Assembly: GCF_030064895.1 (NCBI RefSeq)
Contig: NZ_JASJEB010000007.1
Coordinates: forward strand, 1 to 64,000
Reading direction: 5' to 3'
Length of the DNA stretch: 64,000 nucleotides
Source: Crocosphaera sp.
GTDB taxonomy: Bacteria; Cyanobacteriota; Cyanobacteriia; Cyanobacteriales; Microcystaceae
The notes beneath the pieces are model-generated. The model saw only the letters and a list, made by a program, of their open reading frames with translations. It did no database searches and was not told the DNA's origin. This document shows, piece by piece, positions 1 to 64,000 of the stretch. Numbering within the stretch: position 1 is the stretch's first letter; each line of letters begins with the position of its first letter. The translations under genes were made by a program, and so were the position numbers.

Positions 1-120
1 TTCGCTAGTTTTTAGTGATTGAATTAGCCGAATTCACGATTTTTAAAAAATCCATTTCATAAAAAATAATTTTTGATGCCAATTTCTTATTTTTTAGGTT
101 TTGTTTTTTCTTCATGAATA

Positions 121-358
121 ATGCAGGTTAGAAAAATGCTTTGAAACCAGTTCACGATCGCAAGATGATGCTATCGAAAATGCACACCAAAAACGCAACC
201 TAAAAAATGCGATCGCTGATGAAGATATTGACAAAGTTAAGCAAGAACTTAAAAAGAGTCTCAACCCCGAAGAAAAACAACCCGAAAAACAACTTTCTTG
301 GGGACAAATTAAATTTGGTCAACCCACTGACAAGACAGAAAATGAGGAAAATCTATGA
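121..358 (+). pseudogene. C-terminal remnant of an unidentified charged protein
   Basis: One frame stays open from just after a TAA near 118 to a TGA at 356-358. It encodes a Lys/Glu/Gln-rich tail that ends near the motif SWGQIKFGQPTD. No plausible start codon with a ribosome binding site is visible, and the frame closes upstream, so this is probably the end of a truncated gene. Two HIP1-like GCGATCGC/CGATCGC sites lie inside. I do not recognise the family. A mobilisation or replication protein tail is possible but unsupported. Confidence 0.35.
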
Positions 359-438
359 TTAATTATTCCCTAAATCTTGATGTCATGGGTCAAAAATAAG
401 GATAAAACACAGTGTTAAATCCCTACTAGGGTGTGTTT

Positions 439-465
439 GTAGGGACATAATACTATTATGTCCTA
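439..465. repeat. Palindrome, GTAGGG arm type with ATAATA core
   Basis: A near-perfect inverted repeat centres on position 453: GGACATAATA, one base, then TATTATGTCC. It belongs to a family seen five times in this window (also near 25380, 33757, 44117 and 50980). Members share GTAGGG/CCCTAC arms but have two different cores. Confidence 0.7.
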
Positions 466-517
466 TAGATTTTTGTTTCTCACATATCATTACCAATTGC
501 TATATACATAATTAAAG

Positions 518-769
518 TTAATTGACTACAGTTAAGCAAGGTTTTTCATAATGAAGAAATATTAATTGTTCAGAGGTAAGGGTAACTAAAGCATAAGTTT
601 GTCCATTGTTATCAGCAAATTCCACTTCATAAGCTTCTCCATTATTGTAAATTTCTACTACTGTTCCTACTTGTCCTTTTGGTAAAATAAGGGAATAATC
701 TGTCATAAATTGACAAGTTTTAACATCTTCTAAAAGCGCAATAGTATCATGTAGTTTGATTGAATTCAT
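518..769 (-). CDS. DUF4926 domain protein
   Basis: This is an 83-residue protein matching the DUF4926 pattern: an N-terminal 'LHDTIALLED' strand, a 'KGQVGTVVEIY' segment, 'YEVEFAD' and a closing 'TLTSEQL'. The fold is expected to be a small SH3-like beta barrel of unknown function. It lies 14 bases after the DUF6883 gene on the same strand, so the two are probably co-transcribed. In cyanobacterial genomes this pair is commonly adjacent, which resembles a toxin-antitoxin or immunity arrangement, but no activity is established. The family call is from memory of its sequence pattern. Confidence 0.75.
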   Translation of the reverse strand: MNSIKLHDTIALLEDVKTCQFMTDYSLILPKGQVGTVVEIYNNGEAYEVEFADNNGQTYALVTLTSEQLIFLHYEKPCLTVVN

Positions 770-783
770 TTTACTTATTCTCC

Positions 784-1125
784 TTATTGAATAGGATAAA
801 TAGAAGTTAATCTGGGATAGTCTTCCTTAAAAGTAATAATCCACGCACTTCTGATTTTTGACCTTCCTACCTCTGTTTCCATTATAAAATCAATCACATA
901 TTTATATCCATATTTACTGGTTGTAGTGTAACTGACTGATTCAGTGTTGACTGCATTAAAAATGGCTTTTATTAGCTTTTCTTTATTATTTAGAGTTATC
1001 CCTAATTTAGCATTAAAAAGACGTGCTTTATGTTTACCGTCGGTATGCTGAAAATTGAGCGCATAGGTAGTTAATTTTTCAATTATTTGCTCTTGGTTAA
1101 TTCTATCTCTATTAGGCAATTTCAT
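784..1125 (-). CDS. DUF6883 domain protein
   Basis: This 113-residue protein opens with 'KLPN' and contains 'HTDGKHKARLF' and 'YVIDFIMET...IRSAWIITF...PRLTSIYP', the layout I associate with DUF6883, a small family often seen as a toxin-like or contact-system domain. Here it stands alone rather than fused to a larger polypeptide. It is the first gene of a two-gene unit with the DUF4926 gene and is divergent from dndD, with about 110 bases between the starts. The function is unknown. The family assignment is moderately sure. Confidence 0.65.
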   Translation of the reverse strand: MKLPNRDRINQEQIIEKLTTYALNFQHTDGKHKARLFNAKLGITLNNKEKLIKAIFNAVNTESVSYTTTSKYGYKYVIDFIMETEVGRSKIRSAWIITFKEDYPRLTSIYPIQ

Positions 1126-1237
1126 TATTCTGTTCCTATAGATTCATTTTCTCTTAATTTTCTTGATACTTGCTCAGGTAATTGTGCTATATTTAATAGT
1201 ATCATGAAAAAAAAGAGATAATTTTATTGGTAAAACT

Positions 1238-3238
1238 ATGTTGTTTACTGAATTGGTCTTAGAAAACTTTGGTCCTTATGCTGGCAAAAATATTATTAAT
1301 CTACGTACAGAAAAAGATAATGAAACTCGTCCTATTATCCTCATTGGGGGAATGAATGGAGGGGGAAAAACCACTCTTATGGATGCGATACGTCTCGCAT
1401 TATATGGACAACGCGCCCAATGTTCAACACGGAATAATCTTGGTTATAGCGACTTTTTGATTCAAGCAATTAATAATAAAACACCATTAGGAGAAGAAAC
1501 AAGAATAGAATTATCTTTTGAACATTTTATTGATGATCAATGGAAACAATTACGCATTGTTAGACGCTGGAATAAACAACCAAAAGATGGTAAAGATACT
1601 TTAGGAATTTTGGAAACTGGACCAGATAATTATGACTGGCCAGATAAAGCATTAGCTGAAACCTGGGATGAATTCATAGAAACTTTGTTACCTTTGGGTA
1701 TTTCTAATTTATTTTTATTCGATGGTGAACAGGTTAAGGAATTAGCTGAACAAGAAACTCCTCCCACCACTGTTATTAGGTCTATACAGTCTTTATTAGG
1801 ATTGGAATTAGTGGGAAGATTGGCCGTTGATTTAGATGTTTTGGTTAATCGTAAACAGAAAAAGTTAGCTACTCAATCTCAACTTAAAACTATAGAAGAA
1901 ATTGAAGATAAATTAAATCACTATAAGCAAGAATTAGACAATGCTAAACAAGATCAATCATCTATACAAAATGAACTAGAGCGCGCTAATAAGAAAGTTA
2001 AACAAGCATCTGAAAAATTTAGAATAGAAGGAGGGAAAATATCAGCAGAAAGTAGTACCCTTAAAAGTAAAATTGATGAATTAAAAGAGAAATTACAACA
2101 GCAACGCAACGAGTTAGTAACATTAGCAGCAACCAGTTTACCTCTAGCTTTAATTACTCCCTTGCTTAACGATACAAAGGAACAAGGTGAAGCTGAAATT
2201 AAACAACAACAAGCTATCACGGCCAAAACTGTCTTACAACAACGAGATCAAAAGTTACTTGATTATTTACAAACTCTCGAACTTACTCGAGAAAAATTGC
2301 AGAAAATACAAACATTTTTGTCAGAAGAATACGAGACCATTAACCAAACTTCTCAAAATAATCTTGCTCACAGTTTAGGGATAACAGAAGACGAATTAAA
2401 TCAACTGAATGCTTTACTAGAACATAAATTACCTCTACAACTAGATAACGCTAAAAAACAACTAGAAAATTTAGAAAAAATAGAAATTGATTTAGATAAT
2501 AATGAAAGAAAATTACAGGTTGCTGCTTCTCCAGAAGACTATCAAAAACTTAGTGATGCACTCACTAATGCACAAAAAGAAGCTGCTAAATGTCAAACAG
2601 AATATAACTCCGCAGAAAAACGCATTAGAGAAGCAGAAAGGGCAGTACAAATAACAATTAAAGACCTGAAAAGTTATACAGATAAAGCATTAGAAAAACA
2701 AAATAACGAACATATTATTAAATCTGCTGCTAAAGTCCAAAATACCCTACAACTATTTAAAGAAAGATTAACCCTTAAAAAACTAAATAAACTAGAAGGA
2801 GAAGTAACCGAATGTTTCCGTTATTTACTCCATAAGTCTGATCTCGTTCATAGGGTTGCTATTGATACCCATAACTTTAGTTTATCTCTTTATGATCCTC
2901 AAGGAGAAACCGTCCCCAAACACCGTTTATCCGCAGGAGAAAAACAACTCTTATCCATCGCATTTTTATGGGGGTTAGCAAGAGTATCCGGACGTAACTT
3001 ACCTATCGCTATTGATACTCCTTTAGGAAGACTCGACTCTTCCCACCGTAATAACTTAGTTGAACGCTATTTTCCCACTGCTTCCCATCAAGTTATTCTC
3101 CTTTCTACTGATACCGAAATACGACAAAATGAGTTACAACAACTGACTCAACAAGATGCGATCGCTCATCAATATCTGCTAGAATATAATCCAGATGATC
3201 GCCAAACTACTGTTCACTGCGATCGCTATTTTTGGTAA
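1238..3238 (+). CDS. dndD: DNA sulfur modification protein DndD (SMC-like ATPase)
   Basis: At 666 residues this has the normal size for DndD, the ATPase of the Dnd phosphorothioate DNA modification system. The Walker A motif is GGMNGGGKTT near residues 37-46. A long Gln/Glu/Lys-rich coiled coil spans about 190-510. The C-terminal half has the ABC signature 'LSAGEKQ', Walker B 'LPIAIDTPLGRLD' and a D-loop region, as in Rad50/SMC proteins. 'LFLFDGEQVKELAE' is typical of DndD. DndC, DndB and the DndA/IscS desulfurase are not adjacent. dndE follows after a 350-base gap. The ATG at 1238 fits the conserved N-terminus 'FTELVLENFGPY'. Confidence 0.92.
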   Translation: MLFTELVLENFGPYAGKNIINLRTEKDNETRPIILIGGMNGGGKTTLMDAIRLALYGQRAQCSTRNNLGYSDFLIQAINNKTPLGEETRIELSFEHFIDDQWKQLRIVRRWNKQPKDGKDTLGILETGPDNYDWPDKALAETWDEFIETLLPLGISNLFLFDGEQVKELAEQETPPTTVIRSIQSLLGLELVGRLAVDLDVLVNRKQKKLATQSQLKTIEEIEDKLNHYKQELDNAKQDQSSIQNELERANKKVKQASEKFRIEGGKISAESSTLKSKIDELKEKLQQQRNELVTLAATSLPLALITPLLNDTKEQGEAEIKQQQAITAKTVLQQRDQKLLDYLQTLELTREKLQKIQTFLSEEYETINQTSQNNLAHSLGITEDELNQLNALLEHKLPLQLDNAKKQLENLEKIEIDLDNNERKLQVAASPEDYQKLSDALTNAQKEAAKCQTEYNSAEKRIREAERAVQITIKDLKSYTDKALEKQNNEHIIKSAAKVQNTLQLFKERLTLKKLNKLEGEVTECFRYLLHKSDLVHRVAIDTHNFSLSLYDPQGETVPKHRLSAGEKQLLSIAFLWGLARVSGRNLPIAIDTPLGRLDSSHRNNLVERYFPTASHQVILLSTDTEIRQNELQQLTQQDAIAHQYLLEYNPDDRQTTVHCDRYFW

Positions 3239-3442
3239 TTTTTTTGTTTTAAAGCTTGAAAAAAAATCGAAAATTTCTGCACTAAACCTTGCAAAAGCTT
3301 TCGGTTCATGATACAGTGTTTCATAATGGGGACTAGTAGAATTTTTTAAATTAAATGCTTATGTTTCCATTATGAAGCTTACATTTTCATTTTTACATAA
3401 ATTTTGCCCCTTAGCAACCCCCTTTTCTTTAACCTCCTTCAA

Positions 3443-3580
3443 GGTAGGGTGGGTTAGACGGAGATAATTTAGGTTATAACAAGAAGATAACAACCCGTCG
3501 TAACCCACCATTTCAGTCAGGTGGGCAAGTTAAAAATAGGTTATAAGAGTTAAAATACGTATAAAATTTCGCACCCTACG
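3443..3580. repeat. MITE-like inverted repeat between dndD and dndE
   Basis: GTAGGGTG at 3444-3451 is mirrored by CACCCTAC at 3572-3579. An inner imperfect repeat pairs GGTGGGTTAGACGG with CCGTCGTAACCCACC at about 3496-3509. The element fills most of the 350-base space between dndD and dndE, where nothing else was recognised. It may lower coupling between the two genes or provide a start point for separate dndE transcription. It looks like one of the small non-autonomous repeats common in cyanobacteria. Confidence 0.6.
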
Positions 3581-3590
3581 TTGAATAATT

Positions 3591-3974
3591 ATGGAATCTC
3601 CTATCAAACAAATACGCTTATCTCAAACAGCAAAAGAACAACTAATTAAACTCAAAAGATATACTAAAATAGAACAGTGGAATATCTTGTGTCGTTGGGG
3701 TTTGTGTCGTTCTTTAGCTGAACCCAGTATCCCTTCTCCTGTACCCATTATTCTCGATAGTAATGTAGAAATGAACTGGAGAGTGTTCGGAGGAGAGATG
3801 GGAGATATCTTATTAATTGCCTTAAAACAACGCTGCTATAAAGACGGTTTAGGAACCGACAAAGAAACTTTAATAACACAATTCAGACTGCATTTACATA
3901 GAGGAATTGGTTATTTAGCAGGAGATATTAAAATAAAGAAAATTGAAAATTTAATTGATTTAACAAGAAAGTAA
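3591..3974 (+). CDS. dndE: DNA sulfur modification protein DndE
   Basis: This 127-residue protein matches DndE in length and layout: 'IKQIRLSQTAKEQLIKLKR' at the start, 'WNILCRWGLCRSLAE' at about 31-45, and 'RVFGGEMGDILLIALKQRC' followed by a histidine-containing 'LHLHRGIGYLAGD'. DndE is the small DNA-binding member of the Dnd system and is thought to bind nicked DNA. It would act with DndD and with DndC, which is absent here. Spacing from dndD is unusually large for a Dnd operon because of the intervening repeat. Confidence 0.9.
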   Translation: MESPIKQIRLSQTAKEQLIKLKRYTKIEQWNILCRWGLCRSLAEPSIPSPVPIILDSNVEMNWRVFGGEMGDILLIALKQRCYKDGLGTDKETLITQFRLHLHRGIGYLAGDIKIKKIENLIDLTRK

Positions 3975-4079
3975 AGAGGGATGATATCCCAACTAAAATT
4001 TTTATTATACTCATTACCCCAAAAATATGCTATGATGGCCATTTTGGAGTAAATTGTGTATTAGGAGAAAATAGCTTAT

Positions 4080-4688
4080 ATGTCTCGTTATAGAGGACCT
4101 CGTCTGAGAGTCGTACGAAGACTAGGAGAACTGCCAGGATTAAGTAGAAAAACCCCCCGTCGTGCTTATCCCCCAGGTCAACACGGTCAAGGCCGTCGGA
4201 AACGGTCAGAATATGCCATCCGACTCGAAGAAAAGCAGAAATTATTGTATAACTACGGTGTTACCGAAAAGCAGCTAGTTCGTTACATGAAAAAAGCCCG
4301 TCGTGCCACCGGTTCTACGGGACAAAAATTATTAGAACTGCTAGAAATGCGTTTGGATAACACAGTGTTCCGTTTAGGTATGGCAGGAACCATTCCAGGT
4401 GCGCGTCAACTGGTTAATCATGGTCATGTTATGGTGAATGGACGTATTGTTGATATTGCCAGCTATCAGTGTCGTCCTGGAGATGTTATTTCTGTGAGAA
4501 ATAAGGACAACTCACGCCGTTTAGTGGAAGCTAATATGCAGTATCCTGGTTTAGCTAACCTTCCCGACCATCTAGAATTTGATAAAAATACCCTGACAGG
4601 TAAAGTTAATGATATTATCAAACGGGAATGGATAGCATTACAAATTAATGAACTGCTAGTAGTTGAATATTATTCTCGGAAAGTTTAA
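4080..4688 (+). CDS. rpsD: 30S ribosomal protein S4
   Basis: This 202-residue protein is full length for cyanobacterial S4. The N-terminus [20 protein letters not shown] is the family signature, and an S4 RNA-binding domain (about 90-150) contains '[31 protein letters not shown]'. S4 nucleates assembly of the small subunit and binds 16S rRNA. It is encoded alone, with a GGAG ribosome binding site 12 bases before the ATG and a strong terminator after the stop. As a conserved housekeeping gene it marks chromosome between two accessory blocks. Confidence 0.98.
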
Positions 4689-4696
4689 TCGCTATG

Positions 4697-4725
4697 GGAC
4701 AACTTCCATAGTTGTCCTCTTTTTT
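4697..4725 (+). terminator. Rho-independent terminator of rpsD
   Basis: GGACAACT at 4697-4704 pairs with AGTTGTCC at 4710-4717 across a five-base loop, followed by a T-rich run to 4725. It starts nine bases after the rpsD stop. An overlapping alternative stem, CTATGG/CCATAG, can also form. Confidence 0.85.
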
Positions 4726-4748
4726 ACCAATAATTTATAGGTCAGATA

Positions 4749-6164
4749 CTAATCTTTTTTTAACCATTTATAAGCAATCCAACTAATAATAAAACCTACC
4801 ATAAGACTAATACAAATACTGAAAATAGTTCCCAACCATAAACTTTTTAAAGATGGGTTTTGTTGCGTTGGTTCGAGGTATTGAGAAATAGTTTTTATTA
4901 AGGGTTCCGTTAATAGTTGTCCTACAGCGATCGCAGTTCCTATTCCTGTGAAAATTTGAGCAAGTTGTGCCTCTTTTTTGCTCTTATTTTCTTGTCTTTG
5001 TGCCTCCTCAATACTAACTTGAGTTTGCACACTAAGCATTAGTTTATCATATAAATGAAGTGCTGGTTGCAGAAAGGCAATATTAGCTTGCATTTGTTCT
5101 AAATAAAACTCACTCTCCCCTGCAAAATTTTGAAAGAATTTTGGTAATTCGTAACCCGTTTTATCCTTTATTTGTTGTAAACATTCTTGATAATTTTTTA
5201 AGTTAAATTCTACTAATTTAGCTTGATCTTCTAAAAAGGATAACCGTTGATAATATTTAAGGGAGTCTTGAGGAATTTGTTTTAGTTTTTTACTATCCCA
5301 TTCCTGTTTTGCATAGTCTTCAGTTAAACATTCAATCTTTTTATATTGTTCTTCTAGTAGGGTTTTAAGAACCAGACTTTGAGAATAGAAAAAGTTTATT
5401 TTATGATAGCTTAAAAGTAAGTTTTGCAAAATTCGGTAAGCGGTCGCAGATTTTGTTTCTACTGTTTCGTTTTTATAGAGAAAAACACAAGCTAATTTGA
5501 TAGCTTCTACGGAATATTTATTAGATTTTTTAACTTCAACTGATTGGGTATAAATATAAAAAGGACTGTCTAAAAATTCATCAGTAATAAGTTTATTAGT
5601 ATCAATTTCTTGGTTATAATATTGATTTAAAGAATGGGTTGCAATGGTTCTATTTTGTTCTAATGTTGTTGTATCTGGTAAGATTCCGGCAAGAATAACA
5701 GTTTGACCTAATTCAAGTTCTAAATTACTTAAATGTTCACTAAGATTCGAGAATATATTTAGGGACTGTTGACCTTCAATTGAAGAAATATAGCGTGTTA
5801 ATCGCAATAAATAGGTATCATTTAAACGACGTGCAGCAAGGCGACTATTAATGATTCCTGTGGTTAAATAAACTCGATCATTATTGTTCTTTTTGCATTC
5901 AGTTGGAATCTTAGAAAAATCTAGAACGCTACCTGTAATTTTGGGATCTTGTTGAAGAGGCAATAATGTTATAAATTTAGCCGCATTTTCTCCATTTTTG
6001 CTAGTTAAATGTGAAGTAATCTTTTGTAAGTTCTCGTTAAAAAAGTGTCGTCTTTTTTCTAGTTCTTCTACAGGTTCATTCATCCCATTACGCAATACAT
6101 AATAATAGAGATGTAATGTCGGCGATATCATTTTAATACTGGTGTTAGTCTGAGTTTGAGTCAT
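4749..6164 (-). CDS. Membrane-anchored protein of the CHAT operon, possible effector
   Basis: This 471-residue protein of unknown family begins with 'LHLYYYVLRNGM', has a helical, coiled-coil-prone middle (about 260-400) and ends in two hydrophobic helices at about 400-425 and 440-467 with the Lys tail 'KWLKKD'. It would therefore sit in the membrane by its C-terminus with a large cytoplasmic part. It overlaps the 146-residue gene by 20 bases and is third in the operon behind the CHAT protease. By memory only, the N-terminus resembles proteins called CATRA (caspase/TPR-associated) in predicted conflict systems. I infer a membrane-acting partner or substrate of the protease. Confidence 0.5.
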   Translation of the reverse strand: MTQTQTNTSIKMISPTLHLYYYVLRNGMNEPVEELEKRRHFFNENLQKITSHLTSKNGENAAKFITLLPLQQDPKITGSVLDFSKIPTECKKNNNDRVYLTTGIINSRLAARRLNDTYLLRLTRYISSIEGQQSLNIFSNLSEHLSNLELELGQTVILAGILPDTTTLEQNRTIATHSLNQYYNQEIDTNKLITDEFLDSPFYIYTQSVEVKKSNKYSVEAIKLACVFLYKNETVETKSATAYRILQNLLLSYHKINFFYSQSLVLKTLLEEQYKKIECLTEDYAKQEWDSKKLKQIPQDSLKYYQRLSFLEDQAKLVEFNLKNYQECLQQIKDKTGYELPKFFQNFAGESEFYLEQMQANIAFLQPALHLYDKLMLSVQTQVSIEEAQRQENKSKKEAQLAQIFTGIGTAIAVGQLLTEPLIKTISQYLEPTQQNPSLKSLWLGTIFSICISLMVGFIISWIAYKWLKKD

Positions 6165-6585
6165 GTTGCTCCTCGGAATTATTTTGGGCTTTTTCTGCTG
6201 CTAATTTTTGTAATTCTTGACAAATATCTCGACTTTTTTGAGTAATTAATCGTTCCATTTCTGGTGTATCGTCTGCTTCCTCTGAGGGATCACCTGTTTT
6301 TTTAACAAGTTTATCGATTCCATCTTTATCAAGTTGATCATAAATTTCTCCTAACCAATTATAAAGAGTTTCATTATCAGGTTGCTGACAAAAAGAAGTG
6401 ATATGATTTGCCATTTTTGCTGGCTCATTTTTATCGGTTTCTGGTAAACCATCTAAATAATTATAAATGTCTTGATAAGAGGGAGTCTCTATTTTTTGTT
6501 TAAAGGTATCTGATGATGCAGTCAAGATTGTTTTAAATGCTTCACAGATATAATAATCACTGATAGTTGTGTGGGAATTAAACAT
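6145..6585 (-). CDS. Small acidic protein of the CHAT operon
   Basis: This 146-residue, strongly acidic protein is predicted mostly helical. Its C-terminus 'NNSEEQHDSNSD' is low-complexity and likely disordered. No known domain or membrane segment is seen. It lies 41 bases after the CHAT protease gene and overlaps the next gene by 20 bases, so the three are almost certainly one transcript. Position and size fit an adaptor, inhibitor or cleavage substrate linking the protease to the membrane protein. That role is inference. Confidence 0.5.
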   Translation of the reverse strand: MFNSHTTISDYYICEAFKTILTASSDTFKQKIETPSYQDIYNYLDGLPETDKNEPAKMANHITSFCQQPDNETLYNWLGEIYDQLDKDGIDKLVKKTGDPSEEADDTPEMERLITQKSRDICQELQKLAAEKAQNNSEEQHDSNSD

Positions 6586-6626
6586 AATTTAAAGTTATCT
6601 GGGTTTAATAGTTAATAGTTAATTGT

Positions 6627-9332
6627 TTACTTTCCTGTGAGGGTAAAAGCTGCCCAAAAATAAGGATGTTGAAAAGGAATATCTCTAAGACGTTTCAAGG
6701 CCCTATCTAGACGAAACTTCTCCTTTGATTCTAGTTTACTCAAATTCCATTTTTTAGCACGGTTTCTTAACTGTTCAGCAGTACGGGAACGCAACCATAT
6801 TTGAGCATTTTTCAAGGCAATCGCTTTATTGTTAGTGGTTTGTAGTTGATGGTAAAATTCATCAAAGAGGAATGCTGTGGCGATGGAGTTGACCTTCCAT
6901 TGACTAGCAATAACTGCTTTTGCGCCGGCTAAAAGGAACCCTGTAGGCAGTCCTAAATGTTCTTCTGTGGGTTGGGAAGCGTCCACTACACTGGTACAAC
7001 AAGCGGAAAGGATAACTAAGTCTGTGTGGGGTATATATAGGTCTGAGAAGATGGTATTTAGGGTGAGGTTGTCTGTGGTGTTACGGGACAACATTAGATA
7101 GGAGTGCAAAGGATTTTTGAAATTGTATTCTGCATGACCTGAAAAGTGCAAACAGTGATAGTTTTGTGCATTTTTTAAGATGTTTTCGATTGTTGCATTT
7201 TTTTCGTTTAAAGTTTGTTGTTGGTTAAAATTTTGATGTTGAGAAATACTGGCTATTTCTGCTTTAGCAAAAATTAAATCTTTATCTTCGGTTGGGTTTT
7301 CTATCGCTAATAAAGATTGTTGCGATCGCTGACGGTTTTGGCGGATTTTCCATACTTGCAAACTGGGAAAATAGCTGACAGAAAATTTATCTATGAGGCG
7401 TTTATTTTCTTTTTTATTAATCCAAAGTGCATGAATAGGAAATAAATGCAAGTAATTATGGGGAACGATAATTAGATGTTTAATGTTATCGGGAATGAAG
7501 TTCAATAGTTGATTAAATCTGAGAAAGATAGAAAGTTCATCAATGATATTATCTAAATCAGTTTTTGTCTTTTCAATGTCTTCTTGTTTATCTTTTGACT
7601 GAGAACTGAGATTATTGATCCAATTATCAGCAATACCTTCTAAGTTGATTGAAGATAAATCAACGGATAACGCATCAGGAATACGAGGAGATTCTACCCC
7701 AGGAAGAATTAACAGGGTAATTAGTTTATATTTGGTGAAGAAAAATTCTATGATTGCTGTATCTGAGGGCAATAGTTCTTGAACTTCTGAGTAATATAAT
7801 GGGGTTACTTTTGTTTTAGCAATGAACTCTGGTTCATGTTTAGCTACTTGCTGATATAACTTTTCTAAGTCTGCTTTAGCGTTATCCCATTGTTGAGAAA
7901 ATTGATTTAATTCTAGTTCTGGTAAACCTTCATTCAGTTTATTGGTATAAATATTGAGTGCCTTTTTTTCTATTCTTTTGGCTTCTTGTATCTTTTGAGA
8001 TAGTTCAGAGGAAACTGTATTAGGTAAGGGAATATCTTGTTTAGCGAGTCGTTCTACTAAATAACGATTTCTGAAAATTTCTGTATATAAAAACAGTCGT
8101 TTAAATTCTCGTTGTTTGAGAGCAAAAGTAATAATTCTTTGATAAGTATCTAAATAGCATTCTAATAAGGTGCGTCGGGTAAAAATATCCGTTCCTGTTT
8201 GCATTTTATCCAGACAAGCAAGAATGCGATGATAACAAAATTCAGCTTTTCGAGAGTCTTTGAGGGTAAAGTAATAATCAACCGTAGCTTGAACTCTGGT
8301 GATGTCTAAAAATAAGGATAATTCCTGTTCTTTATTTTGTTCTGAGTTGTGGTCAGGTGTATCTATTTTCTTTAAAATTTCATTGATTAGCCAACGAGTA
8401 TAAGTATCTTGATTATGTCGAATATTTCGGAGTTTTTCAATTAGTTTGATATTACCACTAGCAATTTTTTCTAGAGTTTTAGCAGCCAAAAGTCTGTAAT
8501 CTGAACTTTGAGTAGTATTTAATATTAGTTCTACCAGTACCTCTGTAGTTTCATTATTACTGGTGCGCAATAGTGCCACCAGAGGTTGAACATGAATAGC
8601 CACAGGGTTCCCAGGATCTATTTCCCCTAAACCTTCAACAGCTTGTCGAAGTATGTCCTCATTATTACTGGTGCGCAATAGTTCCACCAGAGCCTCTATA
8701 GCTAGAGGGTTGTCAGCACCTATTTTCCCTAAACTTTCAGCAGCTTGCCGAAGTATGTCCTCATTATTACTGGTGCGCAATAGTTCTACTAGAGCATCAA
8801 TAACCACAGGGTTGCCAGGATCTGTTTTCCCTAAACTTTCAGCAGCTTGCCGAAGTGTATACTCATCGTTACTGGTGCGCAATAGTTCTACTAGAGCATC
8901 AATAACCACAGGGTTGCCAGGATCTGTTTTCCCTAAACTCTTAGCAGCTTGCCGAAGTATGTCCTTATCGTTGCTGGTGCGCAGTAGTTCCACCAGAGCA
9001 TCAATAGCTACAGGGTTGCCAGAATCTATTTTCTCTAAACTCTCAGTAGCTTGCTGAAGTATGGACTTATTATTACTGGTGCGCAGTAGTTCCACCAGAG
9101 CATTAATAGCTATAGGGTTGCCAGGATCTATTTTCCCTAAACTCTCAGCAGCTTGCAGAAGTCTGTACTCATTGTTACTGGTGCGCAATAGTTCCACCAG
9201 AGCATCAATAGCTATAGGGTTGCCAGGATCTATTTTCCCTAAACTCTCAGCAGCTTGCAGAAGTCTGTACTCACTGTTACTGGTGCGCAATACTTCAACT
9301 AACCTTTTAATTTCTTGCTCTTGCTCTGACAT
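6627..9332 (-). CDS. HEAT-repeat CHAT-domain cysteine protease
   Basis: The protein has 901 residues. The N-terminal third (about 10-290) is eight near-identical 34-residue HEAT/PBS-lyase-type repeats ('VELLRTSNNE..LRQAAESLGKIDPGNP.AIDAL'). A helical linker, probably TPR-like, follows (about 330-540). The CHAT caspase-like domain spans about 550-901. The catalytic His is H733 in 'HFSGHAEYN' and the Cys is C778 in 'LVILSACCTSV', with the usual 'GLPTGFLLAGAKAVIASQW' after it. CHAT proteases act in programmed death and defence, for example the TPR-CHAT partner of type III-E CRISPR and the gasdermin-cleaving proteases. It is first in a three-gene operon ending in a two-helix membrane protein. The repeats probably form the sensor surface. 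Confidence 0.85.
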   Translation of the reverse strand: MSEQEQEIKRLVEVLRTSNSEYRLLQAAESLGKIDPGNPIAIDALVELLRTSNNEYRLLQAAESLGKIDPGNPIAINALVELLRTSNNKSILQQATESLEKIDSGNPVAIDALVELLRTSNDKDILRQAAKSLGKTDPGNPVVIDALVELLRTSNDEYTLRQAAESLGKTDPGNPVVIDALVELLRTSNNEDILRQAAESLGKIGADNPLAIEALVELLRTSNNEDILRQAVEGLGEIDPGNPVAIHVQPLVALLRTSNNETTEVLVELILNTTQSSDYRLLAAKTLEKIASGNIKLIEKLRNIRHNQDTYTRWLINEILKKIDTPDHNSEQNKEQELSLFLDITRVQATVDYYFTLKDSRKAEFCYHRILACLDKMQTGTDIFTRRTLLECYLDTYQRIITFALKQREFKRLFLYTEIFRNRYLVERLAKQDIPLPNTVSSELSQKIQEAKRIEKKALNIYTNKLNEGLPELELNQFSQQWDNAKADLEKLYQQVAKHEPEFIAKTKVTPLYYSEVQELLPSDTAIIEFFFTKYKLITLLILPGVESPRIPDALSVDLSSINLEGIADNWINNLSSQSKDKQEDIEKTKTDLDNIIDELSIFLRFNQLLNFIPDNIKHLIIVPHNYLHLFPIHALWINKKENKRLIDKFSVSYFPSLQVWKIRQNRQRSQQSLLAIENPTEDKDLIFAKAEIASISQHQNFNQQQTLNEKNATIENILKNAQNYHCLHFSGHAEYNFKNPLHSYLMLSRNTTDNLTLNTIFSDLYIPHTDLVILSACCTSVVDASQPTEEHLGLPTGFLLAGAKAVIASQWKVNSIATAFLFDEFYHQLQTTNNKAIALKNAQIWLRSRTAEQLRNRAKKWNLSKLESKEKFRLDRALKRLRDIPFQHPYFWAAFTLTGK
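8560..9295. repeat. Eight tandem 102-bp units encoding the HEAT repeats
   Basis: The anchor CTGGTGCGCA recurs eight times at a spacing of about 102 bases (one unit has six extra). The units are nearly identical at DNA level, including third codon positions, so the array expanded recently or is being homogenised. It lies wholly inside the CHAT protease gene and produces long open frames on the opposite strand that are shadows. Confidence 0.9.
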
Positions 9333-9413
9333 CTTAAAAAATCCGATCGCTTCTTTTTAACCACGCTAAAATAATTATAGACTTTCCCCCTTGAGAAGAA
9401 TTGAGAAATAATC

Positions 9414-9917
9414 ATGGAATCTTACGAAACTTGGTTTGAAAAAGGTCTAACCTTTCAACAACAGGGACAATATGAAGAATCTCTCAACTGTTTCCAAAAA
9501 ACCATCGAACTCAACGACAAATTTATCCCTGCTTGGATCTATCAAGGTATTTCCTTAGAAAAATTACAACGTTATAAAGCTGCTATTCTTTGTTACGACG
9601 AAGCCATAAAAATAAATCCCAACACTGCTGATCTTTGGTACAACAAAGGAACCATTTACTGCAAAATTAAACAGTATCATAACGCTTTAACTTGTTTTGA
9701 GAAAGTGCGTACCATTGAACCAGATCACGCTTTAGCTAGAACTGTACAAAGTTTAATTAGTGCTATTCCTTCCAAGTTCGATCCTTTGCCGAAAAAAGAT
9801 AAAAAATACAAGGATGATGAAGAGGAAAGAGCAGCAGAAGCAAAACTTTATTATCAGCGATCGCTTGAAGAAAAAGCTTATAAATTAAACAGTGGGGAAG
9901 CAGAAATTGATTATTAA
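9414..9917 (+). CDS. TPR-repeat protein
   Basis: This 167-residue protein is built of three TPR units from residue 4 to about 110 ('ETWFEKGLTFQQQGQYEESLNCF', 'IPAWIYQGISLEKLQRYKAAILCYDEA', 'ADLWYNKGTIYCKIKQYHNALTCFEKV') and has a charged C-terminal tail rich in Lys and Glu. TPRs bind other proteins. It is divergent from the CHAT operon with only about 80 bases between the starts, so the two may share a control region. No catalytic domain or signal peptide is seen. The partner is unknown. Confidence 0.75.
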   Translation: MESYETWFEKGLTFQQQGQYEESLNCFQKTIELNDKFIPAWIYQGISLEKLQRYKAAILCYDEAIKINPNTADLWYNKGTIYCKIKQYHNALTCFEKVRTIEPDHALARTVQSLISAIPSKFDPLPKKDKKYKDDEEERAAEAKLYYQRSLEEKAYKLNSGEAEIDY

Positions 9918-9967
9918 ATTAAAGTTAGGAGTTAACCCAACCCCATTAGTGTCAACTAGAGTAAACT

Positions 9968-10124
9968 GTCATTGCGAGGAGGCCAAACTTTTATTTGCAG
10001 CTTGTTTAAGACTTAATTCTGTCTCCGAAGCAATCTCTAAAACAACTAAAAAAATAGAGATTGCTTCGGGAGCATGATAAAGACAAATCAGTATCTAATA
10101 GTAATTAACCTCCCTCGCAATGAC
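9968..10124. repeat. MITE with GTCATTGCGAGG ends and a nested stem-loop
   Basis: A perfect 12-base terminal inverted repeat (9968-9979 and 10113-10124) flanks a second perfect 15-base inverted repeat (10025-10039 and 10055-10069, CCGAAGCAATCTCTA). The paired 'CATTGCGAGG' and 'GAAGCAATC' motifs are a palindromic repeat style I know from several bacterial phyla. A weaker relative (TTCCTCGTTCCTCGGAATGAC) follows at about 10165-10190. No gene is present between 9918 and 10310. An open frame across part of it is an accident of the repeat. Confidence 0.8.
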
Positions 10125-10223
10125 AATCATTCATTATTAATTATTAATTGTTAATTGTCGAAGAGATTCCTCGTTCCTCGGAATGACATAATTAGATGAG
10201 TTAGTTTTGCCCATTCTACTTCT

Positions 10224-10250
10224 GAACTCCGAACTCCGAACTCCGAACTC
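10224..10250. repeat. Heptanucleotide tandem repeat (GAACTCC)
   Basis: Nearly four copies of GAACTCC lie upstream of the caspase-like gene. Shorter copies of the same heptamer occur near 39502. Such short tandem repeats are common in cyanobacterial intergenic DNA. Confidence 0.8.
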
Positions 10251-10310
10251 AAGTTATTTAGGTTAAGCTAAGAGTCAACAAGTTTATCTTTCAGGTTTGT
10301 CTAAGTTAAT

Positions 10311-11654
10311 ATGAAAAATCATCAGAAAATTGCTATTGTTCTCTTATCCATAAGTTTAACCGGATTATTAGGAAAATCCTCATCTACAGGATCTCCTGCT
10401 AATCAATCTTTTCAAGGATGGTTTCTCAACTTAATACAAGATGGAGGAAGAAAACCCCCTCAACTACCCATTAAAACCTCCGCTATTTCCCGTTTTTTTA
10501 GCCAAGTAAATGATCAATCAAAAGAAGATTGTGAACCCAAAACATCAGAACCTAATTTTTTAGTAATTGCTGGTGGTGCAAGTCCCGAATCTAATGAAAT
10601 AGCTTTAGAAAAAAATGTCCTTTATTTCCAAAGAACCCTAAAAAATATGGGTTTTAACTCTCCATCAACCAGCATCTTCTTTGCCAATGGAAATAATGGA
10701 GAAGCGAGTATTCGTTATCTTGATCCGCAACGCCAACAACGCTTTAAAATTCCCAATATTCCTGATTTAGATGGTTCAGCAAATCTCAATAATATTAACA
10801 GTTGGATTGATAAAAATAATCAAAATAAAGAAGCGCATAAACCCATATTTCTCTATTTTACAGGTCATGGAATTCTCAATGAAAGAAACAGTGATAATAA
10901 TGCTTTAATGCTCTGGAATAATACCCCCGTAACCGTAGCAAAATTATCAAATACTCTCAATAAATTACCCCAAGATAGTCATATTGTTACCATGATGGCT
11001 CAATGTTTTTCAGGATCATTTGCCAATTATATTTATGAAAATGGTGACCCCAATAAACCCTTGACAAAACAGACGAGATGTGGATTTTTTGCTACTATTA
11101 AAACATTGCCATCTGTGGGTTGTACTCCTGAAGTTAATGAAGCAGATTATAAAGATTATAGTTCCAGTTTTTTTGCTGGATTAAGTGGAGTTAGTCGTAC
11201 AGGTCAAAAAGTTGCTTCTGCTGACTATAATAAGGATGGCAGAGTTAGTTATTCAGAAGCACATGGGTTTGCTAAAGTAGATGAAAAAACCACTGATTTA
11301 CCCGTATCTACCTCCGAAGTTTGGCTACAACAAAAAGCGAGTGAAGAAGATATTAACCAGTTGCTCGATATACCCATTATTGAACTAGAAAAAGTTGCTA
11401 ATCCTCAACAGAAATATGTCATTAATTCTTTAGTTAAAATATTGGGATTTAATAGCCAAAAATCTTATTTAGAAATATTAGAAACCATCAATCCTTATGA
11501 AAGAACAACCCAAGTAGAACAAGCTTATAGAGTTAGACTATTGATGGAACTATTAAACGTGAGAATGGAACAGAAAGTTAGGCAAAGTAATAATCCAGAA
11601 GAAATAGCTATTTTAGAACGTTTAATTAACTGTGAATCAAGCTCTTGGAAATAG
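10311..11654 (+). CDS. Exported C13/caspase-like cysteine peptidase
   Basis: This 447-residue protein starts with a hydrophobic helix (residues 6-22, 'KIAIVLLSISLTGLLG'), read as a signal peptide or anchor. The catalytic dyad is visible: H186 in 'IFLYFTGHG' and C232 in 'IVTMMAQCFSGSF', typical of legumain/C13 and caspase-fold peptidases. 'SADYNKDGRVSYSEAH' (about 304-320) fits an EF-hand calcium loop (D-x-N-x-D-G-x-V-S-x-x-E), which suggests calcium control. The C-terminal 130 residues are helical and unassigned. It lies 95 bases before the TIR gene on the same strand. Substrates are unknown. It differs from the intracellular CHAT protease in being exported. Confidence 0.75.
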   Translation: MKNHQKIAIVLLSISLTGLLGKSSSTGSPANQSFQGWFLNLIQDGGRKPPQLPIKTSAISRFFSQVNDQSKEDCEPKTSEPNFLVIAGGASPESNEIALEKNVLYFQRTLKNMGFNSPSTSIFFANGNNGEASIRYLDPQRQQRFKIPNIPDLDGSANLNNINSWIDKNNQNKEAHKPIFLYFTGHGILNERNSDNNALMLWNNTPVTVAKLSNTLNKLPQDSHIVTMMAQCFSGSFANYIYENGDPNKPLTKQTRCGFFATIKTLPSVGCTPEVNEADYKDYSSSFFAGLSGVSRTGQKVASADYNKDGRVSYSEAHGFAKVDEKTTDLPVSTSEVWLQQKASEEDINQLLDIPIIELEKVANPQQKYVINSLVKILGFNSQKSYLEILETINPYERTTQVEQAYRVRLLMELLNVRMEQKVRQSNNPEEIAILERLINCESSSWK

Positions 11655-11748
11655 ATATAATCTTGTCCATAAACTAAAGTTAGATTTTAAGCAACTTCTG
11701 ATGTTATTAGCTATACTATCTTAAGCAATAATCGTAATTAAAGCACAG

Positions 11749-12585
11749 ATGGATTTCAATGACATACCTTACGGCCCAGTCAAAATTATTGCTGGTCCAC
11801 ATATTGGAAGGATTGGTTACTATGATTGTGAGGAGATAGAATTCGATGACGATATTGACTGGTCATCTATGTCTGAGGAACAAGCTGAAACAGTAGAAGG
11901 CAAAGACGTTGCTATTGTCTACTTTGGTGATATGTTATTAACCTTAAATAGAGGTTATTATATGATCCCTTTTGAGCATATTCGTCTAGTGACGACAGAT
12001 GACTTGATGAAACGTAGAGAAGAGTTGTATAGATTATGTGGTGGATTTAAACCCATTGATAACCCTGAGTTAATTGTAGATGAATATGAACAGTTAGATT
12101 ATTGGGCAGAATTACATTATGTAGATTCAATTTTAGTTGATAGAATGATACAAGCAAGATATTCAAATAAAAAAAATGGTGCCAAGGTATTTATCTCTCA
12201 TTCATCCAAGGATAAAAAAGTTGCGATCTGGATATCAACTGATTTAACAAATGCTGGACATACTCCTTGGTTTGATCAATGGGATATAACTGTTGGAGAA
12301 AGTATACCTCAAAAAATATCTGAAGGAGTTACAGAAGCTAATTTTGTTATTGTACTTTTATCAGAACATTCAGTTAACTCTAATTGGGTAGAACGAGAAT
12401 GGCAAACTAAATATTGGGATGAAGTGCAAAAAGGAACAATTCAGGTTCTTCCAGTTCTTTTAGAAGATTGTGAAATACCAGCTTTATTAAAAACTAAACG
12501 ATATGCAGATTTACGCCATGATTATAACAATGGCTTTCAAGACATTTTAATTGCTATTGATCGATTACAAGAAAAAGAGAGTTAA
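11749..12585 (+). CDS. TIR-domain protein with N-terminal beta-barrel-like domain
   Basis: In this 278-residue protein, residues about 144-278 form a TIR domain: 'AKVFISHSSKDKKVAIWISTDL' (box 1), 'PWFDQWDITVGESIP' (BB loop), and 'SVNSNWVEREWQTKYWDE', where E217, four residues after the Trp, is the expected NAD-cleaving glutamate. The first 140 residues are not a known sensor. 'GPVKIIAGPHIGRIGYYD...DVAIVYFGD' resembles a KOW/SH3-like barrel. Bacterial TIR proteins commonly deplete NAD or make signalling nucleotides in antiphage defence. No partner gene is obvious apart from the neighbouring caspase-like peptidase. Whether it is active is inference. Confidence 0.85.
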   Translation: MDFNDIPYGPVKIIAGPHIGRIGYYDCEEIEFDDDIDWSSMSEEQAETVEGKDVAIVYFGDMLLTLNRGYYMIPFEHIRLVTTDDLMKRREELYRLCGGFKPIDNPELIVDEYEQLDYWAELHYVDSILVDRMIQARYSNKKNGAKVFISHSSKDKKVAIWISTDLTNAGHTPWFDQWDITVGESIPQKISEGVTEANFVIVLLSEHSVNSNWVEREWQTKYWDEVQKGTIQVLPVLLEDCEIPALLKTKRYADLRHDYNNGFQDILIAIDRLQEKES

Positions 12586-12681
12586 TTATCTGAAAAAGAT
12601 TAAACTTGGCTTCAAATCGTTATAGATATTGATCTTCATCCTCTTTTTTAAAAAAAGTTGCTCACCTATAAATAAAGATAA

Positions 12682-13656
12682 TTATTGGTTCAACCAACTT
12701 CTTAAATCTTCTACATTTGCAAAATCAAAAATAGCTTCTCCTAAAGCTTCAATTTCCTCAATTTCTAAACCTTGAATCTGCATTTTTATTTCAGGGTTAA
12801 TTGCACCTAATTTCCGTTCAATTAAACGAATTACTAGGTTCTTTTCTCTAGTAATACCCTGTTCAATACCCTGTTCAATACCCCGTTCAATACCTTGTTC
12901 AATACCCTGTTCAATACCTTGTTCAATACCTTGCTCAATACCTTGTTGCATCCAACTGGTAACAATTTGCATAACGTCCTCCTGTTCTTGGGGTAGAAAA
13001 GTGTTTAATTCAGATTGAAAAATGTTTTCTTCTACTGGATTTAAAGTTAGATAAGTATCAATAAATCCAGAAATTAATTGCATTCTAGCTGGATCTAGTT
13101 TTAAAGTTACTAATAACCTTAAACATTGCGCTTTGACTTTAGCACGATCTTGAGCCGCTATTTTCATTTTAGCCATTAATGCTGATGCAACTGGATTAGC
13201 TTGATTAATAAAATCTCGCCAATTTAATTGATTAAGCTGCACCACACGGTAGTTAAAGTTTAACACTTCTAAATCAGGAAATTCAACCTTGTATTGACTG
13301 TCTGCTTCTTTTTGAGGATAATCATAAGAGAAGACAACAATAGGATAAATAGGTAAAGCAAACTTTTCATGAAGACGAGCAAAATAAGAAAACATTCGTC
13401 GATTAAAGTTACTTTGTGAACTAGACTGTGCTTCAATATGAATTAAGAAAAAAGAAGGCTTATTTTTAAAATTAACTTGAGCAATTAAATCAGTCTCATA
13501 TTTGTCTCCTTCAGTAACATCCGTGAAAATTTCTTTATCCAAAAACTTGATAGAAGTCCCATCAAAATAGGTCATAACTTGGGGGAAAAATAAATCGATA
13601 AATTCAACAAAAAAGGTTGAAAGTAATTCCTTAAATAAGTGATCGTGATCAATCAT
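12682..13656 (-). CDS. Rpn-like PD-(D/E)XK nuclease with DUF4351 tail
   Basis: This 324-residue protein has 'DHLFKELLSTFFVEFIDLFFP' at the start and 'ETDLIAQV...FLIHIEAQSS' at about 52-75, giving the D...E-x-Q pattern of the Rpn/transposase-31 nuclease fold. A Gln/Glu/Gly/Ile segment with about seven copies of the four-residue unit GIEQ lies at about 240-265. The C-terminal 50 residues match DUF4351 ('LVIRLIERKLGAI...EALGEAIFDFANVEDLRSWL'). Such proteins are abundant in cyanobacteria and are linked to DNA cleavage or recombination. It follows the histidine phosphatase gene after five bases. The GIEQ copy number is likely variable. Confidence 0.8.
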   Translation of the reverse strand: MIDHDHLFKELLSTFFVEFIDLFFPQVMTYFDGTSIKFLDKEIFTDVTEGDKYETDLIAQVNFKNKPSFFLIHIEAQSSSQSNFNRRMFSYFARLHEKFALPIYPIVVFSYDYPQKEADSQYKVEFPDLEVLNFNYRVVQLNQLNWRDFINQANPVASALMAKMKIAAQDRAKVKAQCLRLLVTLKLDPARMQLISGFIDTYLTLNPVEENIFQSELNTFLPQEQEDVMQIVTSWMQQGIEQGIEQGIEQGIEQGIERGIEQGIEQGITREKNLVIRLIERKLGAINPEIKMQIQGLEIEEIEALGEAIFDFANVEDLRSWLNQ

Positions 13657-13661
13657 TCTTT

Positions 13662-14300
13662 TTAAATCCCTGTACGATCTTGTAATTCTTGACTCATATA
13701 ACAGCGATCGCCTAACTTTTTCAACAGAGGACCATGTAACCCAAATTGAACCATACTCACCGATGCTGGTAAAATATCAATACGGTCACGATAGCAACCT
13801 AAATCAATGCCTAATAAATGACATAAAATAATTCTAATAGTAGTTTTATGAGAGACAACTAAAACGTTTCCATCGGGATAGTTTGCCTCAATTTCTGATA
13901 TAATCAACATCGCACGACTTCCCACCTGTACAGCAGTTTCTCCATCAGAAGGAGGATTCCAAGCAGGTTCAGTCATCCAATTAATATAGTCCTCTAAATA
14001 ATGCTCTTTAACCCAGTCACGGGTGCGATTTTCCCATTGACCAAAATTCATTTCTTTGATTCCATCTTTAAGCTGCATTTCCATCCCTACTGCCTCACAA
14101 AGAGGTGTTGCAGTGGCAATAGTCCGCTTCATGGGACTAACATAAATTCCAGACCAATCAATAGATTTGTAACTATCAGCAAACGCTTGGGCCATTTCCT
14201 TTCCTTGGGGAGTCAAATCAGGATTAAGAATCCCACAAAAACTATCATTGAGACTATTTTCTGTTTCTCCGTGACGCAAAAAATATAAAGTTAAACTCAT
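13662..14300 (-). CDS. Histidine phosphatase family protein (phosphoglycerate mutase-like)
   Basis: This 212-residue protein has the catalytic 'LYFLRHGETENS' at residues 5-16, where the His accepts phosphate. It also has 'YVSPMKRTIATATP', the acidic 'EMNFGQWENRT' and the second histidine in 'VLVVSHKTTIRIILCHLLG'. This is the general phosphatase branch, including alpha-ribazole and sugar-phosphate phosphatases, and not a cofactor-dependent glycolytic mutase. The substrate cannot be read from sequence. It is followed at five bases by the Rpn-like gene, probably by chance rather than function. Confidence 0.88.
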   Translation of the reverse strand: MSLTLYFLRHGETENSLNDSFCGILNPDLTPQGKEMAQAFADSYKSIDWSGIYVSPMKRTIATATPLCEAVGMEMQLKDGIKEMNFGQWENRTRDWVKEHYLEDYINWMTEPAWNPPSDGETAVQVGSRAMLIISEIEANYPDGNVLVVSHKTTIRIILCHLLGIDLGCYRDRIDILPASVSMVQFGLHGPLLKKLGDRCYMSQELQDRTGI

Positions 14301-14468
14301 AACAATCCTCCTTAATTTTCCTAGATAAAATAATTTTTACTACCATGAATAATAGTAATCAAATCTAAGATAGAATTGATGTATGCTATGTTACTTAAAA
14401 TAACCATTAACTGCTAAAGTAAGCAATATCTACCTTAACCTAAAAAGATAACCAACGATTCTAATTTA

Positions 14469-15974
14469 ATGATGACCTTTCGAGAAGAATTTGAACTACT
14501 GCTGCGAGCTTGTTACCCCTTAATATATATTCCCACCACAGAAGAAGAAAGACTAGAAACTGCGATCGCCCAATGCGGACAAACCCTACAAAACCGCACT
14601 ATTTATATTTGGGACTTCGTAGACGGCTATCAAGATAACCCCAATAACGAAGGAGTAGGCAGACGCAACCCCCTACAAGCCTTAGAATTTGTCGAAAAAA
14701 TGCCCAATAACATCGGGGGAATCTTCATTTTAAGAGACTTTCAACGCTTCTTAGAAGATGTCTCCATCTCCCGTAAACTCCGCAACCTCGCCCGTAGCTT
14801 AAAATCTCAACCCAAAAATATCATCATCATTGCCCCCCAGGTACAAATTCCCGAAGAACTAAGCGAAGTCCTCACCGTAGTTGACTTTCCCCTACCCACC
14901 GGCACAGAAATAAAAAGCGAAATACAACGCCTTCTAGGAGCCACAGGACAGCCCCTATCTGATACCTTAGTAGATGAATTAGTCAGATCCGCCCAAGGAC
15001 TCTCCTTAGAGAGAATACGCCGTGTTTTAACCCGTTGCATCGCCAGTCATGGACGCATCGAACCAGAAGACGTAGAACTAATTTTAGAAGAAAAACGTCA
15101 ATCCATCCGTCAAACCCAAATTCTCGACTTCTATCCAGCCACCGAACAAATATCCGATATTGGCGGTTTAGACAACCTTAAAGACTGGTTACTGCGCCGA
15201 GGTGGGGCATTTAGCGAAAAAGCCCGTTCTTACGGCTTACCACACCCTCGGGGACTACTATTAGTAGGTATTCAAGGCACAGGAAAATCCCTCACCGCCA
15301 AAGCCATTTCCCACCATTGGCACCTACCCTTACTCCGTCTCGATGTAGGCCGACTGTTTGGGGGTTTAGTAGGAGAGTCCGAGTCTCGCACCCGTCAGAT
15401 GATAAGTTTAGCAGAAGCCTTAGCCCCTTGTGTATTATGGATCGATGAAATAGATAAAGCCTTTGCCGGAGTAGAAGGAAAAGGAGACGGAGGCACCACC
15501 AGCCGTGTTTTTGGGACATTTATTACCTGGTTAGCCGAAAAAAAATCCCCGGTGTTTGTAGTCGCAACAGCCAACAATATTAAAGCCTTACCCCCAGAAA
15601 TGCTACGTAAAGGCCGCTTTGACGAAATTTTCTTTGTAGGTTTACCCAGTCAAGGGGAACGAGAAGCCATTTTTAACGTCCACTTATCCAGACTGCGCCC
15701 CCATAATCTCAAGACTTACGAGATCAAGCGACTGGCTTATGAAACCCCAGATTTTTCGGGGGCAGAAATCGAACAAACTTTAATCGAGGCTATGCACATT
15801 GGCTTTAGTCAAAACCGTGACTTTAGCACCGATGATATCCTAGAAGCAGCAAGTCAAATTATCCCTTTAGCCCGAACTGCACAAGAAGAAATTGAATTTT
15901 TGCAACAGTGGGCTGCTGCTGGAAAAGCACGGTTAGCCTCTCGTCAAAGTGGCTTAAATTCTCTGACTCCCTAA
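14469..15974 (+). CDS. ycf46: AAA+ ATPase Ycf46
   Basis: This 501-residue protein has an N-terminal 'FREEFELLLRACYPLIYIPTTEEER' region typical of Ycf46 and one AAA+ module at about 230-440: Walker A 'GIQGTGKS', Walker B 'CVLWIDEIDKAF', a second region of homology 'TANNIKALPPEMLRKGRFDEIF' with arginine fingers, and the C-terminal lid. Ycf46 is conserved in cyanobacteria and red-algal plastids. The Synechocystis member is linked to photosynthesis and inorganic carbon responses. It stands alone and is transcribed away from the phosphatase gene. The start is an ATG directly followed by a second in-frame ATG. Confidence 0.9.
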   Translation: MMTFREEFELLLRACYPLIYIPTTEEERLETAIAQCGQTLQNRTIYIWDFVDGYQDNPNNEGVGRRNPLQALEFVEKMPNNIGGIFILRDFQRFLEDVSISRKLRNLARSLKSQPKNIIIIAPQVQIPEELSEVLTVVDFPLPTGTEIKSEIQRLLGATGQPLSDTLVDELVRSAQGLSLERIRRVLTRCIASHGRIEPEDVELILEEKRQSIRQTQILDFYPATEQISDIGGLDNLKDWLLRRGGAFSEKARSYGLPHPRGLLLVGIQGTGKSLTAKAISHHWHLPLLRLDVGRLFGGLVGESESRTRQMISLAEALAPCVLWIDEIDKAFAGVEGKGDGGTTSRVFGTFITWLAEKKSPVFVVATANNIKALPPEMLRKGRFDEIFFVGLPSQGEREAIFNVHLSRLRPHNLKTYEIKRLAYETPDFSGAEIEQTLIEAMHIGFSQNRDFSTDDILEAASQIIPLARTAQEEIEFLQQWAAAGKARLASRQSGLNSLTP

Positions 15975-16008
15975 CCTTATTATCCAGCAACTGCGACACA
16001 ATTATAAG

Positions 16009-17181
16009 TTAGACACTTTTAAGCTGCTGCTTGAGCTTCTGACAGTCCACTTTGCACTCCCGTAGAACTCGCATTGCCAGACCACCACCCGTCGTTTCGC
16101 CTTCAAGCAAAATGCCAAGCAGCAGATGTTGTGGGGTTATCTTTTTGTGACCTTGCTGGTTTGCCTGTTCAGCAGTTAGCTCCAGCACCCGGTAGGTACG
16201 AGGTGTAAAGGGAATTTCTGCCGGAATATCTGTAGCAGAAACTTTACAGTTAGCTAACCAGTCATCAATGAGGTTTTGTGCAATGACCAAGTCTACGCCC
16301 TGGTTCTTCAGAGCCTGTGCGGCTGGGGTTGTTTCCACAGTTAACAGCCCTAAAATTAGCCCTTCTGTGCCGAAAAAGTTGAGGTTTAGCTCTCGCATAG
16401 CTTCCTGCCCTCTGTTCAGCACTTCACGGGTTTCGGGGGTGAGGCGATCCCAGGAAAACCCGACCATCTCTTCCCGTACTGACAATAGCGCCACCGCCTT
16501 GAGAATATATTCAAGCGTGGGGGCATCTAATGTACCCCAGCTAGCGGCTTCGGCTCCCTCTTGCTGATAGAGTTGGATGAGGGCTTCGTAGAGTTGCAAG
16601 TCATCACCAACAAATGACCGAATGTCGGAACGCCACTGCCATGCCATTTGTCGCACCTCTGGATCGTTGAGGTCACGACCTTGGGTGATATGGGATTTTG
16701 CCTGTTCCACGAAATGGAGCCACTCGGCCTGCCCCTGATTCAATCGGGCTTCAAGCAAATCATGTTGTTCTTGGGTCAAATATTGTTGAGTCATAGTGAG
16801 GTTCTCTATTATCTGCATAATATCGTCAACCGCAATAGATTCGGAGTTTTGGAGGTTTTGGGCAAGGGTGCTGAGCTTGGTAAAAAGCGACTGCGACACT
16901 GCTATCTGCTCTTGGAGTCGCGCCAAATGCAGATTGATGACATTCGGTAGTGAGAAGTCCGAATTCTCCAAACACTCGCGAATTTCCTTGAGGGCAAAAC
17001 CCAATTGTCGCAACGACAAAATTTGCTGAAGTCTAGCAATGTCGGCTTCGCTATACAGTCGATACTCCGCCTCGGTGCGATGCGACGGTACCAGTAAACC
17101 AATCTCGTCGTAGTACCGCAAAGTCCGAATGGATAATCCGGTCTGTTTTGCTAATTCCCCGATTTGTAAAAGTTTTGGCAT
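16009..17181 (-). CDS. MerR-family regulator with TipAS-like and Clp N-like ligand domains
   Basis: The start is placed at the ATG giving 'MPKLLQIGELAKQTGLSIRTLRYYDEIGLL', a perfect MerR winged-helix N-terminus. The longer frame begins at a TTG. The DNA-binding domain covers about residues 1-70 and a dimer coiled coil about 75-120. A TipAS-like helical region ('LTQEQHDLLEARL') spans about 130-250. The C-terminus (about 260-390) resembles two Clp N-terminal repeats ('GTEGLILGLL', 'TPQHLLLGILLEGE'). MerR proteins with TipAS domains sense bound drugs. GC content and codon use look higher than in neighbours, hinting at transfer. It faces its own 19-bp-spacer promoter. Confidence 0.85.
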   Translation of the reverse strand: MPKLLQIGELAKQTGLSIRTLRYYDEIGLLVPSHRTEAEYRLYSEADIARLQQILSLRQLGFALKEIRECLENSDFSLPNVINLHLARLQEQIAVSQSLFTKLSTLAQNLQNSESIAVDDIMQIIENLTMTQQYLTQEQHDLLEARLNQGQAEWLHFVEQAKSHITQGRDLNDPEVRQMAWQWRSDIRSFVGDDLQLYEALIQLYQQEGAEAASWGTLDAPTLEYILKAVALLSVREEMVGFSWDRLTPETREVLNRGQEAMRELNLNFFGTEGLILGLLTVETTPAAQALKNQGVDLVIAQNLIDDWLANCKVSATDIPAEIPFTPRTYRVLELTAEQANQQGHKKITPQHLLLGILLEGETTGGGLAMRVLRECKVDCQKLKQQLKSV

Positions 17182-17228
17182 AGGTCGCCTTGACTCCAAT
17201 TTCTCAGAAGATTACGGTTGATAACTAA

Positions 17229-17259
17229 ATGCTAAAGAATGACGTAACGTGAGAGTCAA
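17229..17259 (-). promoter_or_regulatory. MerR-type promoter with 19-bp spacer
   Basis: On the minus strand, -35 TTGACT (17254-17259) and -10 TAGCAT (17229-17234) are separated by exactly 19 bases. The spacer holds the near-palindrome TCACGTTACGTCA. Over-long 19-20 bp spacers with a central dyad are the hallmark of MerR-activated promoters. The site lies about 50 bases upstream of the MerR-type gene, so self-activation is likely. A second copy of the flanking CCTTGACTC lies at about 17188-17196 in mirrored orientation. Confidence 0.8.
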
Positions 17260-17402
17260 GGAGAAGATTAAATCATCGATTTTGACGGGAGATTGTCAAT
17301 CAAAAGAAAAGCTAATAAATGTAATTTAGTGGGAACAGTGGCTAACTTACCCCGATCAACGTTAATATGCAACCTTAAGTTATCTCATATCCTGTTATCA
17401 TT

Positions 17403-17894
17403 ATGAATCGTTTATCTGGCGTTTTTCAATTTTTATTAGGATTTTTCCTCGGTATTTTTCTCTTAGTCGGGGGAACTGCCTCCCTTGCTTATGTGGTTTT
17501 TGCTCGTATGAGTGCTAACCCGGAAAAACCCACCTTTGCTGAAGAGAAACCCCCAGAAACTACAGCTAAAGCTGACAGTCAACCGGTTTCTAACCAAGAA
17601 AGCAAAACTGAAGCCGTTGAGGAAGTGGCGGCCACGGAAACGGTTTTTGAAGAAGAAGAAGAAACCGAAGAATTACCGGACGGGGCCTATCGGGCTAAAG
17701 TCACTTGGTCAACCGGTTTAAGTCTGCGATCGCAACCTGCTTCCGATGCCGATAGAATAGGTGGTGTTGGCTACGATGCCGAACTAATCATACTCAAAAC
17801 CACTGCCGATGGTGATTGGCAGCAAGTCCGTCTCCCAGGCAGTCAAAGAGAAGGTTGGGTTAAAGCCGGTAATGTAGAAAAAATAGAAGAATAA
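17403..17894 (+). CDS. Membrane-anchored SH3b-domain protein
   Basis: In this 163-residue protein, one membrane helix lies at about residues 8-34 ('FQFLLGFFLGIFLLVGGTASLAYVVFA'). A long acidic, Pro/Glu-rich linker (about 40-95) includes a run of glutamates. A bacterial SH3 domain (about 98-160) has 'KVTWSTGLSLRSQPASDADRIGGVGY' and 'WQQVRLPGSQREGWVKAGNVE'. The fold suggests an extracytoplasmic binding module for cell wall or protein ligands. It sits alone between the MerR promoter region and selO. No enzyme domain is present. Confidence 0.85.
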   Translation: MNRLSGVFQFLLGFFLGIFLLVGGTASLAYVVFARMSANPEKPTFAEEKPPETTAKADSQPVSNQESKTEAVEEVAATETVFEEEEETEELPDGAYRAKVTWSTGLSLRSQPASDADRIGGVGYDAELIILKTTADGDWQQVRLPGSQREGWVKAGNVEKIEE

Positions 17895-17905
17895 GACAAA
17901 TTTAG

Positions 17906-17922
17906 GGTGGGCAATGCCCACC
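17906..17922. terminator. Hairpin between convergent genes
   Basis: GGTGGGC (17906-17912) pairs with GCCCACC (17916-17922) over a three-base loop in the 35-base space between the SH3b gene and selO. It can form on both strands but lacks a strong T-run, so termination is only probable. Confidence 0.55.
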
Positions 17923-17929
17923 TTAAATA

Positions 17930-19633
17930 TTATGATGAGCAGCTATAGTGAGATACGCCACCAGCATCAAAAAACTGCTTAGGTTTTAGACGATAGTATT
18001 TATCTTCTATTTCCTGTGATTGCTCATCATAGGGGTTGCTAAACACTTCTTGTAACTCTTTGACTAAGGTGTAGTCACCTTGCATGGCTTGTTGGTAGGC
18101 TGGAACAATCAACCACTCTCGCCATGTATATTTTGGGTTAGTCTCTTTCATATTTTTTGATATCTCAGCCAGATTGCCCTCGTTAACGACGAGTTCGCGC
18201 CAGCTTAAGAGCCAAGATTGCCATTGTTCATCGAGTTGTTCTGAAGTTTTAACATAGAAGCTCTTTTTCAATGGTTCAACATCCTCTGGTATATGGGATA
18301 ACTCGCGGAAGAAAATGGTGTAATCTACCTCTGAGTCCGTCATTAACTGCATTAGTTTCTCAAATAACTCTGGGTGATATTCAGAGAAGCCAAGTTTGGC
18401 AGCCCACATTTTTTGGATTTGTTCTTGCATTGCCAGGTCAAAGTCACGGCCTACTTGATCAAACTGTTCTAAAGCTTCAGCATCTTCTGCGAGTAGGGAT
18501 CTGACAGCTTTCCAAAACATATAATAATTCGCTTTTGCTGCAACTGGCTGATTGAAGAATGAAAAGTGTTGGCCGCCGCCAGTCCAAGGTTGAAACCAAG
18601 GGTCAAAATTTTCACAAAACCCAAATGGTCCATAGTCTAGGGTAAAGCCACCAGCAGCGCAGTTGTCGCTGTTAAAATTACCCTGGCAATAACCAACACG
18701 TAGCCAATTAGCCACCAGTGAAGTGAGACGTTGGCGAAATTGCTTAGCCAACTCAACCAATTGATCTGAAAAACCAAGGTTTTGATTAATCTCGCTTTTG
18801 TATTCTCGCTCAATTAAATGGGACACTATCATGGTCAATTCTTCTAATGCTCTTGGATGAGCATTACTGCCAACGCGGCGGGCAAATAACTCTAGCTGAC
18901 CAACGCGCAAAAACGATGGTGCAACGCGAGTTGAAATAGCCACAGGATTGTCCACCAAAATATCAGGGTCGGTGGAATGGGAGTCTTGAGAATACCAAGG
19001 CCGGGTAACGGTCTCAGATTTAGAAACATACAGTGTCAAAGAGCGCGATGTGGGAACACCTAAAGCCTGCATATATTCTTGTGCCAGAAACTCACGCACA
19101 CTTGAACGTAGGACTGCGCGCCCGTCAGCACCACGGCAATAAGGGGTTGGTCCGCCACCCTTCAACTGCATTTCCCAGCGCTGGCCATTGATTATTCCTT
19201 CAAATACAGATATGGCGCGACCATCCCCATAACCATTACCCGTACCGAATGGACAATTTTGGATATATTCGGTGCCATAAATCGACAGTGCATAACCTGT
19301 CGCCCAGCCAAACGGACGCATAGGCTCACGGGTAGCAGAGATATCACCAGAAAATATCTTGCTAAATTGTTCATTAAACGCAAGCTCGTCACTCAACCCA
19401 AGTTCTTTAAAGAAGGTGCTGCTATGGGTTACATATTCTGGTTCTGCAAGGGGCGTAGGTGTCACAGGTACGAAATGACCAGAGAAAACCTGGCGGGCAT
19501 AGTGATCATCTCCATCCACCGTGGCCTTAGGGTCGGCACTTAAGGTATCCATCAGAGAATAATCCGCCAGTCGCACAAACTCATCGAAAGTATTTACAGA
19601 AGGCTCAGCAGATGATCTAGATTTATACGACAT
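17930..19633 (-). CDS. selO: SelO/YdiU protein adenylyltransferase
   Basis: This 567-residue protein is longer than the E. coli type (about 480). SelO is a pseudokinase-fold enzyme that transfers AMP to Ser/Thr/Tyr of other proteins and helps in redox stress. Motifs include '[18 protein letters not shown]'-like text near 103-115, '[27 protein letters not shown]' (nucleotide-binding loop and lysine), and '[26 protein letters not shown]' (metal and catalytic residues, N and D). The C-terminus ends SCSS, matching the eukaryotic CUSS tail with Cys in place of selenocysteine. It lies alone on the minus strand. Confidence 0.93.
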
Positions 19634-19803
19634 TGTTGTTAACTTATAATTATATAGTGGTTGGTTTATAACTATCTTAAATAGTTTTTTCTAAATTGGT
19701 TAGAAACAGAAAGAAGATTAGGTGATTCTGGCGACATCAGGATAAGATAAAATATTATCAATTCCTAATCCTTAAATCTAATTAAATACCTACCTTTTTT
19801 CTG

Positions 19804-20049
19804 CTAATTATTTTGAAAATAATCCATCATCACTGCTTCAACCACGGGAACACTAACAGAATTTCCTAATTGTTTATAAGTAGCCCTATGATCAGGATGT
19901 AATTTAAAATTATCAGGAAAACCCTGCAATCTTGCACATTCTCTAGGGGTAAGTCTGCGAGGTTTATTATTAATAACAATTCCTAATCTATGAGCATCAG
20001 CACTGGTTAAAGTAATAGAGATGCTATCAGGATCTAAAAATTTAAACAC
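19804..20049 (-). pseudogene. C-terminal fragment of a DNA cytosine-5 methyltransferase
   Basis: The 81 residues contain the last conserved motifs of C5 methyltransferases, 'RRLTPRECARLQGFPDNF' (motif IX region) and 'YKQLGNSVSVPVVEAV' (motif X). The SAM-binding and catalytic PC motifs are missing, so it cannot methylate. The apparent start is a GTG that overlaps the end of the upstream frame by eight bases and is probably not a true start. It is the tail of a restriction-modification gene cut by deletion. Confidence 0.85.
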
Positions 20050-20299
20050 TTAAAATAACAAGATGTTTGAGAAAAAGATTAGCCGAAAATTTAGCAGCAT
20101 TAATAACTTCAAAAACCTGTTCAGGACTTTGATCACAAAGGGTTAAAATAGAGATAAATTGCTCTTGTGTTTTTAACAGTATTGGAATAATACTAGCTGT
20201 TGCACTTTCTAGTAATAATTCTTCTGGCCACCAAATTGCTGCCAATTCTTTAAGGTCGTTAATATTTCTCTGATATTTCTTGAGTTTTTTATTGGTCAT
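20042..20299 (-). CDS. Small hypothetical protein next to methyltransferase remnant
   Basis: This is an 85-residue open frame with an ATG start and a helical, Leu/Ile-rich sequence without known motifs. It ends eight bases inside the start of the methyltransferase fragment. It could be the N-terminal end of a restriction gene fused by deletion to the methyltransferase tail, or a separate small protein. Nothing in it identifies a nuclease. Confidence 0.35.
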   Translation of the reverse strand: MTNKKLKKYQRNINDLKELAAIWWPEELLLESATASIIPILLKTQEQFISILTLCDQSPEQVFEVINAAKFSANLFLKHLVILSV

Positions 20300-20383
20300 T
20301 AACCTAATAGAATCTAATTCGTTTCTTAATAAGCTTTACCATAATAATACAGTTTAGTCTTTGATCATAACATTGTTTATGGT

Positions 20384-20803
20384 TTAAATGAATAAGTTAG
20401 CAGATAAATTAAAATAATCAGCTAATGCTTTAGCTTGAGCTTTACTAATAGATCGTTTACCATTAACGACTTCAGAAACTACTCCACTTGAGCCAAGTAT
20501 ACCTATCAAATCGGCTTGACGAGTGCCACTAACTTCCATTAAATGTTGTAATATTTCATAAGGTTCACAATCTTCTATGGGATAGTTTTCTGTTTCGTAA
20601 GCTTCAATTAATGTAACTAATAATCGATAAATTTTAGTTTCTTCTACTGTTCTATTTTTCTTAAAAGTTAATCTTTCAGTAATGGTTAATAATTGTTTAT
20701 ATTCTGCTTCTGATTCAATTACTTTTGGAGCAATTTCAACCAGAAGATTACGATAAGCTTCTTCATTAAAAGTAGGGGTCATTTTTCCAGTTGTTTTTGT
20801 CAT
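20384..20803 (-). CDS. higA: HigA-type antitoxin, helix-turn-helix
   Basis: This 139-residue protein has an N-terminal helical half that would bind the toxin and a C-terminal XRE-type helix-turn-helix ('TRQADLIGILGSSGVVSEVVNGKRSISKAQAKALADYF', about 95-133). It is encoded after the toxin and overlaps it by 38 bases, the reversed HigBA order. It would neutralise HigB and repress the operon through the upstream palindrome. Both genes look intact. Confidence 0.85.
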   Translation of the reverse strand: MTKTTGKMTPTFNEEAYRNLLVEIAPKVIESEAEYKQLLTITERLTFKKNRTVEETKIYRLLVTLIEAYETENYPIEDCEPYEILQHLMEVSGTRQADLIGILGSSGVVSEVVNGKRSISKAQAKALADYFNLSANLFI

Positions 20804-21065
20804 ATTCGCTATGGGTTAAGAAGTATTTGTAATAGATAACTTGGGATTCATAATCAATGCCAACAATCAAACGGTAATTATTTCCTTTGAGATTAAAAAC
20901 AGTAAAGTTTCCAACTGCTTCGGCAGTCTTATATATTTTCTTGACTTCTTCTAAGTTATTCCATTTAGCATTTTTAACAACTTTGTACCAATTTTCAACT
21001 TGTTTTTTAACGCCAGGATAACGGTTTGCATCTTGACGTAAGCGAGAAATTGCAATAAGTTTCAT
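20766..21065 (-). CDS. higB: HigB-type mRNA interferase toxin
   Basis: This 99-residue protein has the RelE/HigB fold. 'YPGVKKQVENWYKVVKNAKWNNLEEVKKIYKTAEAVGNFTVFNL' and 'YRLIVGIDYESQVIYYKYFLTHSEYDKNNWKNDPYF' match the HigB subgroup with the conserved C-terminal H-x-x-Y-D. Such toxins cut mRNA on ribosomes. It is first in the operon, with higA overlapping. All expected segments are present, so this pair is probably functional, in contrast to the two broken pairs elsewhere in the window. Confidence 0.85.
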   Translation of the reverse strand: MKLIAISRLRQDANRYPGVKKQVENWYKVVKNAKWNNLEEVKKIYKTAEAVGNFTVFNLKGNNYRLIVGIDYESQVIYYKYFLTHSEYDKNNWKNDPYF

Positions 21066-21143
21066 TTAGATAATTAATAATTTTTCTAGTTTGACAAAGA
21101 TTAGTGTTCATCATGATTACAATTCGATTGACATCGTTATATT

Positions 21144-21158
21144 CTCTCAAAATGAGAG
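21144..21158 (-). promoter_or_regulatory. Palindromic candidate operator upstream of higBA
   Basis: CTCTCA, AAA, TGAGAG forms a 15-base palindrome about 80 bases upstream of higB. A TTGACA (minus strand, complement of TGTCAA near 21164-21169) lies just upstream of it, so the dyad falls in the promoter spacer. HigA-type antitoxins usually bind such dyads. Confidence 0.5.
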
Positions 21159-21242
21159 TATGTTGTCAAGTAAAATTCCACATTGTAAAACAATGGTCAA
21201 GATGACTAACTAAAAAAATGACTAAATGGTTAAAATTAATTC

Positions 21243-21902
21243 CTAACCCTTAAATTTAATTAAATAACCACAATTATGTTCCCCTTCATTAATCCAGTGG
21301 GTTCTTTCTATAATACAATCGGGCAGAATATCAGCAAACATTTCTAACTCATGACCACACACCGTCGGATAAGATTCAGCCACATCAGAAATGGCACAAT
21401 TATGCTCAGCCAAGAGATAACCCTCTTCTTGACTTTTTAAGCCATTTTTTACATTTGCCCTATGTATTTCAGCCATATAACCCTCTTCCTGGCGCATTTT
21501 AACCAGCCGATCTATCCTATCTTTTAAAGAACCTTGGCCAATACGTCGCCGATATTCCTCTGCTTTGCGTTGCCATTGTTTACGTAGAACCTCTTTAACC
21601 TGAGTTTCTCCCACTGTGTCCATTAATGTCTCCAAAAAAGACACGGCAAACTCCCCATATTGATTAGGAAAGCGATCGCGACCCTGTTTACTGAGAGAAT
21701 AGACATATTGTGGTCGTCCTAACCCTTCCTGTAAGGGATGATGTTCCAGCAACCCTTCTGCTTCTAGGTCTTTCAAATGACGGCGAGTAGCTTGAGGAGT
21801 GATATCAAGAGTTTCAGCGAGTTCATGGGCGGTTGCTTTACCTTGTTTGAGTAAATGCTGTAAAATGTCGTCTTTTGTGGAAGGGGGCTGTATAGTAGTC
21901 AT
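21243..21902 (-). CDS. sufR: SufR, iron-sulfur repressor of the suf genes
   Basis: This 219-residue protein has an N-terminal DeoR-type winged helix (about 8-65, 'AHELAETLDITPQATRRHLKDLEAEGLLEHH'). Its C-terminal cysteines, in 'AEHNCAISDVAES', 'PTVCGHELEMFADILPDC' and 'GEHNCGYLIKF', would hold the Fe-S cluster. In Synechocystis SufR represses sufBCDS and modulates itself from the shared intergenic region. It is divergent from sufB, with matching operators between them. The cysteine pattern is complete. Confidence 0.95.
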   Translation of the reverse strand: MTTIQPPSTKDDILQHLLKQGKATAHELAETLDITPQATRRHLKDLEAEGLLEHHPLQEGLGRPQYVYSLSKQGRDRFPNQYGEFAVSFLETLMDTVGETQVKEVLRKQWQRKAEEYRRRIGQGSLKDRIDRLVKMRQEEGYMAEIHRANVKNGLKSQEEGYLLAEHNCAISDVAESYPTVCGHELEMFADILPDCIIERTHWINEGEHNCGYLIKFKG

Positions 21903-21987
21903 TTTTTAAACTTAAAAGTCAGATATATTAAAAATGCCGCGATCGCACTTGAGAAAAAGTTACAGAAAATTTTAGGGTAATGTGACT

Positions 21988-22045
21988 TTGACAACAATTG
22001 AGTTGTTAATCTATTGTAAGCTATAATAAGGAAACAAAAATGTTG
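21988..22045 (+). promoter_or_regulatory. sufB promoter with two SufR-type operators
   Basis: -35 TTGACA (21988-21993), an 18-base spacer and -10 TATTGT (22012-22017), followed by AAG, form the likely promoter. A later TATAAT at 22022-22027 is an alternative -10. The sequence CAAC-AATTGA-GTTG at 21992-22005 is an exact match to the known SufR site CAAC-N6-GTTG and overlaps the -35. AAAC-AAAAAT-GTTG at 22032-22045 is a second site with one mismatch. Two sites between sufR and sufB is the arrangement described for Synechocystis. Confidence 0.85.
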
Positions 22046-22182
22046 TTTTATTAACGCGATCCGAGAAACGCGGGTTTTGTGGGGTTAACGACTCATTCCC
22101 TGTCAAAATGCCACCTTGAAATTACTCAACTCTCCCTCTATTGGGGAAACATCTTGAACTGAAACGGAGAACACAAAATCTA

Positions 22183-23625
22183 ATGAGTGCAACCACCGTC
22201 AAAAACCTAGTCAACCAACCTTATAAATATGGCTTTGTTACTGACATTGAAGCTGATACCATTCCTCGTGGTTTAAATGAAGATGTCATTCGTCTTATTT
22301 CTGCTAAAAAGAACGAACCAGAGTTTATGTTAGAGTTTCGTCTCAAAGCTTATAAACAATGGTTAAAAATGACGGAACCTACTTGGCCTCATGTTAACTA
22401 TCCCCAAATTAATTATCAAGATATTATTTACTATTCTGCCCCCAAACAGAAGAAAGAAAAACTCAACAATTTAGACGAAGTTGACCCTGCTTTATTAGAA
22501 ACTTTTGAAAAGTTGGGCATTCCTTTATCGGAACAAAAACGTCTTAGTAATGTAGCGGTAGATGCTATTTTTGATAGTGTTTCGGTTGCCACAACTTTTA
22601 AAGAAAAATTAGCCGAAGATGGTGTTATTTTTTGTTCTATTTCTGAAGCATTAGAAGAACATCCTGAGTTAGTTAAAAAGTATCTTGGGAGTGTGGTTCC
22701 CGTTGCTGATAATTTCTTTGCGGCCTTAAATTCTGCTGTGTTTAGTGATGGTTCTTTTGTGTTCATTCCCAAAGGGGTAACATGTCCTATGGAACTATCA
22801 ACTTATTTCCGTATTAATAGTGGAGATACTGGACAGTTTGAACGGACATTAATCGTAGCAGAAGAAGGGGCATCAGTCAGCTATTTAGAAGGTTGTACTG
22901 CCCCCATGTATGATAGTAATCAACTCCACGCTGCGGTGGTGGAATTAGTGGCATTAGATGATGCAGATATTAAATATTCTACGGTGCAAAATTGGTACGC
23001 CGGCGATGAAAAAGGAAAGGGCGGAATTTACAATTTTGTGACCAAAAGAGGACTCTGTAAAGGAGTTAATTCCAAGATTTCTTGGACCCAGGTAGAAACT
23101 GGTTCTGCTATTACTTGGAAATATCCAAGTTGTGTCTTAGTAGGAGATAATTCTGTGGGAGAATTTTACTCTATTGCTTTAACGAATAATATGCAGCAAG
23201 CTGATACGGGAACCAAGATGATTCATATTGGAAAAAATACCCGTAGCACCATTATTTCTAAGGGTATTTCTGCTGGTAACTCTAAAAATAGTTATCGCGG
23301 TTTAGTGCAAATGGGACCCAAAGCAAAAGGGGCAAGAAATTACTCCCAATGTGATTCAATGTTAATTGGAGATAATGCGGAAGCTAATACATTTCCTTAC
23401 ATTCAAGTTGATAATAATTCAGCAAAAGTTGAACACGAAGCCTCTACTTCTAAAATTGGAGAAGATCAACTATTTTACTTTGCTCAACGGGGTATTTCTG
23501 AAGAAGATGCTGTCTCAATGTTAGTCAGTGGTTTCTGTAAAGATGTCTTGAGTGAGTTACCCATGGAATTTGCTTCTGAAGCCGATAAATTATTGAGTTT
23601 GAAGTTAGAAGGAACCGTAGGTTAG
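22183..23625 (+). CDS. sufB: Fe-S cluster assembly scaffold SufB
   Basis: The start is set at the ATG at 22183, which has GGAG 13 bases before it and gives the family N-terminus '[18 protein letters not shown]' and about 480 residues. The open frame also runs up to a TTG at 22141. SufB is the scaffold of the SufBCD complex, where clusters are built from IscU-independent sulfur and iron. Conserved parts include '[15 protein letters not shown]', '[25 protein letters not shown]' and '[21 protein letters not shown]'. It is followed by sufC after 84 bases. sufD and sufS do not follow, which is unusual for cyanobacteria. Confidence 0.98.
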
Positions 23626-23709
23626 ACAGTTATTAGTGACCAGTTATCAGTTATCAGTTTTACAAGATGATGACTGGTATTATCAACAATTAACAATCAA
23701 GAAAAAAAC

Positions 23710-24480
23710 ATGAGCGACGTTATCTTATCCGTTAAAAATTTGACTGCCAATGTAGAAGGAACTCCTATTTTAAAAGGTGTTAACTTAGAAATAAAAGCAG
23801 GTGAAATTCATGCTATTATGGGCAGAAATGGATCAGGAAAAAGCACTTTATCCAAGGTTTTAGCAGGACATCCTGACTACGAAATTACAGGTGGTGAGGT
23901 ACTTTATAAAGGAAATAACATCCTAGATAAAAGCCCCGATGAAAGAGCTTTAGAAGGTATATTTTTGGCCTTTCAATACCCTTTAGAAATTCCTGGTGTC
24001 AGTAACTTAGACTTCTTAAGAGTAGCCTATAATGCGCGTCGTAAACATTTAGGTTTAGAGGAAATCGATACCTTTGATTTTGAAGATTTAGTAGAGGAAA
24101 AACTAGATGTTGTTAAAATGGACTCTGCTTTCTTAGAAAGAAGCTTAAATGAAGGTTTTTCTGGGGGTGAAAAAAAGCGTAATGAAATCCTACAAATGGC
24201 CTTATTAGAACCAACATTAGGTATTTTAGATGAAATTGATTCTGGGTTAGATATTGATGCTTTAAGGATTGTTTCTAATGGGGTTAATCAGTTAGCAACT
24301 CCTGATAATGCTTTCTTATTAATCACTCATTATCAACGGTTATTAAACTATATTGAACCCCATCATATTCATGTTATGTATGATGGTCAAATTGTTACCA
24401 GTGGTGGCAAAGAATTAGCCCTAGAATTAGAAGAATCAGGCTATGATTTCATCGAGGAGAAATTACTCGCAAAAGCGTAA
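23710..24480 (+). CDS. sufC: Fe-S assembly ATPase SufC
   Basis: This 256-residue protein is an ABC-type ATPase of the SufBCD complex with Walker A 'GRNGSGKST', the Q-loop region '[11 protein letters not shown]' and the signature '[19 protein letters not shown]' typical of SufC. Walker B is '[16 protein letters not shown]' and the H-loop is in '[13 protein letters not shown]'. It energises cluster assembly on SufB. It forms an operon with sufB and is followed by a hairpin and unrelated toxin-antitoxin genes where sufD would be expected. Confidence 0.98.
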
Positions 24481-24490
24481 ATTATAAGGT

Positions 24491-24526
24491 TTATCTAGGG
24501 GCAAGATGTAACTTACTCCTAGATAA
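24491..24526 (+). terminator. Probable terminator after sufC
   Basis: TTATCTAGG (24491-24499) pairs with CCTAGATAA (24518-24526) over an 18-base loop, followed by TTTATAG. The T-run is short, so termination is likely but not certain. It would end the sufBC transcript. Confidence 0.5.
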
Positions 24527-24573
24527 TTTATAGATAAAAATGAGGGTAAAAATAATAAACTAAGTGAAAAAAT

Positions 24574-24879
24574 TTATTCCAAAATAGGTTTAAAGTCGAT
24601 AGTTAAATTAACTGAATGTAAAATAAATAAAAGATTTTCTACGGTCAAAGGTTCTTTTTCTAAAGAAAATTTTACACTATTCTCTTGTAATTCATTCATA
24701 TCTTTTGCTATATTATTAATAGTTTTTTTTGCTTCCATGATATTCTTTAAAGCAACTAAAAAAGCTTCTTGATTTCCATCTTTTAGGGTTTCGTCTAATG
24801 CTGCTTTTAAATATTGAGATGAATAGCGAGGATCACATAGTCTCTTTAAAAGATCGTCTCGATAATTTTTAACTGGCAT
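24574..24879 (-). CDS. Addiction-module antidote protein, HigA/COG3636-like
   Basis: This 101-residue protein has the pattern of phage-type antidotes: 'KAALDETLKDGNQEAFLVALKNIMEAKKTINNIAKDMNE' followed by 'PLTVENLLFILHSVNLTIDF', a degenerate helix-turn-helix. It begins four bases after the end of the frameshifted toxin, the usual toxin-then-antidote order. The antidote appears intact although the toxin is broken. The family call is by overall layout. Confidence 0.7.
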   Translation of the reverse strand: MPVKNYRDDLLKRLCDPRYSSQYLKAALDETLKDGNQEAFLVALKNIMEAKKTINNIAKDMNELQENSVKFSLEKEPLTVENLLFILHSVNLTIDFKPILE

Positions 24880-24883
24880 TTAA

Positions 24884-25221
24884 TTATATACCTCCCTGTT
24901 CATTTTGATAAATTTTCCAGAATTTTTTTGCTATTTTAATGTCTTTATTTTGGGTCTTTTTTGCCCCTCCTATTAAAAGAAGTATAATCCTTTTACCTAT
25001 TATACCGTAGTAAATTCGATATCCTGCGCCAAACAATAATCTTAACTCATAAACTCCTTCCCTACGCTTTTATAGTCTCCAAAATTTCCTAAACTCACCC
25101 GATCAAGACGTACATCAACTCGAACTTGAGTTTGAATATCCAGTTTTTCAAACCATTGATCGAAAGGACACATTTCTGTGTCGGTAACATATTTTTGTAT
25201 TTCCCATTTATTTTCATTCAT
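24884..25221 (-). pseudogene. Frameshifted RelE/HigB-like addiction-module toxin
   Basis: From the ATG at 25221 the frame reads 'MNENKWEIQKYVTDTEMCPFDQW...YKSVG' and then hits a stop at 25042. Shifting frame in the run GTAGGGAAGG restores '[25 protein letters not shown]' and '[22 protein letters not shown]' to a TAA at 24884-24886. Together these match the killer-protein family with its conserved GxGYRIYY and GGxKxxQxxDI motifs. One lost G in the G-run explains it. Either the toxin is dead, or slippage at the G-run makes a little. Confidence 0.85.
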
Positions 25222-25377
25222 ATTCCATAATAATGTAGTAAAAAATACGTTTAAATTTAATTTTTTTTCGACTAATTTATTTATCTCGTAGGGGTTTAAC
25301 AGTGTTAAACCCAAAACACTGTTAAACCCATGAAACTGTTAAATCCATAAAAGGTATTATCTCAACATAATGGCATT

Positions 25378-25405
25378 TGTGGGCATAATAATATTATGCC
25401 CCTAC
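25378..25405. repeat. Palindrome, ATAATA core
   Basis: GGGCATAAT (25381-25389) pairs with ATTATGCCC (25393-25401) around a three-base centre, with flanks TTTGT and CTACGG. It is located just after the end of the giant kinase gene and could act as a transcript end. It belongs to the GTAGGG palindrome family. Confidence 0.7.
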
Positions 25406-25417
25406 GGTGAATATTTA

Positions 25418-28400
25418 CTACTTCAATCTATCCATTGTGTTTTTTCTGTTATTAATATAACTTTGTTCATCTGGTTTAATTTTTAATGCTTTGTCATAAG
25501 ATGCGATCGCCTCTTCATATCTTCTTAACCTATCTAAAGCTAACCCTCGGTTATGCCAAGCTTCATGATAATCTAGTTTAAATTCTAATGCTTTATCATA
25601 GGAAACGATCGCTTCTTGAAACCTTCCTAAACTCCATAAAGATATCCCTCGGTTATACCAAGCTTCATGATGATCAGGTTTAATTTCTAATGCTTTGTCA
25701 TAAGATGCTATAACCTCTTCATGCCTTCCTAGATCATATAATACATACCCTCTATGAAACCAAGCATTAACATAATCAGGTTTCAATTCTAATGCTTTTT
25801 CGTAGGATGCGATCGCTTCTTCATGTTTTCCCGACTTTCTTAAATTTTCCCCCTTATTATATTCAGATATTGCTAACTTCTCCATTGTTTTTTTTCTGTT
25901 GTTGATATGCAGTTGTACATCAGGTTTAATTTCTAATGCTTTGTTGTATGATTCGATCGCCTCTTCATAATTTCCTAACTTATCTAACGCATTCCCTCGG
26001 TTATTCCAAACTTGATGAAAATCAGGTTTAATTTCTAATGCTTTGTCATAGTCTGGGATTGACTCTTCATACCTTCCTAAGTCATGTAAAGCATTCCCTC
26101 GGTTACACCAAGCTTCATGACAATCAGGCTTAATTTCTAATGCTTTGTTGTATGATAATATTGTCTCATCTAACTTTCCTAAATTAGATAAAGCTAACCC
26201 TCGGTTATTCCAAGCATTATAATAATCAGGTTTAATTTCTATTGCTTTGTCGTAGGATAAGATTGCTTCTTCACACCTTTCTAAGTCGCGTAAAATATCT
26301 CCTCGATACTTCCAAGCTTCATGAAAATCAGGGTTAATTTTTAATGCTTTGTCGTAGTCTGCGATCGCTTCTTCAAACTTTCCTAACTGTCTTAATTTTT
26401 CGGCTTTATCATATTCAGATACTGCTAACTTATTTATTACTTCTTGTCGCTTATTAATAGCTAATTGATAATCAGGTTTAAATTCTAATGCTTTGTCATA
26501 GCAGTAAATAGCAACTTCCAATCTTCCTGATCGTTTTAAAGCATTCCCTTTATTATACCAATAATCATAATTATCTGGTTTAATTTCTATTGCCTTATCA
26601 AAACAGATAATTGCTTCTTTGTTCTTTTCTAAGTTAAGTAATGCTATCCCTTTTCTATTCCAAGCTTGATGATAATCTGGTTTAATTTCTAAAGCTTGAT
26701 CATAGTATTTTATGCTTTCTTCATCTCTTTCTAATAGTTTTGATACGTCACCTCTATTTTTCAATACTGTATATTTATCTAAGTTTTTGACAGTAACTAA
26801 TAATGACCTATTTCCTGTATCCAAAAATTGACTTGTTTGATTTTTTATGTTTATTTCTATAGCTTTATCATAAGAATTAATAGCTTCTTCATATCTTGTC
26901 ACCGCCTTTAAGATATGACCGTAAGAATTCCAAGAATGTGAGAAGTTTGATATTATTTCTATGGATTTACTATAAGAAGTAATTGCTTCCTCAACTTTTC
27001 CTAACAATTTTAAAGTATTTCCTCTATCGTACAAAATGTAAGACAAAGAAAGGCTAGAGGATTTTGATTTATTGTTTAATGCTTTGTCATAGCATACTAT
27101 GGCCTCATCTAACCTTCCTAAGCTAGATAAAACATTCCCTCGGTTATGCCAAGCTTCATATTTATCCTGTTTAATTTCTATTGCTTTATTGTATGATGAG
27201 ATGGCCTCATCTAACCTTCCTAAATTTTTAAAAGCTATGCCTCGATTATTCCAAGTATTATGTTTATTAGGTTTAATTTCTAAAGCTTTATTGTATGAAG
27301 CTATGGCCTCATCCAACCTTCCTAAGTCAGCTAACGCTAACCCTCGGTTATTCCAAGCTTGATGATCATCAGGTTCAATTTCTAAAGCTTGATCAAAGGA
27401 AGTGATCGCTTCTTCATATTTTTCCATTTTCATTAAAGCATTCCCTCGGTTATTCCAAGCTTTATTATCATCAGGTTTAATCTCAATTACTTTATCATAG
27501 CAAGCGATCGCCTCTTCATATTTTTTTGAATTGAATAACTGATTTCCTTGATTACCCCAACCTTGATAAGTTCTAGATTCAGGTCTTATAATAAATATTT
27601 TATAGTATGATTTGATTGTATTTTTTAATTTACCTGATCGTTTTAAAGCTATTGTTTTGTTATCCACAGCTTTCCATTGATATGGTTTAATTTCTAACAC
27701 CTTATCCCAACAAGAAATCGCTTCTTCATGTCTTTCTAAATAATCTAAAGTTAACCCTAATTTATTCCAAATTTCATGATCATCAGACTTAATTTTTAAT
27801 GCTTTCTGCCAAGATTGGATCGCAGCTTCATATCTTCCTAAACTTCTTAACCCATTTCCTCTACTATTCCAAGTCTCATATTTATTAGGTTGAAGACTTA
27901 AAGCTTTGTCCCAAGACAGAATTGCCTCATCTAGCTTTCCTAAATTTTTCAATGTATTTCCTTTATTATTCCAAGCATAATAATCATCTGGATTAATCTT
28001 TAAAGCCTTATCATAAGAAGCCATCGCTTGTTCATATTTGCGTAAACTGTTTAACCCATTTCCTCGTCTATACCAAATTTCCGATTGATTAGGCTTCAAT
28101 TCTAATGCTTTATCATAAGATGAAATTGCTTGTTCATATTGTTCTAAATCTTGTAATGCTATTCCTCTATAAAACCAAGCTTCATGTTTATCTGGTTTAA
28201 TATTTAAGACCTTATTATAACAAGCGATCGCTGCTTCGTATTTTTCTAACTCCAATAAATCATTTCCCTGATTATATTGATAGTTTTCCAAAGCATTTAA
28301 CATATTTTTGCGACGTTCCCAAGTGTCTTCGTAATCTGGTTTAATGGCTAAAACTTTATCATAAGACCTAATTGCTTCCTCATATCTTTCCCATGACTCT

Positions 28401-30034
28401 AATATATTTCCTCGCTTAAACCATGTTTCATAATCATTAGGATTTGCTTGTAAAAATTTATCATAAGATCCAATTGCTTTCTCATACTTTTCCGACTCAA
28501 AAAATTGATTTCCTTGATTATATTGATACCTTACTAACTCCTCTAAAAGACTATTTTTTTTCTCCAATGCTTCTGGATAGTCTGGTTTAAGTTCAATAGC
28601 TTTGTCGTATGATTTTATTGCCTCTTCTTTCCTGTCTAACTTCTGACAATTATCACCTCTTTTTAACCAAGCTTGAGGATAATCACCATTGATAACTCGT
28701 AATTTATCATAGACACCAATCGCTTTTTCATATTGTCCTAACTTCTCCCACATATCACCTAAATTTAACCAAGCCTTAGCATAATTTTCTTTAATTTCAA
28801 TTGCTTTTTCATAAGACTTTATCGCTTCTTCATTCCTCCCTAATCTTTTTAAAAGATTCCCTCTAACATTCCAAAGATAATAGTCATTCGGTTCAATTTC
28901 CAAAGCTTTATCATAAGACCAAATCATCTCTTCATCTCTTCCCAAACGACCTAACATATTTCCTCTATCACACCAAGCTTCATGACACTTAGGATTCAAT
29001 TCTATTGCTTTCTCATAACTAGCGATCGCCTCTTCATATTTCCCCAAATCAGCTAATTTAAAACCTTGATTATACAATTCAATAGCCTTAAAAATATCCA
29101 AGGGTTTTAATAAGCGATTTAATAAACCTTTCTTAGGTTTAGATGCGATTTCAAATTCACTTTGGATTCGAGTATTTCTAGGTTTATCTGCTATTAATTT
29201 AGTTGAAATAGACACATATTTATTATACTTAATTTCGTCTAAAACTTCTGTTGCTGATATATATCTTTGTCGATAATCATAACGAATCATTCTATGTAAA
29301 ATATCACCTAAATCATCACTAACATCAGCTAAATGTCGCCAATCAATTTCTCCTGTCTCTTTATTTTTATATTTTTCTTTTAAAACCCCTGGAAAAACTC
29401 CTGTTAATGCTTGAATTCCTATCATTCCTACTGCATAAATATCACTACTAAATTCAGGTTCTCCCATAGCTTGTTCACTTGGCATATATGCAGGTGTTCC
29501 AATAATAACCGTTTTAATTGTTTTACCAGTCTCTTTAACAATTGTTCCTACCTGTTTAACTGCCCCAAAATCAATTAATACTAACTCACCGCTTTGACGA
29601 CGCATAATATTACCAGGTTTAATGTCACGGTGAATAACATTATTTCCATGAACATGAGTTAATATTTCCAGAATATCTATTAATAACTTTTTAACATCCG
29701 ACTCACTATATTTTTTCCCTGAGTTTAACTCATTATCTAAATTTTCTCCATCAATAAACTCTTGAACCAAATAAAATTCTTTGTCTTCTTCAAAATAAGC
29801 AAACAATTTAGGAATTTGGGGATGTTTCCCTAATTTATCGATAATTTTTGCTTCTTTATAAAATAAACCTTTAGCAATCTCTAGATGAGCTTCATCATCA
29901 GGTTTTAACTGTTTTACCACACAGCTAGGTTCATCAGGAAGATGAGTATCTTTAGCTAAAAATGTTTCTCCAAAGCTACCACTTCCTAAAGGTTCAATGA
30001 TTTGATAACGTTCCCCTATTTGTTGTCCCATCAC
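25418..30034 (-). CDS. Serine/threonine protein kinase with about 33-35 TPR repeats
   Basis: In this 1538-residue protein, the kinase domain occupies residues about 10-275: glycine loop 'LGSGSFGETFLAKD', the ATP lysine in 'SCVVKQLK', catalytic loop 'HRDIKPGNIM', 'DFGAVKQ' and 'GTPAYMPSEQ'. From about 325 to the end it is an almost unbroken array of 34-residue TPRs ('A...YDKALEIKPD...AW.NRGNAL..LGR.EEAI'). No membrane helix is seen. The array would form a very long binding superhelix that recruits substrates or partners. Family members are common in cyanobacteria but seldom this long. The gene stands alone. The start is the first of two adjacent ATGs. Confidence 0.93.
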   Translation of the reverse strand: MMGQQIGERYQIIEPLGSGSFGETFLAKDTHLPDEPSCVVKQLKPDDEAHLEIAKGLFYKEAKIIDKLGKHPQIPKLFAYFEEDKEFYLVQEFIDGENLDNELNSGKKYSESDVKKLLIDILEILTHVHGNNVIHRDIKPGNIMRRQSGELVLIDFGAVKQVGTIVKETGKTIKTVIIGTPAYMPSEQAMGEPEFSSDIYAVGMIGIQALTGVFPGVLKEKYKNKETGEIDWRHLADVSDDLGDILHRMIRYDYRQRYISATEVLDEIKYNKYVSISTKLIADKPRNTRIQSEFEIASKPKKGLLNRLLKPLDIFKAIELYNQGFKLADLGKYEEAIASYEKAIELNPKCHEAWCDRGNMLGRLGRDEEMIWSYDKALEIEPNDYYLWNVRGNLLKRLGRNEEAIKSYEKAIEIKENYAKAWLNLGDMWEKLGQYEKAIGVYDKLRVINGDYPQAWLKRGDNCQKLDRKEEAIKSYDKAIELKPDYPEALEKKNSLLEELVRYQYNQGNQFFESEKYEKAIGSYDKFLQANPNDYETWFKRGNILESWERYEEAIRSYDKVLAIKPDYEDTWERRKNMLNALENYQYNQGNDLLELEKYEAAIACYNKVLNIKPDKHEAWFYRGIALQDLEQYEQAISSYDKALELKPNQSEIWYRRGNGLNSLRKYEQAMASYDKALKINPDDYYAWNNKGNTLKNLGKLDEAILSWDKALSLQPNKYETWNSRGNGLRSLGRYEAAIQSWQKALKIKSDDHEIWNKLGLTLDYLERHEEAISCWDKVLEIKPYQWKAVDNKTIALKRSGKLKNTIKSYYKIFIIRPESRTYQGWGNQGNQLFNSKKYEEAIACYDKVIEIKPDDNKAWNNRGNALMKMEKYEEAITSFDQALEIEPDDHQAWNNRGLALADLGRLDEAIASYNKALEIKPNKHNTWNNRGIAFKNLGRLDEAISSYNKAIEIKQDKYEAWHNRGNVLSSLGRLDEAIVCYDKALNNKSKSSSLSLSYILYDRGNTLKLLGKVEEAITSYSKSIEIISNFSHSWNSYGHILKAVTRYEEAINSYDKAIEINIKNQTSQFLDTGNRSLLVTVKNLDKYTVLKNRGDVSKLLERDEESIKYYDQALEIKPDYHQAWNRKGIALLNLEKNKEAIICFDKAIEIKPDNYDYWYNKGNALKRSGRLEVAIYCYDKALEFKPDYQLAINKRQEVINKLAVSEYDKAEKLRQLGKFEEAIADYDKALKINPDFHEAWKYRGDILRDLERCEEAILSYDKAIEIKPDYYNAWNNRGLALSNLGKLDETILSYNKALEIKPDCHEAWCNRGNALHDLGRYEESIPDYDKALEIKPDFHQVWNNRGNALDKLGNYEEAIESYNKALEIKPDVQLHINNRKKTMEKLAISEYNKGENLRKSGKHEEAIASYEKALELKPDYVNAWFHRGYVLYDLGRHEEVIASYDKALEIKPDHHEAWYNRGISLWSLGRFQEAIVSYDKALEFKLDYHEAWHNRGLALDRLRRYEEAIASYDKALKIKPDEQSYINNRKNTMDRLK

Positions 30035-30237
30035 TTCTGAAATTAAGCCAGTATTCTGTAATTTTAATTCAGCTTTTTTTCTTTTACAAGATTATATGAC
30101 AGTTGTTAAATTCTCCCTATGCTAACCTAATTAAAAAGTTTAAGATATTCGCAGTCCCTCAAAATTACAATTATCAATTATCCATTGCCCATTATCCAGT
30201 AAACTATATAATTGGAACAATCGGAAGGAGTTAGCGA

Positions 30238-30687
30238 GTGGAACGCACATTTATCATGATTAAACCCGATGGGGTACAACGGGGACTGGTGGGTGAAGTC
30301 ATCGGTCGTTTTGAAACCAAAGGGTTTACCCTAGTGGGACTAAAATTTATGTCAGTGTCCCGAGAATTAGCTGAAGAACATTACGATGTCCATAAAGAAC
30401 GTCCTTTCTTTGGCAGTTTAGTTGATTTTATCTGTTCTTCTCCTGTTGTCGCTATGGTATGGGAAGGAGAAGGAGTTGTGGCCTCTGCACGGACATTGAT
30501 TGGTGCAACTAACCCCTTATCTGCTGACCCTGGAACCATTCGCGGTGATTTTGGTGTTAGTGTCGGACGGAACTTAATTCATGGTTCTGATGCGATTGAA
30601 ACCGCTCAAAAAGAGATTGCTCTTTGGTTTAGCGAAAAAGAGTTAGTCTCTTGGGAACCCACCGTTAACACCTGGTTATACGAATAA
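30238..30687 (+). CDS. ndk: Nucleoside diphosphate kinase
   Basis: This 149-residue protein is full length. It balances NTP pools by phosphate transfer through the histidine in '[16 protein letters not shown]'. Other signatures are '[25 protein letters not shown]' and '[18 protein letters not shown]'. The start is GTG, preceded by a strong GGAAGGAG ribosome binding site, giving '[12 protein letters not shown]'. It is monocistronic with a clear terminator. Confidence 0.98.
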
Positions 30688-30711
30688 ATATTAATCTAAC
30701 ATTTTTATTTA

Positions 30712-30736
30712 GGTGCGTCAAAAACGCACCTTTTTT
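30712..30736 (+). terminator. Rho-independent terminator of ndk
   Basis: GGTGCGT (30712-30718) pairs with ACGCACC (30724-30730) over a five-base loop and is followed by six T residues. Confidence 0.92.
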
Positions 30737-30771
30737 GCGCCGAATTAAACCCTATTGTTAAAGACGGGGTC

Positions 30772-31173
30772 TTATCCCATTAAAATAACATTATCAATGA
30801 CATGAATGACTCCATTATCTGCTTCCACATCGGCAGCAATAACGGTGGCATTTTTAACTTCAAAACCGTCAGAACAATCAATAGAAATGGGAGAACCTTC
30901 TAAAGAAATAACAGAATTAACTTTAGCTAAATCTGCTTTCATTAGTTTACCTGCAACCACATGATATGTTAAAATACGCGCTAGTTGCGGTACATTTTGG
31001 ACTAATGTTTGAATGGTTCCAGGAGGTAGTTTAGCAAAGGCAGCATCATTGGGGGCAAAAACTGTAAAAGGGCCTTCTCCTTTTAAAGCATCTACTAAAT
31101 TAGCTGCTTTTACCGCAGTAACCAAGGTTTCAAAACCTTCTGTATTCACGGCAATATCAACAATATCAGGCAT
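30772..31173 (-). CDS. Fasciclin (FAS1) domain protein
   Basis: This is a single FAS1 domain of about 133 residues, starting at the ATG that gives '[17 protein letters not shown]', the usual family start. An upstream in-frame ATG adds eight residues. The H1 box '[17 protein letters not shown]' and the H2-like '[13 protein letters not shown]' are clear. FAS1 proteins mediate adhesion, but this class in cyanobacteria lacks a signal peptide and its role is unclear. The gene is convergent with ndk. Confidence 0.9.
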
Positions 31174-31488
31174 CTTTTTAAGCTCACTTTTGATCATCCT
31201 TTTTATTGATTATAAACTAAGAGTGACCTAAAATTATTATTGTTTTCTAATTTATCAATTTTATAATATTTAATCGGTTAAGGAGATTACTTGTTTACTT
31301 GGAATGACCATTAATAGAAGATTCTTCGTTTCTTCAGAATTAAACTTATATATGAGATTCGCAGTTCTCTCAGAATGAAAATTTAAAAGACAAATTTTTC
31401 TAGTATTTCTACGATCGCAGTTTTTAAAAGTATTCAAGATAATCTAAACATGCTAAACTAAAGTGTGTTCTATATTAGCTAATTTGAA

Positions 31489-31803
31489 ATGTTTTCTAAA
31501 GACAATCTTTTTGCTGTTTCTTTATTTCCCTATTTGGGTTTTTTATGGTTTCTCTCTCGTTCTCCAGAAACTCCCCGTTTAGCTTTAATTGGTTTCTATG
31601 TTTTATTAGTATTTGTTGCTGTAACTATTCCTGCTGGAATTTATGCTAGAGTTCACTATGGTGCAGAATTAGCTAATGTTGATTGGTTACATGGTAGCGC
31701 AGAATCTTTCTTAACTTTATCTAATATTTTAGTTGCTTTGGGTTTCCGTCAAGGAATTATAGAATATCAGAAGAAACAAGAAGAAACACAAACGAATGAT
31801 TAA
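31489..31803 (+). CDS. DUF3593 membrane protein
   Basis: This 104-residue protein has hydrophobic helices at about 8-24, 33-52 and 68-84. The pattern 'FPYLGFLWFLSRSPETPRLALIGFY...VTIPAGIYA..HYGAELANVDWLHGSAESFLTLSN' matches DUF3593, found in cyanobacteria and plant plastids, probably a thylakoid protein of unknown role. It is monocistronic. About 290 bases upstream hold only decayed repeat sequence. Confidence 0.8.
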   Translation: MFSKDNLFAVSLFPYLGFLWFLSRSPETPRLALIGFYVLLVFVAVTIPAGIYARVHYGAELANVDWLHGSAESFLTLSNILVALGFRQGIIEYQKKQEETQTND

Positions 31804-31865
31804 CCAAGACTGATAATTTTTTTAACAGGGATAACTACATTTGTCAAACATAAAGGAGTAATATT

Positions 31866-31976
31866 TCACTCAGTTAGAGTTAATTCTGTTGTATAATTTC
31901 CTTGATCTAAATCTCTAAATACTTTTAGTTGGTTATTGTTTAAATCAACCATCCAATATTTTTTTTCTTTGTTTAA
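31866..31976 (-). pseudogene. Remnant of a Uma2-type endonuclease-fold gene
   Basis: A short minus-strand frame encodes 'KKYWMVDLNNNQLKVFRDL' and continues to 'YTTELTLTE' before a TGA at 31866-31868. This is the C-terminal strand pair typical of Uma2/DUF820 proteins ('YWVVDL....L.VYR'), which are very numerous in cyanobacteria. A TAG closes the frame upstream, so only the tail is left. Confidence 0.5.
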
Positions 31977-32204
31977 TCTCTAAAGTCAAATTGTCTATCA
32001 ATCGCAAACAATCCCGAATTTTTATGAATTATTTAAGTCATTTGTATCTTGATAAGATTCTATAGTAACTTTCTTGAGACAGTTATGAGCATACAATGTG
32101 ACAATTATTAAACTGTCCCCCATCTATTGAATTTCAAAAGTTATGACTCTACGATTGTATTATATCGATAATTAATCGATACTATGTGGTGTGAGTGAGT
32201 TAGT

Positions 32205-32253
32205 AGAAAAACACTTGGGGTCGAAACACGGCAAGACTCCCGAGTGTTTTTCT
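32205..32253 (+). ncRNA. Candidate structured RNA, long hairpin
   Basis: Bases 32205-32219 (AGAAAAACACTTGGG) pair with 32239-32253 (CCCGAGTGTTTTTCT) with one G-U pair, leaving a loop of about 19 bases. CGTTTT follows. No gene exists from 31804 to 32442 apart from the Uma2 remnant. Just upstream is GTGGTGTGAG, the complement of the CUCACACCAC-like core known from the cyanobacterial RNA Yfr1, so an RNA on the opposite strand is also possible. It could equally be a strong orphan terminator. Confidence 0.45.
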
Positions 32254-32442
32254 CGTTTTAATCAAAAAACTCTAAAAAAATCATGTATCTTAACAATTTT
32301 AAGACAGATGACAATCAAAACTAAAGATTAAAAAGTGGTGAGCAAGTTTGGAAAATCTCTTGATTAGCCGAAAAATTAAATCTCTTGCCCACTCTACAAA
32401 CTAAATTCTACCCACAGTCCCTATTTAATCAACTTTTCAGCT

Positions 32443-33618
32443 TTATTTTACTGGCATTGGAAGTTGAGACTTGGAAGAATAATTGAGTTGTGTTGTGAAC
32501 TTCTCGAGATTTTCTGGTCGATAGTTAGGGTTATCTTGCCAACGTTTCTTGACACTTTCGTGCAGATCAGCAAAATTATCCGTGGTTATCTCACGACCTG
32601 GGTTTCCCAAAATATTCCATGAAAGGGGACTCAATATCTTCCAGAGTAATGAGGATGTATCATTCATCGGTGCCATATAATTGGGGCTAACTCCCCTAAC
32701 GATTGTTCCATTAATGGGATGGGTAACAAGACCGCGATCTAGTGATAATCCTAACCTTTCAACTTGTTCCATCATCCAATCCAAAGCACCATCGGATAAT
32801 CCCCGTTCACTTGAACCACCACCCACATCACCATGAGTACCAGGAAACCAAACCTGAGTTACGTTTTGGCTAGGTTCCATCAGGGTTACGTCAAAAACGT
32901 GGCGATTTTCATCAATGGCAACCGCATGGAAGGCGTTTTCAACCATAGAATTAACCTTGTGATCATGAAAACTATGTCCTTCATTGATTATTTCATCTAA
33001 GGGTAGAGAACTAATCAGATCGGGAATGCCTAAAGAAGCAACGGTATCCCAACAACATAACGCTTTAATGGGAACTTGATATTTATCTGGACTGCCATGT
33101 GCATATTCTTGGCGAAATTCCCTCGCCGTTTTCCCTTGCGGTTTTTTATGCTCATTGAGCCGATCACGATAAATCTCATAGGCTTTTGGTATTTGTCGGA
33201 TATTTTCTCGTTTTAAGAGACCGCTATTATAAATTAATCCGGCTAAAGAGCGAACAGTGTAAGCACCACGACTAAAACCAAAGAGATAAATTTCGTCTTC
33301 TGGTTGATAATTTAGACAAAGAAAATGATAAGCATCCAAAATTTTGTAGTCAATTCCCAAGCCGAAAGCTCCTCCTAAGAATTGAATCGGCAGGTCTATT
33401 GCTTTTCCTGCTGCTTGCATCCAAGTATCTATTGCGTTACTTTCTATGTTATTAATTTGTTTTGCCCCAATTCCTTCGTCATAGTAGACAATTTGAGGAA
33501 TATTCTCAACATCATCTATCGGTTTTATGGCTTGAGCTATTTTAACCACATTGGTCGGATAGCCTTTAGATAAATCTTGCCACGTACCATCACAACAGAC
33601 AATAAGACGGTTTTTCAT
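32443..33618 (-). CDS. DUF2235 alpha/beta-hydrolase (Tle1-like phospholipase family)
   Basis: The start is set at the ATG giving 'MKNRLIVCCDGTWQDLSKG', which has an AGGAGG ribosome binding site 10 bases upstream. A longer frame exists. It has about 391 residues. The nucleophile elbow is 'YLFGFSRGAYTVRSLAGLI' (G-F-S-R-G) and an aspartate-histidine region lies around 'WFPGTHGDVGGGSSERGLSD'. DUF2235 covers type VI lipase effectors and housekeeping hydrolases. No signal peptide or T6SS gene is near. A paralogue lies at 47851-48999. Confidence 0.85.
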   Translation of the reverse strand: MKNRLIVCCDGTWQDLSKGYPTNVVKIAQAIKPIDDVENIPQIVYYDEGIGAKQINNIESNAIDTWMQAAGKAIDLPIQFLGGAFGLGIDYKILDAYHFLCLNYQPEDEIYLFGFSRGAYTVRSLAGLIYNSGLLKRENIRQIPKAYEIYRDRLNEHKKPQGKTAREFRQEYAHGSPDKYQVPIKALCCWDTVASLGIPDLISSLPLDEIINEGHSFHDHKVNSMVENAFHAVAIDENRHVFDVTLMEPSQNVTQVWFPGTHGDVGGGSSERGLSDGALDWMMEQVERLGLSLDRGLVTHPINGTIVRGVSPNYMAPMNDTSSLLWKILSPLSWNILGNPGREITTDNFADLHESVKKRWQDNPNYRPENLEKFTTQLNYSSKSQLPMPVK

Positions 33619-33756
33619 AATAACTAACCTCCTGCTTCTGTATCGTTCTAGAAGAGTTGAAAAAACAAATTTATTTGTTCTAGTTCCATTATTACAAGAG
33701 TTTTTAATTATCAAGGCAAGAAAGAAGCAAAAATTAACGACATCAACAATGATATT

Positions 33757-33784
33757 GTAGGGGTCAACGGACGTTGACCCCTAC
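33757..33784. repeat. Palindrome, GTCAACG core
   Basis: This 28-base inverted repeat with GTAGGGGTCAACG as one arm (one central mismatch) lies ten bases after the end of the 144-residue gene. It is nearly identical to the palindrome at 44117-44146. Confidence 0.85.
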
Positions 33785-33793
33785 CAGAACGTA

Positions 33794-34228
33794 TTATTTT
33801 TCCCGAATAAAAGGGGAGTCCCCTGCTTTGTTAGGGTGGAGATGCTGGAGCAAAAAATCAACGGTGGTTTGGTTGAGCCAACCTTTGAATACTGCTAAAG
33901 CCCCTATTCTCATCCACATTCTCCCTTGTCCCTGTTCTGCTAAAATGTCACTAAGTTGATGGTCATCGATTAAGCCCGCTTCTCTTAGATAGTAGCCTAA
34001 AGATTGGGGAGTTCCTTGTTGAGCTTGTTGGATAACCTTTTCCCACTCCTCAGCGAAAAAATCGGCGGTTTGTTGTTTAATCCAACCTTTTTGAGCTAAA
34101 ATCTCCCCTAGACGGCGTTGAGGATTATTCTTTTGTTCTTTGAGTGCCGTCTCAAGCTGATAGTGACTGATAAGTTTGGCCTCTTGTAAGATAGTTCCTA
34201 AACGTTTTTTTGTCTGTGCTTTAGACAT
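33794..34228 (-). CDS. Two-repeat protein resembling the PilB/GspE N-terminal domain
   Basis: This 144-residue protein has repeats of the type 'RLGTILQEAKLISHYQLETALKEQ', 'RLGEILAQKGWIKQQTADFF', 'SLGYYLREAGLIDDHQLSDILAEQ' and 'RIGALAVFKGWLNQTTVDFL'. This is the helical MshEN/T2SSE-N fold that, in pilus ATPases, binds c-di-GMP. No ATPase domain is present. It could be a stand-alone nucleotide or pilus partner. The link to c-di-GMP is inference from fold family. Confidence 0.65.
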   Translation of the reverse strand: MSKAQTKKRLGTILQEAKLISHYQLETALKEQKNNPQRRLGEILAQKGWIKQQTADFFAEEWEKVIQQAQQGTPQSLGYYLREAGLIDDHQLSDILAEQGQGRMWMRIGALAVFKGWLNQTTVDFLLQHLHPNKAGDSPFIREK

Positions 34229-34314
34229 GAAACTTCCTCTCTGCCAGTAATTTTACTCCTTTACCCTATTATTCCCAAATTTGTCTGGTTAGTTTCACTG
34301 AGAAGAAATTTTAT

Positions 34315-34875
34315 TTAGACACTACATACAATAGAAGTTTGAGCAGCATCCAGTTCTTGACAAATGAACTTTTTAATGCTCTGTAACACATCAAAGCCAC
34401 CGTCTTTTAACCATTGGGGTGCATTCTCTTCTCTTTGTACGTTATACACACAATCAGCCCGAATTGTCCACTGTGCAATTCTTTCGGCTTTTTCGGCTTC
34501 AATTCCTCGATAAATCAGTTGTTCTTTGAACCAGTCTCGACTACTACTGGTGAGAAAAATGACCCGAATGGAACAGTGTTTTGCATATTTTTCTTGAGGG
34601 GTTCCAAAGGATAAAATCCCCACTAATAAGTATAGGAATTCTCGGGAGACAAAATCTAGGGGATATTCTTTCAAAGCTAGGGTAAAATCCGTTAGAGAAA
34701 TATTGCAGCTATCGTCACGACAGCGTGCATTTAGATTAGCATCAATGACTGCGATCGCATTATTAATTAGGCCTTTAACTTCTTTGGTTTCAGGAGATAA
34801 TTCCTCAAAAAAAGTAAAAGCATTCTCTAATACTTGACTAATAACATCTCTGGGCAATTCTACAAAGCTCATCAT
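34315..34875 (-). CDS. Conserved hypothetical protein
   Basis: This 186-residue protein is mostly helical with scattered cysteines ('NARCRDDSCNISL', 'KHCSIRV', 'DCVYNVQ', 'KFICQEL', 'SIVCSV'). The spacing does not clearly form a metal site. No signal peptide or known motif is seen. I do not recognise the family. It lies upstream of the MshEN-like gene on the same strand, 86 bases away, so co-transcription is possible. Confidence 0.6.
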   Translation of the reverse strand: MMSFVELPRDVISQVLENAFTFFEELSPETKEVKGLINNAIAVIDANLNARCRDDSCNISLTDFTLALKEYPLDFVSREFLYLLVGILSFGTPQEKYAKHCSIRVIFLTSSSRDWFKEQLIYRGIEAEKAERIAQWTIRADCVYNVQREENAPQWLKDGGFDVLQSIKKFICQELDAAQTSIVCSV

Positions 34876-35210
34876 GGCTTTTACCTACCTTATGGTGTGA
34901 CTGATAAGAACTTTTATGCTCCCTACCTATTAGTATAAACCTATTTGTTTTTTGCAGTGTTTATTTTTGATAATTATTCATTAAAAAACATTAATCTTAA
35001 TTTTTCCTTGATCTAAATCAGTATCATAATTATTCCTTATTTTTCAAGATGAACAAAGTTAATTTTAATGCTGACAAAAGTTATGGTATTGCGACGGAAG
35101 AAAATATCTGAAGCATTTAAAAAATTTTTTCCCTTGATAATTTGTTTTTTGAGGCTAAACTGTTTTAAAATAAGAATGCCAAATTTTATGAGAATCATTT
35201 GAGTTATCCT
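34876..35210. other. Intergenic region before egtD
   Basis: This is 335 bases of AT-rich sequence between divergent genes. I see no gene, repeat family or strong hairpin. It should hold promoters for both sides. Confidence 0.6.
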
Positions 35211-36218
35211 ATGTTAAATCCAACTCAACCAGAACATTTTCAAATTGAGTATTTAGAACCCCTTGAAACAAGAAAGGACTCAAAAAAATCCTGGGGACAA
35301 GATATAAAAGAAGGGTTGAGTCAACGTCCTAAAACTATACCAGCTAAATATTTTTATGACGATCAAGGATCTCAATTATTTGAACAAATTTGTGAGCTAC
35401 CAGAATACTATCCTACTAGAACAGAGGCTAGTATTTTAAGACAATATGCTGAGGAAATTGTTCAAATTACAGGTATTTGTGAATTGGTGGAATTAGGAAG
35501 TGGGAGTTCTACCAAGACTCGCTTACTATTAGATGCTTATCATCAGGAAAATGAGGTATTCAAATATATGCCTATTGATGTCAGTGCAGGAATTCTTAAA
35601 GAAAGTGCTATCCAATTAAAACAAGATTATAATTCCTTACAAATTAAAGGATTGGTTGGAACTTATGAGCAAGCATTAACTCAATTAAAACCCAGTGCTT
35701 GGCCAGCAAGAATGCTCTTCTTTTTAGGAAGTTCAATCGGCAATTTCAGTGAGAGTGATTATGATAATTTCCTAAACAAAATTGCAGAGGTTTTAGAAAA
35801 TGGAGATTATTTTTTATTAGGAATAGATTTACAAAAGCCCAAATCTACTTTAGAAGCAGCTTATAATGATAGTCAAGGAGTAACGGCTGCTTTTAACTTA
35901 AATATGCTGACTCATTTAAACAATAAATTTGAGGGTAACTTTGATATAGATAATTTTAAACATGAAGCTATTTATAACCAAGATAAAAAGCAAATTGAAA
36001 TGTATTTATTGTCTGAAAAAGAACAAGAAATAAGTCTAAAAAAACTTGAATTAAAGGTAAAATTACAAAAAGGAGAAAAAATATTGACAGAAATTTCTCG
36101 TAAGTTTGATGTGGAGAAAACTAAGGATAAATTAGAGTCTAAACAATTAAAAAATCTTAAAGTATTCACGGATGAAAATCAATGGTTTGCTTTAATCCTT
36201 TGCCAAGTTGTAAAATAA
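35211..36218 (+). CDS. egtD: L-histidine N-alpha-methyltransferase (EgtD)
   Basis: The start is placed at the ATG at 35211. The frame extends to a TTG at 35199. It has about 335 residues. EgtD trimethylates histidine with SAM to make hercynine, the first step to ergothioneine. Signatures are 'KTIPAKYFYDDQGSQLFEQICELPEYYPTRTE', 'VELGSGSSTKTRLLLDA', 'YMPIDVSAGIL', 'RMLFFLGSSIGNF' and 'DYFLLGIDLQKP'. It is followed by the sulfoxide synthase after 214 bases, making a two-gene pathway unit. Confidence 0.93.
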   Translation: MLNPTQPEHFQIEYLEPLETRKDSKKSWGQDIKEGLSQRPKTIPAKYFYDDQGSQLFEQICELPEYYPTRTEASILRQYAEEIVQITGICELVELGSGSSTKTRLLLDAYHQENEVFKYMPIDVSAGILKESAIQLKQDYNSLQIKGLVGTYEQALTQLKPSAWPARMLFFLGSSIGNFSESDYDNFLNKIAEVLENGDYFLLGIDLQKPKSTLEAAYNDSQGVTAAFNLNMLTHLNNKFEGNFDIDNFKHEAIYNQDKKQIEMYLLSEKEQEISLKKLELKVKLQKGEKILTEISRKFDVEKTKDKLESKQLKNLKVFTDENQWFALILCQVVK

Positions 36219-36238
36219 GCAGTAAAACAACCTTCTAG

Positions 36239-36383
36239 GCTGTAACAAATTGTCTGCTTATGTTACAGCATGAAAAAATAAGTGCCTGGACAAAAATAAA
36301 CTTTACAGTTGAGAAGAGGCAGGAGGCAGGAGTAAGGCTAAAACTATATTTACATAAGTTAATACAGTGCTGTTTACTTATGT
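36239..36383. repeat. Two hairpins between egtD and the sulfoxide synthase gene
   Basis: GCTGTAACA (36239-36247) pairs with TGTTACAGC (36261-36269), and ACATAAGT (36352-36359) pairs with ACTTATGT (36376-36383). A short heptamer tandem of GGCAGGA type lies between, at about 36317-36331. The first could end the egtD transcript. Confidence 0.6.
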
Positions 36384-36432
36384 CCGACTACTTAAAATGT
36401 ACATTTTTTATCAACAGTAACTAGAAATTATC

Positions 36433-37776
36433 ATGTCATCTCTTAAATCTCAATTACCCCTTTTTCTTGATAGCTTTTCTCACGATTCACTAATCAATTA
36501 CTTTCAAAATAGTTGGGAATTGGAAGACATACTAATGAAGAGTATTATCGATGATGAAACATTTTATCTTAATCCCGATCCCTTAAGAAATCCCTTAATT
36601 TTTTATTTGGGTCATTCGGCAGCATTTTATATTAATAAGTTAATTCAAGTTGAGTTATTAGAAATAGGAATTAATTCCGATTATGAAATATTATTTGAAT
36701 TTGGGGTTGATCCAGAAAATGCAGAAGAATTAAACCAAGCAATTTCTCATATTAATTGGCCAAAAGTTGCGGATATTTGGCAATATCGAAGTACAGCTTA
36801 TGAAGTTATTTTAGAAGTGATTAAAAATGTGTCTTTGGAGCTTCCTGTTGATCAAAAACATCCCCTTTGGTCCTTAATGATGGGGATGGAGCATCAAAGA
36901 ATTCACTTTGAAACATCTTCCATGTTATTTAGACAAATTACCACAGAAAAACTAGAAAAACCCCAAGGATGGCAATATGCACCTTCTCAACAAGTTACTA
37001 ACAATAATGACATGATTTTAGTGGCAGGAGGTCATGTTAAACTAGGCAAAGCTAAAGATAATCCTTTGTATGGATGGGACTGTGAATATGGCGATCTAAT
37101 GGTTAAAGTTGAGCCATTTTTTGCCAGTAAATATTTAATTACCAATGCAGAATTTCAGAAATTTGTCAATAGTAAAGGTTACGAAAATCAAGCTTATTGG
37201 AATAAAAAATCTTGGCAATGGAAAGAACAAAATAAGATAAAAAATCCTAAATTTTGGCGATTAGATAATGGAGAATATTACTATCGTGCTATGTTTGATG
37301 AAATACCTTTACCCTTAGATTGGCCTGTAGAAGTTAATTATTACGAAGCTATGGCCTATTGTCGTTGGCAAGGAAAAGAAACAAGATTGATGAGTGAAGC
37401 AGAATGGAATTTAGCTACTTATGGAACGAATAATAACTATCAAGTGGACATGGAAGAGGTAAAAGATTATAATCTTAACTTGAAGTTCGGTTCACCAAGT
37501 CCAGTGGGGTTATTAAAAACAGCCCAAAGCCACTCAGGGTTATGGGACTTAAGGGGCAATGTTTGGGAATGGTTAGAGGAAGATTTTAAACCACTACCAG
37601 GGTTTGAACCTCATATTCTTTATGAAGATAATTCTGCACCTTTTTTCGATAATAACCATAAAATGATGTTAGGGGGGGCTTGGGTAACTCAAGGAACAGA
37701 AACCTTAAAATATTATCGTAATTGGTTCCGTCCTAACTTTTATCAACACGCAGGTTTTAGGATTGTTAAGAATTAA
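36433..37776 (+). CDS. Thiol-histidine sulfoxide synthase, OvoA/EgtB type
   Basis: In this 447-residue protein, an N-terminal DinB-like domain carries the iron ligands H-x3-H-x-E in 'GMEHQRIHFETSSML' (about 157-165) and the early histidine in 'YLGHSAAFY'. A C-terminal formylglycine-enzyme-like domain (about 190-447) ends 'GGAWVTQGTETLKYYRNWFRPNFYQHAGFR'. The wording of the N-terminus ('FGVDPENAEELNQAISHINWPKVADIWQYR') is closest to 5-histidylcysteine sulfoxide synthase (OvoA), but OvoA normally has a C-terminal methyltransferase, absent here. Coupled with egtD it may make ergothioneine by using hercynine, or an ovothiol-like thiol. Fe-dependent S-C bond formation is the family reaction. Confidence 0.8.
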   Translation: MSSLKSQLPLFLDSFSHDSLINYFQNSWELEDILMKSIIDDETFYLNPDPLRNPLIFYLGHSAAFYINKLIQVELLEIGINSDYEILFEFGVDPENAEELNQAISHINWPKVADIWQYRSTAYEVILEVIKNVSLELPVDQKHPLWSLMMGMEHQRIHFETSSMLFRQITTEKLEKPQGWQYAPSQQVTNNNDMILVAGGHVKLGKAKDNPLYGWDCEYGDLMVKVEPFFASKYLITNAEFQKFVNSKGYENQAYWNKKSWQWKEQNKIKNPKFWRLDNGEYYYRAMFDEIPLPLDWPVEVNYYEAMAYCRWQGKETRLMSEAEWNLATYGTNNNYQVDMEEVKDYNLNLKFGSPSPVGLLKTAQSHSGLWDLRGNVWEWLEEDFKPLPGFEPHILYEDNSAPFFDNNHKMMLGGAWVTQGTETLKYYRNWFRPNFYQHAGFRIVKN

Positions 37777-38174
37777 CAGTGAACAGTGAACAGTGAACAG
37801 TGAACAGTGAACAGCGAACAGTTACCAAAAAAAGGTTTAAATCTTCTCCTTTCAAGGGGGTTACAAGAAAAATATTCCTTGTTTTAAATCTTCAATTTTA
37901 GGGAACTTTCACAAGTCAAAAATTGCAAAAATTGTAACTATTCAGCTAAAAGATGAAAGCGGTAAAGCATTAGTTTAATTCTCTAAAGTTTCTCAAGCTC
38001 AAATCTCCCTTTTTATGCGTTATTTTTAATCTTATGGCTGATAGCTGATAGCTGAATGCTTACCAAAAATTAGACGTAAAAAGTCACTCATCTTTACCTC
38101 TTCTTAAAGTAAAATAATTTATAAAGAAAGATTCTTTAATTCTAAATTCTGATTATTGCCTTGATATTACAGCC
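37774..38174. repeat. Heptamer tandem tracts between synthase and GTPase genes
   Basis: About six copies of AACAGTG (last ones degenerate) start at the synthase stop codon and run to about 37821. A second tract of AGCTGAT type lies at about 38037-38055. No gene was recognised in these 400 bases. Confidence 0.75.
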
Positions 38175-39386
38175 ATGAATCAATTTTTCCAGTCAACTAA
38201 AAATTTTTTCACAAATAAATTGCCACTAAAAAAAATACCCCAATTGTTTCAAGTTAGTGATGCACAAATGGCAGAAATTTTAGAAACTGTCAGGGAAAAA
38301 TTACCAACTACTGAAGCCATTTTAATTGGTAAAACCCAATCAGGAAAAAGTTCAATTGTTAGAGGATTAACCGGGGTTTCAGCCGAAATTGTTGGTCAAG
38401 GATTTCGTCCCCATACTAAACATACTAACCAATATGCCTATCCCAACGACGACTTACCTTTACTCATTTTTACCGATACAGTTGGGTTGGGTGACGTACA
38501 GCAAAATACCGATTCTATTATTCAAGAATTAACCGATAAATTACAAGAATCCAATCACCAGGCTAGAGTTGTTATTTTAACCGTTAAAATTAATGACTTT
38601 GCCACAGAAACCCTAGCTACAGTAGCCAAAAAATTGCGTCAACTATCACCAAAAATTCCCTATCTTTTGGTGATTACTTCTCTTCATGAAATTTATCCCT
38701 CCCAAACCGAAAATCATCCCGCTTATCCTCCCAATTTTGAAGACATTAATCGGGCGTTTAACCATCTCAAAGACGACTTTCAGGGACTTTATGATGATGC
38801 CATTCTCATTGATTTTACCCTAGAAGAAGACGGCTACACTCCCGTTTTTTATGGCTTAGAAACCCTCAGAGATACTATAGCGCAACAGTTACCCGAAGCA
38901 GAATCTGTAGCCATTTATCAACTTCTCGAAGGAGAAACTAGCCAAAAAATCGGTAATCTTTATCGGGATGTTGCTCGCCGTTATATTTGGGCCTTTTCCG
39001 TCGCAGCAGCTACCTTAGCAGCCGTTCCCTTACCTTTTGCTACTATGCCGGTATTAACCACCTTACAAGTGTCTCAGATAACATTATTAGGCAAACTCTA
39101 CGGGCAAATTTTGACCCCATCCCAAGCCGGTGGCATCGTCAGTGCCATCGCCGGAGGGTTTTTAGCCCAGTCTATTGGAAGAGAATTAATTAAGTTTATT
39201 CCTGGTTTGGGCAGTATTATTGCTGCTTCTTGGGCAGGGGCTTATACTTGGGCTTTGGGGGAAGGGGCCTGTGTTTATTTTGGGGATTTAATGGGGGGAA
39301 AAAAACCCAATCCTGCTCAAATTCAAACGGTGATGCAAGAGGCTTTTAAACAGGCACAAAATCGCTTTAAAAAACCGCGCAGTTGA
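38175..39386 (+). CDS. Dynamin/Era-like GTPase with C-terminal membrane-associating helices
   Basis: This 403-residue protein has a GTPase domain at about 40-235 with G1 'IGKTQSGKSS', G3 'DTVGLGD' and a G4-like 'LLVITSLHE', where the expected N/TKxD is changed to T-S-L-H, so guanine specificity may be altered. The C-terminal part (about 260-380) has several hydrophobic helices ('FSVAAATLAAVPLPFATMPVL', 'GGIVSAIAGGFLAQSIG', 'GSIIAASWAGAYTWALG'), like DUF697 GTPases that bind membranes. It stands alone. The function is unknown. Membrane remodelling is a guess. Confidence 0.8.
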   Translation: MNQFFQSTKNFFTNKLPLKKIPQLFQVSDAQMAEILETVREKLPTTEAILIGKTQSGKSSIVRGLTGVSAEIVGQGFRPHTKHTNQYAYPNDDLPLLIFTDTVGLGDVQQNTDSIIQELTDKLQESNHQARVVILTVKINDFATETLATVAKKLRQLSPKIPYLLVITSLHEIYPSQTENHPAYPPNFEDINRAFNHLKDDFQGLYDDAILIDFTLEEDGYTPVFYGLETLRDTIAQQLPEAESVAIYQLLEGETSQKIGNLYRDVARRYIWAFSVAAATLAAVPLPFATMPVLTTLQVSQITLLGKLYGQILTPSQAGGIVSAIAGGFLAQSIGRELIKFIPGLGSIIAASWAGAYTWALGEGACVYFGDLMGGKKPNPAQIQTVMQEAFKQAQNRFKKPRS

Positions 39387-39711
39387 ATGAAGTCAGAAGT
39401 CCCTCATTAACCTGAGTTCAATATAAGGAAATTTATAGACAACTGGTCAAAATCAAGAGTCTTAAACCCTGATTATCTCATAGAAAAAACTTCTACTGCG
39501 AACTCCGAACTCAGGTCACTACGTAGGACGCGCTATCGCACAGAGACGAAAGATGTGCGGAATGTGGGATACTAAACTAAATTTCATCTAAACTAAATTT
39601 CATTAATACTAATTAAAAGGCCATTTTTTAGCCTTAATTGATAAGAAATTCTAATGCAGAATAGGCTATACTATGAACAACTAATCTATAAATAACCCGT
39701 TCTCAACAACT
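39387..39711. other. Intergenic region before thioredoxin gene
   Basis: These 325 bases contain one short GAACTCC heptamer tract at about 39500-39515 and otherwise nothing recognised. Confidence 0.6.
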
Positions 39712-40029
39712 ATGGCACTTAAAAAACAATTTTCTACTTTTGAGGAAATGTTCTCTAGCTCAAATGTTCCCATTCTTATTGATTTTTATGCAACTTGGTG
39801 CGGTCCTTGTCAAATGATGTCTCCCATCCTAGAACAAGTGGGAACCCAAATGAGAAATCGCTTACAAGTTATTAAAATTGACACAGATAAGTATCCAGGC
39901 ATTGCCTCTAAATATGGTATTCAATCTTTACCAACTTTGATGTTATTTAAAGAAGGACAACCAGTAGAGAAGTTTGAAGGTGTTATGCAAGCTTCTCAAT
40001 TGATACAACATCTTAATCTTTTGGTTTAA
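39712..40029 (+). CDS. trxA: Thioredoxin
   Basis: This 105-residue protein has a classic thioredoxin fold with the active site 'WCGPC' at about residues 30-34 and the cis-Pro region 'YGIQSLPTLMLF'. It reduces disulfides in target proteins, fed by thioredoxin reductase. 'DFYATWCGPCQMMSPILEQV' is typical. It lies alone. Several cyanobacterial thioredoxin classes exist and I cannot choose between them with certainty. Confidence 0.95.
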   Translation: MALKKQFSTFEEMFSSSNVPILIDFYATWCGPCQMMSPILEQVGTQMRNRLQVIKIDTDKYPGIASKYGIQSLPTLMLFKEGQPVEKFEGVMQASQLIQHLNLLV

Positions 40030-40070
40030 GCAAAAAACAAAAAGCGTGAGGAGTTGACAAAAGAACTTAA

Positions 40071-40388
40071 TTATGATACACAATATTCTTTAACTTCTCT
40101 AGTATAGGAGTTGTGAATTTGAGCATAATAATTGAGGATTTCCTCAAGTCGCTGTTTTTCTAAGGCAGAAAGTGTGGGAGGATAAGCTATTTTTAAATGA
40201 TCAATTTGACTTTGCTCATAATCAAACTGTTGAGACTGTTGAGAAATCAACTCAGTGGTAACTCCTTCAATTTGAGATAAATGGGCAGCCAATTCCCGAT
40301 AAATTGCCAAGGGTAAACAAGGATAAGTGATTTTTTCTTGTGTGTGTGTCACTGTTTTTACATACTTTAAAAATTTTTTTAAGACCAA
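40071..40388 (-). CDS. Conserved hypothetical protein, co-transcribed with lipoprotein
   Basis: This 105-residue soluble protein has a helical pattern ('LPLAIYRELAAHLSQIEGVTTELISQQ', 'LSALEKQRLEEILNYYAQIHNSY'). It overlaps the end of the upstream lipoprotein gene by ten bases, so translation is probably coupled. No known motif was found. Confidence 0.65.
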   Translation of the reverse strand: MVLKKFLKYVKTVTHTQEKITYPCLPLAIYRELAAHLSQIEGVTTELISQQSQQFDYEQSQIDHLKIAYPPTLSALEKQRLEEILNYYAQIHNSYTREVKEYCVS

Positions 40389-41491
40389 TCAGTTAAGGTG
40401 ATTGTTACGTCTTCTTTGTTACGACCTCGAAGACCCAGTTCTGACTTCTGACTTTGATCATTTGCTCCTACACGACCATCAAATTCAGCTTTAACACCAG
40501 GTTCTAAGGTATACGTTGCAGCTAGTTCAACCGTCATACTGTTAATGACTTTGTTGGTTTCTTTTTCCACAATTTGTAAGATTATAGTGGAAACTTTTAC
40601 TGTTTTCCTACCATTATTACATAAGATACCGTTAATTAATGGATTAGGTGTGTCTTCACCCGTTAACTCAACTTGTTCTAAAATCAAGTTTTTAACAATT
40701 CCAAAGCCATTGGGACCAGCCGGTGCAGGAATTTGAGGTTTACCTGCTGTTGGTTGAGGTGTTCCATCTGTATTGGGTGCTACAGGAGTAGGCGGTTCTA
40801 CGGGTTCCTCTGCTGGCTCTCCCACTCCACGAGTAACCTCTAAACCGTATTGTTCCAGTACAATCGAAGGCTTGTCACCGGCCACATTAATTGCTTTAAC
40901 TATTATCTGTCCATTGGAAAGACTCGCACCCACAGTAACTTGACGAGCAACATTTTCATTAGGGGCTTTGACAATAGCCACTGGGGTTCCTTGGAGTTGC
41001 ATGACCCCTGACACCACAACACCTCTCGCTTCGTTGGGAACGGGTAAAATGGGATCAAGTAAGGGAGGCAGTCCCATATCAGAAACAGGCGTGTTTGTAT
41101 CTGGGGCTTGAGCGACGGTAGTTGGCGGTATTTTTACCTCTTCTAGCATACAAAGTCTTTCGGGATCACCAACGTTATTTTCGGCGGTTTTTTCCCGAAT
41201 AACAGGTTTAACAGGGATAACAGCAAAGGGGTTATTTCTTCCTGGTTTAATTTCCCTTCTCCTGTCACTAGGAGGTGTTGAGGGGATTAAACCTCCAGCA
41301 GCTGGAGGTTGAGACGCGCTAGGAGTAGGTGTTTCGTCAAAGACTTCCTCGGGTTTTTCTTCAGGGGGTTGGGGGGGCTGTGCCACGGGAGGATCTTCTG
41401 AAGAGTCTTGTGATCCCTGAAAAAGACCACATCCTCCCAAGGTTAGAGCCATGTAGCTCAGCAGTAACATTGATGGGACTTTTTTGACCAT
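40379..41491 (-). CDS. Proline-rich lipoprotein
   Basis: This 370-residue protein has a lipoprotein signal peptide with lipobox 'LGGC' (Cys near residue 21), followed by an acidic, Pro-rich low-complexity linker (about 30-110) and further Pro/Val-rich stretches. The C-terminal 110 residues ('GFGIVKNLILEQVELTGEDT...NGILCNNGRKTVKVSTIILQIVEKE') look like a beta-sandwich domain. It would be anchored at the periplasmic face of a membrane. It forms an operon with the following 105-residue gene. I do not recognise the family. Confidence 0.75.
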   Translation of the reverse strand: MVKKVPSMLLLSYMALTLGGCGLFQGSQDSSEDPPVAQPPQPPEEKPEEVFDETPTPSASQPPAAGGLIPSTPPSDRRREIKPGRNNPFAVIPVKPVIREKTAENNVGDPERLCMLEEVKIPPTTVAQAPDTNTPVSDMGLPPLLDPILPVPNEARGVVVSGVMQLQGTPVAIVKAPNENVARQVTVGASLSNGQIIVKAINVAGDKPSIVLEQYGLEVTRGVGEPAEEPVEPPTPVAPNTDGTPQPTAGKPQIPAPAGPNGFGIVKNLILEQVELTGEDTPNPLINGILCNNGRKTVKVSTIILQIVEKETNKVINSMTVELAATYTLEPGVKAEFDGRVGANDQSQKSELGLRGRNKEDVTITLTDWS

Positions 41492-41621
41492 GATTATCAG
41501 GCAATTGATTACTCTACAATGTTAACCTGCTTATCTCAAAATGTCGGATTGAAGACCCTAGGTTTTACCGACGGGATGAAAATCTGACCAATACATAAAC
41601 CTATACTTGGTGCGCGTGCTG

Positions 41622-41751
41622 GTTCGGAGGGAACCTCCGAACAGTTCGCTCCGCTTTTACAGCAGTTTGCGACTTTATACAATACAAGAAGTTAAGGTCT
41701 TAGAGAGTACAATTAAGCTTTAGTTGTACTTTAATGACTCGCAAACTGCTG
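41622..41751. repeat. Inverted repeats upstream of tnpB, probable left-end region
   Basis: GTTCGGAGG (41622-41630) pairs with CCTCCGAAC (41634-41642). CAGCAGTTTGCGA (41660-41672) pairs with TCGCAAACTGCTG (41739-41751), with an inner stem AGTACAA/TTGTACT near 41706-41730. Subterminal hairpins are expected at the left end of IS200/IS605-type elements. The larger repeat may instead be a separate MITE. The exact left boundary is not visible. The stretch from 41492 to 41809 has no gene. Confidence 0.55.
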
Positions 41752-41809
41752 TAGCTTGCCATAGAAAGTTTTACACACAAAAAACAATTATGTAAGCTAA
41801 AATAGAACC

Positions 41810-43051
41810 ATGCTAACCATGACCTACGAGTACAAACTGCAACCGACTCCTGAACAGATTGCCATCATTGAGCAAACTCTTGATGTGTGTCGTTCTGTCT
41901 GGAATTTTGCGCTAAGGCAGCGCAAAGATTGGTGCGCCTCTCGTAAGTCCCCTGTCAATGCTTGCTCCCTCAATTGTGAATATATCATTTCTGCTGATGA
42001 GCCTTTCCCAAATTACCATAGGCAAGCCAAGGAACTAACCGATGCTAAAAAGCAATATCCTCAGTTAAAGACAGTCCATTCTCAAGTTCTTCAGCAAACT
42101 TTAAGAACTTTGGACAGGGCTTGGGATGACATGAGAGCCAGGGGCTTTGGTTTCCCTCGCTTTAAAAACAAGTATCGTCTGCGTTCGTTTGTCTTTCCAC
42201 AGTTGGGGAAAGACCCCATTAGAAATGATGCTCTGAAACTTCCCAAACTAGGATGGGTTAAGTGGAGACTATCTCGACCAATTCGGGAAGGGTTTCAAGT
42301 GAAGCAAGCCAGGGTTGTTAGAAAAGCATCTGGTTACTTTGTAGCTCTGTCACTACAGTTAGATGTTGATGTCCCTAGTCCTATGCCTCATGGTCATCCT
42401 AGAGGGTTAGACTTAGGATTTGACAAGTTTGTGGCTACTTCCGACGGTGAGGAGATTAAACGGCCTAGATTTCTTACGACTTTACAGAGCAAGGTTGAAT
42501 TACTGCAACGTAGGTTGAAGAACAAACAGAAAGGGTCAAATAATCGACACAAGTTAAACCAGAAAATAGCTAGGCTACATCAGCGTATTTCCGATACTCG
42601 CAAAGACTGGCATTTTAAGTTAGCTCATCATCTTTGTGATGGTACTGGAATGATATTTGTAGAAGATATAAACTTTGTCAGTTGGCAAAGAGGAATACTA
42701 TCAAAACATAGTGCTGATGCTGGCTTTGGCCAGTTTGTCAATATTTTGGAGTGGGTATGTTTTCGGAGAGATGTCTACTTTGCCAAGGTAAATAAAGACG
42801 GCACATCCCAGACCTGTCCTAACTGTGGCGCACACACAGGAAAGAAAACTCTAGATATCAGGGTTCATTACTGTAATGAGTGTGGATATACAACTACAAG
42901 AGATGTAGCAGCTTCTCAAGAGATAAGGAATCGTGGAATCTTTGCGCTAGGGCATAGCGTAGTTAAAAATGTCTGTGGACTGGAAGCGACGGGGAGTATT
43001 GTTCACAATACTCTAGTTGGCACAGGACGAAGCAGAAAACTAGCATCGTGA
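41810..43051 (+). CDS. tnpB: TnpB RNA-guided nuclease of an IS200/IS605-type element
   Basis: This 413-residue protein keeps all RuvC residues: D201 in 'RGLDLGFDK', E285 in 'MIFVEDINF' and D365 in 'TTRDVAASQEI'. A CPxC...CxxC zinc ribbon ('CPNCGAHTGKKTLDIRVHYCNECGY') lies between the last two. The N-terminus 'MTYEYKLQPTPEQIAIIEQTLDVCRSVWNFALRQRK' is the helix-turn-helix typical of the family. TnpB cuts DNA beside a short TAM, guided by an RNA made from the 3' end of its own element. No tnpA is present, so the element depends on a transposase elsewhere. The gene appears complete and possibly active. Confidence 0.95.
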   Translation: MLTMTYEYKLQPTPEQIAIIEQTLDVCRSVWNFALRQRKDWCASRKSPVNACSLNCEYIISADEPFPNYHRQAKELTDAKKQYPQLKTVHSQVLQQTLRTLDRAWDDMRARGFGFPRFKNKYRLRSFVFPQLGKDPIRNDALKLPKLGWVKWRLSRPIREGFQVKQARVVRKASGYFVALSLQLDVDVPSPMPHGHPRGLDLGFDKFVATSDGEEIKRPRFLTTLQSKVELLQRRLKNKQKGSNNRHKLNQKIARLHQRISDTRKDWHFKLAHHLCDGTGMIFVEDINFVSWQRGILSKHSADAGFGQFVNILEWVCFRRDVYFAKVNKDGTSQTCPNCGAHTGKKTLDIRVHYCNECGYTTTRDVAASQEIRNRGIFALGHSVVKNVCGLEATGSIVHNTLVGTGRSRKLAS

Positions 43052-43108
43052 GGTGTTAGAATCCCTCGACTCCGTCGACGGGAGTATGTCAACAAATAAT
43101 AAACGACT
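42902..43108 (+). ncRNA. Predicted omega/reRNA and right end of the TnpB element
   Basis: After the tnpB stop the sequence has a stem (GTTAGAATCCCTCGAC, TCC, GTCGACGGGAG; 43056-43084), then TATGTCAA ending near 43092. This ending is typical of the right end of cyanobacterial TnpB elements, and the bases after 43092 (CAAATAATAAACGACT) would be the guide. The 5' limit is inferred to lie inside the tnpB 3' end. Boundaries are approximate. Confidence 0.65.
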
Positions 43109-43181
43109 TGTATTCTTGCCTTTCCACATTTTCCACACTCCCCCAAACCAAATATTGATACACCCAACTCGAAAGTGCTAT

Positions 43182-44096
43182 ATGTTCCCTCTCATTTATT
43201 CTGATATATTTCTCAACCACGATACAGGAAGCTTTCACCCCGAATCTCCTCAAAGATTAGAAGCCATTGTTAATGCTTTGAAAACCGTTTCTTGGAGCGA
43301 TCGCTTAAAATGGCAACCACCCACAACTTTAGCTAAACGAGACCCCCTACCTTACATCAGAAATCATCATAACAACGAGTATATCCAACGAGTTGAAGCG
43401 ATCTCCTCTAACGGAGGGGGATTGTTAGATGGAGATACCGTTGTGTCTCCCCAAAGTTATCAGGTTGCTTTATTAGCGGTGAATGCTTGGTTAGATGGGG
43501 TTGATACTGTCACTCAAACCCAGAAACCGGCTTTTGTTTTGTCTCGTCCCCCTGGCCATCACGCGGTCCAAAAAACCGGCATGGGGTTTTGTTTATTTTC
43601 CAATGCTGCGATCGCTGCTAATTATGCTCTACAATCTCAGGGAGTGCAACGAGTGGCTATTTTGGACTGGGATGTGCATCATGGCAACGGAACCCAGGCG
43701 ATCGTTGAAAATAACCCGAGTATTGCCTATTGTTCTTTGCATCAGTTTCCTGCTTATCCTGGAACCGGACGCGCTAATGAAATGGGACAGTATGACAATG
43801 TGTTAAATATCCCTATGGCACCAGGAAGTGACTTAAAAGCTTATCAATTAGCCTTTTCTGAGAAGGTTATACCTTTTTTAGAAGCATTTAAAGAGGATTT
43901 ATTAATTGTTAGTGCTGGTTATGATGCTAATCAAGCGGACCCCTTAGCTTCTATTAACCTTCAACCTGATAATTACGGTGTTTTTACTCAACAATTATTA
44001 ACCATAACCTCTTCTGTTTTATTTGGCTTAGAAGGAGGTTATGATTTATCAGCTTTGGCTGACTCTGTTGTTGCAACAATTCAAGCTTGTTTTTGA
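43182..44096 (+). CDS. Class II HDAC-like deacetylase (AcuC/acetylpolyamine amidohydrolase superfamily)
   Basis: The start is set at the ATG giving 'MFPLIYSDIFLNHDTGSFHPESPQRLEAI', the usual N-terminus of this group. The open frame extends back into the TnpB element. It has about 304 residues. Zinc and catalytic residues are seen in 'RPPGHHAVQKTGMGFCLFSNAAIAA', 'AILDWDVHHGNGTQ' and 'LIVSAGYDANQADPLA'. Cyanobacterial members deacetylate lysines or small acetylated amines. The substrate is unknown. The TnpB element ends about 90 bases before the start, so its insertion may alter this gene's promoter. Confidence 0.92.
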   Translation: MFPLIYSDIFLNHDTGSFHPESPQRLEAIVNALKTVSWSDRLKWQPPTTLAKRDPLPYIRNHHNNEYIQRVEAISSNGGGLLDGDTVVSPQSYQVALLAVNAWLDGVDTVTQTQKPAFVLSRPPGHHAVQKTGMGFCLFSNAAIAANYALQSQGVQRVAILDWDVHHGNGTQAIVENNPSIAYCSLHQFPAYPGTGRANEMGQYDNVLNIPMAPGSDLKAYQLAFSEKVIPFLEAFKEDLLIVSAGYDANQADPLASINLQPDNYGVFTQQLLTITSSVLFGLEGGYDLSALADSVVATIQACF

Positions 44097-44116
44097 TACT
44101 AATTTTCATTAATTAT

Positions 44117-44146
44117 TGTAGGGGTCAACGGCCGTTGACCCCTACA
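44117..44146. repeat. Perfect 30-base palindrome, GTCAACG core
   Basis: This is a perfect inverted repeat with arms TGTAGGGGTCAACGG. It lies 20 bases after the deacetylase stop codon and may act as a transcript end. It matches 33757-33784. Confidence 0.9.
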
Positions 44147-44267
44147 GCAGTTTTCATTTACATAGATTAAACCTTAAAATATCAAAATTCCCCAGATTCA
44201 CTCAATTAAAAACTGCTTCATTTATTAAGAAGAAAAACAATAAAATATAAAATAATCATTGGTTGGT

Positions 44268-44444
44268 GCGTATAATCTTGCAGTGCAAAGGCGAGATTAT
44301 AGGGAGCATCCCATTTTTGCCAAAAACTTATTCTTGGAGTTTGACGGGGAGAGGGGGCGATTGGGAGACGGGGGGAAATTAATCAGATCAACTATTATCA
44401 ATCAAGGACAATTTGCAACTTTGGGATGCTCCCAGATTATACGC
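44268..44444. repeat. MITE with GCGTATAATCT ends
   Basis: The terminal inverted repeat GCGTATAATCT (44268-44278) is mirrored by AGATTATACGC (44434-44444). An inner repeat, GGGAGCATCCCA (44302-44313), is mirrored at 44422-44433. The left end carries about 20 extra bases between the two parts. A 91-codon open frame across the element (44259-44534) is not a gene. Confidence 0.8.
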
Positions 44445-44832
44445 TTTTTGAATCCTCCTACAATCTACAATTCCTTGACTTTAGGAATAGGTAAACTTTT
44501 GATTTCTGAGGATTTATTTACGAAAAAACCCTGAAAATAAAAAAATATATATCCTAAATTTAAGTATATTAAACGATACCAAAGAGCTTAATTTTTGGTA
44601 TAAACGTTATGCAAAATAATTTTCTTAAACTCATAGGCATGGATAGCTAAGGTACTACTAACCGTAGTTTAGAAAGTTAAAGAATTTTCTTTTTTTCTTG
44701 CCATGATAATTAAAAACACAGAAAATTTCCTAACTAATTTGTGTACTTTTATAAAATGATAAGTTATCTCATATAGTTGGGTAAGATTAATTAAATTTAT
44801 TTGTGCTTACTTGTAATTCCACTATATGATGT
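44445..44832. other. Intergenic region before the diguanylate cyclase gene
   Basis: This is about 390 bases of AT-rich sequence without recognisable genes or repeats. It should contain the promoter of the response-regulator diguanylate cyclase gene. Confidence 0.6.
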
Positions 44833-46782
44833 ATGTTTTCTCAACCTATTAGCGTATTAATTATAGATGATGATCGACAAGATAGATTGACTCTTATACA
44901 CTATCTAAGCAGACACAATGAGCAAAATTATCAAATCTTTGAAGCATCATCGGGAAAAAAAGCATTAGAAACACTGACGACAGTTAAAGTAGATGGGGTT
45001 ATCTTAGATTTCCATTTATCAGATATGAATGGTATTGAATTTCTTCAGAAACTACAAAATCATTTTTTTTATAGTAACTTTGCTGTAATAATATTAACAG
45101 AATTTGGTAATGAATCTGTGGCAATGGAAGCTATAAAAAATGGCGCACAAGATTACCTAATCAAAGAAAATTTAACCCAAGAAAGCTTACAAAAATCATT
45201 ATATTTAGCGGTTGGCAGAGTTAAACTACGTCGAGAATTAGAAAAAAGTGAACAAAAGTTTCGAGGAACTTTTGAACAAGCAGCAGTGGGTATTTATCAT
45301 ATTAATTTAGTCGGACAATTTGTACGACTTAATCAAAAATTTTCTCAAATTACAGGGTATTTTTCAGAAGAAATAAAACAAAAAACTATAGAGGAAATTA
45401 TTTTTTATGAAGATTTCCCCAAGTATCAAAGGCAAATACAAAGACTGTTAAATCACGAGACACAAACTCTTAGATTAGAACAAAGGTTACTGAGGGGAGA
45501 TGGCTTAATTATTTGGATAAATATAACAGTTTCTATTATTAATAAAAAAGATGGTAGTCCTGATTACTTACTAGGAATCGTAGAGGAAATTCAAGAAAGA
45601 AAACAAACAGAAATTAAACTGAAAAAAGCCAATCATAAATTAAAACAAATTGTCGGACAATTAGCCAAACAAAATCAGGAACGAACCCTACTAAGTCGAG
45701 TTAGTCAATTTCTACAATCTTGTAACAGTATAGAAGAAGCGTACAAAATTTTAGCCGATTTAATTCAACCCTTATTTAGTGATTGTTCCTTGGGAATTTA
45801 CCAACTTAATGAGCAGCAAACTTTTGCAACGTTAGTATCATCTTCGGGAGATTTTCTTAACAGTAAAAAAGAATTTAGATTCTCTGAATGTTGGGCATTA
45901 AGACAAGGAAAAGCCCATTATAATGATATTAATCATAGTCAATTATTTTGTCCTCATGTGGAAACAAATTTAATGACTCGAGCAACTTTATGTTATCCCA
46001 TTGTTGCCCAAGGAAAAACTTTAGGCATTCTTCATATAAGTGCTACCGACCAAACTAAATTAACTCCACAAACAGAAAATTTAGCCAAAACAGTGAGTGA
46101 TTATCTGACCTTATCTTTGGCTAATTTAAAATTACGACAAGACTTAAAAAATCAAAGTATCAGAGATTCTTTGACAGGATTATATAACCGTCGTCATCTT
46201 TATGAATTTCTGGACAAAGAAATTAGTAAAGCGCAACGACATAAGAGCAATATTGGTATTATTTTGATAGATATTGATCATTTCAAAAAAATTAATGATA
46301 TAGCAATAGACAGGCTAGTTAGGACACATAAATTATATTTTAAGGGAACAGGGAACAGGGAACAGGGAACAGAAAAATGTCCTAATAGCTTTGGCGACTG
46401 CTATAACTATAATCATGGTTTCGGGGATGTGGTTTTAAGAGATATGGGAGAATTTTTAAGTAATAATATTCGAGAATCAGATATTGCTTGTCGTTATGGG
46501 GGAGAAGAGTTTATTTTGATTTTTCCCCATGCTAATTTAGAGAATACTCATAAACGGGCCGAAGTTTTGAGAAAAAAGATAAAACGTCTTCATTTTCGTT
46601 TTCAACAACATCATTTAGACTCTGTTACGGTATCCATTGGTGTTGCTAATTTTCCTCGACATGGGTTAACTGGAGAAGATGCAATTCATTATGCTGATCT
46701 TGCCCTTTTTGAAGCTAAAAAACAAGGACGCGATCGCACTGTTATTTACACTGAAGAGTTATCAGATAACAGCAAAGATTGA
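44833..46782 (+). CDS. REC-PAS-GAF-GGDEF diguanylate cyclase interrupted by an in-frame MITE
   Basis: This 649-residue protein has a response-regulator receiver (about 6-125, phospho-acceptor in 'VDGVILDFHLSDMNG', 'VIILTEFG', 'GAQDYLIKENL'), PAS (about 140-260), a short coiled coil, GAF (about 285-435) and GGDEF (about 445-640, signature 'RYGGEEFILIF', a cyclase-competent GGEEF). The GGDEF metal/GTP segment 'DIDHFKKIND' is split from 'HGFGD' by 35 inserted residues (see the MITE entry). Without it the text reads the canonical IND-NYNHGFGD. It would make c-di-GMP on phosphorylation, but activity is doubtful with the insert. The end overlaps rbsK tail to tail by 37 bases. Confidence 0.88.
   Translation: MFSQPISVLIIDDDRQDRLTLIHYLSRHNEQNYQIFEASSGKKALETLTTVKVDGVILDFHLSDMNGIEFLQKLQNHFFYSNFAVIILTEFGNESVAMEAIKNGAQDYLIKENLTQESLQKSLYLAVGRVKLRRELEKSEQKFRGTFEQAAVGIYHINLVGQFVRLNQKFSQITGYFSEEIKQKTIEEIIFYEDFPKYQRQIQRLLNHETQTLRLEQRLLRGDGLIIWINITVSIINKKDGSPDYLLGIVEEIQERKQTEIKLKKANHKLKQIVGQLAKQNQERTLLSRVSQFLQSCNSIEEAYKILADLIQPLFSDCSLGIYQLNEQQTFATLVSSSGDFLNSKKEFRFSECWALRQGKAHYNDINHSQLFCPHVETNLMTRATLCYPIVAQGKTLGILHISATDQTKLTPQTENLAKTVSDYLTLSLANLKLRQDLKNQSIRDSLTGLYNRRHLYEFLDKEISKAQRHKSNIGIILIDIDHFKKINDIAIDRLVRTHKLYFKGTGNREQGTEKCPNSFGDCYNYNHGFGDVVLRDMGEFLSNNIRESDIACRYGGEEFILIFPHANLENTHKRAEVLRKKIKRLHFRFQQHHLDSVTVSIGVANFPRHGLTGEDAIHYADLALFEAKKQGRDRTVIYTEELSDNSKD
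46301..46405. mobile_element. 105-bp MITE inserted in the GGDEF coding region
   Basis: TAGCA...TGCTA ends flanked by TA on both sides fit an IS630/Tc1-type MITE with a TA target duplication. The ends extend as imperfect terminal repeats of about 26 bases (TAGCA.T...GCTA.TTAGGACA). The middle holds about four copies of a GGGAACA heptamer. Removing the 105 bases with one TA restores the reading GAT-AAC-TAT-AAT-CAT, i.e. D-N-Y-N-H. The insert adds exactly 35 codons with no stop. It resembles the cyanobacterial Nezha-type MITEs, from memory. Confidence 0.88.
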
Positions 46783-47675
46783 ACCGTATCTAAGTCAGGT
46801 AAAGCAGTTTGTGCGCCTTCTTTTGTGGTAGTTAAAGCTCCAGTTATTGTTCCCCATTTGAGGGCTTCTTTTAGGGGTAAACCTCGATCTAAAGCAGCAG
46901 CTATTCCCCCATTAAACCCATCTCCAGCACCAACTGTATCGACGCTTTTAACCTTGATAGATGGGACAAAAGCTTGCTCAGTTTCTGTGGCGTAAAATGC
47001 TCCTTTTCCTCCCAATTTAATTACAACAATTTTGATACCTTTTTTGAGTAAAATATTAGCTGCTTTTTTGATATCTTCTTCATTATTTAAAGGAAAACTA
47101 ACTAATTTTTCTGCTTCGTTTTGATTGGGGGTAATAATATCAATTAAAGGGTATAAGCGATCGGGTAATTTTTCGGGAGCAGGTGCAGGATCTAACATTA
47201 CTGTTATCCCTAATTTTTTGGCTTCTCTCGCTGCCATTTCCACTGCTCTTAAAGGTATTTCTAATTGTAATAATAACAGGCTAGTTTTAGAGAGAATTTT
47301 CTCTAGACGGGTGATATCAGATTCATCAATATTGCCATTGGCTCCAGGAAGGACAACAATAGTATTTTCCCCCGATGTTTCTACATTAATCATCGCTACT
47401 CCTGATGAAGTTTTCTGATCAATAAAAACCCCTTGAGTATTAATGTTAAATGATTCTAATCGCTTCAATAATTCTCTCCCAAAATTATCACCCCCAACCC
47501 GTCCCACAAAATAGGTTAAACGCTCTAATTTTGCCGTTGCAACCGCTTGATTTGCTCCTTTTCCCCCAGGTAAGGTAATAAAGTGATCGCCAATAACCGT
47601 TTCTCCAGGTTTAGGGAGATGGGGCGTTTGGGTGATCATATCCATGTTAATGCTGCCAAAAATAACAATACTCAT
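46746..47675 (-). CDS. rbsK: Ribokinase (PfkB family)
   Basis: In this 309-residue protein, the N-terminal 'VIFGSINMDMITQTPHLPKPGETVIG' and 'LPGGKGANQAVATAKL' are ribokinase signatures. The catalytic base and anion hole lie in 'VDTVGAGDGFNGGIAAAL'. It phosphorylates ribose at O5 with ATP. It is not next to ribose transport genes. The 3' end overlaps the convergent cyclase gene by 37 bases. Confidence 0.9.
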   Translation of the reverse strand: MSIVIFGSINMDMITQTPHLPKPGETVIGDHFITLPGGKGANQAVATAKLERLTYFVGRVGGDNFGRELLKRLESFNINTQGVFIDQKTSSGVAMINVETSGENTIVVLPGANGNIDESDITRLEKILSKTSLLLLQLEIPLRAVEMAAREAKKLGITVMLDPAPAPEKLPDRLYPLIDIITPNQNEAEKLVSFPLNNEEDIKKAANILLKKGIKIVVIKLGGKGAFYATETEQAFVPSIKVKSVDTVGAGDGFNGGIAAALDRGLPLKEALKWGTITGALTTTKEGAQTALPDLDTVQSLLLSDNSSV

Positions 47676-47850
47676 AAATACTCGGTGGTAAGTCTTAATT
47701 TAAACTGTGCTGTTAACGGTAGAGTCTTATTTATATAATTACCTCTTCCTAAAAGGAAAGAGAATTGAAAAAAGGTAATGTATCTTTTTTCTCCTTGAAA
47801 GAAGAGGTTTTTCACAGAATTAGACCCCGTTGTTAGCGACGGGTTTTATA

Positions 47851-48999
47851 TCAATCATCTGTTGATAAAGGAGGCTCAAAGGAGTAATTACGTTCGGAAA
47901 TTGCCTTTTCGATAAGATTAGGATCATAACTACTCAATTCCAAACTTTTCGGTTGATAGTTACCAGCAATTAATTTTTCCCAGACTGATGAATGTAAAGT
48001 AGATCCCGAGGGAACTGTACGACATTTTTGGGGAAACTTCAAGACTTTTTTCTCCTCCTCATCGTTAAGATCCCAAATAATTCTTGGTAAATATTGAATT
48101 AGCCACCATGTCCCAATTAATGAATTATGAAGCTTAGCAGTAGGTATATCTTTATTGATATTTTCCCTAAATATTCTGTATTGATCTTCATTAATTCTAA
48201 GGTCGTGTTGACAGGTCAAAGCTTCTTCGATCATCCATTCAAGGGCAATTTTAGCCAGTCCTGATTCATTTTCATCAAATCCTCCTCCTACATCACCATG
48301 AACTCCAGCAAACCACACTTGTTTTATATCTTGACTCGAAGATTGTCGATTTCCCGAAAGCATTGGTTGGAAAAAATTACGTCTTTCATCAATAGATATA
48401 GCATGACGAACAATATCAACACTTTCGTTGTCAGTAGTATGAGGCAGAAAAATAGGATTATAGATCCATCCAAAGCTTTTAACACAATCCCAAAGTCCTA
48501 AAAAATGAATTCTACATTCTCTACTGTATGTTTGCTTAAATCTCTTCATAAGATCCTTCTTCTTCTGGTCGTTAGGCTCAGAGCGATACAATTTCATTGC
48601 ATAAGGAATCAAGTTTTGACAGCCAGAGTCTAACAAACCAAAACTATGAACAAAACCGGCTAAGGCTCTCGCTGTATAAGCTCCACGACTAAATCCAAAG
48701 ATAAATATGTGATCGCCATTGTTATAGTGTTCCATGAGGTAAGAATAAGCTTCCTCAATGTTCTGAATAATACCCCTACCAAAAGCCAATCCCAAAAAGC
48801 GAGTTATATTTTTCCCAATGGGGGTTTTGAAATTGGGATCACCCAACGTTCCCACGCCAGGATCATAATAAGCTAACTGAGACTCTGAATCTTTCTCAAG
48901 CAGACTATATAATCTGACAATATTGGAGTTGTTTTCTCTAAATTGGATTCCTGTTCCATCCAGACAGATAACAATATTTTTTCCGTTTTGATTAGTCAT
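47851..48999 (-). CDS. DUF2235 alpha/beta-hydrolase, second copy
   Basis: The start is placed at the ATG giving 'MTNQNGKNIVICLDGTGIQF', by comparison with the paralogue at 32443-33618. The frame extends 12 codons further. It has about 382 residues. The nucleophile elbow is 'FIFGFSRGAYTARALAGF' and the later acid/His region is 'WFAGVHGDVGGGFDENESG'. No export signal is present. The two copies are divergent outside the motifs, so the duplication is old. The role is unknown. Confidence 0.85.
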   Translation of the reverse strand: MTNQNGKNIVICLDGTGIQFRENNSNIVRLYSLLEKDSESQLAYYDPGVGTLGDPNFKTPIGKNITRFLGLAFGRGIIQNIEEAYSYLMEHYNNGDHIFIFGFSRGAYTARALAGFVHSFGLLDSGCQNLIPYAMKLYRSEPNDQKKKDLMKRFKQTYSRECRIHFLGLWDCVKSFGWIYNPIFLPHTTDNESVDIVRHAISIDERRNFFQPMLSGNRQSSSQDIKQVWFAGVHGDVGGGFDENESGLAKIALEWMIEEALTCQHDLRINEDQYRIFRENINKDIPTAKLHNSLIGTWWLIQYLPRIIWDLNDEEEKKVLKFPQKCRTVPSGSTLHSSVWEKLIAGNYQPKSLELSSYDPNLIEKAISERNYSFEPPLSTDD

Positions 49000-49135
49000 T
49001 ATTGTTAATATTATTTCAAGAATTATCTGTCCCAATTTTAACCTAATTTCGAGTTAAGCAAATTGAGTTTTTTCCTAAAAGATAATAAACTATACAATCA
49101 TAGACAAAACTAAACATTAATATCTAGAAATTATC

Positions 49136-50878
49136 CTAAAATTCTTCTGTTCCTTTAGCATATTGTTGTTGATAAAACTTGGCATAACGGCCTTGTTTTC
49201 CTAATAACTCATCATGGTTGCCTGACTCCACCACTTGACCCTTTTCTAAGACCAAAATACAATCAGCACTGCGGACGGTACTTAAACGGTGAGCAATGAC
49301 GAAAACGGTACGATTCTTCATTACCCTTTCTAATGCTTCTTGTACCAACGCTTCTGATTCAGAATCAAGGGCCGATGTTGCTTCATCTAAGATCATAATA
49401 CGAGGATTTAATAATACGGCTCTAGCGATCGCAATTCTTTGTTTTTGTCCCCCTGAGAGATTAACACCCCTTTCTCCTAACCAAGTTTGATACCCTTGAG
49501 AAAATTGACTGATAAATGAGTGTGCGTTGGCAATTTTTGCAGCATTTTCGATTGCTTCATAATCTAATTCTTCTTGGCCATAGGCAATATTTTGAGCAAT
49601 AGTTCCTGAGAATAAAGTGGTTTCTTGGGGAACAATCCCAATTTGTCGGCGTAAACTTTTTAAACTAACCTCTTTAATATCAATTCCATCGATTAAAATT
49701 TCTCCATCTTGGGGATCGTAGAAACGAGGCAGTAAATTAACTAATGTTGTTTTCCCTGCACCAGAGGAACCTACCAAGGCAATAATTTGTCCCGGTTCTG
49801 CTAATAAACTCAATTTTCTGAGAACTGGTTTATCTAATTTATAAGCAAAACTAACGTCAGAAAATTCTACTTTTCCTGTAACTTGTGGCAGTTTTAAACT
49901 ATTTTCTGTTTCCTTAACTGTGGGTTTTTCATCCATCAGTTCAAAAATGCGATCAACCGATGCTTCTGCTTGTTTGAATTCATTATAATTACTTGTCATT
50001 AAATCGATAGGATGTAACAAAATAGCAACCGCAGCTAAATAACTAACAAATTCTTCTGATGCTAAATTACCCTGAGAAATTTGCCATCCTCCAATAAAAA
50101 AGAGGGACATAATACTAACTGCTTGTAAGAATCCCACTACAGGATATTGGGTGGCTTTTAATTTCTCTGCCCTATATCTTGCCCGACGATTTTGTTTAGC
50201 TTCTTGTGCAAATCTTTTTACTTCATAATCTTGTGCAGCAAAAGCTTTAACCACACGAACACCACTAAAAACCTCTGTTAACAGGGCAGAAAGATTAGAA
50301 ATTTGATTTTGACTACGACGAGATAATATTAATACTTTTTCGCCAAACATACTCACCAAAGTAGCCATAAGAGGGGCTAAAATTAGACTAGCAATAGTTA
50401 GTTGCCAGTTTAGATATAACATATAAGCAGGAATGACAATTAATTGCAGTACATTAGATACAAATTGATGGGATAATTTGTCTACAATTTCGCCAACTTT
50501 GTCAATATCTGCTGTTAAACGGTAGGTTAAGTCCCCTGTCTTGGCAACTTCAAAATAATCGAGTCCCAGTTTGTGTAAATGAGCATAAACTTTGTTACGA
50601 ACACTTAACACCATTTCCAAAGAAGCATCGATCATAAAGATATTTTGCCCGTATTGAAAAATCCCCCGAACTAAAAAAGCTAAAGTTCCTAAACCCAACC
50701 AATAAGCAACTTTTTCTAGATTACCTTGTCCAATATTTAAAGAAACTTGTCCTGCTAAATAAGGTAAAGCTAATGTCACTAAAACAAAGCCTAAAATACA
50801 TAAAAACCCTTTTAATAATGACGGCCATTCTGTTAATAAATAAGGTAATAATCGCCACCAATTTGATCTTTTTTTCAT
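49136..50878 (-). CDS. ABC exporter, membrane and ATPase domains fused (MsbA-like)
   Basis: The protein has about 580 residues counting from the ATG at 50878 ('MKKRSNWWRLLPYLLTEWPSLLKG'). A frame extension to 50920 is possible. Six membrane helices span about 15-310. The nucleotide-binding domain has Walker A 'VGSSGAGKTT', signature 'LSGGQKQRIAIARAVL', Walker B 'IMILDEATSALD' and H-loop 'FVIAHRL'. It works as a homodimer or half-transporter and exports lipids, peptides or drugs. The substrate is unknown. It sits alone on the minus strand. Confidence 0.92.
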   Translation of the reverse strand: MKKRSNWWRLLPYLLTEWPSLLKGFLCILGFVLVTLALPYLAGQVSLNIGQGNLEKVAYWLGLGTLAFLVRGIFQYGQNIFMIDASLEMVLSVRNKVYAHLHKLGLDYFEVAKTGDLTYRLTADIDKVGEIVDKLSHQFVSNVLQLIVIPAYMLYLNWQLTIASLILAPLMATLVSMFGEKVLILSRRSQNQISNLSALLTEVFSGVRVVKAFAAQDYEVKRFAQEAKQNRRARYRAEKLKATQYPVVGFLQAVSIMSLFFIGGWQISQGNLASEEFVSYLAAVAILLHPIDLMTSNYNEFKQAEASVDRIFELMDEKPTVKETENSLKLPQVTGKVEFSDVSFAYKLDKPVLRKLSLLAEPGQIIALVGSSGAGKTTLVNLLPRFYDPQDGEILIDGIDIKEVSLKSLRRQIGIVPQETTLFSGTIAQNIAYGQEELDYEAIENAAKIANAHSFISQFSQGYQTWLGERGVNLSGGQKQRIAIARAVLLNPRIMILDEATSALDSESEALVQEALERVMKNRTVFVIAHRLSTVRSADCILVLEKGQVVESGNHDELLGKQGRYAKFYQQQYAKGTEEF

Positions 50879-50979
50879 TATAATTATGAATTTAGCAAAA
50901 TTAACTTCGTATTGTAACATAAAAACGTCTATTTGATGGAAAAATTGAAAAATTTGGGAAAAATTAATATAAATAATAA

Positions 50980-51004
50980 GGACATAATACTATTATGTCC
51001 CTAC
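50980..51004. repeat. Palindrome, ATAATA core
   Basis: GGACATAATA (50980-50989) pairs with TATTATGTCC around one base, followed by CTAC. It is almost the same as the palindrome at 439-465, but the left GTAG arm is lost. Confidence 0.75.
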
Positions 51005-51075
51005 AAAAAACTTATCACTGATGACGGAAAAAATAGGAGTAAACTATTAAATTTTACCCCTATTTTTAAGATCAA

Positions 51076-52233
51076 TTAATGATGATGATGATGTCCATTC
51101 CCGTGATCATGATGATGATGGTTAACATCTAAATTACCCACTGCTAAAGTAGGATTAACTGTTAAAGCTTCTGCTGATAATAACTCTGTAATGTGTTTAT
51201 CTGCCCATTGTGCAGCCATTTTGCAAAATTCTGGTTCATCATTAACACAAGGCATTTGTACATAAGTAACATCGGAATATTTCTTATGTAAACCATGAAT
51301 AATGTGTTCTACATCCAAGAGAGTTTCATGATTTTCTGTAGCAAAACCAATAGGCATAAATATAATTGCTTTTGCACCTAATTCCATGAGATTTTTAGCA
51401 GCTAATTCTGCGTTAGGTTGTGTCCATTTAATCAAGGGAGTTTGATGATTTAACCAACCTACAGAAATCAAAGGATAACGATGAATCAATCTTTCTCTAA
51501 CTAATTCATATAATATCTGACTTTCATCAATTCCTGATGTAAATCCTTTCGCTTCATGGGGACAACCATGATTTAATAAAATAATCCCAATTTGAGAAGG
51601 AAGGTATTTATCGGCTAAATCTTTCTTGATTTTTTCTTCTACTAATTTAGCCATTAAATCTAAGTAAGCTGGTTCGTTATAAAAAGAGGGAATATAACGT
51701 AAACCTTTTAACCAATGGGCATCACCTTCTGATAAAGATTCTAAAGCATTATTAACCTGTTCAACAGCAATACCACTGGTGAAAATAGAGTCCACCACTA
51801 ACAACGGATAGATTAATATTTTTTCAAATCCTTGGGATTTAATTTCTGTTAAAACTTGCTCAGGTAAAAACGGTTTACAGAAGTTAAATGCTTTAAAAAC
51901 TTGAATTTTATCGCCCCATTTTTCTTGTAAACTCTTTTCAATAGAAGACCGTTGATGCTCAAAAATATGATTATGAGGAGAAACAAAATGATCGTGTTGA
52001 TGTTGCCATTCATGGAGGTCAAACATAGCCAATAACTTAGCTAAAGGAGGATAAATCCATGTGGGAACTGGAGCAAATTTGGCCGTCAATAAATTTAAAG
52101 CTTGTTCATTATAATTCGCAAAATCTTCATAACTTTCAACTTCACCATAACCCATCAACAAAACCGCTACGCGATCGCTTTTATTGGTTCCCTCAACAGG
52201 ATGAATGTGTTGTTTATCTGGCGTTGCAACCAT
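51076..52233 (-). CDS. Ferrochelatase-family protein with His-rich C-terminal tail
   Basis: In this 385-residue protein, 'VAVLLMGYGEVESYEDFANYNEQ' and 'GIILLNHGCPHEAKGFTSGIDESQILYELV' and 'IIFMPIGFATENHETLLDVE' follow the two-lobed chelatase fold, with a histidine (in 'NHGCP') and glutamate in the active-site positions. It differs from the canonical cyanobacterial HemH, which starts 'VGVLLLNLGGP' and has a CAB-like tail. Here the tail is 'HHHHDHGNGHHHHH', a likely metal store or metal-transfer segment. Metal and tetrapyrrole are unknown. Cobalt, nickel or iron are all possible. Confidence 0.75.
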   Translation of the reverse strand: MVATPDKQHIHPVEGTNKSDRVAVLLMGYGEVESYEDFANYNEQALNLLTAKFAPVPTWIYPPLAKLLAMFDLHEWQHQHDHFVSPHNHIFEHQRSSIEKSLQEKWGDKIQVFKAFNFCKPFLPEQVLTEIKSQGFEKILIYPLLVVDSIFTSGIAVEQVNNALESLSEGDAHWLKGLRYIPSFYNEPAYLDLMAKLVEEKIKKDLADKYLPSQIGIILLNHGCPHEAKGFTSGIDESQILYELVRERLIHRYPLISVGWLNHQTPLIKWTQPNAELAAKNLMELGAKAIIFMPIGFATENHETLLDVEHIIHGLHKKYSDVTYVQMPCVNDEPEFCKMAAQWADKHITELLSAEALTVNPTLAVGNLDVNHHHHDHGNGHHHHH

Positions 52234-52493
52234 ATTTGTTACCTCAATGATAGTTTAAAACGAAAGCAATTATGCGGTGGATATTCCCTAAATGCCCCCT
52301 ATCCTACAGTATAAAATACCTTCCCCTGGGGGGGGACATAATATAAACTCTGTCTTAATAATGTACTGTGGGGATTGTGGGGAGTATGGGGACTGTGGGG
52401 AGTCCAGTTGAAAATTGCTATAGTGAGTCTCAATCTAACTCAGAGGACAAGGCAATGGTAGGATTAACGTAAATGATTTAATATTTTAAGATT

Positions 52494-53027
52494 GTGAATA
52501 CTCCTGTTTTAAGTTCAACCTTTTTTCTCACCCTTCTGTTGATGGTAGGGTTATTTTTCTTTATTCGCGCTTCGGTTAAGGATCGTACCGAACAAGTTAA
52601 ACTGATCTCAGATGTCCCCAAAACCTCTTTATTAGAGCAACTCAAAGACTATTTTACACAACGGGCCTACAACATCACAGCCTCTGATGCCGGTCAAGAT
52701 ACCATAACTTTTGAAGGGTTAGTACGCCCCAGTTGGTTTTTAGCAATTTTTCTAAGTATGTTAGCAGCATCAGGACTTTTTTGCTTAATATTAGTTCTAT
52801 CCTTTGTTTATCCTGCCCTAACTCCCTTATTTATTGCCCTAGAACTTCTCTCCCCCATCGCTGGAATTTTTTACTGGAAAAAAGCCGAAAGAGTAGAAAC
52901 TGTTTCCTTTTCCCTGGAAAGTCTGAACCAACAAGGATCACACACCGGTAGTCTTTTAACTTTAACAGCCCATCGTGACGAAGTGATCCAATTAAAACAA
53001 ACATTCCCCCTCAAATCGGCCAATTGA
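52494..53027 (+). CDS. Cofactor assembly of complex C subunit B (CCB-like), membrane protein
   Basis: This 177-residue protein with a GTG start has hydrophobic helices at about 7-24, 78-105 and 108-123, and a pattern ('IRASVKDRTEQVKL', 'LEQLKDYFTQRAYNI', 'EGLVRPSWFLAIFLS') typical of the cyanobacterial and plastid CCB family, which helps attach heme c-n (ci) to cytochrome b6. It lies before a strong terminator. The family match is from memory of the pattern, so other membrane families are not excluded. Confidence 0.65.
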   Translation: MNTPVLSSTFFLTLLLMVGLFFFIRASVKDRTEQVKLISDVPKTSLLEQLKDYFTQRAYNITASDAGQDTITFEGLVRPSWFLAIFLSMLAASGLFCLILVLSFVYPALTPLFIALELLSPIAGIFYWKKAERVETVSFSLESLNQQGSHTGSLLTLTAHRDEVIQLKQTFPLKSAN

Positions 53028-53049
53028 GATATAATGATCTAGCGAACAA

Positions 53050-53090
53050 AAATCCCCCTGAATGGCGGTGGGGGATTTGGTCCTTTTTTT
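53050..53090 (+). terminator. Rho-independent terminator
   Basis: AAATCCCCC (53050-53058) pairs with GGGGGATTT (53070-53078) with an 11-base loop, then TGGTCC and a run of seven T. It ends the CCB-like gene. Confidence 0.9.
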
Positions 53091-53102
53091 GGTTTAGTCG
53101 TC

Positions 53103-53432
53103 TTAACCAGTAACAGCAGGAGTCTTTGTTTGCGCTTTAGGCACTTGCGGCTGGTATTCTTTGAGACTGGGAAAGAGAAAATGGTTTTCTTCAACGTATT
53201 GCGCGCCGAATAAACCCTTCTCTGCCCAGAAGTATCTATCAGTGGTGTGTTCGTTTCGTCTTACAATAAGTAAGGCCGGCGGTTGTATCCCAATGGCGTG
53301 AATATACTTTCTAGCGGCTGTAACTGGTTTATCCTCGCCACTTTCGATATTATACTGGGGTACAAGTTCGAGAATTTTCCGGCCTTCCTGGCGACGACGA
53401 CTCTTCCGTTTGCGCTTTCTTGCCAACCTCAT
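53103..53432 (-). CDS. DUF3155 protein
   Basis: This 109-residue protein has a basic N-terminus 'RKRKRKSRRRQEGRKILELVPQ' followed by 'KPVTAARKYIHA' and 'RRNEHTTDRYFWAEKGLFGAQYVEENHFLFPSLKEY', the sequence pattern of DUF3155, confined to cyanobacteria. The basic head suggests nucleic-acid or ribosome binding. The function is unknown. Confidence 0.8.
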   Translation of the reverse strand: MRLARKRKRKSRRRQEGRKILELVPQYNIESGEDKPVTAARKYIHAIGIQPPALLIVRRNEHTTDRYFWAEKGLFGAQYVEENHFLFPSLKEYQPQVPKAQTKTPAVTG

Positions 53433-53664
53433 TACCTCCTGTTTAGACTACATTTATTTGTAGTCATAGTTACAAAATCCGAGGTCATTATATCCCTTTA
53501 ATTTCCAAAAATCAAGCATTGCTTACATAAATGTTAAGTTTTCATAATCTTCTCTATGCCAGGCCAGACATGCTATTGTAGAGTTTATTATCCTTGAGTA
53601 CCATGATTTGTTGTTACAAAACTTAATTATTTGTTACAAAGATTAATATAAAGTTTTTTTTCTT

Positions 53665-54942
53665 ATGTTTTCTGCTACTGCTAGTATTCCTGATCCCAGT
53701 CAAGACTTTATCGCTTTATGTCACTCTCAAGTGACATTGTTAGCCAAAACTTTGCAAGCAGAGTGGAGTGCAGTTTATTTAACCTCAGAAGAAGAGGGTA
53801 AGGCAGTTAATTTAATTCCTGTGTTGATTTATCCTTTGAGAGAGACCATAGAGCAACCTACGCAGTTGAGGGAAGATAAACAGGAGATAACCCTATCTAA
53901 CTTATCTAAGGGTTTATCTAGTAATCTTGATCGCTCTTTGATTGTCCCAGAAAATGAGAAGATTGAGGCTAAAGATTATCAGATTGTGTTACCTTTAGTG
54001 TATAAGGAGGCTGTTTTAGGTGTTCTGGTGACGTACAGAGAAGCCTATCCCTGGCAACCAGAAGAATTTAGTCAAGTTCAGCAAATAGCAGATACTTTAG
54101 CCATTGCCTGTTTATTGGATAAACGTCGGGAGTGGTACGAAAAACAACTACAACTACAACAGTTACAAGAACAGCAACAACGGGATCGTATTGATGATTT
54201 ATTTCATCAGTTGAGGAACCCTTTGACCGCTTTAAAAGTGTTTGGGAAACTATTATTAAAGCGTTTGGGTACTGATGAGCAGAGTCGTTCCATTGCTACT
54301 AATATAGTACGAGAAGGGGAGCATTTGCAAGATTTGATTAAAGAGTTTGAGGGTTATGAAAACTCCCTCAGTAATGAGGAGGAAGTGATTACCTTAAACA
54401 CGGAATCTGTGGCAGTTTCTGAACAGAAATCTTTATCTTTGCCTCCTGAAAAGTCTTTAACTTTGACTCAAGTTTATATTTGGGAAGTCTTAGAAACAGT
54501 TCTGATATCTGCGGAGTCTATTGCTGAGAATAAAGGTGTTGATTTACGAGTTGAAAAAACTGAAAATTTAGAATCTGTATTAGGAAACAACTTGGCATTA
54601 AGAGAAGTTTTTAGTAATTTAATTGATAATAGTATTAAATATACACCTGCATTGGGAGAAGTAACAATTAAATTAGGTTTATCTAAGATAATTGATGATA
54701 AAAAATATCAAGGAATCTTAATTGAAGATACAGGTTATGGGATTCCTATTGAGGAGCAAAAGCGTATTTTTGAAAGGCATTATAGAGGAATTCAAACCAA
54801 TAGTGATATTGCAGGAAGCGGTTTAGGGTTGGCTATTGTTAAAGAAATAATTAGCCAAATGGGAGGATTAATTGAGTTATTTAGTCCAATTTTAGAAAAT
54901 GATAGAGGCACAAGGTTTATTATTTGGCTGGTTAGTAATTAA
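53665..54942 (+). CDS. GAF-domain sensor histidine kinase
   Basis: In this 425-residue protein, the N-terminal part (about 10-160) reads as a GAF-like sensor. The DHp helix carries the phospho-His in 'DLFHQLRNPLTALKVFGKLLLKR' (about 180-200). The ATPase part has the N box 'NLIDNSIKYTP', 'DTGYGIP' and 'GSGLGLAIVKEI'. It is soluble, with no membrane helix. The DHp text resembles the Hik2/chloroplast sensor kinase group, which senses plastoquinone redox state, but I cannot prove this. No response regulator is adjacent. Confidence 0.85.
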   Translation: MFSATASIPDPSQDFIALCHSQVTLLAKTLQAEWSAVYLTSEEEGKAVNLIPVLIYPLRETIEQPTQLREDKQEITLSNLSKGLSSNLDRSLIVPENEKIEAKDYQIVLPLVYKEAVLGVLVTYREAYPWQPEEFSQVQQIADTLAIACLLDKRREWYEKQLQLQQLQEQQQRDRIDDLFHQLRNPLTALKVFGKLLLKRLGTDEQSRSIATNIVREGEHLQDLIKEFEGYENSLSNEEEVITLNTESVAVSEQKSLSLPPEKSLTLTQVYIWEVLETVLISAESIAENKGVDLRVEKTENLESVLGNNLALREVFSNLIDNSIKYTPALGEVTIKLGLSKIIDDKKYQGILIEDTGYGIPIEEQKRIFERHYRGIQTNSDIAGSGLGLAIVKEIISQMGGLIELFSPILENDRGTRFIIWLVSN

Positions 54943-55011
54943 ATTTTTAATTGCTGAATGTTCCCTGATAACTGTTATATTAGAATTAGGAAACTATTTT
55001 AAGTTATTACT

Positions 55012-55413
55012 ATGACTCAAGCTCAAAATACTGAAACTTCATCAATAAAATACGGGGAACGGGAAATTGAAGCAGGAAAATTAGTTACTTTTCCTAATCC
55101 TCGTATGGGTCGTCATTATAAAATTAATGTTACTTTACCAGAGTTTACTTGTAAATGTCCTTTTTCTGGTTATCCTGACTTTGCAACCTTATATTTAACT
55201 TATGTTCCTAATGAAAAAGTTGTGGAATTAAAAGCCATTAAATTATACATTAATAGTTATCGCGATCGCTATATTTCTCATGAAGAGTCCGTTAACCAAA
55301 TTTTAGATGATTTTGTAGCAGCTTGTGACCCATTGGAAGCAACCTTAAAAGGTGATTTTAACCCCAGAGGTAATGTTCATACTGTGATTGAAGTGAGTCA
55401 TAAAAAGAGTTAA
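55012..55413 (+). CDS. queF: NADPH-dependent 7-cyano-7-deazaguanine reductase
   Basis: This 133-residue protein is the short QueF form. The catalytic Cys and substrate region is 'FTCKCPFSGYPDFATLYLTY', and 'VVELKAIKLYINSYRDRYISHEESVNQILDDF' is the QueF signature. It reduces preQ0 to preQ1 in queuosine synthesis. The gene is alone. A hairpin follows at 55511. Confidence 0.94.
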   Translation: MTQAQNTETSSIKYGEREIEAGKLVTFPNPRMGRHYKINVTLPEFTCKCPFSGYPDFATLYLTYVPNEKVVELKAIKLYINSYRDRYISHEESVNQILDDFVAACDPLEATLKGDFNPRGNVHTVIEVSHKKS

Positions 55414-55510
55414 TAATTAACAATGGATAATATGGATAATGGATTAATTAAATAATTCTGGTTTGAAGCCTCCCATTTTAAGGAAAAAAAATTTTGCCTT
55501 TAAAGTCAAT

Positions 55511-55531
55511 CCTCTCACTCTTAGTGAGAGG
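55511..55531 (+). terminator. Hairpin downstream of queF
   Basis: CCTCTCACT (55511-55519) pairs with AGTGAGAGG (55523-55531) over three bases, followed by TAATTATTAATTG. The stem is strong but the T-run is weak. It could equally be a small repeat. Confidence 0.5.
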
Positions 55532-55642
55532 TAATTATTAATTGTTAATTGTTAAGTCCTTAAACTTAGGTAGACATTTTCAAGTTTTTCAGAAAGAATG
55601 TAATTAAATAAGCTTAATTTACATTACAAGGAAGTTCTTTAA

Positions 55643-56470
55643 ATGTTTAACTCGATAAGAAAAATAATTGAATATCTGTTAATATTTTTGTGGGAACCTA
55701 AAACTTTCACTATTAGTTGGATTGAAAATCTTAATAATATTCAAAAAACTTTGTCACCTTTAATTGTTATTTATGCAACTTTTGTAGTATTATTTGGGTT
55801 CATTAGTTTTGGTTTTGGATTGTATAAATCTTATAAAGAAAATGAATTATTACCTAATTATAGCAAAGAGAACATTGATAGTTTTCTAGGATATATTTTT
55901 TTCAATACAGGGCTTGTTTACTACATTTATGCAATTCTGCAAGGGCATCAGATAAATTTGGTAAAGTCAGTTGTCTTTTCTTTAACTATCATCGCATTGA
56001 TATTATTTCCGTCACTTACTATTATTATTAGTTTGGCAATTATCATTGCCTTTGTCTATGGCACTATTTATTTGATTAAATCGTTCACTAATGACACAGA
56101 TATCTTGGTCACTCTTAAAAGAGCAAAAAGATGGCATTGGAATGTTTCTTTTATTCTCAATTCAACATTTAATTCAATATTAGAAATACGTAAAAAATTT
56201 GGTTCTGGAATATCTATACTATTGTCTATTGGTTTTATAATTTGTTTTGCCATAGTTGCATTATATGTTGGTAGAATTTATGTTATTAGTATTTGTACAT
56301 TTTACAACTTCTCAGTTTTAAGTTGGTTTATTATCATGTTTACCTATAGTGTTATATCCTTAGTCATTAGTCTAGTTTTGCTGTTATTAATTAAGTTAAA
56401 AAAAAACTCTACCAAACTTATAGTGGTTTTCATTAAGTATGTTTGGTTAGACTTATGCTCAAAAGATTAG
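55643..56470 (+). CDS. Hypothetical polytopic membrane protein
   Basis: This 275-residue protein has about six hydrophobic helices, near 38-58, 80-98, 108-130, 132-148, 190-215 and 225-255. Charged loops are short and there are no conserved catalytic residues. The N-terminus 'SIRKIIEYLLIFLWEPKTFTISWIENLN' is amphipathic. AT content is high even for this window. I do not recognise the family. Confidence 0.6.
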   Translation: MFNSIRKIIEYLLIFLWEPKTFTISWIENLNNIQKTLSPLIVIYATFVVLFGFISFGFGLYKSYKENELLPNYSKENIDSFLGYIFFNTGLVYYIYAILQGHQINLVKSVVFSLTIIALILFPSLTIIISLAIIIAFVYGTIYLIKSFTNDTDILVTLKRAKRWHWNVSFILNSTFNSILEIRKKFGSGISILLSIGFIICFAIVALYVGRIYVISICTFYNFSVLSWFIIMFTYSVISLVISLVLLLLIKLKKNSTKLIVVFIKYVWLDLCSKD

Positions 56471-56953
56471 CAATTATTTAGATGCCAAATTGATCGAAAA
56501 TTGTAGATTGTCGAAAAGCAGATTGCAGATTGAGTAAATACAAGCCTTTTATTTCGATTGGTAAATCTAAAATATACCCCTATTAAATCAACAATAAATC
56601 TAAAATATAAAATCTACTTGGAGATAGTTTATCAAAATTTTATTTTGTATGTACTGCTATCTAGATAACCGCATATACATGATAGCTAATTTAAGAAAAT
56701 AGTTCTTGAAACTAATTCTAAATAGTTTAGTGATTGAGCAAGTAAATTATTAAATAAGATTTATGCTTGTAAAAAAAGATCCCAAATGGGTTATATAGAG
56801 GGATTAGATAGATCCATTTGTCCTTCTTTTTATGTTAAAATGTAGGGTGGTGAGCGATAAAATAAGCTAATTAAAATTAATATTGGGCTTTTTTGTCAAA
56901 AATATAAGAAAATCATCCTCTAAACTATCCTTGTTAACGGAGTTAAGACACTT
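56471..56953. other. Intergenic region before gyrA
   Basis: 483 bases without a recognised gene. A short 'GTAGGGTGG' like the arms of other repeats lies near 56842. The gyrA promoter should be in the last 100 bases. No clear hairpin or repeat array was found. Confidence 0.6.
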
Positions 56954-59533
56954 ATGACCATCCCTCAAGATAGAATTATCCCCACAGACTTGAGTAATGA
57001 AATGTCCCGTTCTTATTTAGAATACGCCATGAGCGTTATTGTGGGACGAGCATTACCCGATGCCAGGGATGGTTTAAAACCGGTTCATCGTCGCATCCTC
57101 TACGCTATGTATGAACTGGGTTTAACTCCCGATCGCCCCTTTAGAAAATGCGCCCGTGTTGTCGGGGAAGTATTAGGGAAATATCACCCCCACGGTGACA
57201 CAGCAGTATATGATGCCTTAGTGCGCATGGCCCAAGACTTTTCCATGCGTAGTCCCCTCATAGAAGGCCACGGTAACTTTGGTTCGGTGGATAACGACCC
57301 CCCCGCAGCCATGCGTTACACAGAATGTCGTCTGCAAGCTTTATCAACCAACGCCTTACTCAGAGATATTGAAGCAGATACAGTCGACTTTGCCGATAAC
57401 TTCGATGGCTCGCAACAAGAACCCATAGTATTACCAGCCAGAATACCGCAACTTCTCCTCAACGGTTCCTCCGGTATCGCCGTAGGAATGGCCACCAATA
57501 TTCCCCCCCACAACCTGGGAGAATTAATCGACGGGACTATCGCCCTCATCCATAACCCAGAATTAACAGAAAAAGAACTAATTAAAATCATCCCCGGCCC
57601 CGACTTTCCCACCGGTGGACAAATATTAGGTCGTTCCGGCATCCACGACGCTTACCTCAGCGGACGGGGTTCCATTACCATGCGCGGTGTAGCGGAAATA
57701 GAAACCATCGAACAAAGAGGCCGCCCCGACAAAGAAGCCATTATTATCACCGAACTACCCTATCAAACCAACAAAGCAGGTTTAATTGAACGCATCGCCG
57801 ACTTAGTTAACGATAAACGCATCGATGGCATTTCTGATATTCGGGATGAAAGCGATCGCGACGGAATGCGAGTGGTGATCGAACTGAAACGAGACGCTTA
57901 CCCCAGAGTTGTCCTCAACAATATTTATAAACAAACCCCCGTACAAGGTAATTTTGGGGCGAATATGTTAGCTTTGGTCAACGGTGAACCACAACTGCTG
58001 ACAATAAAAGACTTTTTACAAGTTTTCTTAGAATTTCGCGTCGAAACTATCACCCGTCGCACCCAATACGAACTGAGGAAAGCAGAAGAAAGGGATCACC
58101 TCTTACAAGGTTTACTGATCGCCCTCGATAACCTCGATGCAGTTATTCAACTCATTCGGGGGGCTGCTGATACCACCACCGCTAAACAAGAATTAGTAGA
58201 ACAGTTTGGCCTCTCTGTTGTGCAAGCAGACGCTATCCTGCAAATGCAGCTACGTCGTTTAACCGCCCTAGAAGCTGAAAAAATACACGCCGAACACGAA
58301 GAATTACAGCTAAAAATTGCCGATTTAAAAGATATTTTAGCGCGAAGGGAACGCATCGAAGCCATTATCGAAGAAGAATTAACCCAGATCAAAACTATTC
58401 ATGCTACACCAAGACGCACCGAAATAGTTCATGATGACGGAGAAATAGTCGATACTGACCTCATTGCTAACGAACAAGCAATTATCCTCCTCACAGAACA
58501 AGGTTACATCAAACGGATGCCAGTAAGTACCTTTGAGGCGCAACAAAGGGCTACTAGAGGGAAAGCAGCAGCCAAAATTAAAGAGGATGATGTAGTAGAA
58601 CACTTTTTAACCTGTTGCGACCACGATCAAGTCCTCTTTTTCAGCGATCGCGGGGTTGTCTATGCGGTCAATGCTTATCAGATACCGGCATCTTCTCGAA
58701 CGGCCCGAGGGATACCCATTGTCCAGATGTTACCCATTCCCAAAGATGAGAAAATTACCTCCATTGTTGCTGTTAGTGAGTTTAGTGACGATGTATTTTT
58801 AGTGATGTTAACCCGCAACGGTTACATCAAAAAAACTGCCCTCTCTGCCTTTAGTAATATTAGAACTAATGGACTAATTGCCATTTCCCTTGGAGACGGA
58901 GATCAACTGCGATGGGTGAGACTAACCAGAGAAGAAGATAGTATTATTTTGGGAACCAGTAACGGAATGTCCATTCATTTTCAGGCCGATAACCAACAAC
59001 TGCGACCTCTGGGACGGGCAACTCGAGGGGTTAAAGCCATGAAACTCAAAAAAGGTGATGAGTTGATTAGTATGGATATATTAACTGCTCAAGTTACCGC
59101 AGGAATGGCAGATACAGAGGAAGATGAAGAGATTGTAGATAATGAGAATGAAGAGTTAACGGAAGCAGAAACCACTGCTGGGCCTTGGATCTTAGCTATT
59201 ACTAATGGAGGTTATGGGAAACGGGTTCCTATTTCCCAGTTTCGCCTACAAAAACGCGCCGGAATGGGAGTCCGGGCGATTAAGTTTAAGTCAGACAGTG
59301 ACTCTTTAGCTTCCCTGCGTGTGGTTAATGCAGAGGACGAATTAATGATTGTTTCCAACCGAGGGATTATTATTCGTCAAGCGGTAGATGCTATTTCTAT
59401 GCAGTCTCGCGCTGCTACTGGGGTTCGGGTACAACGGTTGGATAGTGAAGATGCGATCGCAGCAGTTGCTTTAGTTCCTCCGGCTCCTGAAACGGAAGGA
59501 GAAGAGGAAGCAGAGGAAAGTACGGAAGAGTAA
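56954..59533 (+). CDS. gyrA: DNA gyrase subunit A
   Basis: This 859-residue protein is complete. GyrA breaks and rejoins DNA during supercoiling. The active-site Tyr lies in '[12 protein letters not shown]' (about 121). The N-terminal '[31 protein letters not shown]' is diagnostic, and the C-terminal beta-pinwheel with a GyrA box-like '[10 protein letters not shown]' covers about 500-830. An acidic tail ends the protein. It is followed after one base by the ADP-ribosylglycohydrolase gene, so the two may be co-transcribed. ParC/GyrA paralogy in cyanobacteria leaves only a small doubt. Confidence 0.96.
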
Positions 59534-59534
59534 G

Positions 59535-60497
59535 ATGGTGAAAATTGCTGAAAACCCAGTCAATGCAGGGATTTTAGGCGTTATTGTTGGGGATGCTTTA
59601 GGGCTTCCCGTACAATTTGAACCGCGATCCTACCGCGATCGCCAACCTGTAACGGAGATGTTTGGTTATGGTGTGTTTAATGTTCCACCGGGGAGTTGGT
59701 CGGATGATTCTTCTTTAACGTTGTGTTTAGTGGATGCTTTAATCAAGGTATCCCCAACCCAACCAGAAACCCTTTTAAAACAAATTAGTGACAACTTTTG
59801 TCAGTGGTTAAAAGATGGCTATTTAACCCCTTTTGGTTACTCTTATGATGTGGGAGGAACTACAGAACAAGCGATCGGTAATTTATCGCGAGGAAGTTCC
59901 CCTTTAGACTCAGGTGAAACAGGAGAAAGGAGTAATGGTAATGGTAGTTTAATGAGAATTTTACCTATTGCTTTTTGTTATCAAAAACTGAGTTTAGAAG
60001 AGTTAATTGTATTAACCCATCAAGTGGGAAGTATTACCCATGGCCATCAACGGTCTAATATTGCCTGTGGTATTTATATAATTATGGCCGTTGAACTATT
60101 ACAAGGAAAAACACCACAACAAGCTTATAAAAATGCTATTCCTATCATTAACCAACATTATCAAGATAAAATATATTCTTCAGAATTGAAGTATTTTCAA
60201 CGAATTTTACAGGGAAATATTGAAACAGTATCTAGGGATGAAATTGGTTCCAGTGGTTATGTTGTGGATAGTTTGGAAGCAGCTTTATGGTGTTTATTAA
60301 CCACAGATAATTACCCTGATGCTGTTTTAAAGGCGGTTAATCTAGGAGATGATACGGATACCGTTGCAGCTATTACAGGAGGCTTAGCAGGGATTTTTTA
60401 TGGTGTACAGGAGATTCCTGAGCATTGGTTAGAACAAATTCCAAAAATTAATGAGATTATTAATTTAATAGAAGGTTTTTCAAATTCTATGGGTTAG
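59535..60497 (+). CDS. ADP-ribosylglycohydrolase family protein (DraG/ARH type)
   Basis: In this 320-residue protein, metal ligands are visible in 'GSWSDDSSLTLCLVDAL' near the start and 'NLGDDTDTVAAITGGLAG' near the end, the paired DD motifs of the DraG/ARH3 family. 'GVIVGDALGLPVQFEPR' is the family N-terminus. It removes ADP-ribose from proteins or nucleic acids. It begins one base after the gyrA stop. Pairing with gyrase may be chance, though gyrase is a known target of some ADP-ribosylating toxins. Confidence 0.9.
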   Translation: MVKIAENPVNAGILGVIVGDALGLPVQFEPRSYRDRQPVTEMFGYGVFNVPPGSWSDDSSLTLCLVDALIKVSPTQPETLLKQISDNFCQWLKDGYLTPFGYSYDVGGTTEQAIGNLSRGSSPLDSGETGERSNGNGSLMRILPIAFCYQKLSLEELIVLTHQVGSITHGHQRSNIACGIYIIMAVELLQGKTPQQAYKNAIPIINQHYQDKIYSSELKYFQRILQGNIETVSRDEIGSSGYVVDSLEAALWCLLTTDNYPDAVLKAVNLGDDTDTVAAITGGLAGIFYGVQEIPEHWLEQIPKINEIINLIEGFSNSMG

Positions 60498-60525
60498 TCT
60501 AATTAAAAAGTCAAATCATATCATT

Positions 60526-60870
60526 ATGAATCAAAACATACTTTATCAAAGATTAGGAATTGAACCTAAGCAACTTCAAGAATTTTGTATAACAGCTAAA
60601 ATAACTGAATTCTGTTTATTTGGATCTATTCTCCGAGAAGATTTTAACCCTGATAGTGACATTGATATTTTGGTTACTTTTGACCCTGACTTAAATATAA
60701 GTTTTTTACAATTTGTCGACCTTGAATATAAACTCGAAACTTTATTCAAACGCAAGGTTGATTTACTGGAAAAAACAACAGTAGAAAAAGACTTTAACTG
60801 GATACGTCGTCAAGAAATTTTAAACAACTATCAGGTAATTTATGAATCGAAATCTATCCTCTCTGCTTGA
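60526..60870 (+). CDS. mntA: MNT-type nucleotidyltransferase, antitoxin of a HEPN/MNT pair
   Basis: In this 114-residue protein, 'LFGSILREDFNPDSDIDILVTF' is the minimal nucleotidyltransferase motif (G-S-x-x-R-x-D...D-x-D). In the HepT/MntA type VII system this enzyme AMPylates the HEPN toxin. It overlaps the toxin gene by 29 bases. The catalytic aspartates are intact although the partner is broken. Confidence 0.9.
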   Translation: MNQNILYQRLGIEPKQLQEFCITAKITEFCLFGSILREDFNPDSDIDILVTFDPDLNISFLQFVDLEYKLETLFKRKVDLLEKTTVEKDFNWIRRQEILNNYQVIYESKSILSA

Positions 60871-61136
60871 TATTAATCAATTTAGTCAAGACCTTCTACA
60901 ATTTGTTGAAAATATGGATGAAGAATATTTTTTAACAGATAAAAAAACTCAAAATTCAGTCCTTTATAATATAACCATTATTGGAGAAGCTGTCAAAAAG
61001 CTAACCCCCGAATTTCGTGAGCAATACTCTCGTATTCCTTGGAAACAAATGGCACCGAATGAGAGATAAATTAGTGCATGATTATAGACAAATTAACCTT
61101 AAACAAGTGTCGAATATCCTTTTCAAAGGCCTCTAG
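60842..61136 (+). pseudogene. hepT: Frameshifted HEPN toxin (HepT)
   Basis: The frame runs to 'GEAVKKLTPEFREQYSRIPWKQMAPNER' and stops at 61069. One extra A in ACCGAATGAG shifts the frame. In the next frame the sequence resumes as 'MRDKLVHDYRQINLKQV', which holds the catalytic R-x4-H of HEPN RNases, then diverges and stops at 61134-61136. The toxin is therefore missing its active site in the translated product and has also lost its normal C-terminus. Confidence 0.85.
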
Positions 61137-61315
61137 CGCACTATTTACTATGTCTGATTTTGAGTCTGATCTGACCGTATTTACCCATTCAACAAGGGGA
61201 GAACTGGGATCCAATTTGATTTCATGGAAAAGCTCGATTCCAGCTTTTTGTATTAAATAAATGGGAGTCTTTTGATAAGAATTGTTAAACTAAAGATAGA
61301 AAATACAAAAATAGA

Positions 61316-62608
61316 TTATATTTTATAATTCTTAATAGCTAATTCTCCTTGTATAAAATCAATAAATTGTCTAGCAGTTCTTCCTGATCTGCCATTATGT
61401 TTAGTTGCCCATTGTTTGGCTTTAAATTCTAACTCATCTTTGTCTATTTTTAAGTTAATTTGTGAGGCTAAATGATGCACAATTTGTAAATAAGTATCTT
61501 GGTTTGCTGGTTGAAAAGTTAAGGTTAAACCAAAGCGATCGCTAAAGGATAATTTTTCTTGTACTGTATCCCAATTATGTATTTCATCAGCATCTTTTGG
61601 ACGGGGGCGATCGTCAAAATATTCCCTAATTAAATGTCTTCTATTAGAAGTTGCATAAACCACCACATTTTTCGCTTTTGCTGTTACATTTCCCTCCAAA
61701 ACAACTTTTAATGCTTTAAAAGCATCGTTATCTTCTTCAAAGGATAAATCATCTACAAAAATAATAAATTTCTGTGCTATATTTCTCAATTGATCCACAA
61801 TCATCGGTAAATTAGATAACTGAGACTTATTAACTTCTATTAGTCTTAATCCCTGACAAGAATATTGATTCAATAAACTTTTAACCAGAGAAGATTTACC
61901 CGCTCCTCGACTACCGTATAATAAAATATTCAGTGCCGAATAACCGGATAATAAAATTTCTGTATTCTTAATTAGTGTTTCTTTTTGACTCTCATAACCG
62001 ACAATTTCGCTTAGAGTTATGGTATCGGCTTGACTAATACCAATTAATTTATTATTGTGCCATTTAAAAGCTTTATATTGGGCAAAAATTCCTGTTCCGT
62101 GTTGACGATAATGAGCAGCTAATTCTGGTAAACAATTTTTCCAATGATCTGTTTGATGAAGAAAAGTATTATCTTTATTTTTATACTGTGCAATAAAAGG
62201 AGAAAAAGGAAGATTAGCTGCTTCTTTAACCCATTGACTAATAGCTTCTAAGGGAAGATTATATAAAGTATTTAAAATACTTAAATCCTGTTCAGCCGCT
62301 TCGATTAAAGGTTGAGGTAAGTTTTCTAAAGAATTATGTTGAACCTGTTGACTAAAAGGATTATCATCAACAAGAATTTTTCTAATAATATAATCTTGCC
62401 AACTTATACCTTGAGAGGCGAAACTTTTTACCCAAAGACCATAAGCTTTAAGGCAATCAATATCAATTTGTTCCTGATTTCTAAAATAAATTAAGTCTAA
62501 TATTTCTAAAAAAGCTTTTCCAATTTCATCCTCTAAAACAGATTGATATAACAGTAAAGAAGCAATTTTTTGGTGAATAAGATGATAATAGTTTAAGTCT
62601 TTATCCAT
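61316..62608 (-). CDS. DUF815 AAA-type ATPase
   Basis: In this 430-residue protein, the N-terminal 190 residues are helical and unassigned. The ATPase part has Walker A 'LLYGSRGAGKSSLVKSLL' (about 232-249) and Walker B 'FIIFVDDLSFEE', followed by 'ATSNRRHLIREYFDDRP' (sensor 1) and a C-terminal lid with 'RSGRTARQFIDFI'. This is the DUF815 family, widespread and of unknown function. The gene points away from sufD and shares the repeat-rich upstream region. Confidence 0.88.
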   Translation of the reverse strand: MDKDLNYYHLIHQKIASLLLYQSVLEDEIGKAFLEILDLIYFRNQEQIDIDCLKAYGLWVKSFASQGISWQDYIIRKILVDDNPFSQQVQHNSLENLPQPLIEAAEQDLSILNTLYNLPLEAISQWVKEAANLPFSPFIAQYKNKDNTFLHQTDHWKNCLPELAAHYRQHGTGIFAQYKAFKWHNNKLIGISQADTITLSEIVGYESQKETLIKNTEILLSGYSALNILLYGSRGAGKSSLVKSLLNQYSCQGLRLIEVNKSQLSNLPMIVDQLRNIAQKFIIFVDDLSFEEDNDAFKALKVVLEGNVTAKAKNVVVYATSNRRHLIREYFDDRPRPKDADEIHNWDTVQEKLSFSDRFGLTLTFQPANQDTYLQIVHHLASQINLKIDKDELEFKAKQWATKHNGRSGRTARQFIDFIQGELAIKNYKI

Positions 62609-62618
62609 GTTTAATCTA

Positions 62619-62955
62619 TTTTATTGCGCAACAGTGAATTTCATAACAGATTATAACCTGCTATGTAGATTCAGATGATCAGGATAGATGGTTCAGTTTT
62701 TTGTCAGTGATCGCATAACACTTAACTACTTCTGAAACTGTTATCTTCTATTGCGCAACAGTAAATTTTCTCACAGCTTATAACCTGTTATGTAGAGTCA
62801 GATGATAAATATAGATGGTTAATTTTCTAGTCGGCGATCGCAAGGTTAACTTAACTACTTCTTCTATTGCGCAACAGTAAAAGTTAGTTATTTTTGGAAC
62901 TGTATCTTATGGTTTGCTAGTTAACAAATGTATTCTCGAAGCGCAACAGTAAAAA
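62619..62955. repeat. Tandem direct repeats with TTGCGCAACAGT boxes
   Basis: The box ATTGCGCAACAGT occurs at 62623, 62750 and 62866, and a degenerate GCGCAACAGT at 62941. The first two spacings are 127 and 116 bases, and the intervals are themselves similar (TATAACCTG.TATGTAGA.TCAGATGAT...ATAGATGGTT, then a GATCGC and TTAACTACTTC). The TTGCGCAA core is palindromic. The array occupies most of the 500 bases between the DUF815 gene and sufD, where no gene is found. Confidence 0.8.
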
Positions 62956-62980
62956 TTAGGTGTGAGAGCAAAAAGCAACT

Positions 62981-63010
62981 TTAACAACAAAAATGTTTCT
63001 AAAGTATTGT
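62981..63010 (+). promoter_or_regulatory. Candidate SufR-controlled promoter of sufD
   Basis: -35 TTAACA (62981-62986), an 18-base spacer and -10 TATTGT (63005-63010) followed by AAG. CAAC-AAAAAT-GTTT at 62985-62998 differs by one base from the SufR site. Spacing and flanks match the sufB promoter position for position (ACTTTRACAAC ... TATTGTAAG). It lies about 107 bases upstream of the sufD ATG. Confidence 0.7.
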
Positions 63011-63116
63011 AAGATGAGTATAGACTCAGGTTTAGTCACCAGATTGTATCAATGTTGAAAACAGACGAAACCTGGAGCAAGAGAGACTGTAACTGCCTAT
63101 CATTGACGTTAACTGC

Positions 63117-64000
63117 ATGAATAACCCAACCCTCGACAAAATAAGTTCAGAAACCCACCTCAACAACCTATTACAACAGTGTCAGGCGAGTTCTCCTATC
63201 ATTGACACTGACTATGTGCATACCCTACGGAAAAATGCTGTTGCTCAAGTCAAAGAATTAACCCTTCCTACGAAAAAGGATGAGGAATGGCGGTTTACGG
63301 ATCTTTCGGAATTATCTCAGTTGGAATTTTCAGCAGCCAAAACTGAGAAAGTTGCCCAGAATATTATTGATAGTTTCATTTTACCTGAAGCGAAACAAAG
63401 TTACATTATTTTTGTCAATGGACAATATGCTTCTGAGTTATCCAATGTCTCTGCACTACCCCAAGATGTTTATGTGGGCAACCTAAGTAATTTATCCGAC
63501 TTACAAAAAGATAAAATTGTCAACCATTTAGGCAAATCAGAAGGAGAAAAAGACACATTTACGGCCTTAAATACCGCAGGTTTAACCGATGCTGCTGTCA
63601 TTTGGATTGACAAAAATATTGTTGTTGAAACTCCTATTCTGGTACTATTTCTTGCAGTTAGCACTGATACACCAAGTTTAATCCAACCTCGTACATTAGT
63701 CATAGCAGAAACAGGTTCTAGTGCTACATTGGTTGAGTATTATGGAACGGTAACAGAACACTGTTTAGATGTGAAAAAAAACAATCCTTATTTCACTAAT
63801 TCAGTCACAGAAATTTGCTTAGATAGTAATGCTCAAATCAATCATAATCGTATTCAAAGAGAATTAGGAGATAGCTTCCATATTGGTAGAAGTACCATTA
63901 CACAAAATCAAGATAGTCACTATACTTGTAACGAGATAAATTTAGGAGCAAAAGTATCGCGTCATAGCCTACAAATTTTGCAAAATGGCAGTCAAACGGA
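63117..64000 (+). CDS. sufD: Fe-S cluster assembly protein SufD, 5' part, cut by window end
   Basis: From the ATG at 63117 the frame is open to the window end (294 codons). SufD pairs with SufB on the SufC dimer and is needed for iron entry. Family features include 'KKDEEWRFTDLSEL' near residue 55, then 'LNTAGLTDAAVIWIDKN', 'QPRTLVIAETGSSATLVEYYG' and 'CLDSNAQINHNRIQRELGDSFHIGR'. It is separated from sufC by 38.6 kb. The neighbour downstream, perhaps sufS, is outside the window. Confidence 0.95.
   Translation, partial: MNNPTLDKISSETHLNNLLQQCQASSPIIDTDYVHTLRKNAVAQVKELTLPTKKDEEWRFTDLSELSQLEFSAAKTEKVAQNIIDSFILPEAKQSYIIFVNGQYASELSNVSALPQDVYVGNLSNLSDLQKDKIVNHLGKSEGEKDTFTALNTAGLTDAAVIWIDKNIVVETPILVLFLAVSTDTPSLIQPRTLVIAETGSSATLVEYYGTVTEHCLDVKKNNPYFTNSVTEICLDSNAQINHNRIQRELGDSFHIGRSTITQNQDSHYTCNEINLGAKVSRHSLQILQNGSQT

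Follow-up and report, generated by a model that had tools for sequence, protein, structure and literature searches.

An IS630/Tc1-Mariner-Type MITE Inserted in Frame between Two Active-Site Motifs of a Crocosphaera GGDEF-Domain Response Regulator

In a genome of Crocosphaera sp., the GGDEF domain of a diguanylate cyclase-type response regulator is interrupted by 35 codons that leave the gene open to its end. This locus raises the question of whether the additional stretch is native to the domain or the trace of a mobile element, how long it has been in place, and what it has done to the enzyme. The original prediction, made from the 64,000-nucleotide stretch of DNA analyzed here (the window), was of a TA-flanked MITE lying in frame within the GGDEF active-site region, and that view is borne out by the copy number of the element, its identical copies, its TA flanks, and the empty sites in relatives. 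We consider it very probable that the gene was struck very recently by a bursting MITE of the IS630/Tc1-mariner type, probably helped by an IS, and that this most likely ended cyclase activity. Taken alone, the cyclase case is ordinary mutational damage; the interest of the MITE family lies in the youth and uniformity of its burst.

The element and its insertion site

The host gene contains no stop codon across the element, and its 649-amino-acid product has the domain order REC-PAS-GAF-GGDEF, with Pfam matches to Response_reg (residues 8 to 119), PAS_3 (residues 164 to 250), and GAF_2 (residues 298 to 427) and a GGDEF match that is split into two stretches (best, residues 526 to 635). The features of the locus are as follows, in window coordinates and with the supporting evidence in parentheses.

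44833..46782, + strand: host gene, diguanylate cyclase-type response regulator (open reading frame [ORF] of 649 amino acids, insert included)
46270..46299, + strand: DIDHFKKIND part of the GGDEF domain, upstream of the insert, with the equivalent of PleD Asn335 (alignment to PleD 2wb4)
46299..46300, + strand: 5' TA target duplication (TA on both sides in 84 of 85 copies; single TA at congener empty sites)
46299..46326, + strand: 5' terminal inverted repeat plus TA, TATAGCAATAGACAGGCTAGTTAGGACA (base pairing with the 3' repeat when folded as RNA)
46301..46403, + strand: MITE of 103 bp without a difference from the A-type consensus (core found 92 times in the genome; 72 of the 88 copies with two ends are identical)
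46344..46371, + strand: four GGGAACA heptamers inside the element (heptamer pattern search)
46378..46405, + strand: 3' terminal inverted repeat with TA, TGTCCTAATAGCTTTGGCGACTGCTATA (pattern search)
46404..46405, + strand: 3' TA target duplication (evidence as for the 5' TA)
46414..46431, + strand: HGFGDV part of the GGDEF domain, downstream of the insert, with the equivalent of PleD Asp344 (alignment to PleD 2wb4)

The element runs TAGCAATAGACAGG...GGCGACTGCTA from position 46301 to position 46403, and its ends, TATAGCA...TTAGGACA, are imperfect inverted repeats that are alike at 19 of 28 positions and different at 9. Folded as RNA, the ends pair with a z score of -3.2, and 1 of 200 shuffled sequences was equally stable. 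The two-unit 14-mer of GGGAACA (at most one mismatch) matched at three overlapping positions in the element and had no match in the rest of the window (0.02 expected by chance), and the element core had a single match within the window (0.01 expected by chance). With a length of 103 bp, the MITE is too short to have a transposase of its own and is read solely as 35 residues of the host ORF. A GCGATCGC motif, which we read as a sign of cyanobacterial origin, lies at position 46731 of the window.

The insert is located after IND and before NYNHGFGD, and its target TA spans the junction of the Asp and Asn codons in IND-NYNH. The 105 bp and 35 codons first ascribed to the element correspond to 103 bp plus one TA, which keeps the frame, and the GGGAACA repeats and lack of a stop codon that had been noted are present as four units in an ORF that is open to its end. 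It had also been proposed that excision with one TA restores D-N-Y-N-H exactly. As a reading of the empty site, this agrees with the orthologues (D-N-Y-S-H), but exact restoration is a matter of arithmetic, and excision may not be clean, because the ISY100 transposase is reported to cut two bases inside the 5' ends (PMC2170065). The term “exonised,” which had been applied to a tolerated repeat, is unfit for a bacterium.

Copies across the genome and their host genes

A search of the 5.5-Mb genome, a check suggested together with the original prediction, returned 92 matches to the element core (two types, with 77 and 15 matches), against none for a reversed control pattern; a 93rd match, which has three mismatches and is unlike the others, was excluded. 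Both ends were present in 88 of the 92 copies, and 72 of these 88, including the window copy, were identical over 103 bp, placing the same sequence as the window copy at 71 other places. TA was found on both sides in 84 of the 85 copies with readable flanks, and the remaining copy had TA and TG. Shortness, inverted ends, TA duplication, dispersed near-identical copies, and an autonomous partner with like ends were all found, as expected of a MITE of the IS630/Tc1-mariner type. As far as searches of the open-licence literature show, rather than comparison with repeat libraries, the family is a new one of an already described type.

A second subfamily comprises 13 identical two-ended copies in which GGCAACA replaces GGGAACA and which carry three other fixed differences (e.g., L203:4234, L206, and L208). 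Because this subfamily is also uniform, with fixed differences, two separate bursts seem to have occurred. Three short copies (L189, L195, and L202) have one or two heptamers and lengths of 82 and 89 bp; together with the TA they add 84 or 91 bp, so that heptamer number sets whether the frame survives. A different inverted-repeat end, TATAGCAACCGCCAAGGCAATTAGGACA, was observed at L252:1444-1471 and L253:634-661 and marks a further related element family.

Five DDE_3 matches were found in the genome, and for one of these, L153, TATAGCAATCGCCAGGGCGATTAGGACA and the complement of TATAGCAACCGCCAAGGCGGTTAGGACA form the boundaries. This IS630-type element (L153:135-1092; 958 bp, flanking TAs included) contains HTH_Tnp_IS630 and DDE_3 domains in two frames. 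The transposase (L153:198-1072) reads as two frames whose overlap lies on a run of A; we infer a frameshift, and the overlap suggests that it is programmed. Against the two ends of the L153 element, the complement of the MITE 3' end has 4 and 5 differences in 28 positions, and the MITE 5' end has 6 and 7; likeness to the left end of L153 is thus 24/28 for the 3' end and 22/28 for the 5' end. Beyond the ends, the MITE and the L153 element share nothing except short chance matches, and an origin of the MITE as an internal deletion of an L153-type IS is ruled out, since the ends alone match. For the same reason, we regard L153 as a candidate helper rather than a proven parent, and a closer parent IS may be missing from this assembly of 188 contigs. 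Four more left ends identical to that of L153 over 118 to 120 bp are located at contig ends, suggesting that there are several recent copies.

An L153-type IS is the probable source of the transposase by which the MITE would be moved in trans. The analogy is with ISY100 (ISTcSa), an IS630/Tc1-mariner element of Synechocystis that is reported to act by TA-specific cut-and-paste, duplicates TA, has imperfect inverted repeats (24 bp) similar in length to those of the MITE, and requires no more than 30 bp from each end for transposition (PMC2170065). HTH and DDE transposase domains are likewise present in L153. In contrast to ISY100, the MITE has no transposase and L153 reads as two overlapping frames; the likeness is one of described features.

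Standard insertions of the MITE keep the frame because 103 bp and a duplicated TA add up to 105 bp. Only one of the six combinations of orientation and phase is free of stops, and the cyclase copy uses that one; the 105-bp step together with this combination explains why the cyclase gene is readable to its end. The open combination is shared by 10 other predicted genes, giving 11 predicted in-frame cases in all, 2 of which (L063 and L158) have short upstream parts without codon-usage support. Copies were called intragenic from open frames and from codon usage learned on 31 ORFs of the window rather than from annotation, and by this test 27 of 69 assessable copies are intragenic. Assessable copies are two-ended and have flanks of 300 bp or more on each side; short flanks excluded 19 of the 88 two-ended copies, and the other 4 of the 92 are without one end.

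The open combination was present in 11 of the 27 intragenic copies versus 22% expected from the TA phases in window ORFs (P value = 0.024) and, with stricter cutoffs, in 11 of 26 (P value = 0.017) and 8 of 20 (P value = 0.057). The T|A phase accounted for 18 of the 27 copies versus 44% expected (P value = 0.03), and a comparison of orientations at the same phase gave 11 versus 7 (P value = 0.24). Because the bias is weak and is partly one of phase, we claim no selection for the open frame from these counts by phase and orientation. The intragenic share (27 of 69) was lower than expected from the 74% of window TA sites that lie in ORFs of at least 100 amino acids (P value = 8e-10). This depletion in genes is only consistent with purging, because the baseline is the window alone and missed genes lower the count of 27.

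A Pfam scan of 9 of the 10 other open-frame hosts gave matches for 6 (nSTAND1, HEPN_AbiU2, DUF4440, 23S rRNA-IVP, Uma2, and short-chain dehydrogenase) and none for 3. The insert abuts or falls inside the matched domain in five of the six, DUF4440 being the exception, and for this reason the insertions look indiscriminate. In the short-chain dehydrogenase gene (L206), the open-frame insert is located between TSRMGS and YRMSK, presumably the catalytic Ser and Tyr-Lys of these enzymes, and it is possible, to judge from these motifs, that a second active site is split in frame here. The fate of the 11 predicted in-frame protein chimeras could be traced across strains, and the MITE copies would allow one to ask fairly whether selection retains in-frame repeat insertions or whether these are awaiting loss.

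Age of the insertion and fate of the cyclase

Orthologues of the cyclase gene in four congeners (G003, G005, G006, and G008) are gap-free across the site and have one TA, in GAT AAT TAT AGT CAY (D-N-Y-S-H); no close orthologue was found in the other four of the eight congeners (G001, G002, G004, and G007), three of which are less than 90% complete. The insert was also absent from the site in all of 35 distant GGDEF proteins, each of which keeps IND-3-H-2-GD. These proteins were drawn from 80 loci (genome contig search, none labelled cyanobacterial, from which records of the own genome or near ones may be missing) and are biased toward canonical domains because the search partly used the DHFKKIND pattern. 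Presence in sister strains had been proposed as a check, and occurrence of the 35-residue insert at this site across many species had been named as the sign of a native feature; all 4 congener orthologues have the empty site and all 35 distant proteins are without the insert, which points the other way. The comparison of empty sites covers the window copy, 1 of 92, and the species is represented by a single genome, in which we read the window insertion as real.

The window copy differs from the family consensus at 0 of 103 positions (upper 95% bound, 2.9%), and this bound is small beside the silent divergence estimated for the gene's own branch (0.07 to 0.65 across gene pieces). The original prediction had offered a recent hit and a tolerated repeat as alternatives, and the recent hit is favored because none of the 103 bases departs from the consensus. 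At least 28 of 50 genomes of the family searched for the MITE had a match, with no more than 17 candidates scored in most of them. Among the matches listed, a full-length MITE outside its own genome was present only in G007 (three, 86 to 93%) and G056 (one, 79%), those in G002 to G006 and G008 cover the heptamer tract and a few neighboring bases, and G001 has one 47-bp match to the MITE 3' end plus heptamer tracts. GGGAACA tracts were also seen in G005, G006, G018, and G021 at places without a full MITE match, among the matches listed. The MITE may have captured a common heptamer repeat, as such tracts in relatives stand apart from full MITE matches. The burst is a clean, early-caught MITE example, with dozens of identical copies and an empty site known at the cyclase locus.

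In PleD, Asn335 and Asp344 contact the guanine of GTP. Alignment to PleD (2wb4) placed the Asn335 equivalent of the window protein just before the insert and the Asp344 equivalent just after it, and the spacing between them increases from 9 to 44 residues, which departs from the IND-3-H-2-GD pattern. The seven positions listed as catalytic markers of PleD in PMC6629876 (327, 332, 335, 344, 370, 442, and 446) all have the PleD residue in the window protein, with the qualification that position 370 is Asp in that list and Glu in the 2wb4 chain. At the 28 columns that are invariant in the 35 other GGDEF proteins, the window protein has the usual residue in 26, Phe197 and Asp205 being different, and at domain position 98 it has Asn versus Gly in 34 of the 35. 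The AlphaFold2 model (36 sequences) has a mean pLDDT of 89, with values of 74, 61, 49, and 57 for ten-residue blocks over the insert and of 83 to 98 for the others; a predicted helix (positions 55 to 75) starts before IND and enters the insert, after which comes a stretch of low confidence. PleD and DgcB are among the GGDEF structures that the model matches, and the model core is intact. The window protein resembles PleD-type GGDEF cyclases in its predicted fold and seven marker positions and differs from them in having 35 residues inserted between the equivalents of Asn335 and Asp344.

Because the insert sits between the Asn335 and Asp344 equivalents, we expect the protein to bind GTP far less well or not at all, in line with the probable loss or change of GTP binding originally suggested, and cyclase activity would most likely be abolished or strongly impaired, although a flexible loop might, in principle, still permit closure of the site. 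The RESD motif ahead of GGEEF, which we take to be an I-site pattern, is intact, and binding of the product may therefore remain. It is conceivable, but in our view highly improbable, that the MITE acts as a mobile in-frame peptide that seeded chimeric proteins in one burst, with the cyclase turned through its RESD motif into a receptor or decoy that binds c-di-GMP and does not synthesize it.

According to the reading that we prefer, an IS630-type IS of the same genome would have moved the MITE in trans, the number of MITE copies rose very recently to at least 92, and one copy entered the TA shared by the Asp and Asn codons of IND-NYNH in the cyclase gene. The 105-bp step and the stop-free orientation and phase left the gene readable to its end, and translation would yield a product lengthened by 35 residues at this point, in which the GGDEF fold and RESD are kept and the enzyme is most likely dead or strongly impaired. 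Copies of this kind represent natural insertion mutants in an active site.

Other readings of the locus fare less well. That the stretch is a native GGDEF insert, or a domain variant resembling a repeat, has a probability close to nil; no evidence in its support was found, and it is ruled out by the identical 103 bp at 71 other places and by the empty sites in congeners. The chance of an assembly artefact, with a repeat consensus wrongly stitched into the gene, is also very slight: a number of copies are located at contig ends, a sign of assembler trouble with the repeat, but the TA duplication is exact, the flanks are gap-free against the orthologues, and 103 bp should be inside short-read reach. 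We also think it unlikely that the insert is tolerated, with its 35 residues forming a floppy loop on a working cyclase whose rate or regulation is perhaps changed. The retention of the frame and of the seven marker positions, the confidently modeled GGDEF core, and the excess of open-frame copies among intragenic ones would fit such tolerance, whereas the 35 residues lie between two catalytic marker residues, the orientation bias is unsupported at equal phase, and an element without a change in 103 bases is too young for long testing by selection.

It is quite possible, if short of probable, that the cyclase domain was already losing constraint and that the MITE struck a gene of little importance, a view that is compatible with a recent hit by the bursting MITE. 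Unique changes in the GGDEF domain number 23 replacement and 5 silent on its own branch versus 13 and 35, respectively, when three congener branches are pooled (P value = 4e-6; G008, whose contig ends 122 bases beyond the site, was excluded from the counts), and this excess is greater than that in the rest of the gene (P value = 0.024) and in two nearby control genes (P value = 0.012). Among the four genus members compared, only this one has the change from Tyr to Phe at domain position 197, a column that is invariant in the 35 GGDEF proteins. However, these tests are post hoc with small counts, and the own branch is a long one on which the replacement ratio is also raised in the rest of the gene (P value = 0.002) and in one control gene, the ABC transporter (P value = 0.001). 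In addition, when the own branch was considered by itself, comparison of the GGDEF domain with the remainder of the gene gave a P value of 0.32, and 26 of 28 invariant columns are kept. We regard the pattern of substitutions as suggestive of relaxation of the GGDEF domain, and an earlier loss of constraint as a secondary reading.

Related systems and neighboring features

Among the titles and abstract openings listed for part of the open-licence papers found, there was no report of a MITE inside a GGDEF domain. MITEs of the IS630/Tc1-mariner type, tandem repeats inside MITEs, in-frame repeat insertions, and cyclase disruption by mobile elements have already been described (PMC10969869, PMC4596501, PMC5896051, PMC8899612). 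For example, mobile elements also strike GGDEF genes in Ferrovum, where one sample had 37 variable gene disruptions, 9 of them in such genes, and the authors propose an adaptive loss of cyclases (PMC8899612). The cyclase insertion therefore has a ready context in a proposal made elsewhere, although the Ferrovum case concerns gene disruption within one population and ours is a single in-frame MITE inside a cyclase active site.

Rickettsia palindromic elements are short mobile repeats with an open frame that lie in frame within unrelated protein genes (PMC10969869). In contrast, the MITE described here uses its open frame in a minority of intragenic copies (11 of 27), with a weak bias, and has IS630-type ends and a TA duplication. 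Nezha, an active cyanobacterial MITE, is likewise a short element of cyanobacteria (PMC10969869), a likeness drawn from the title of its report. The BrickBuilt MITE of Porphyromonas gingivalis also contains a tandem repeat unit, but its units are of 23 bp and it is reported to be always intergenic (PMC4596501), whereas the unit here is of 7 bp and genes contain 27 of the 69 assessable copies.

No tRNA was found in a scan of the whole window. The ABC transporter orthologues at L258 (G006) and L259 (G005) each have one TAA in the match to the window gene. Positions 41810-43051 of the window contain a 413-amino-acid ORF with a CPNCG...CNECG pattern, which we take to resemble an IS605-type TnpB.
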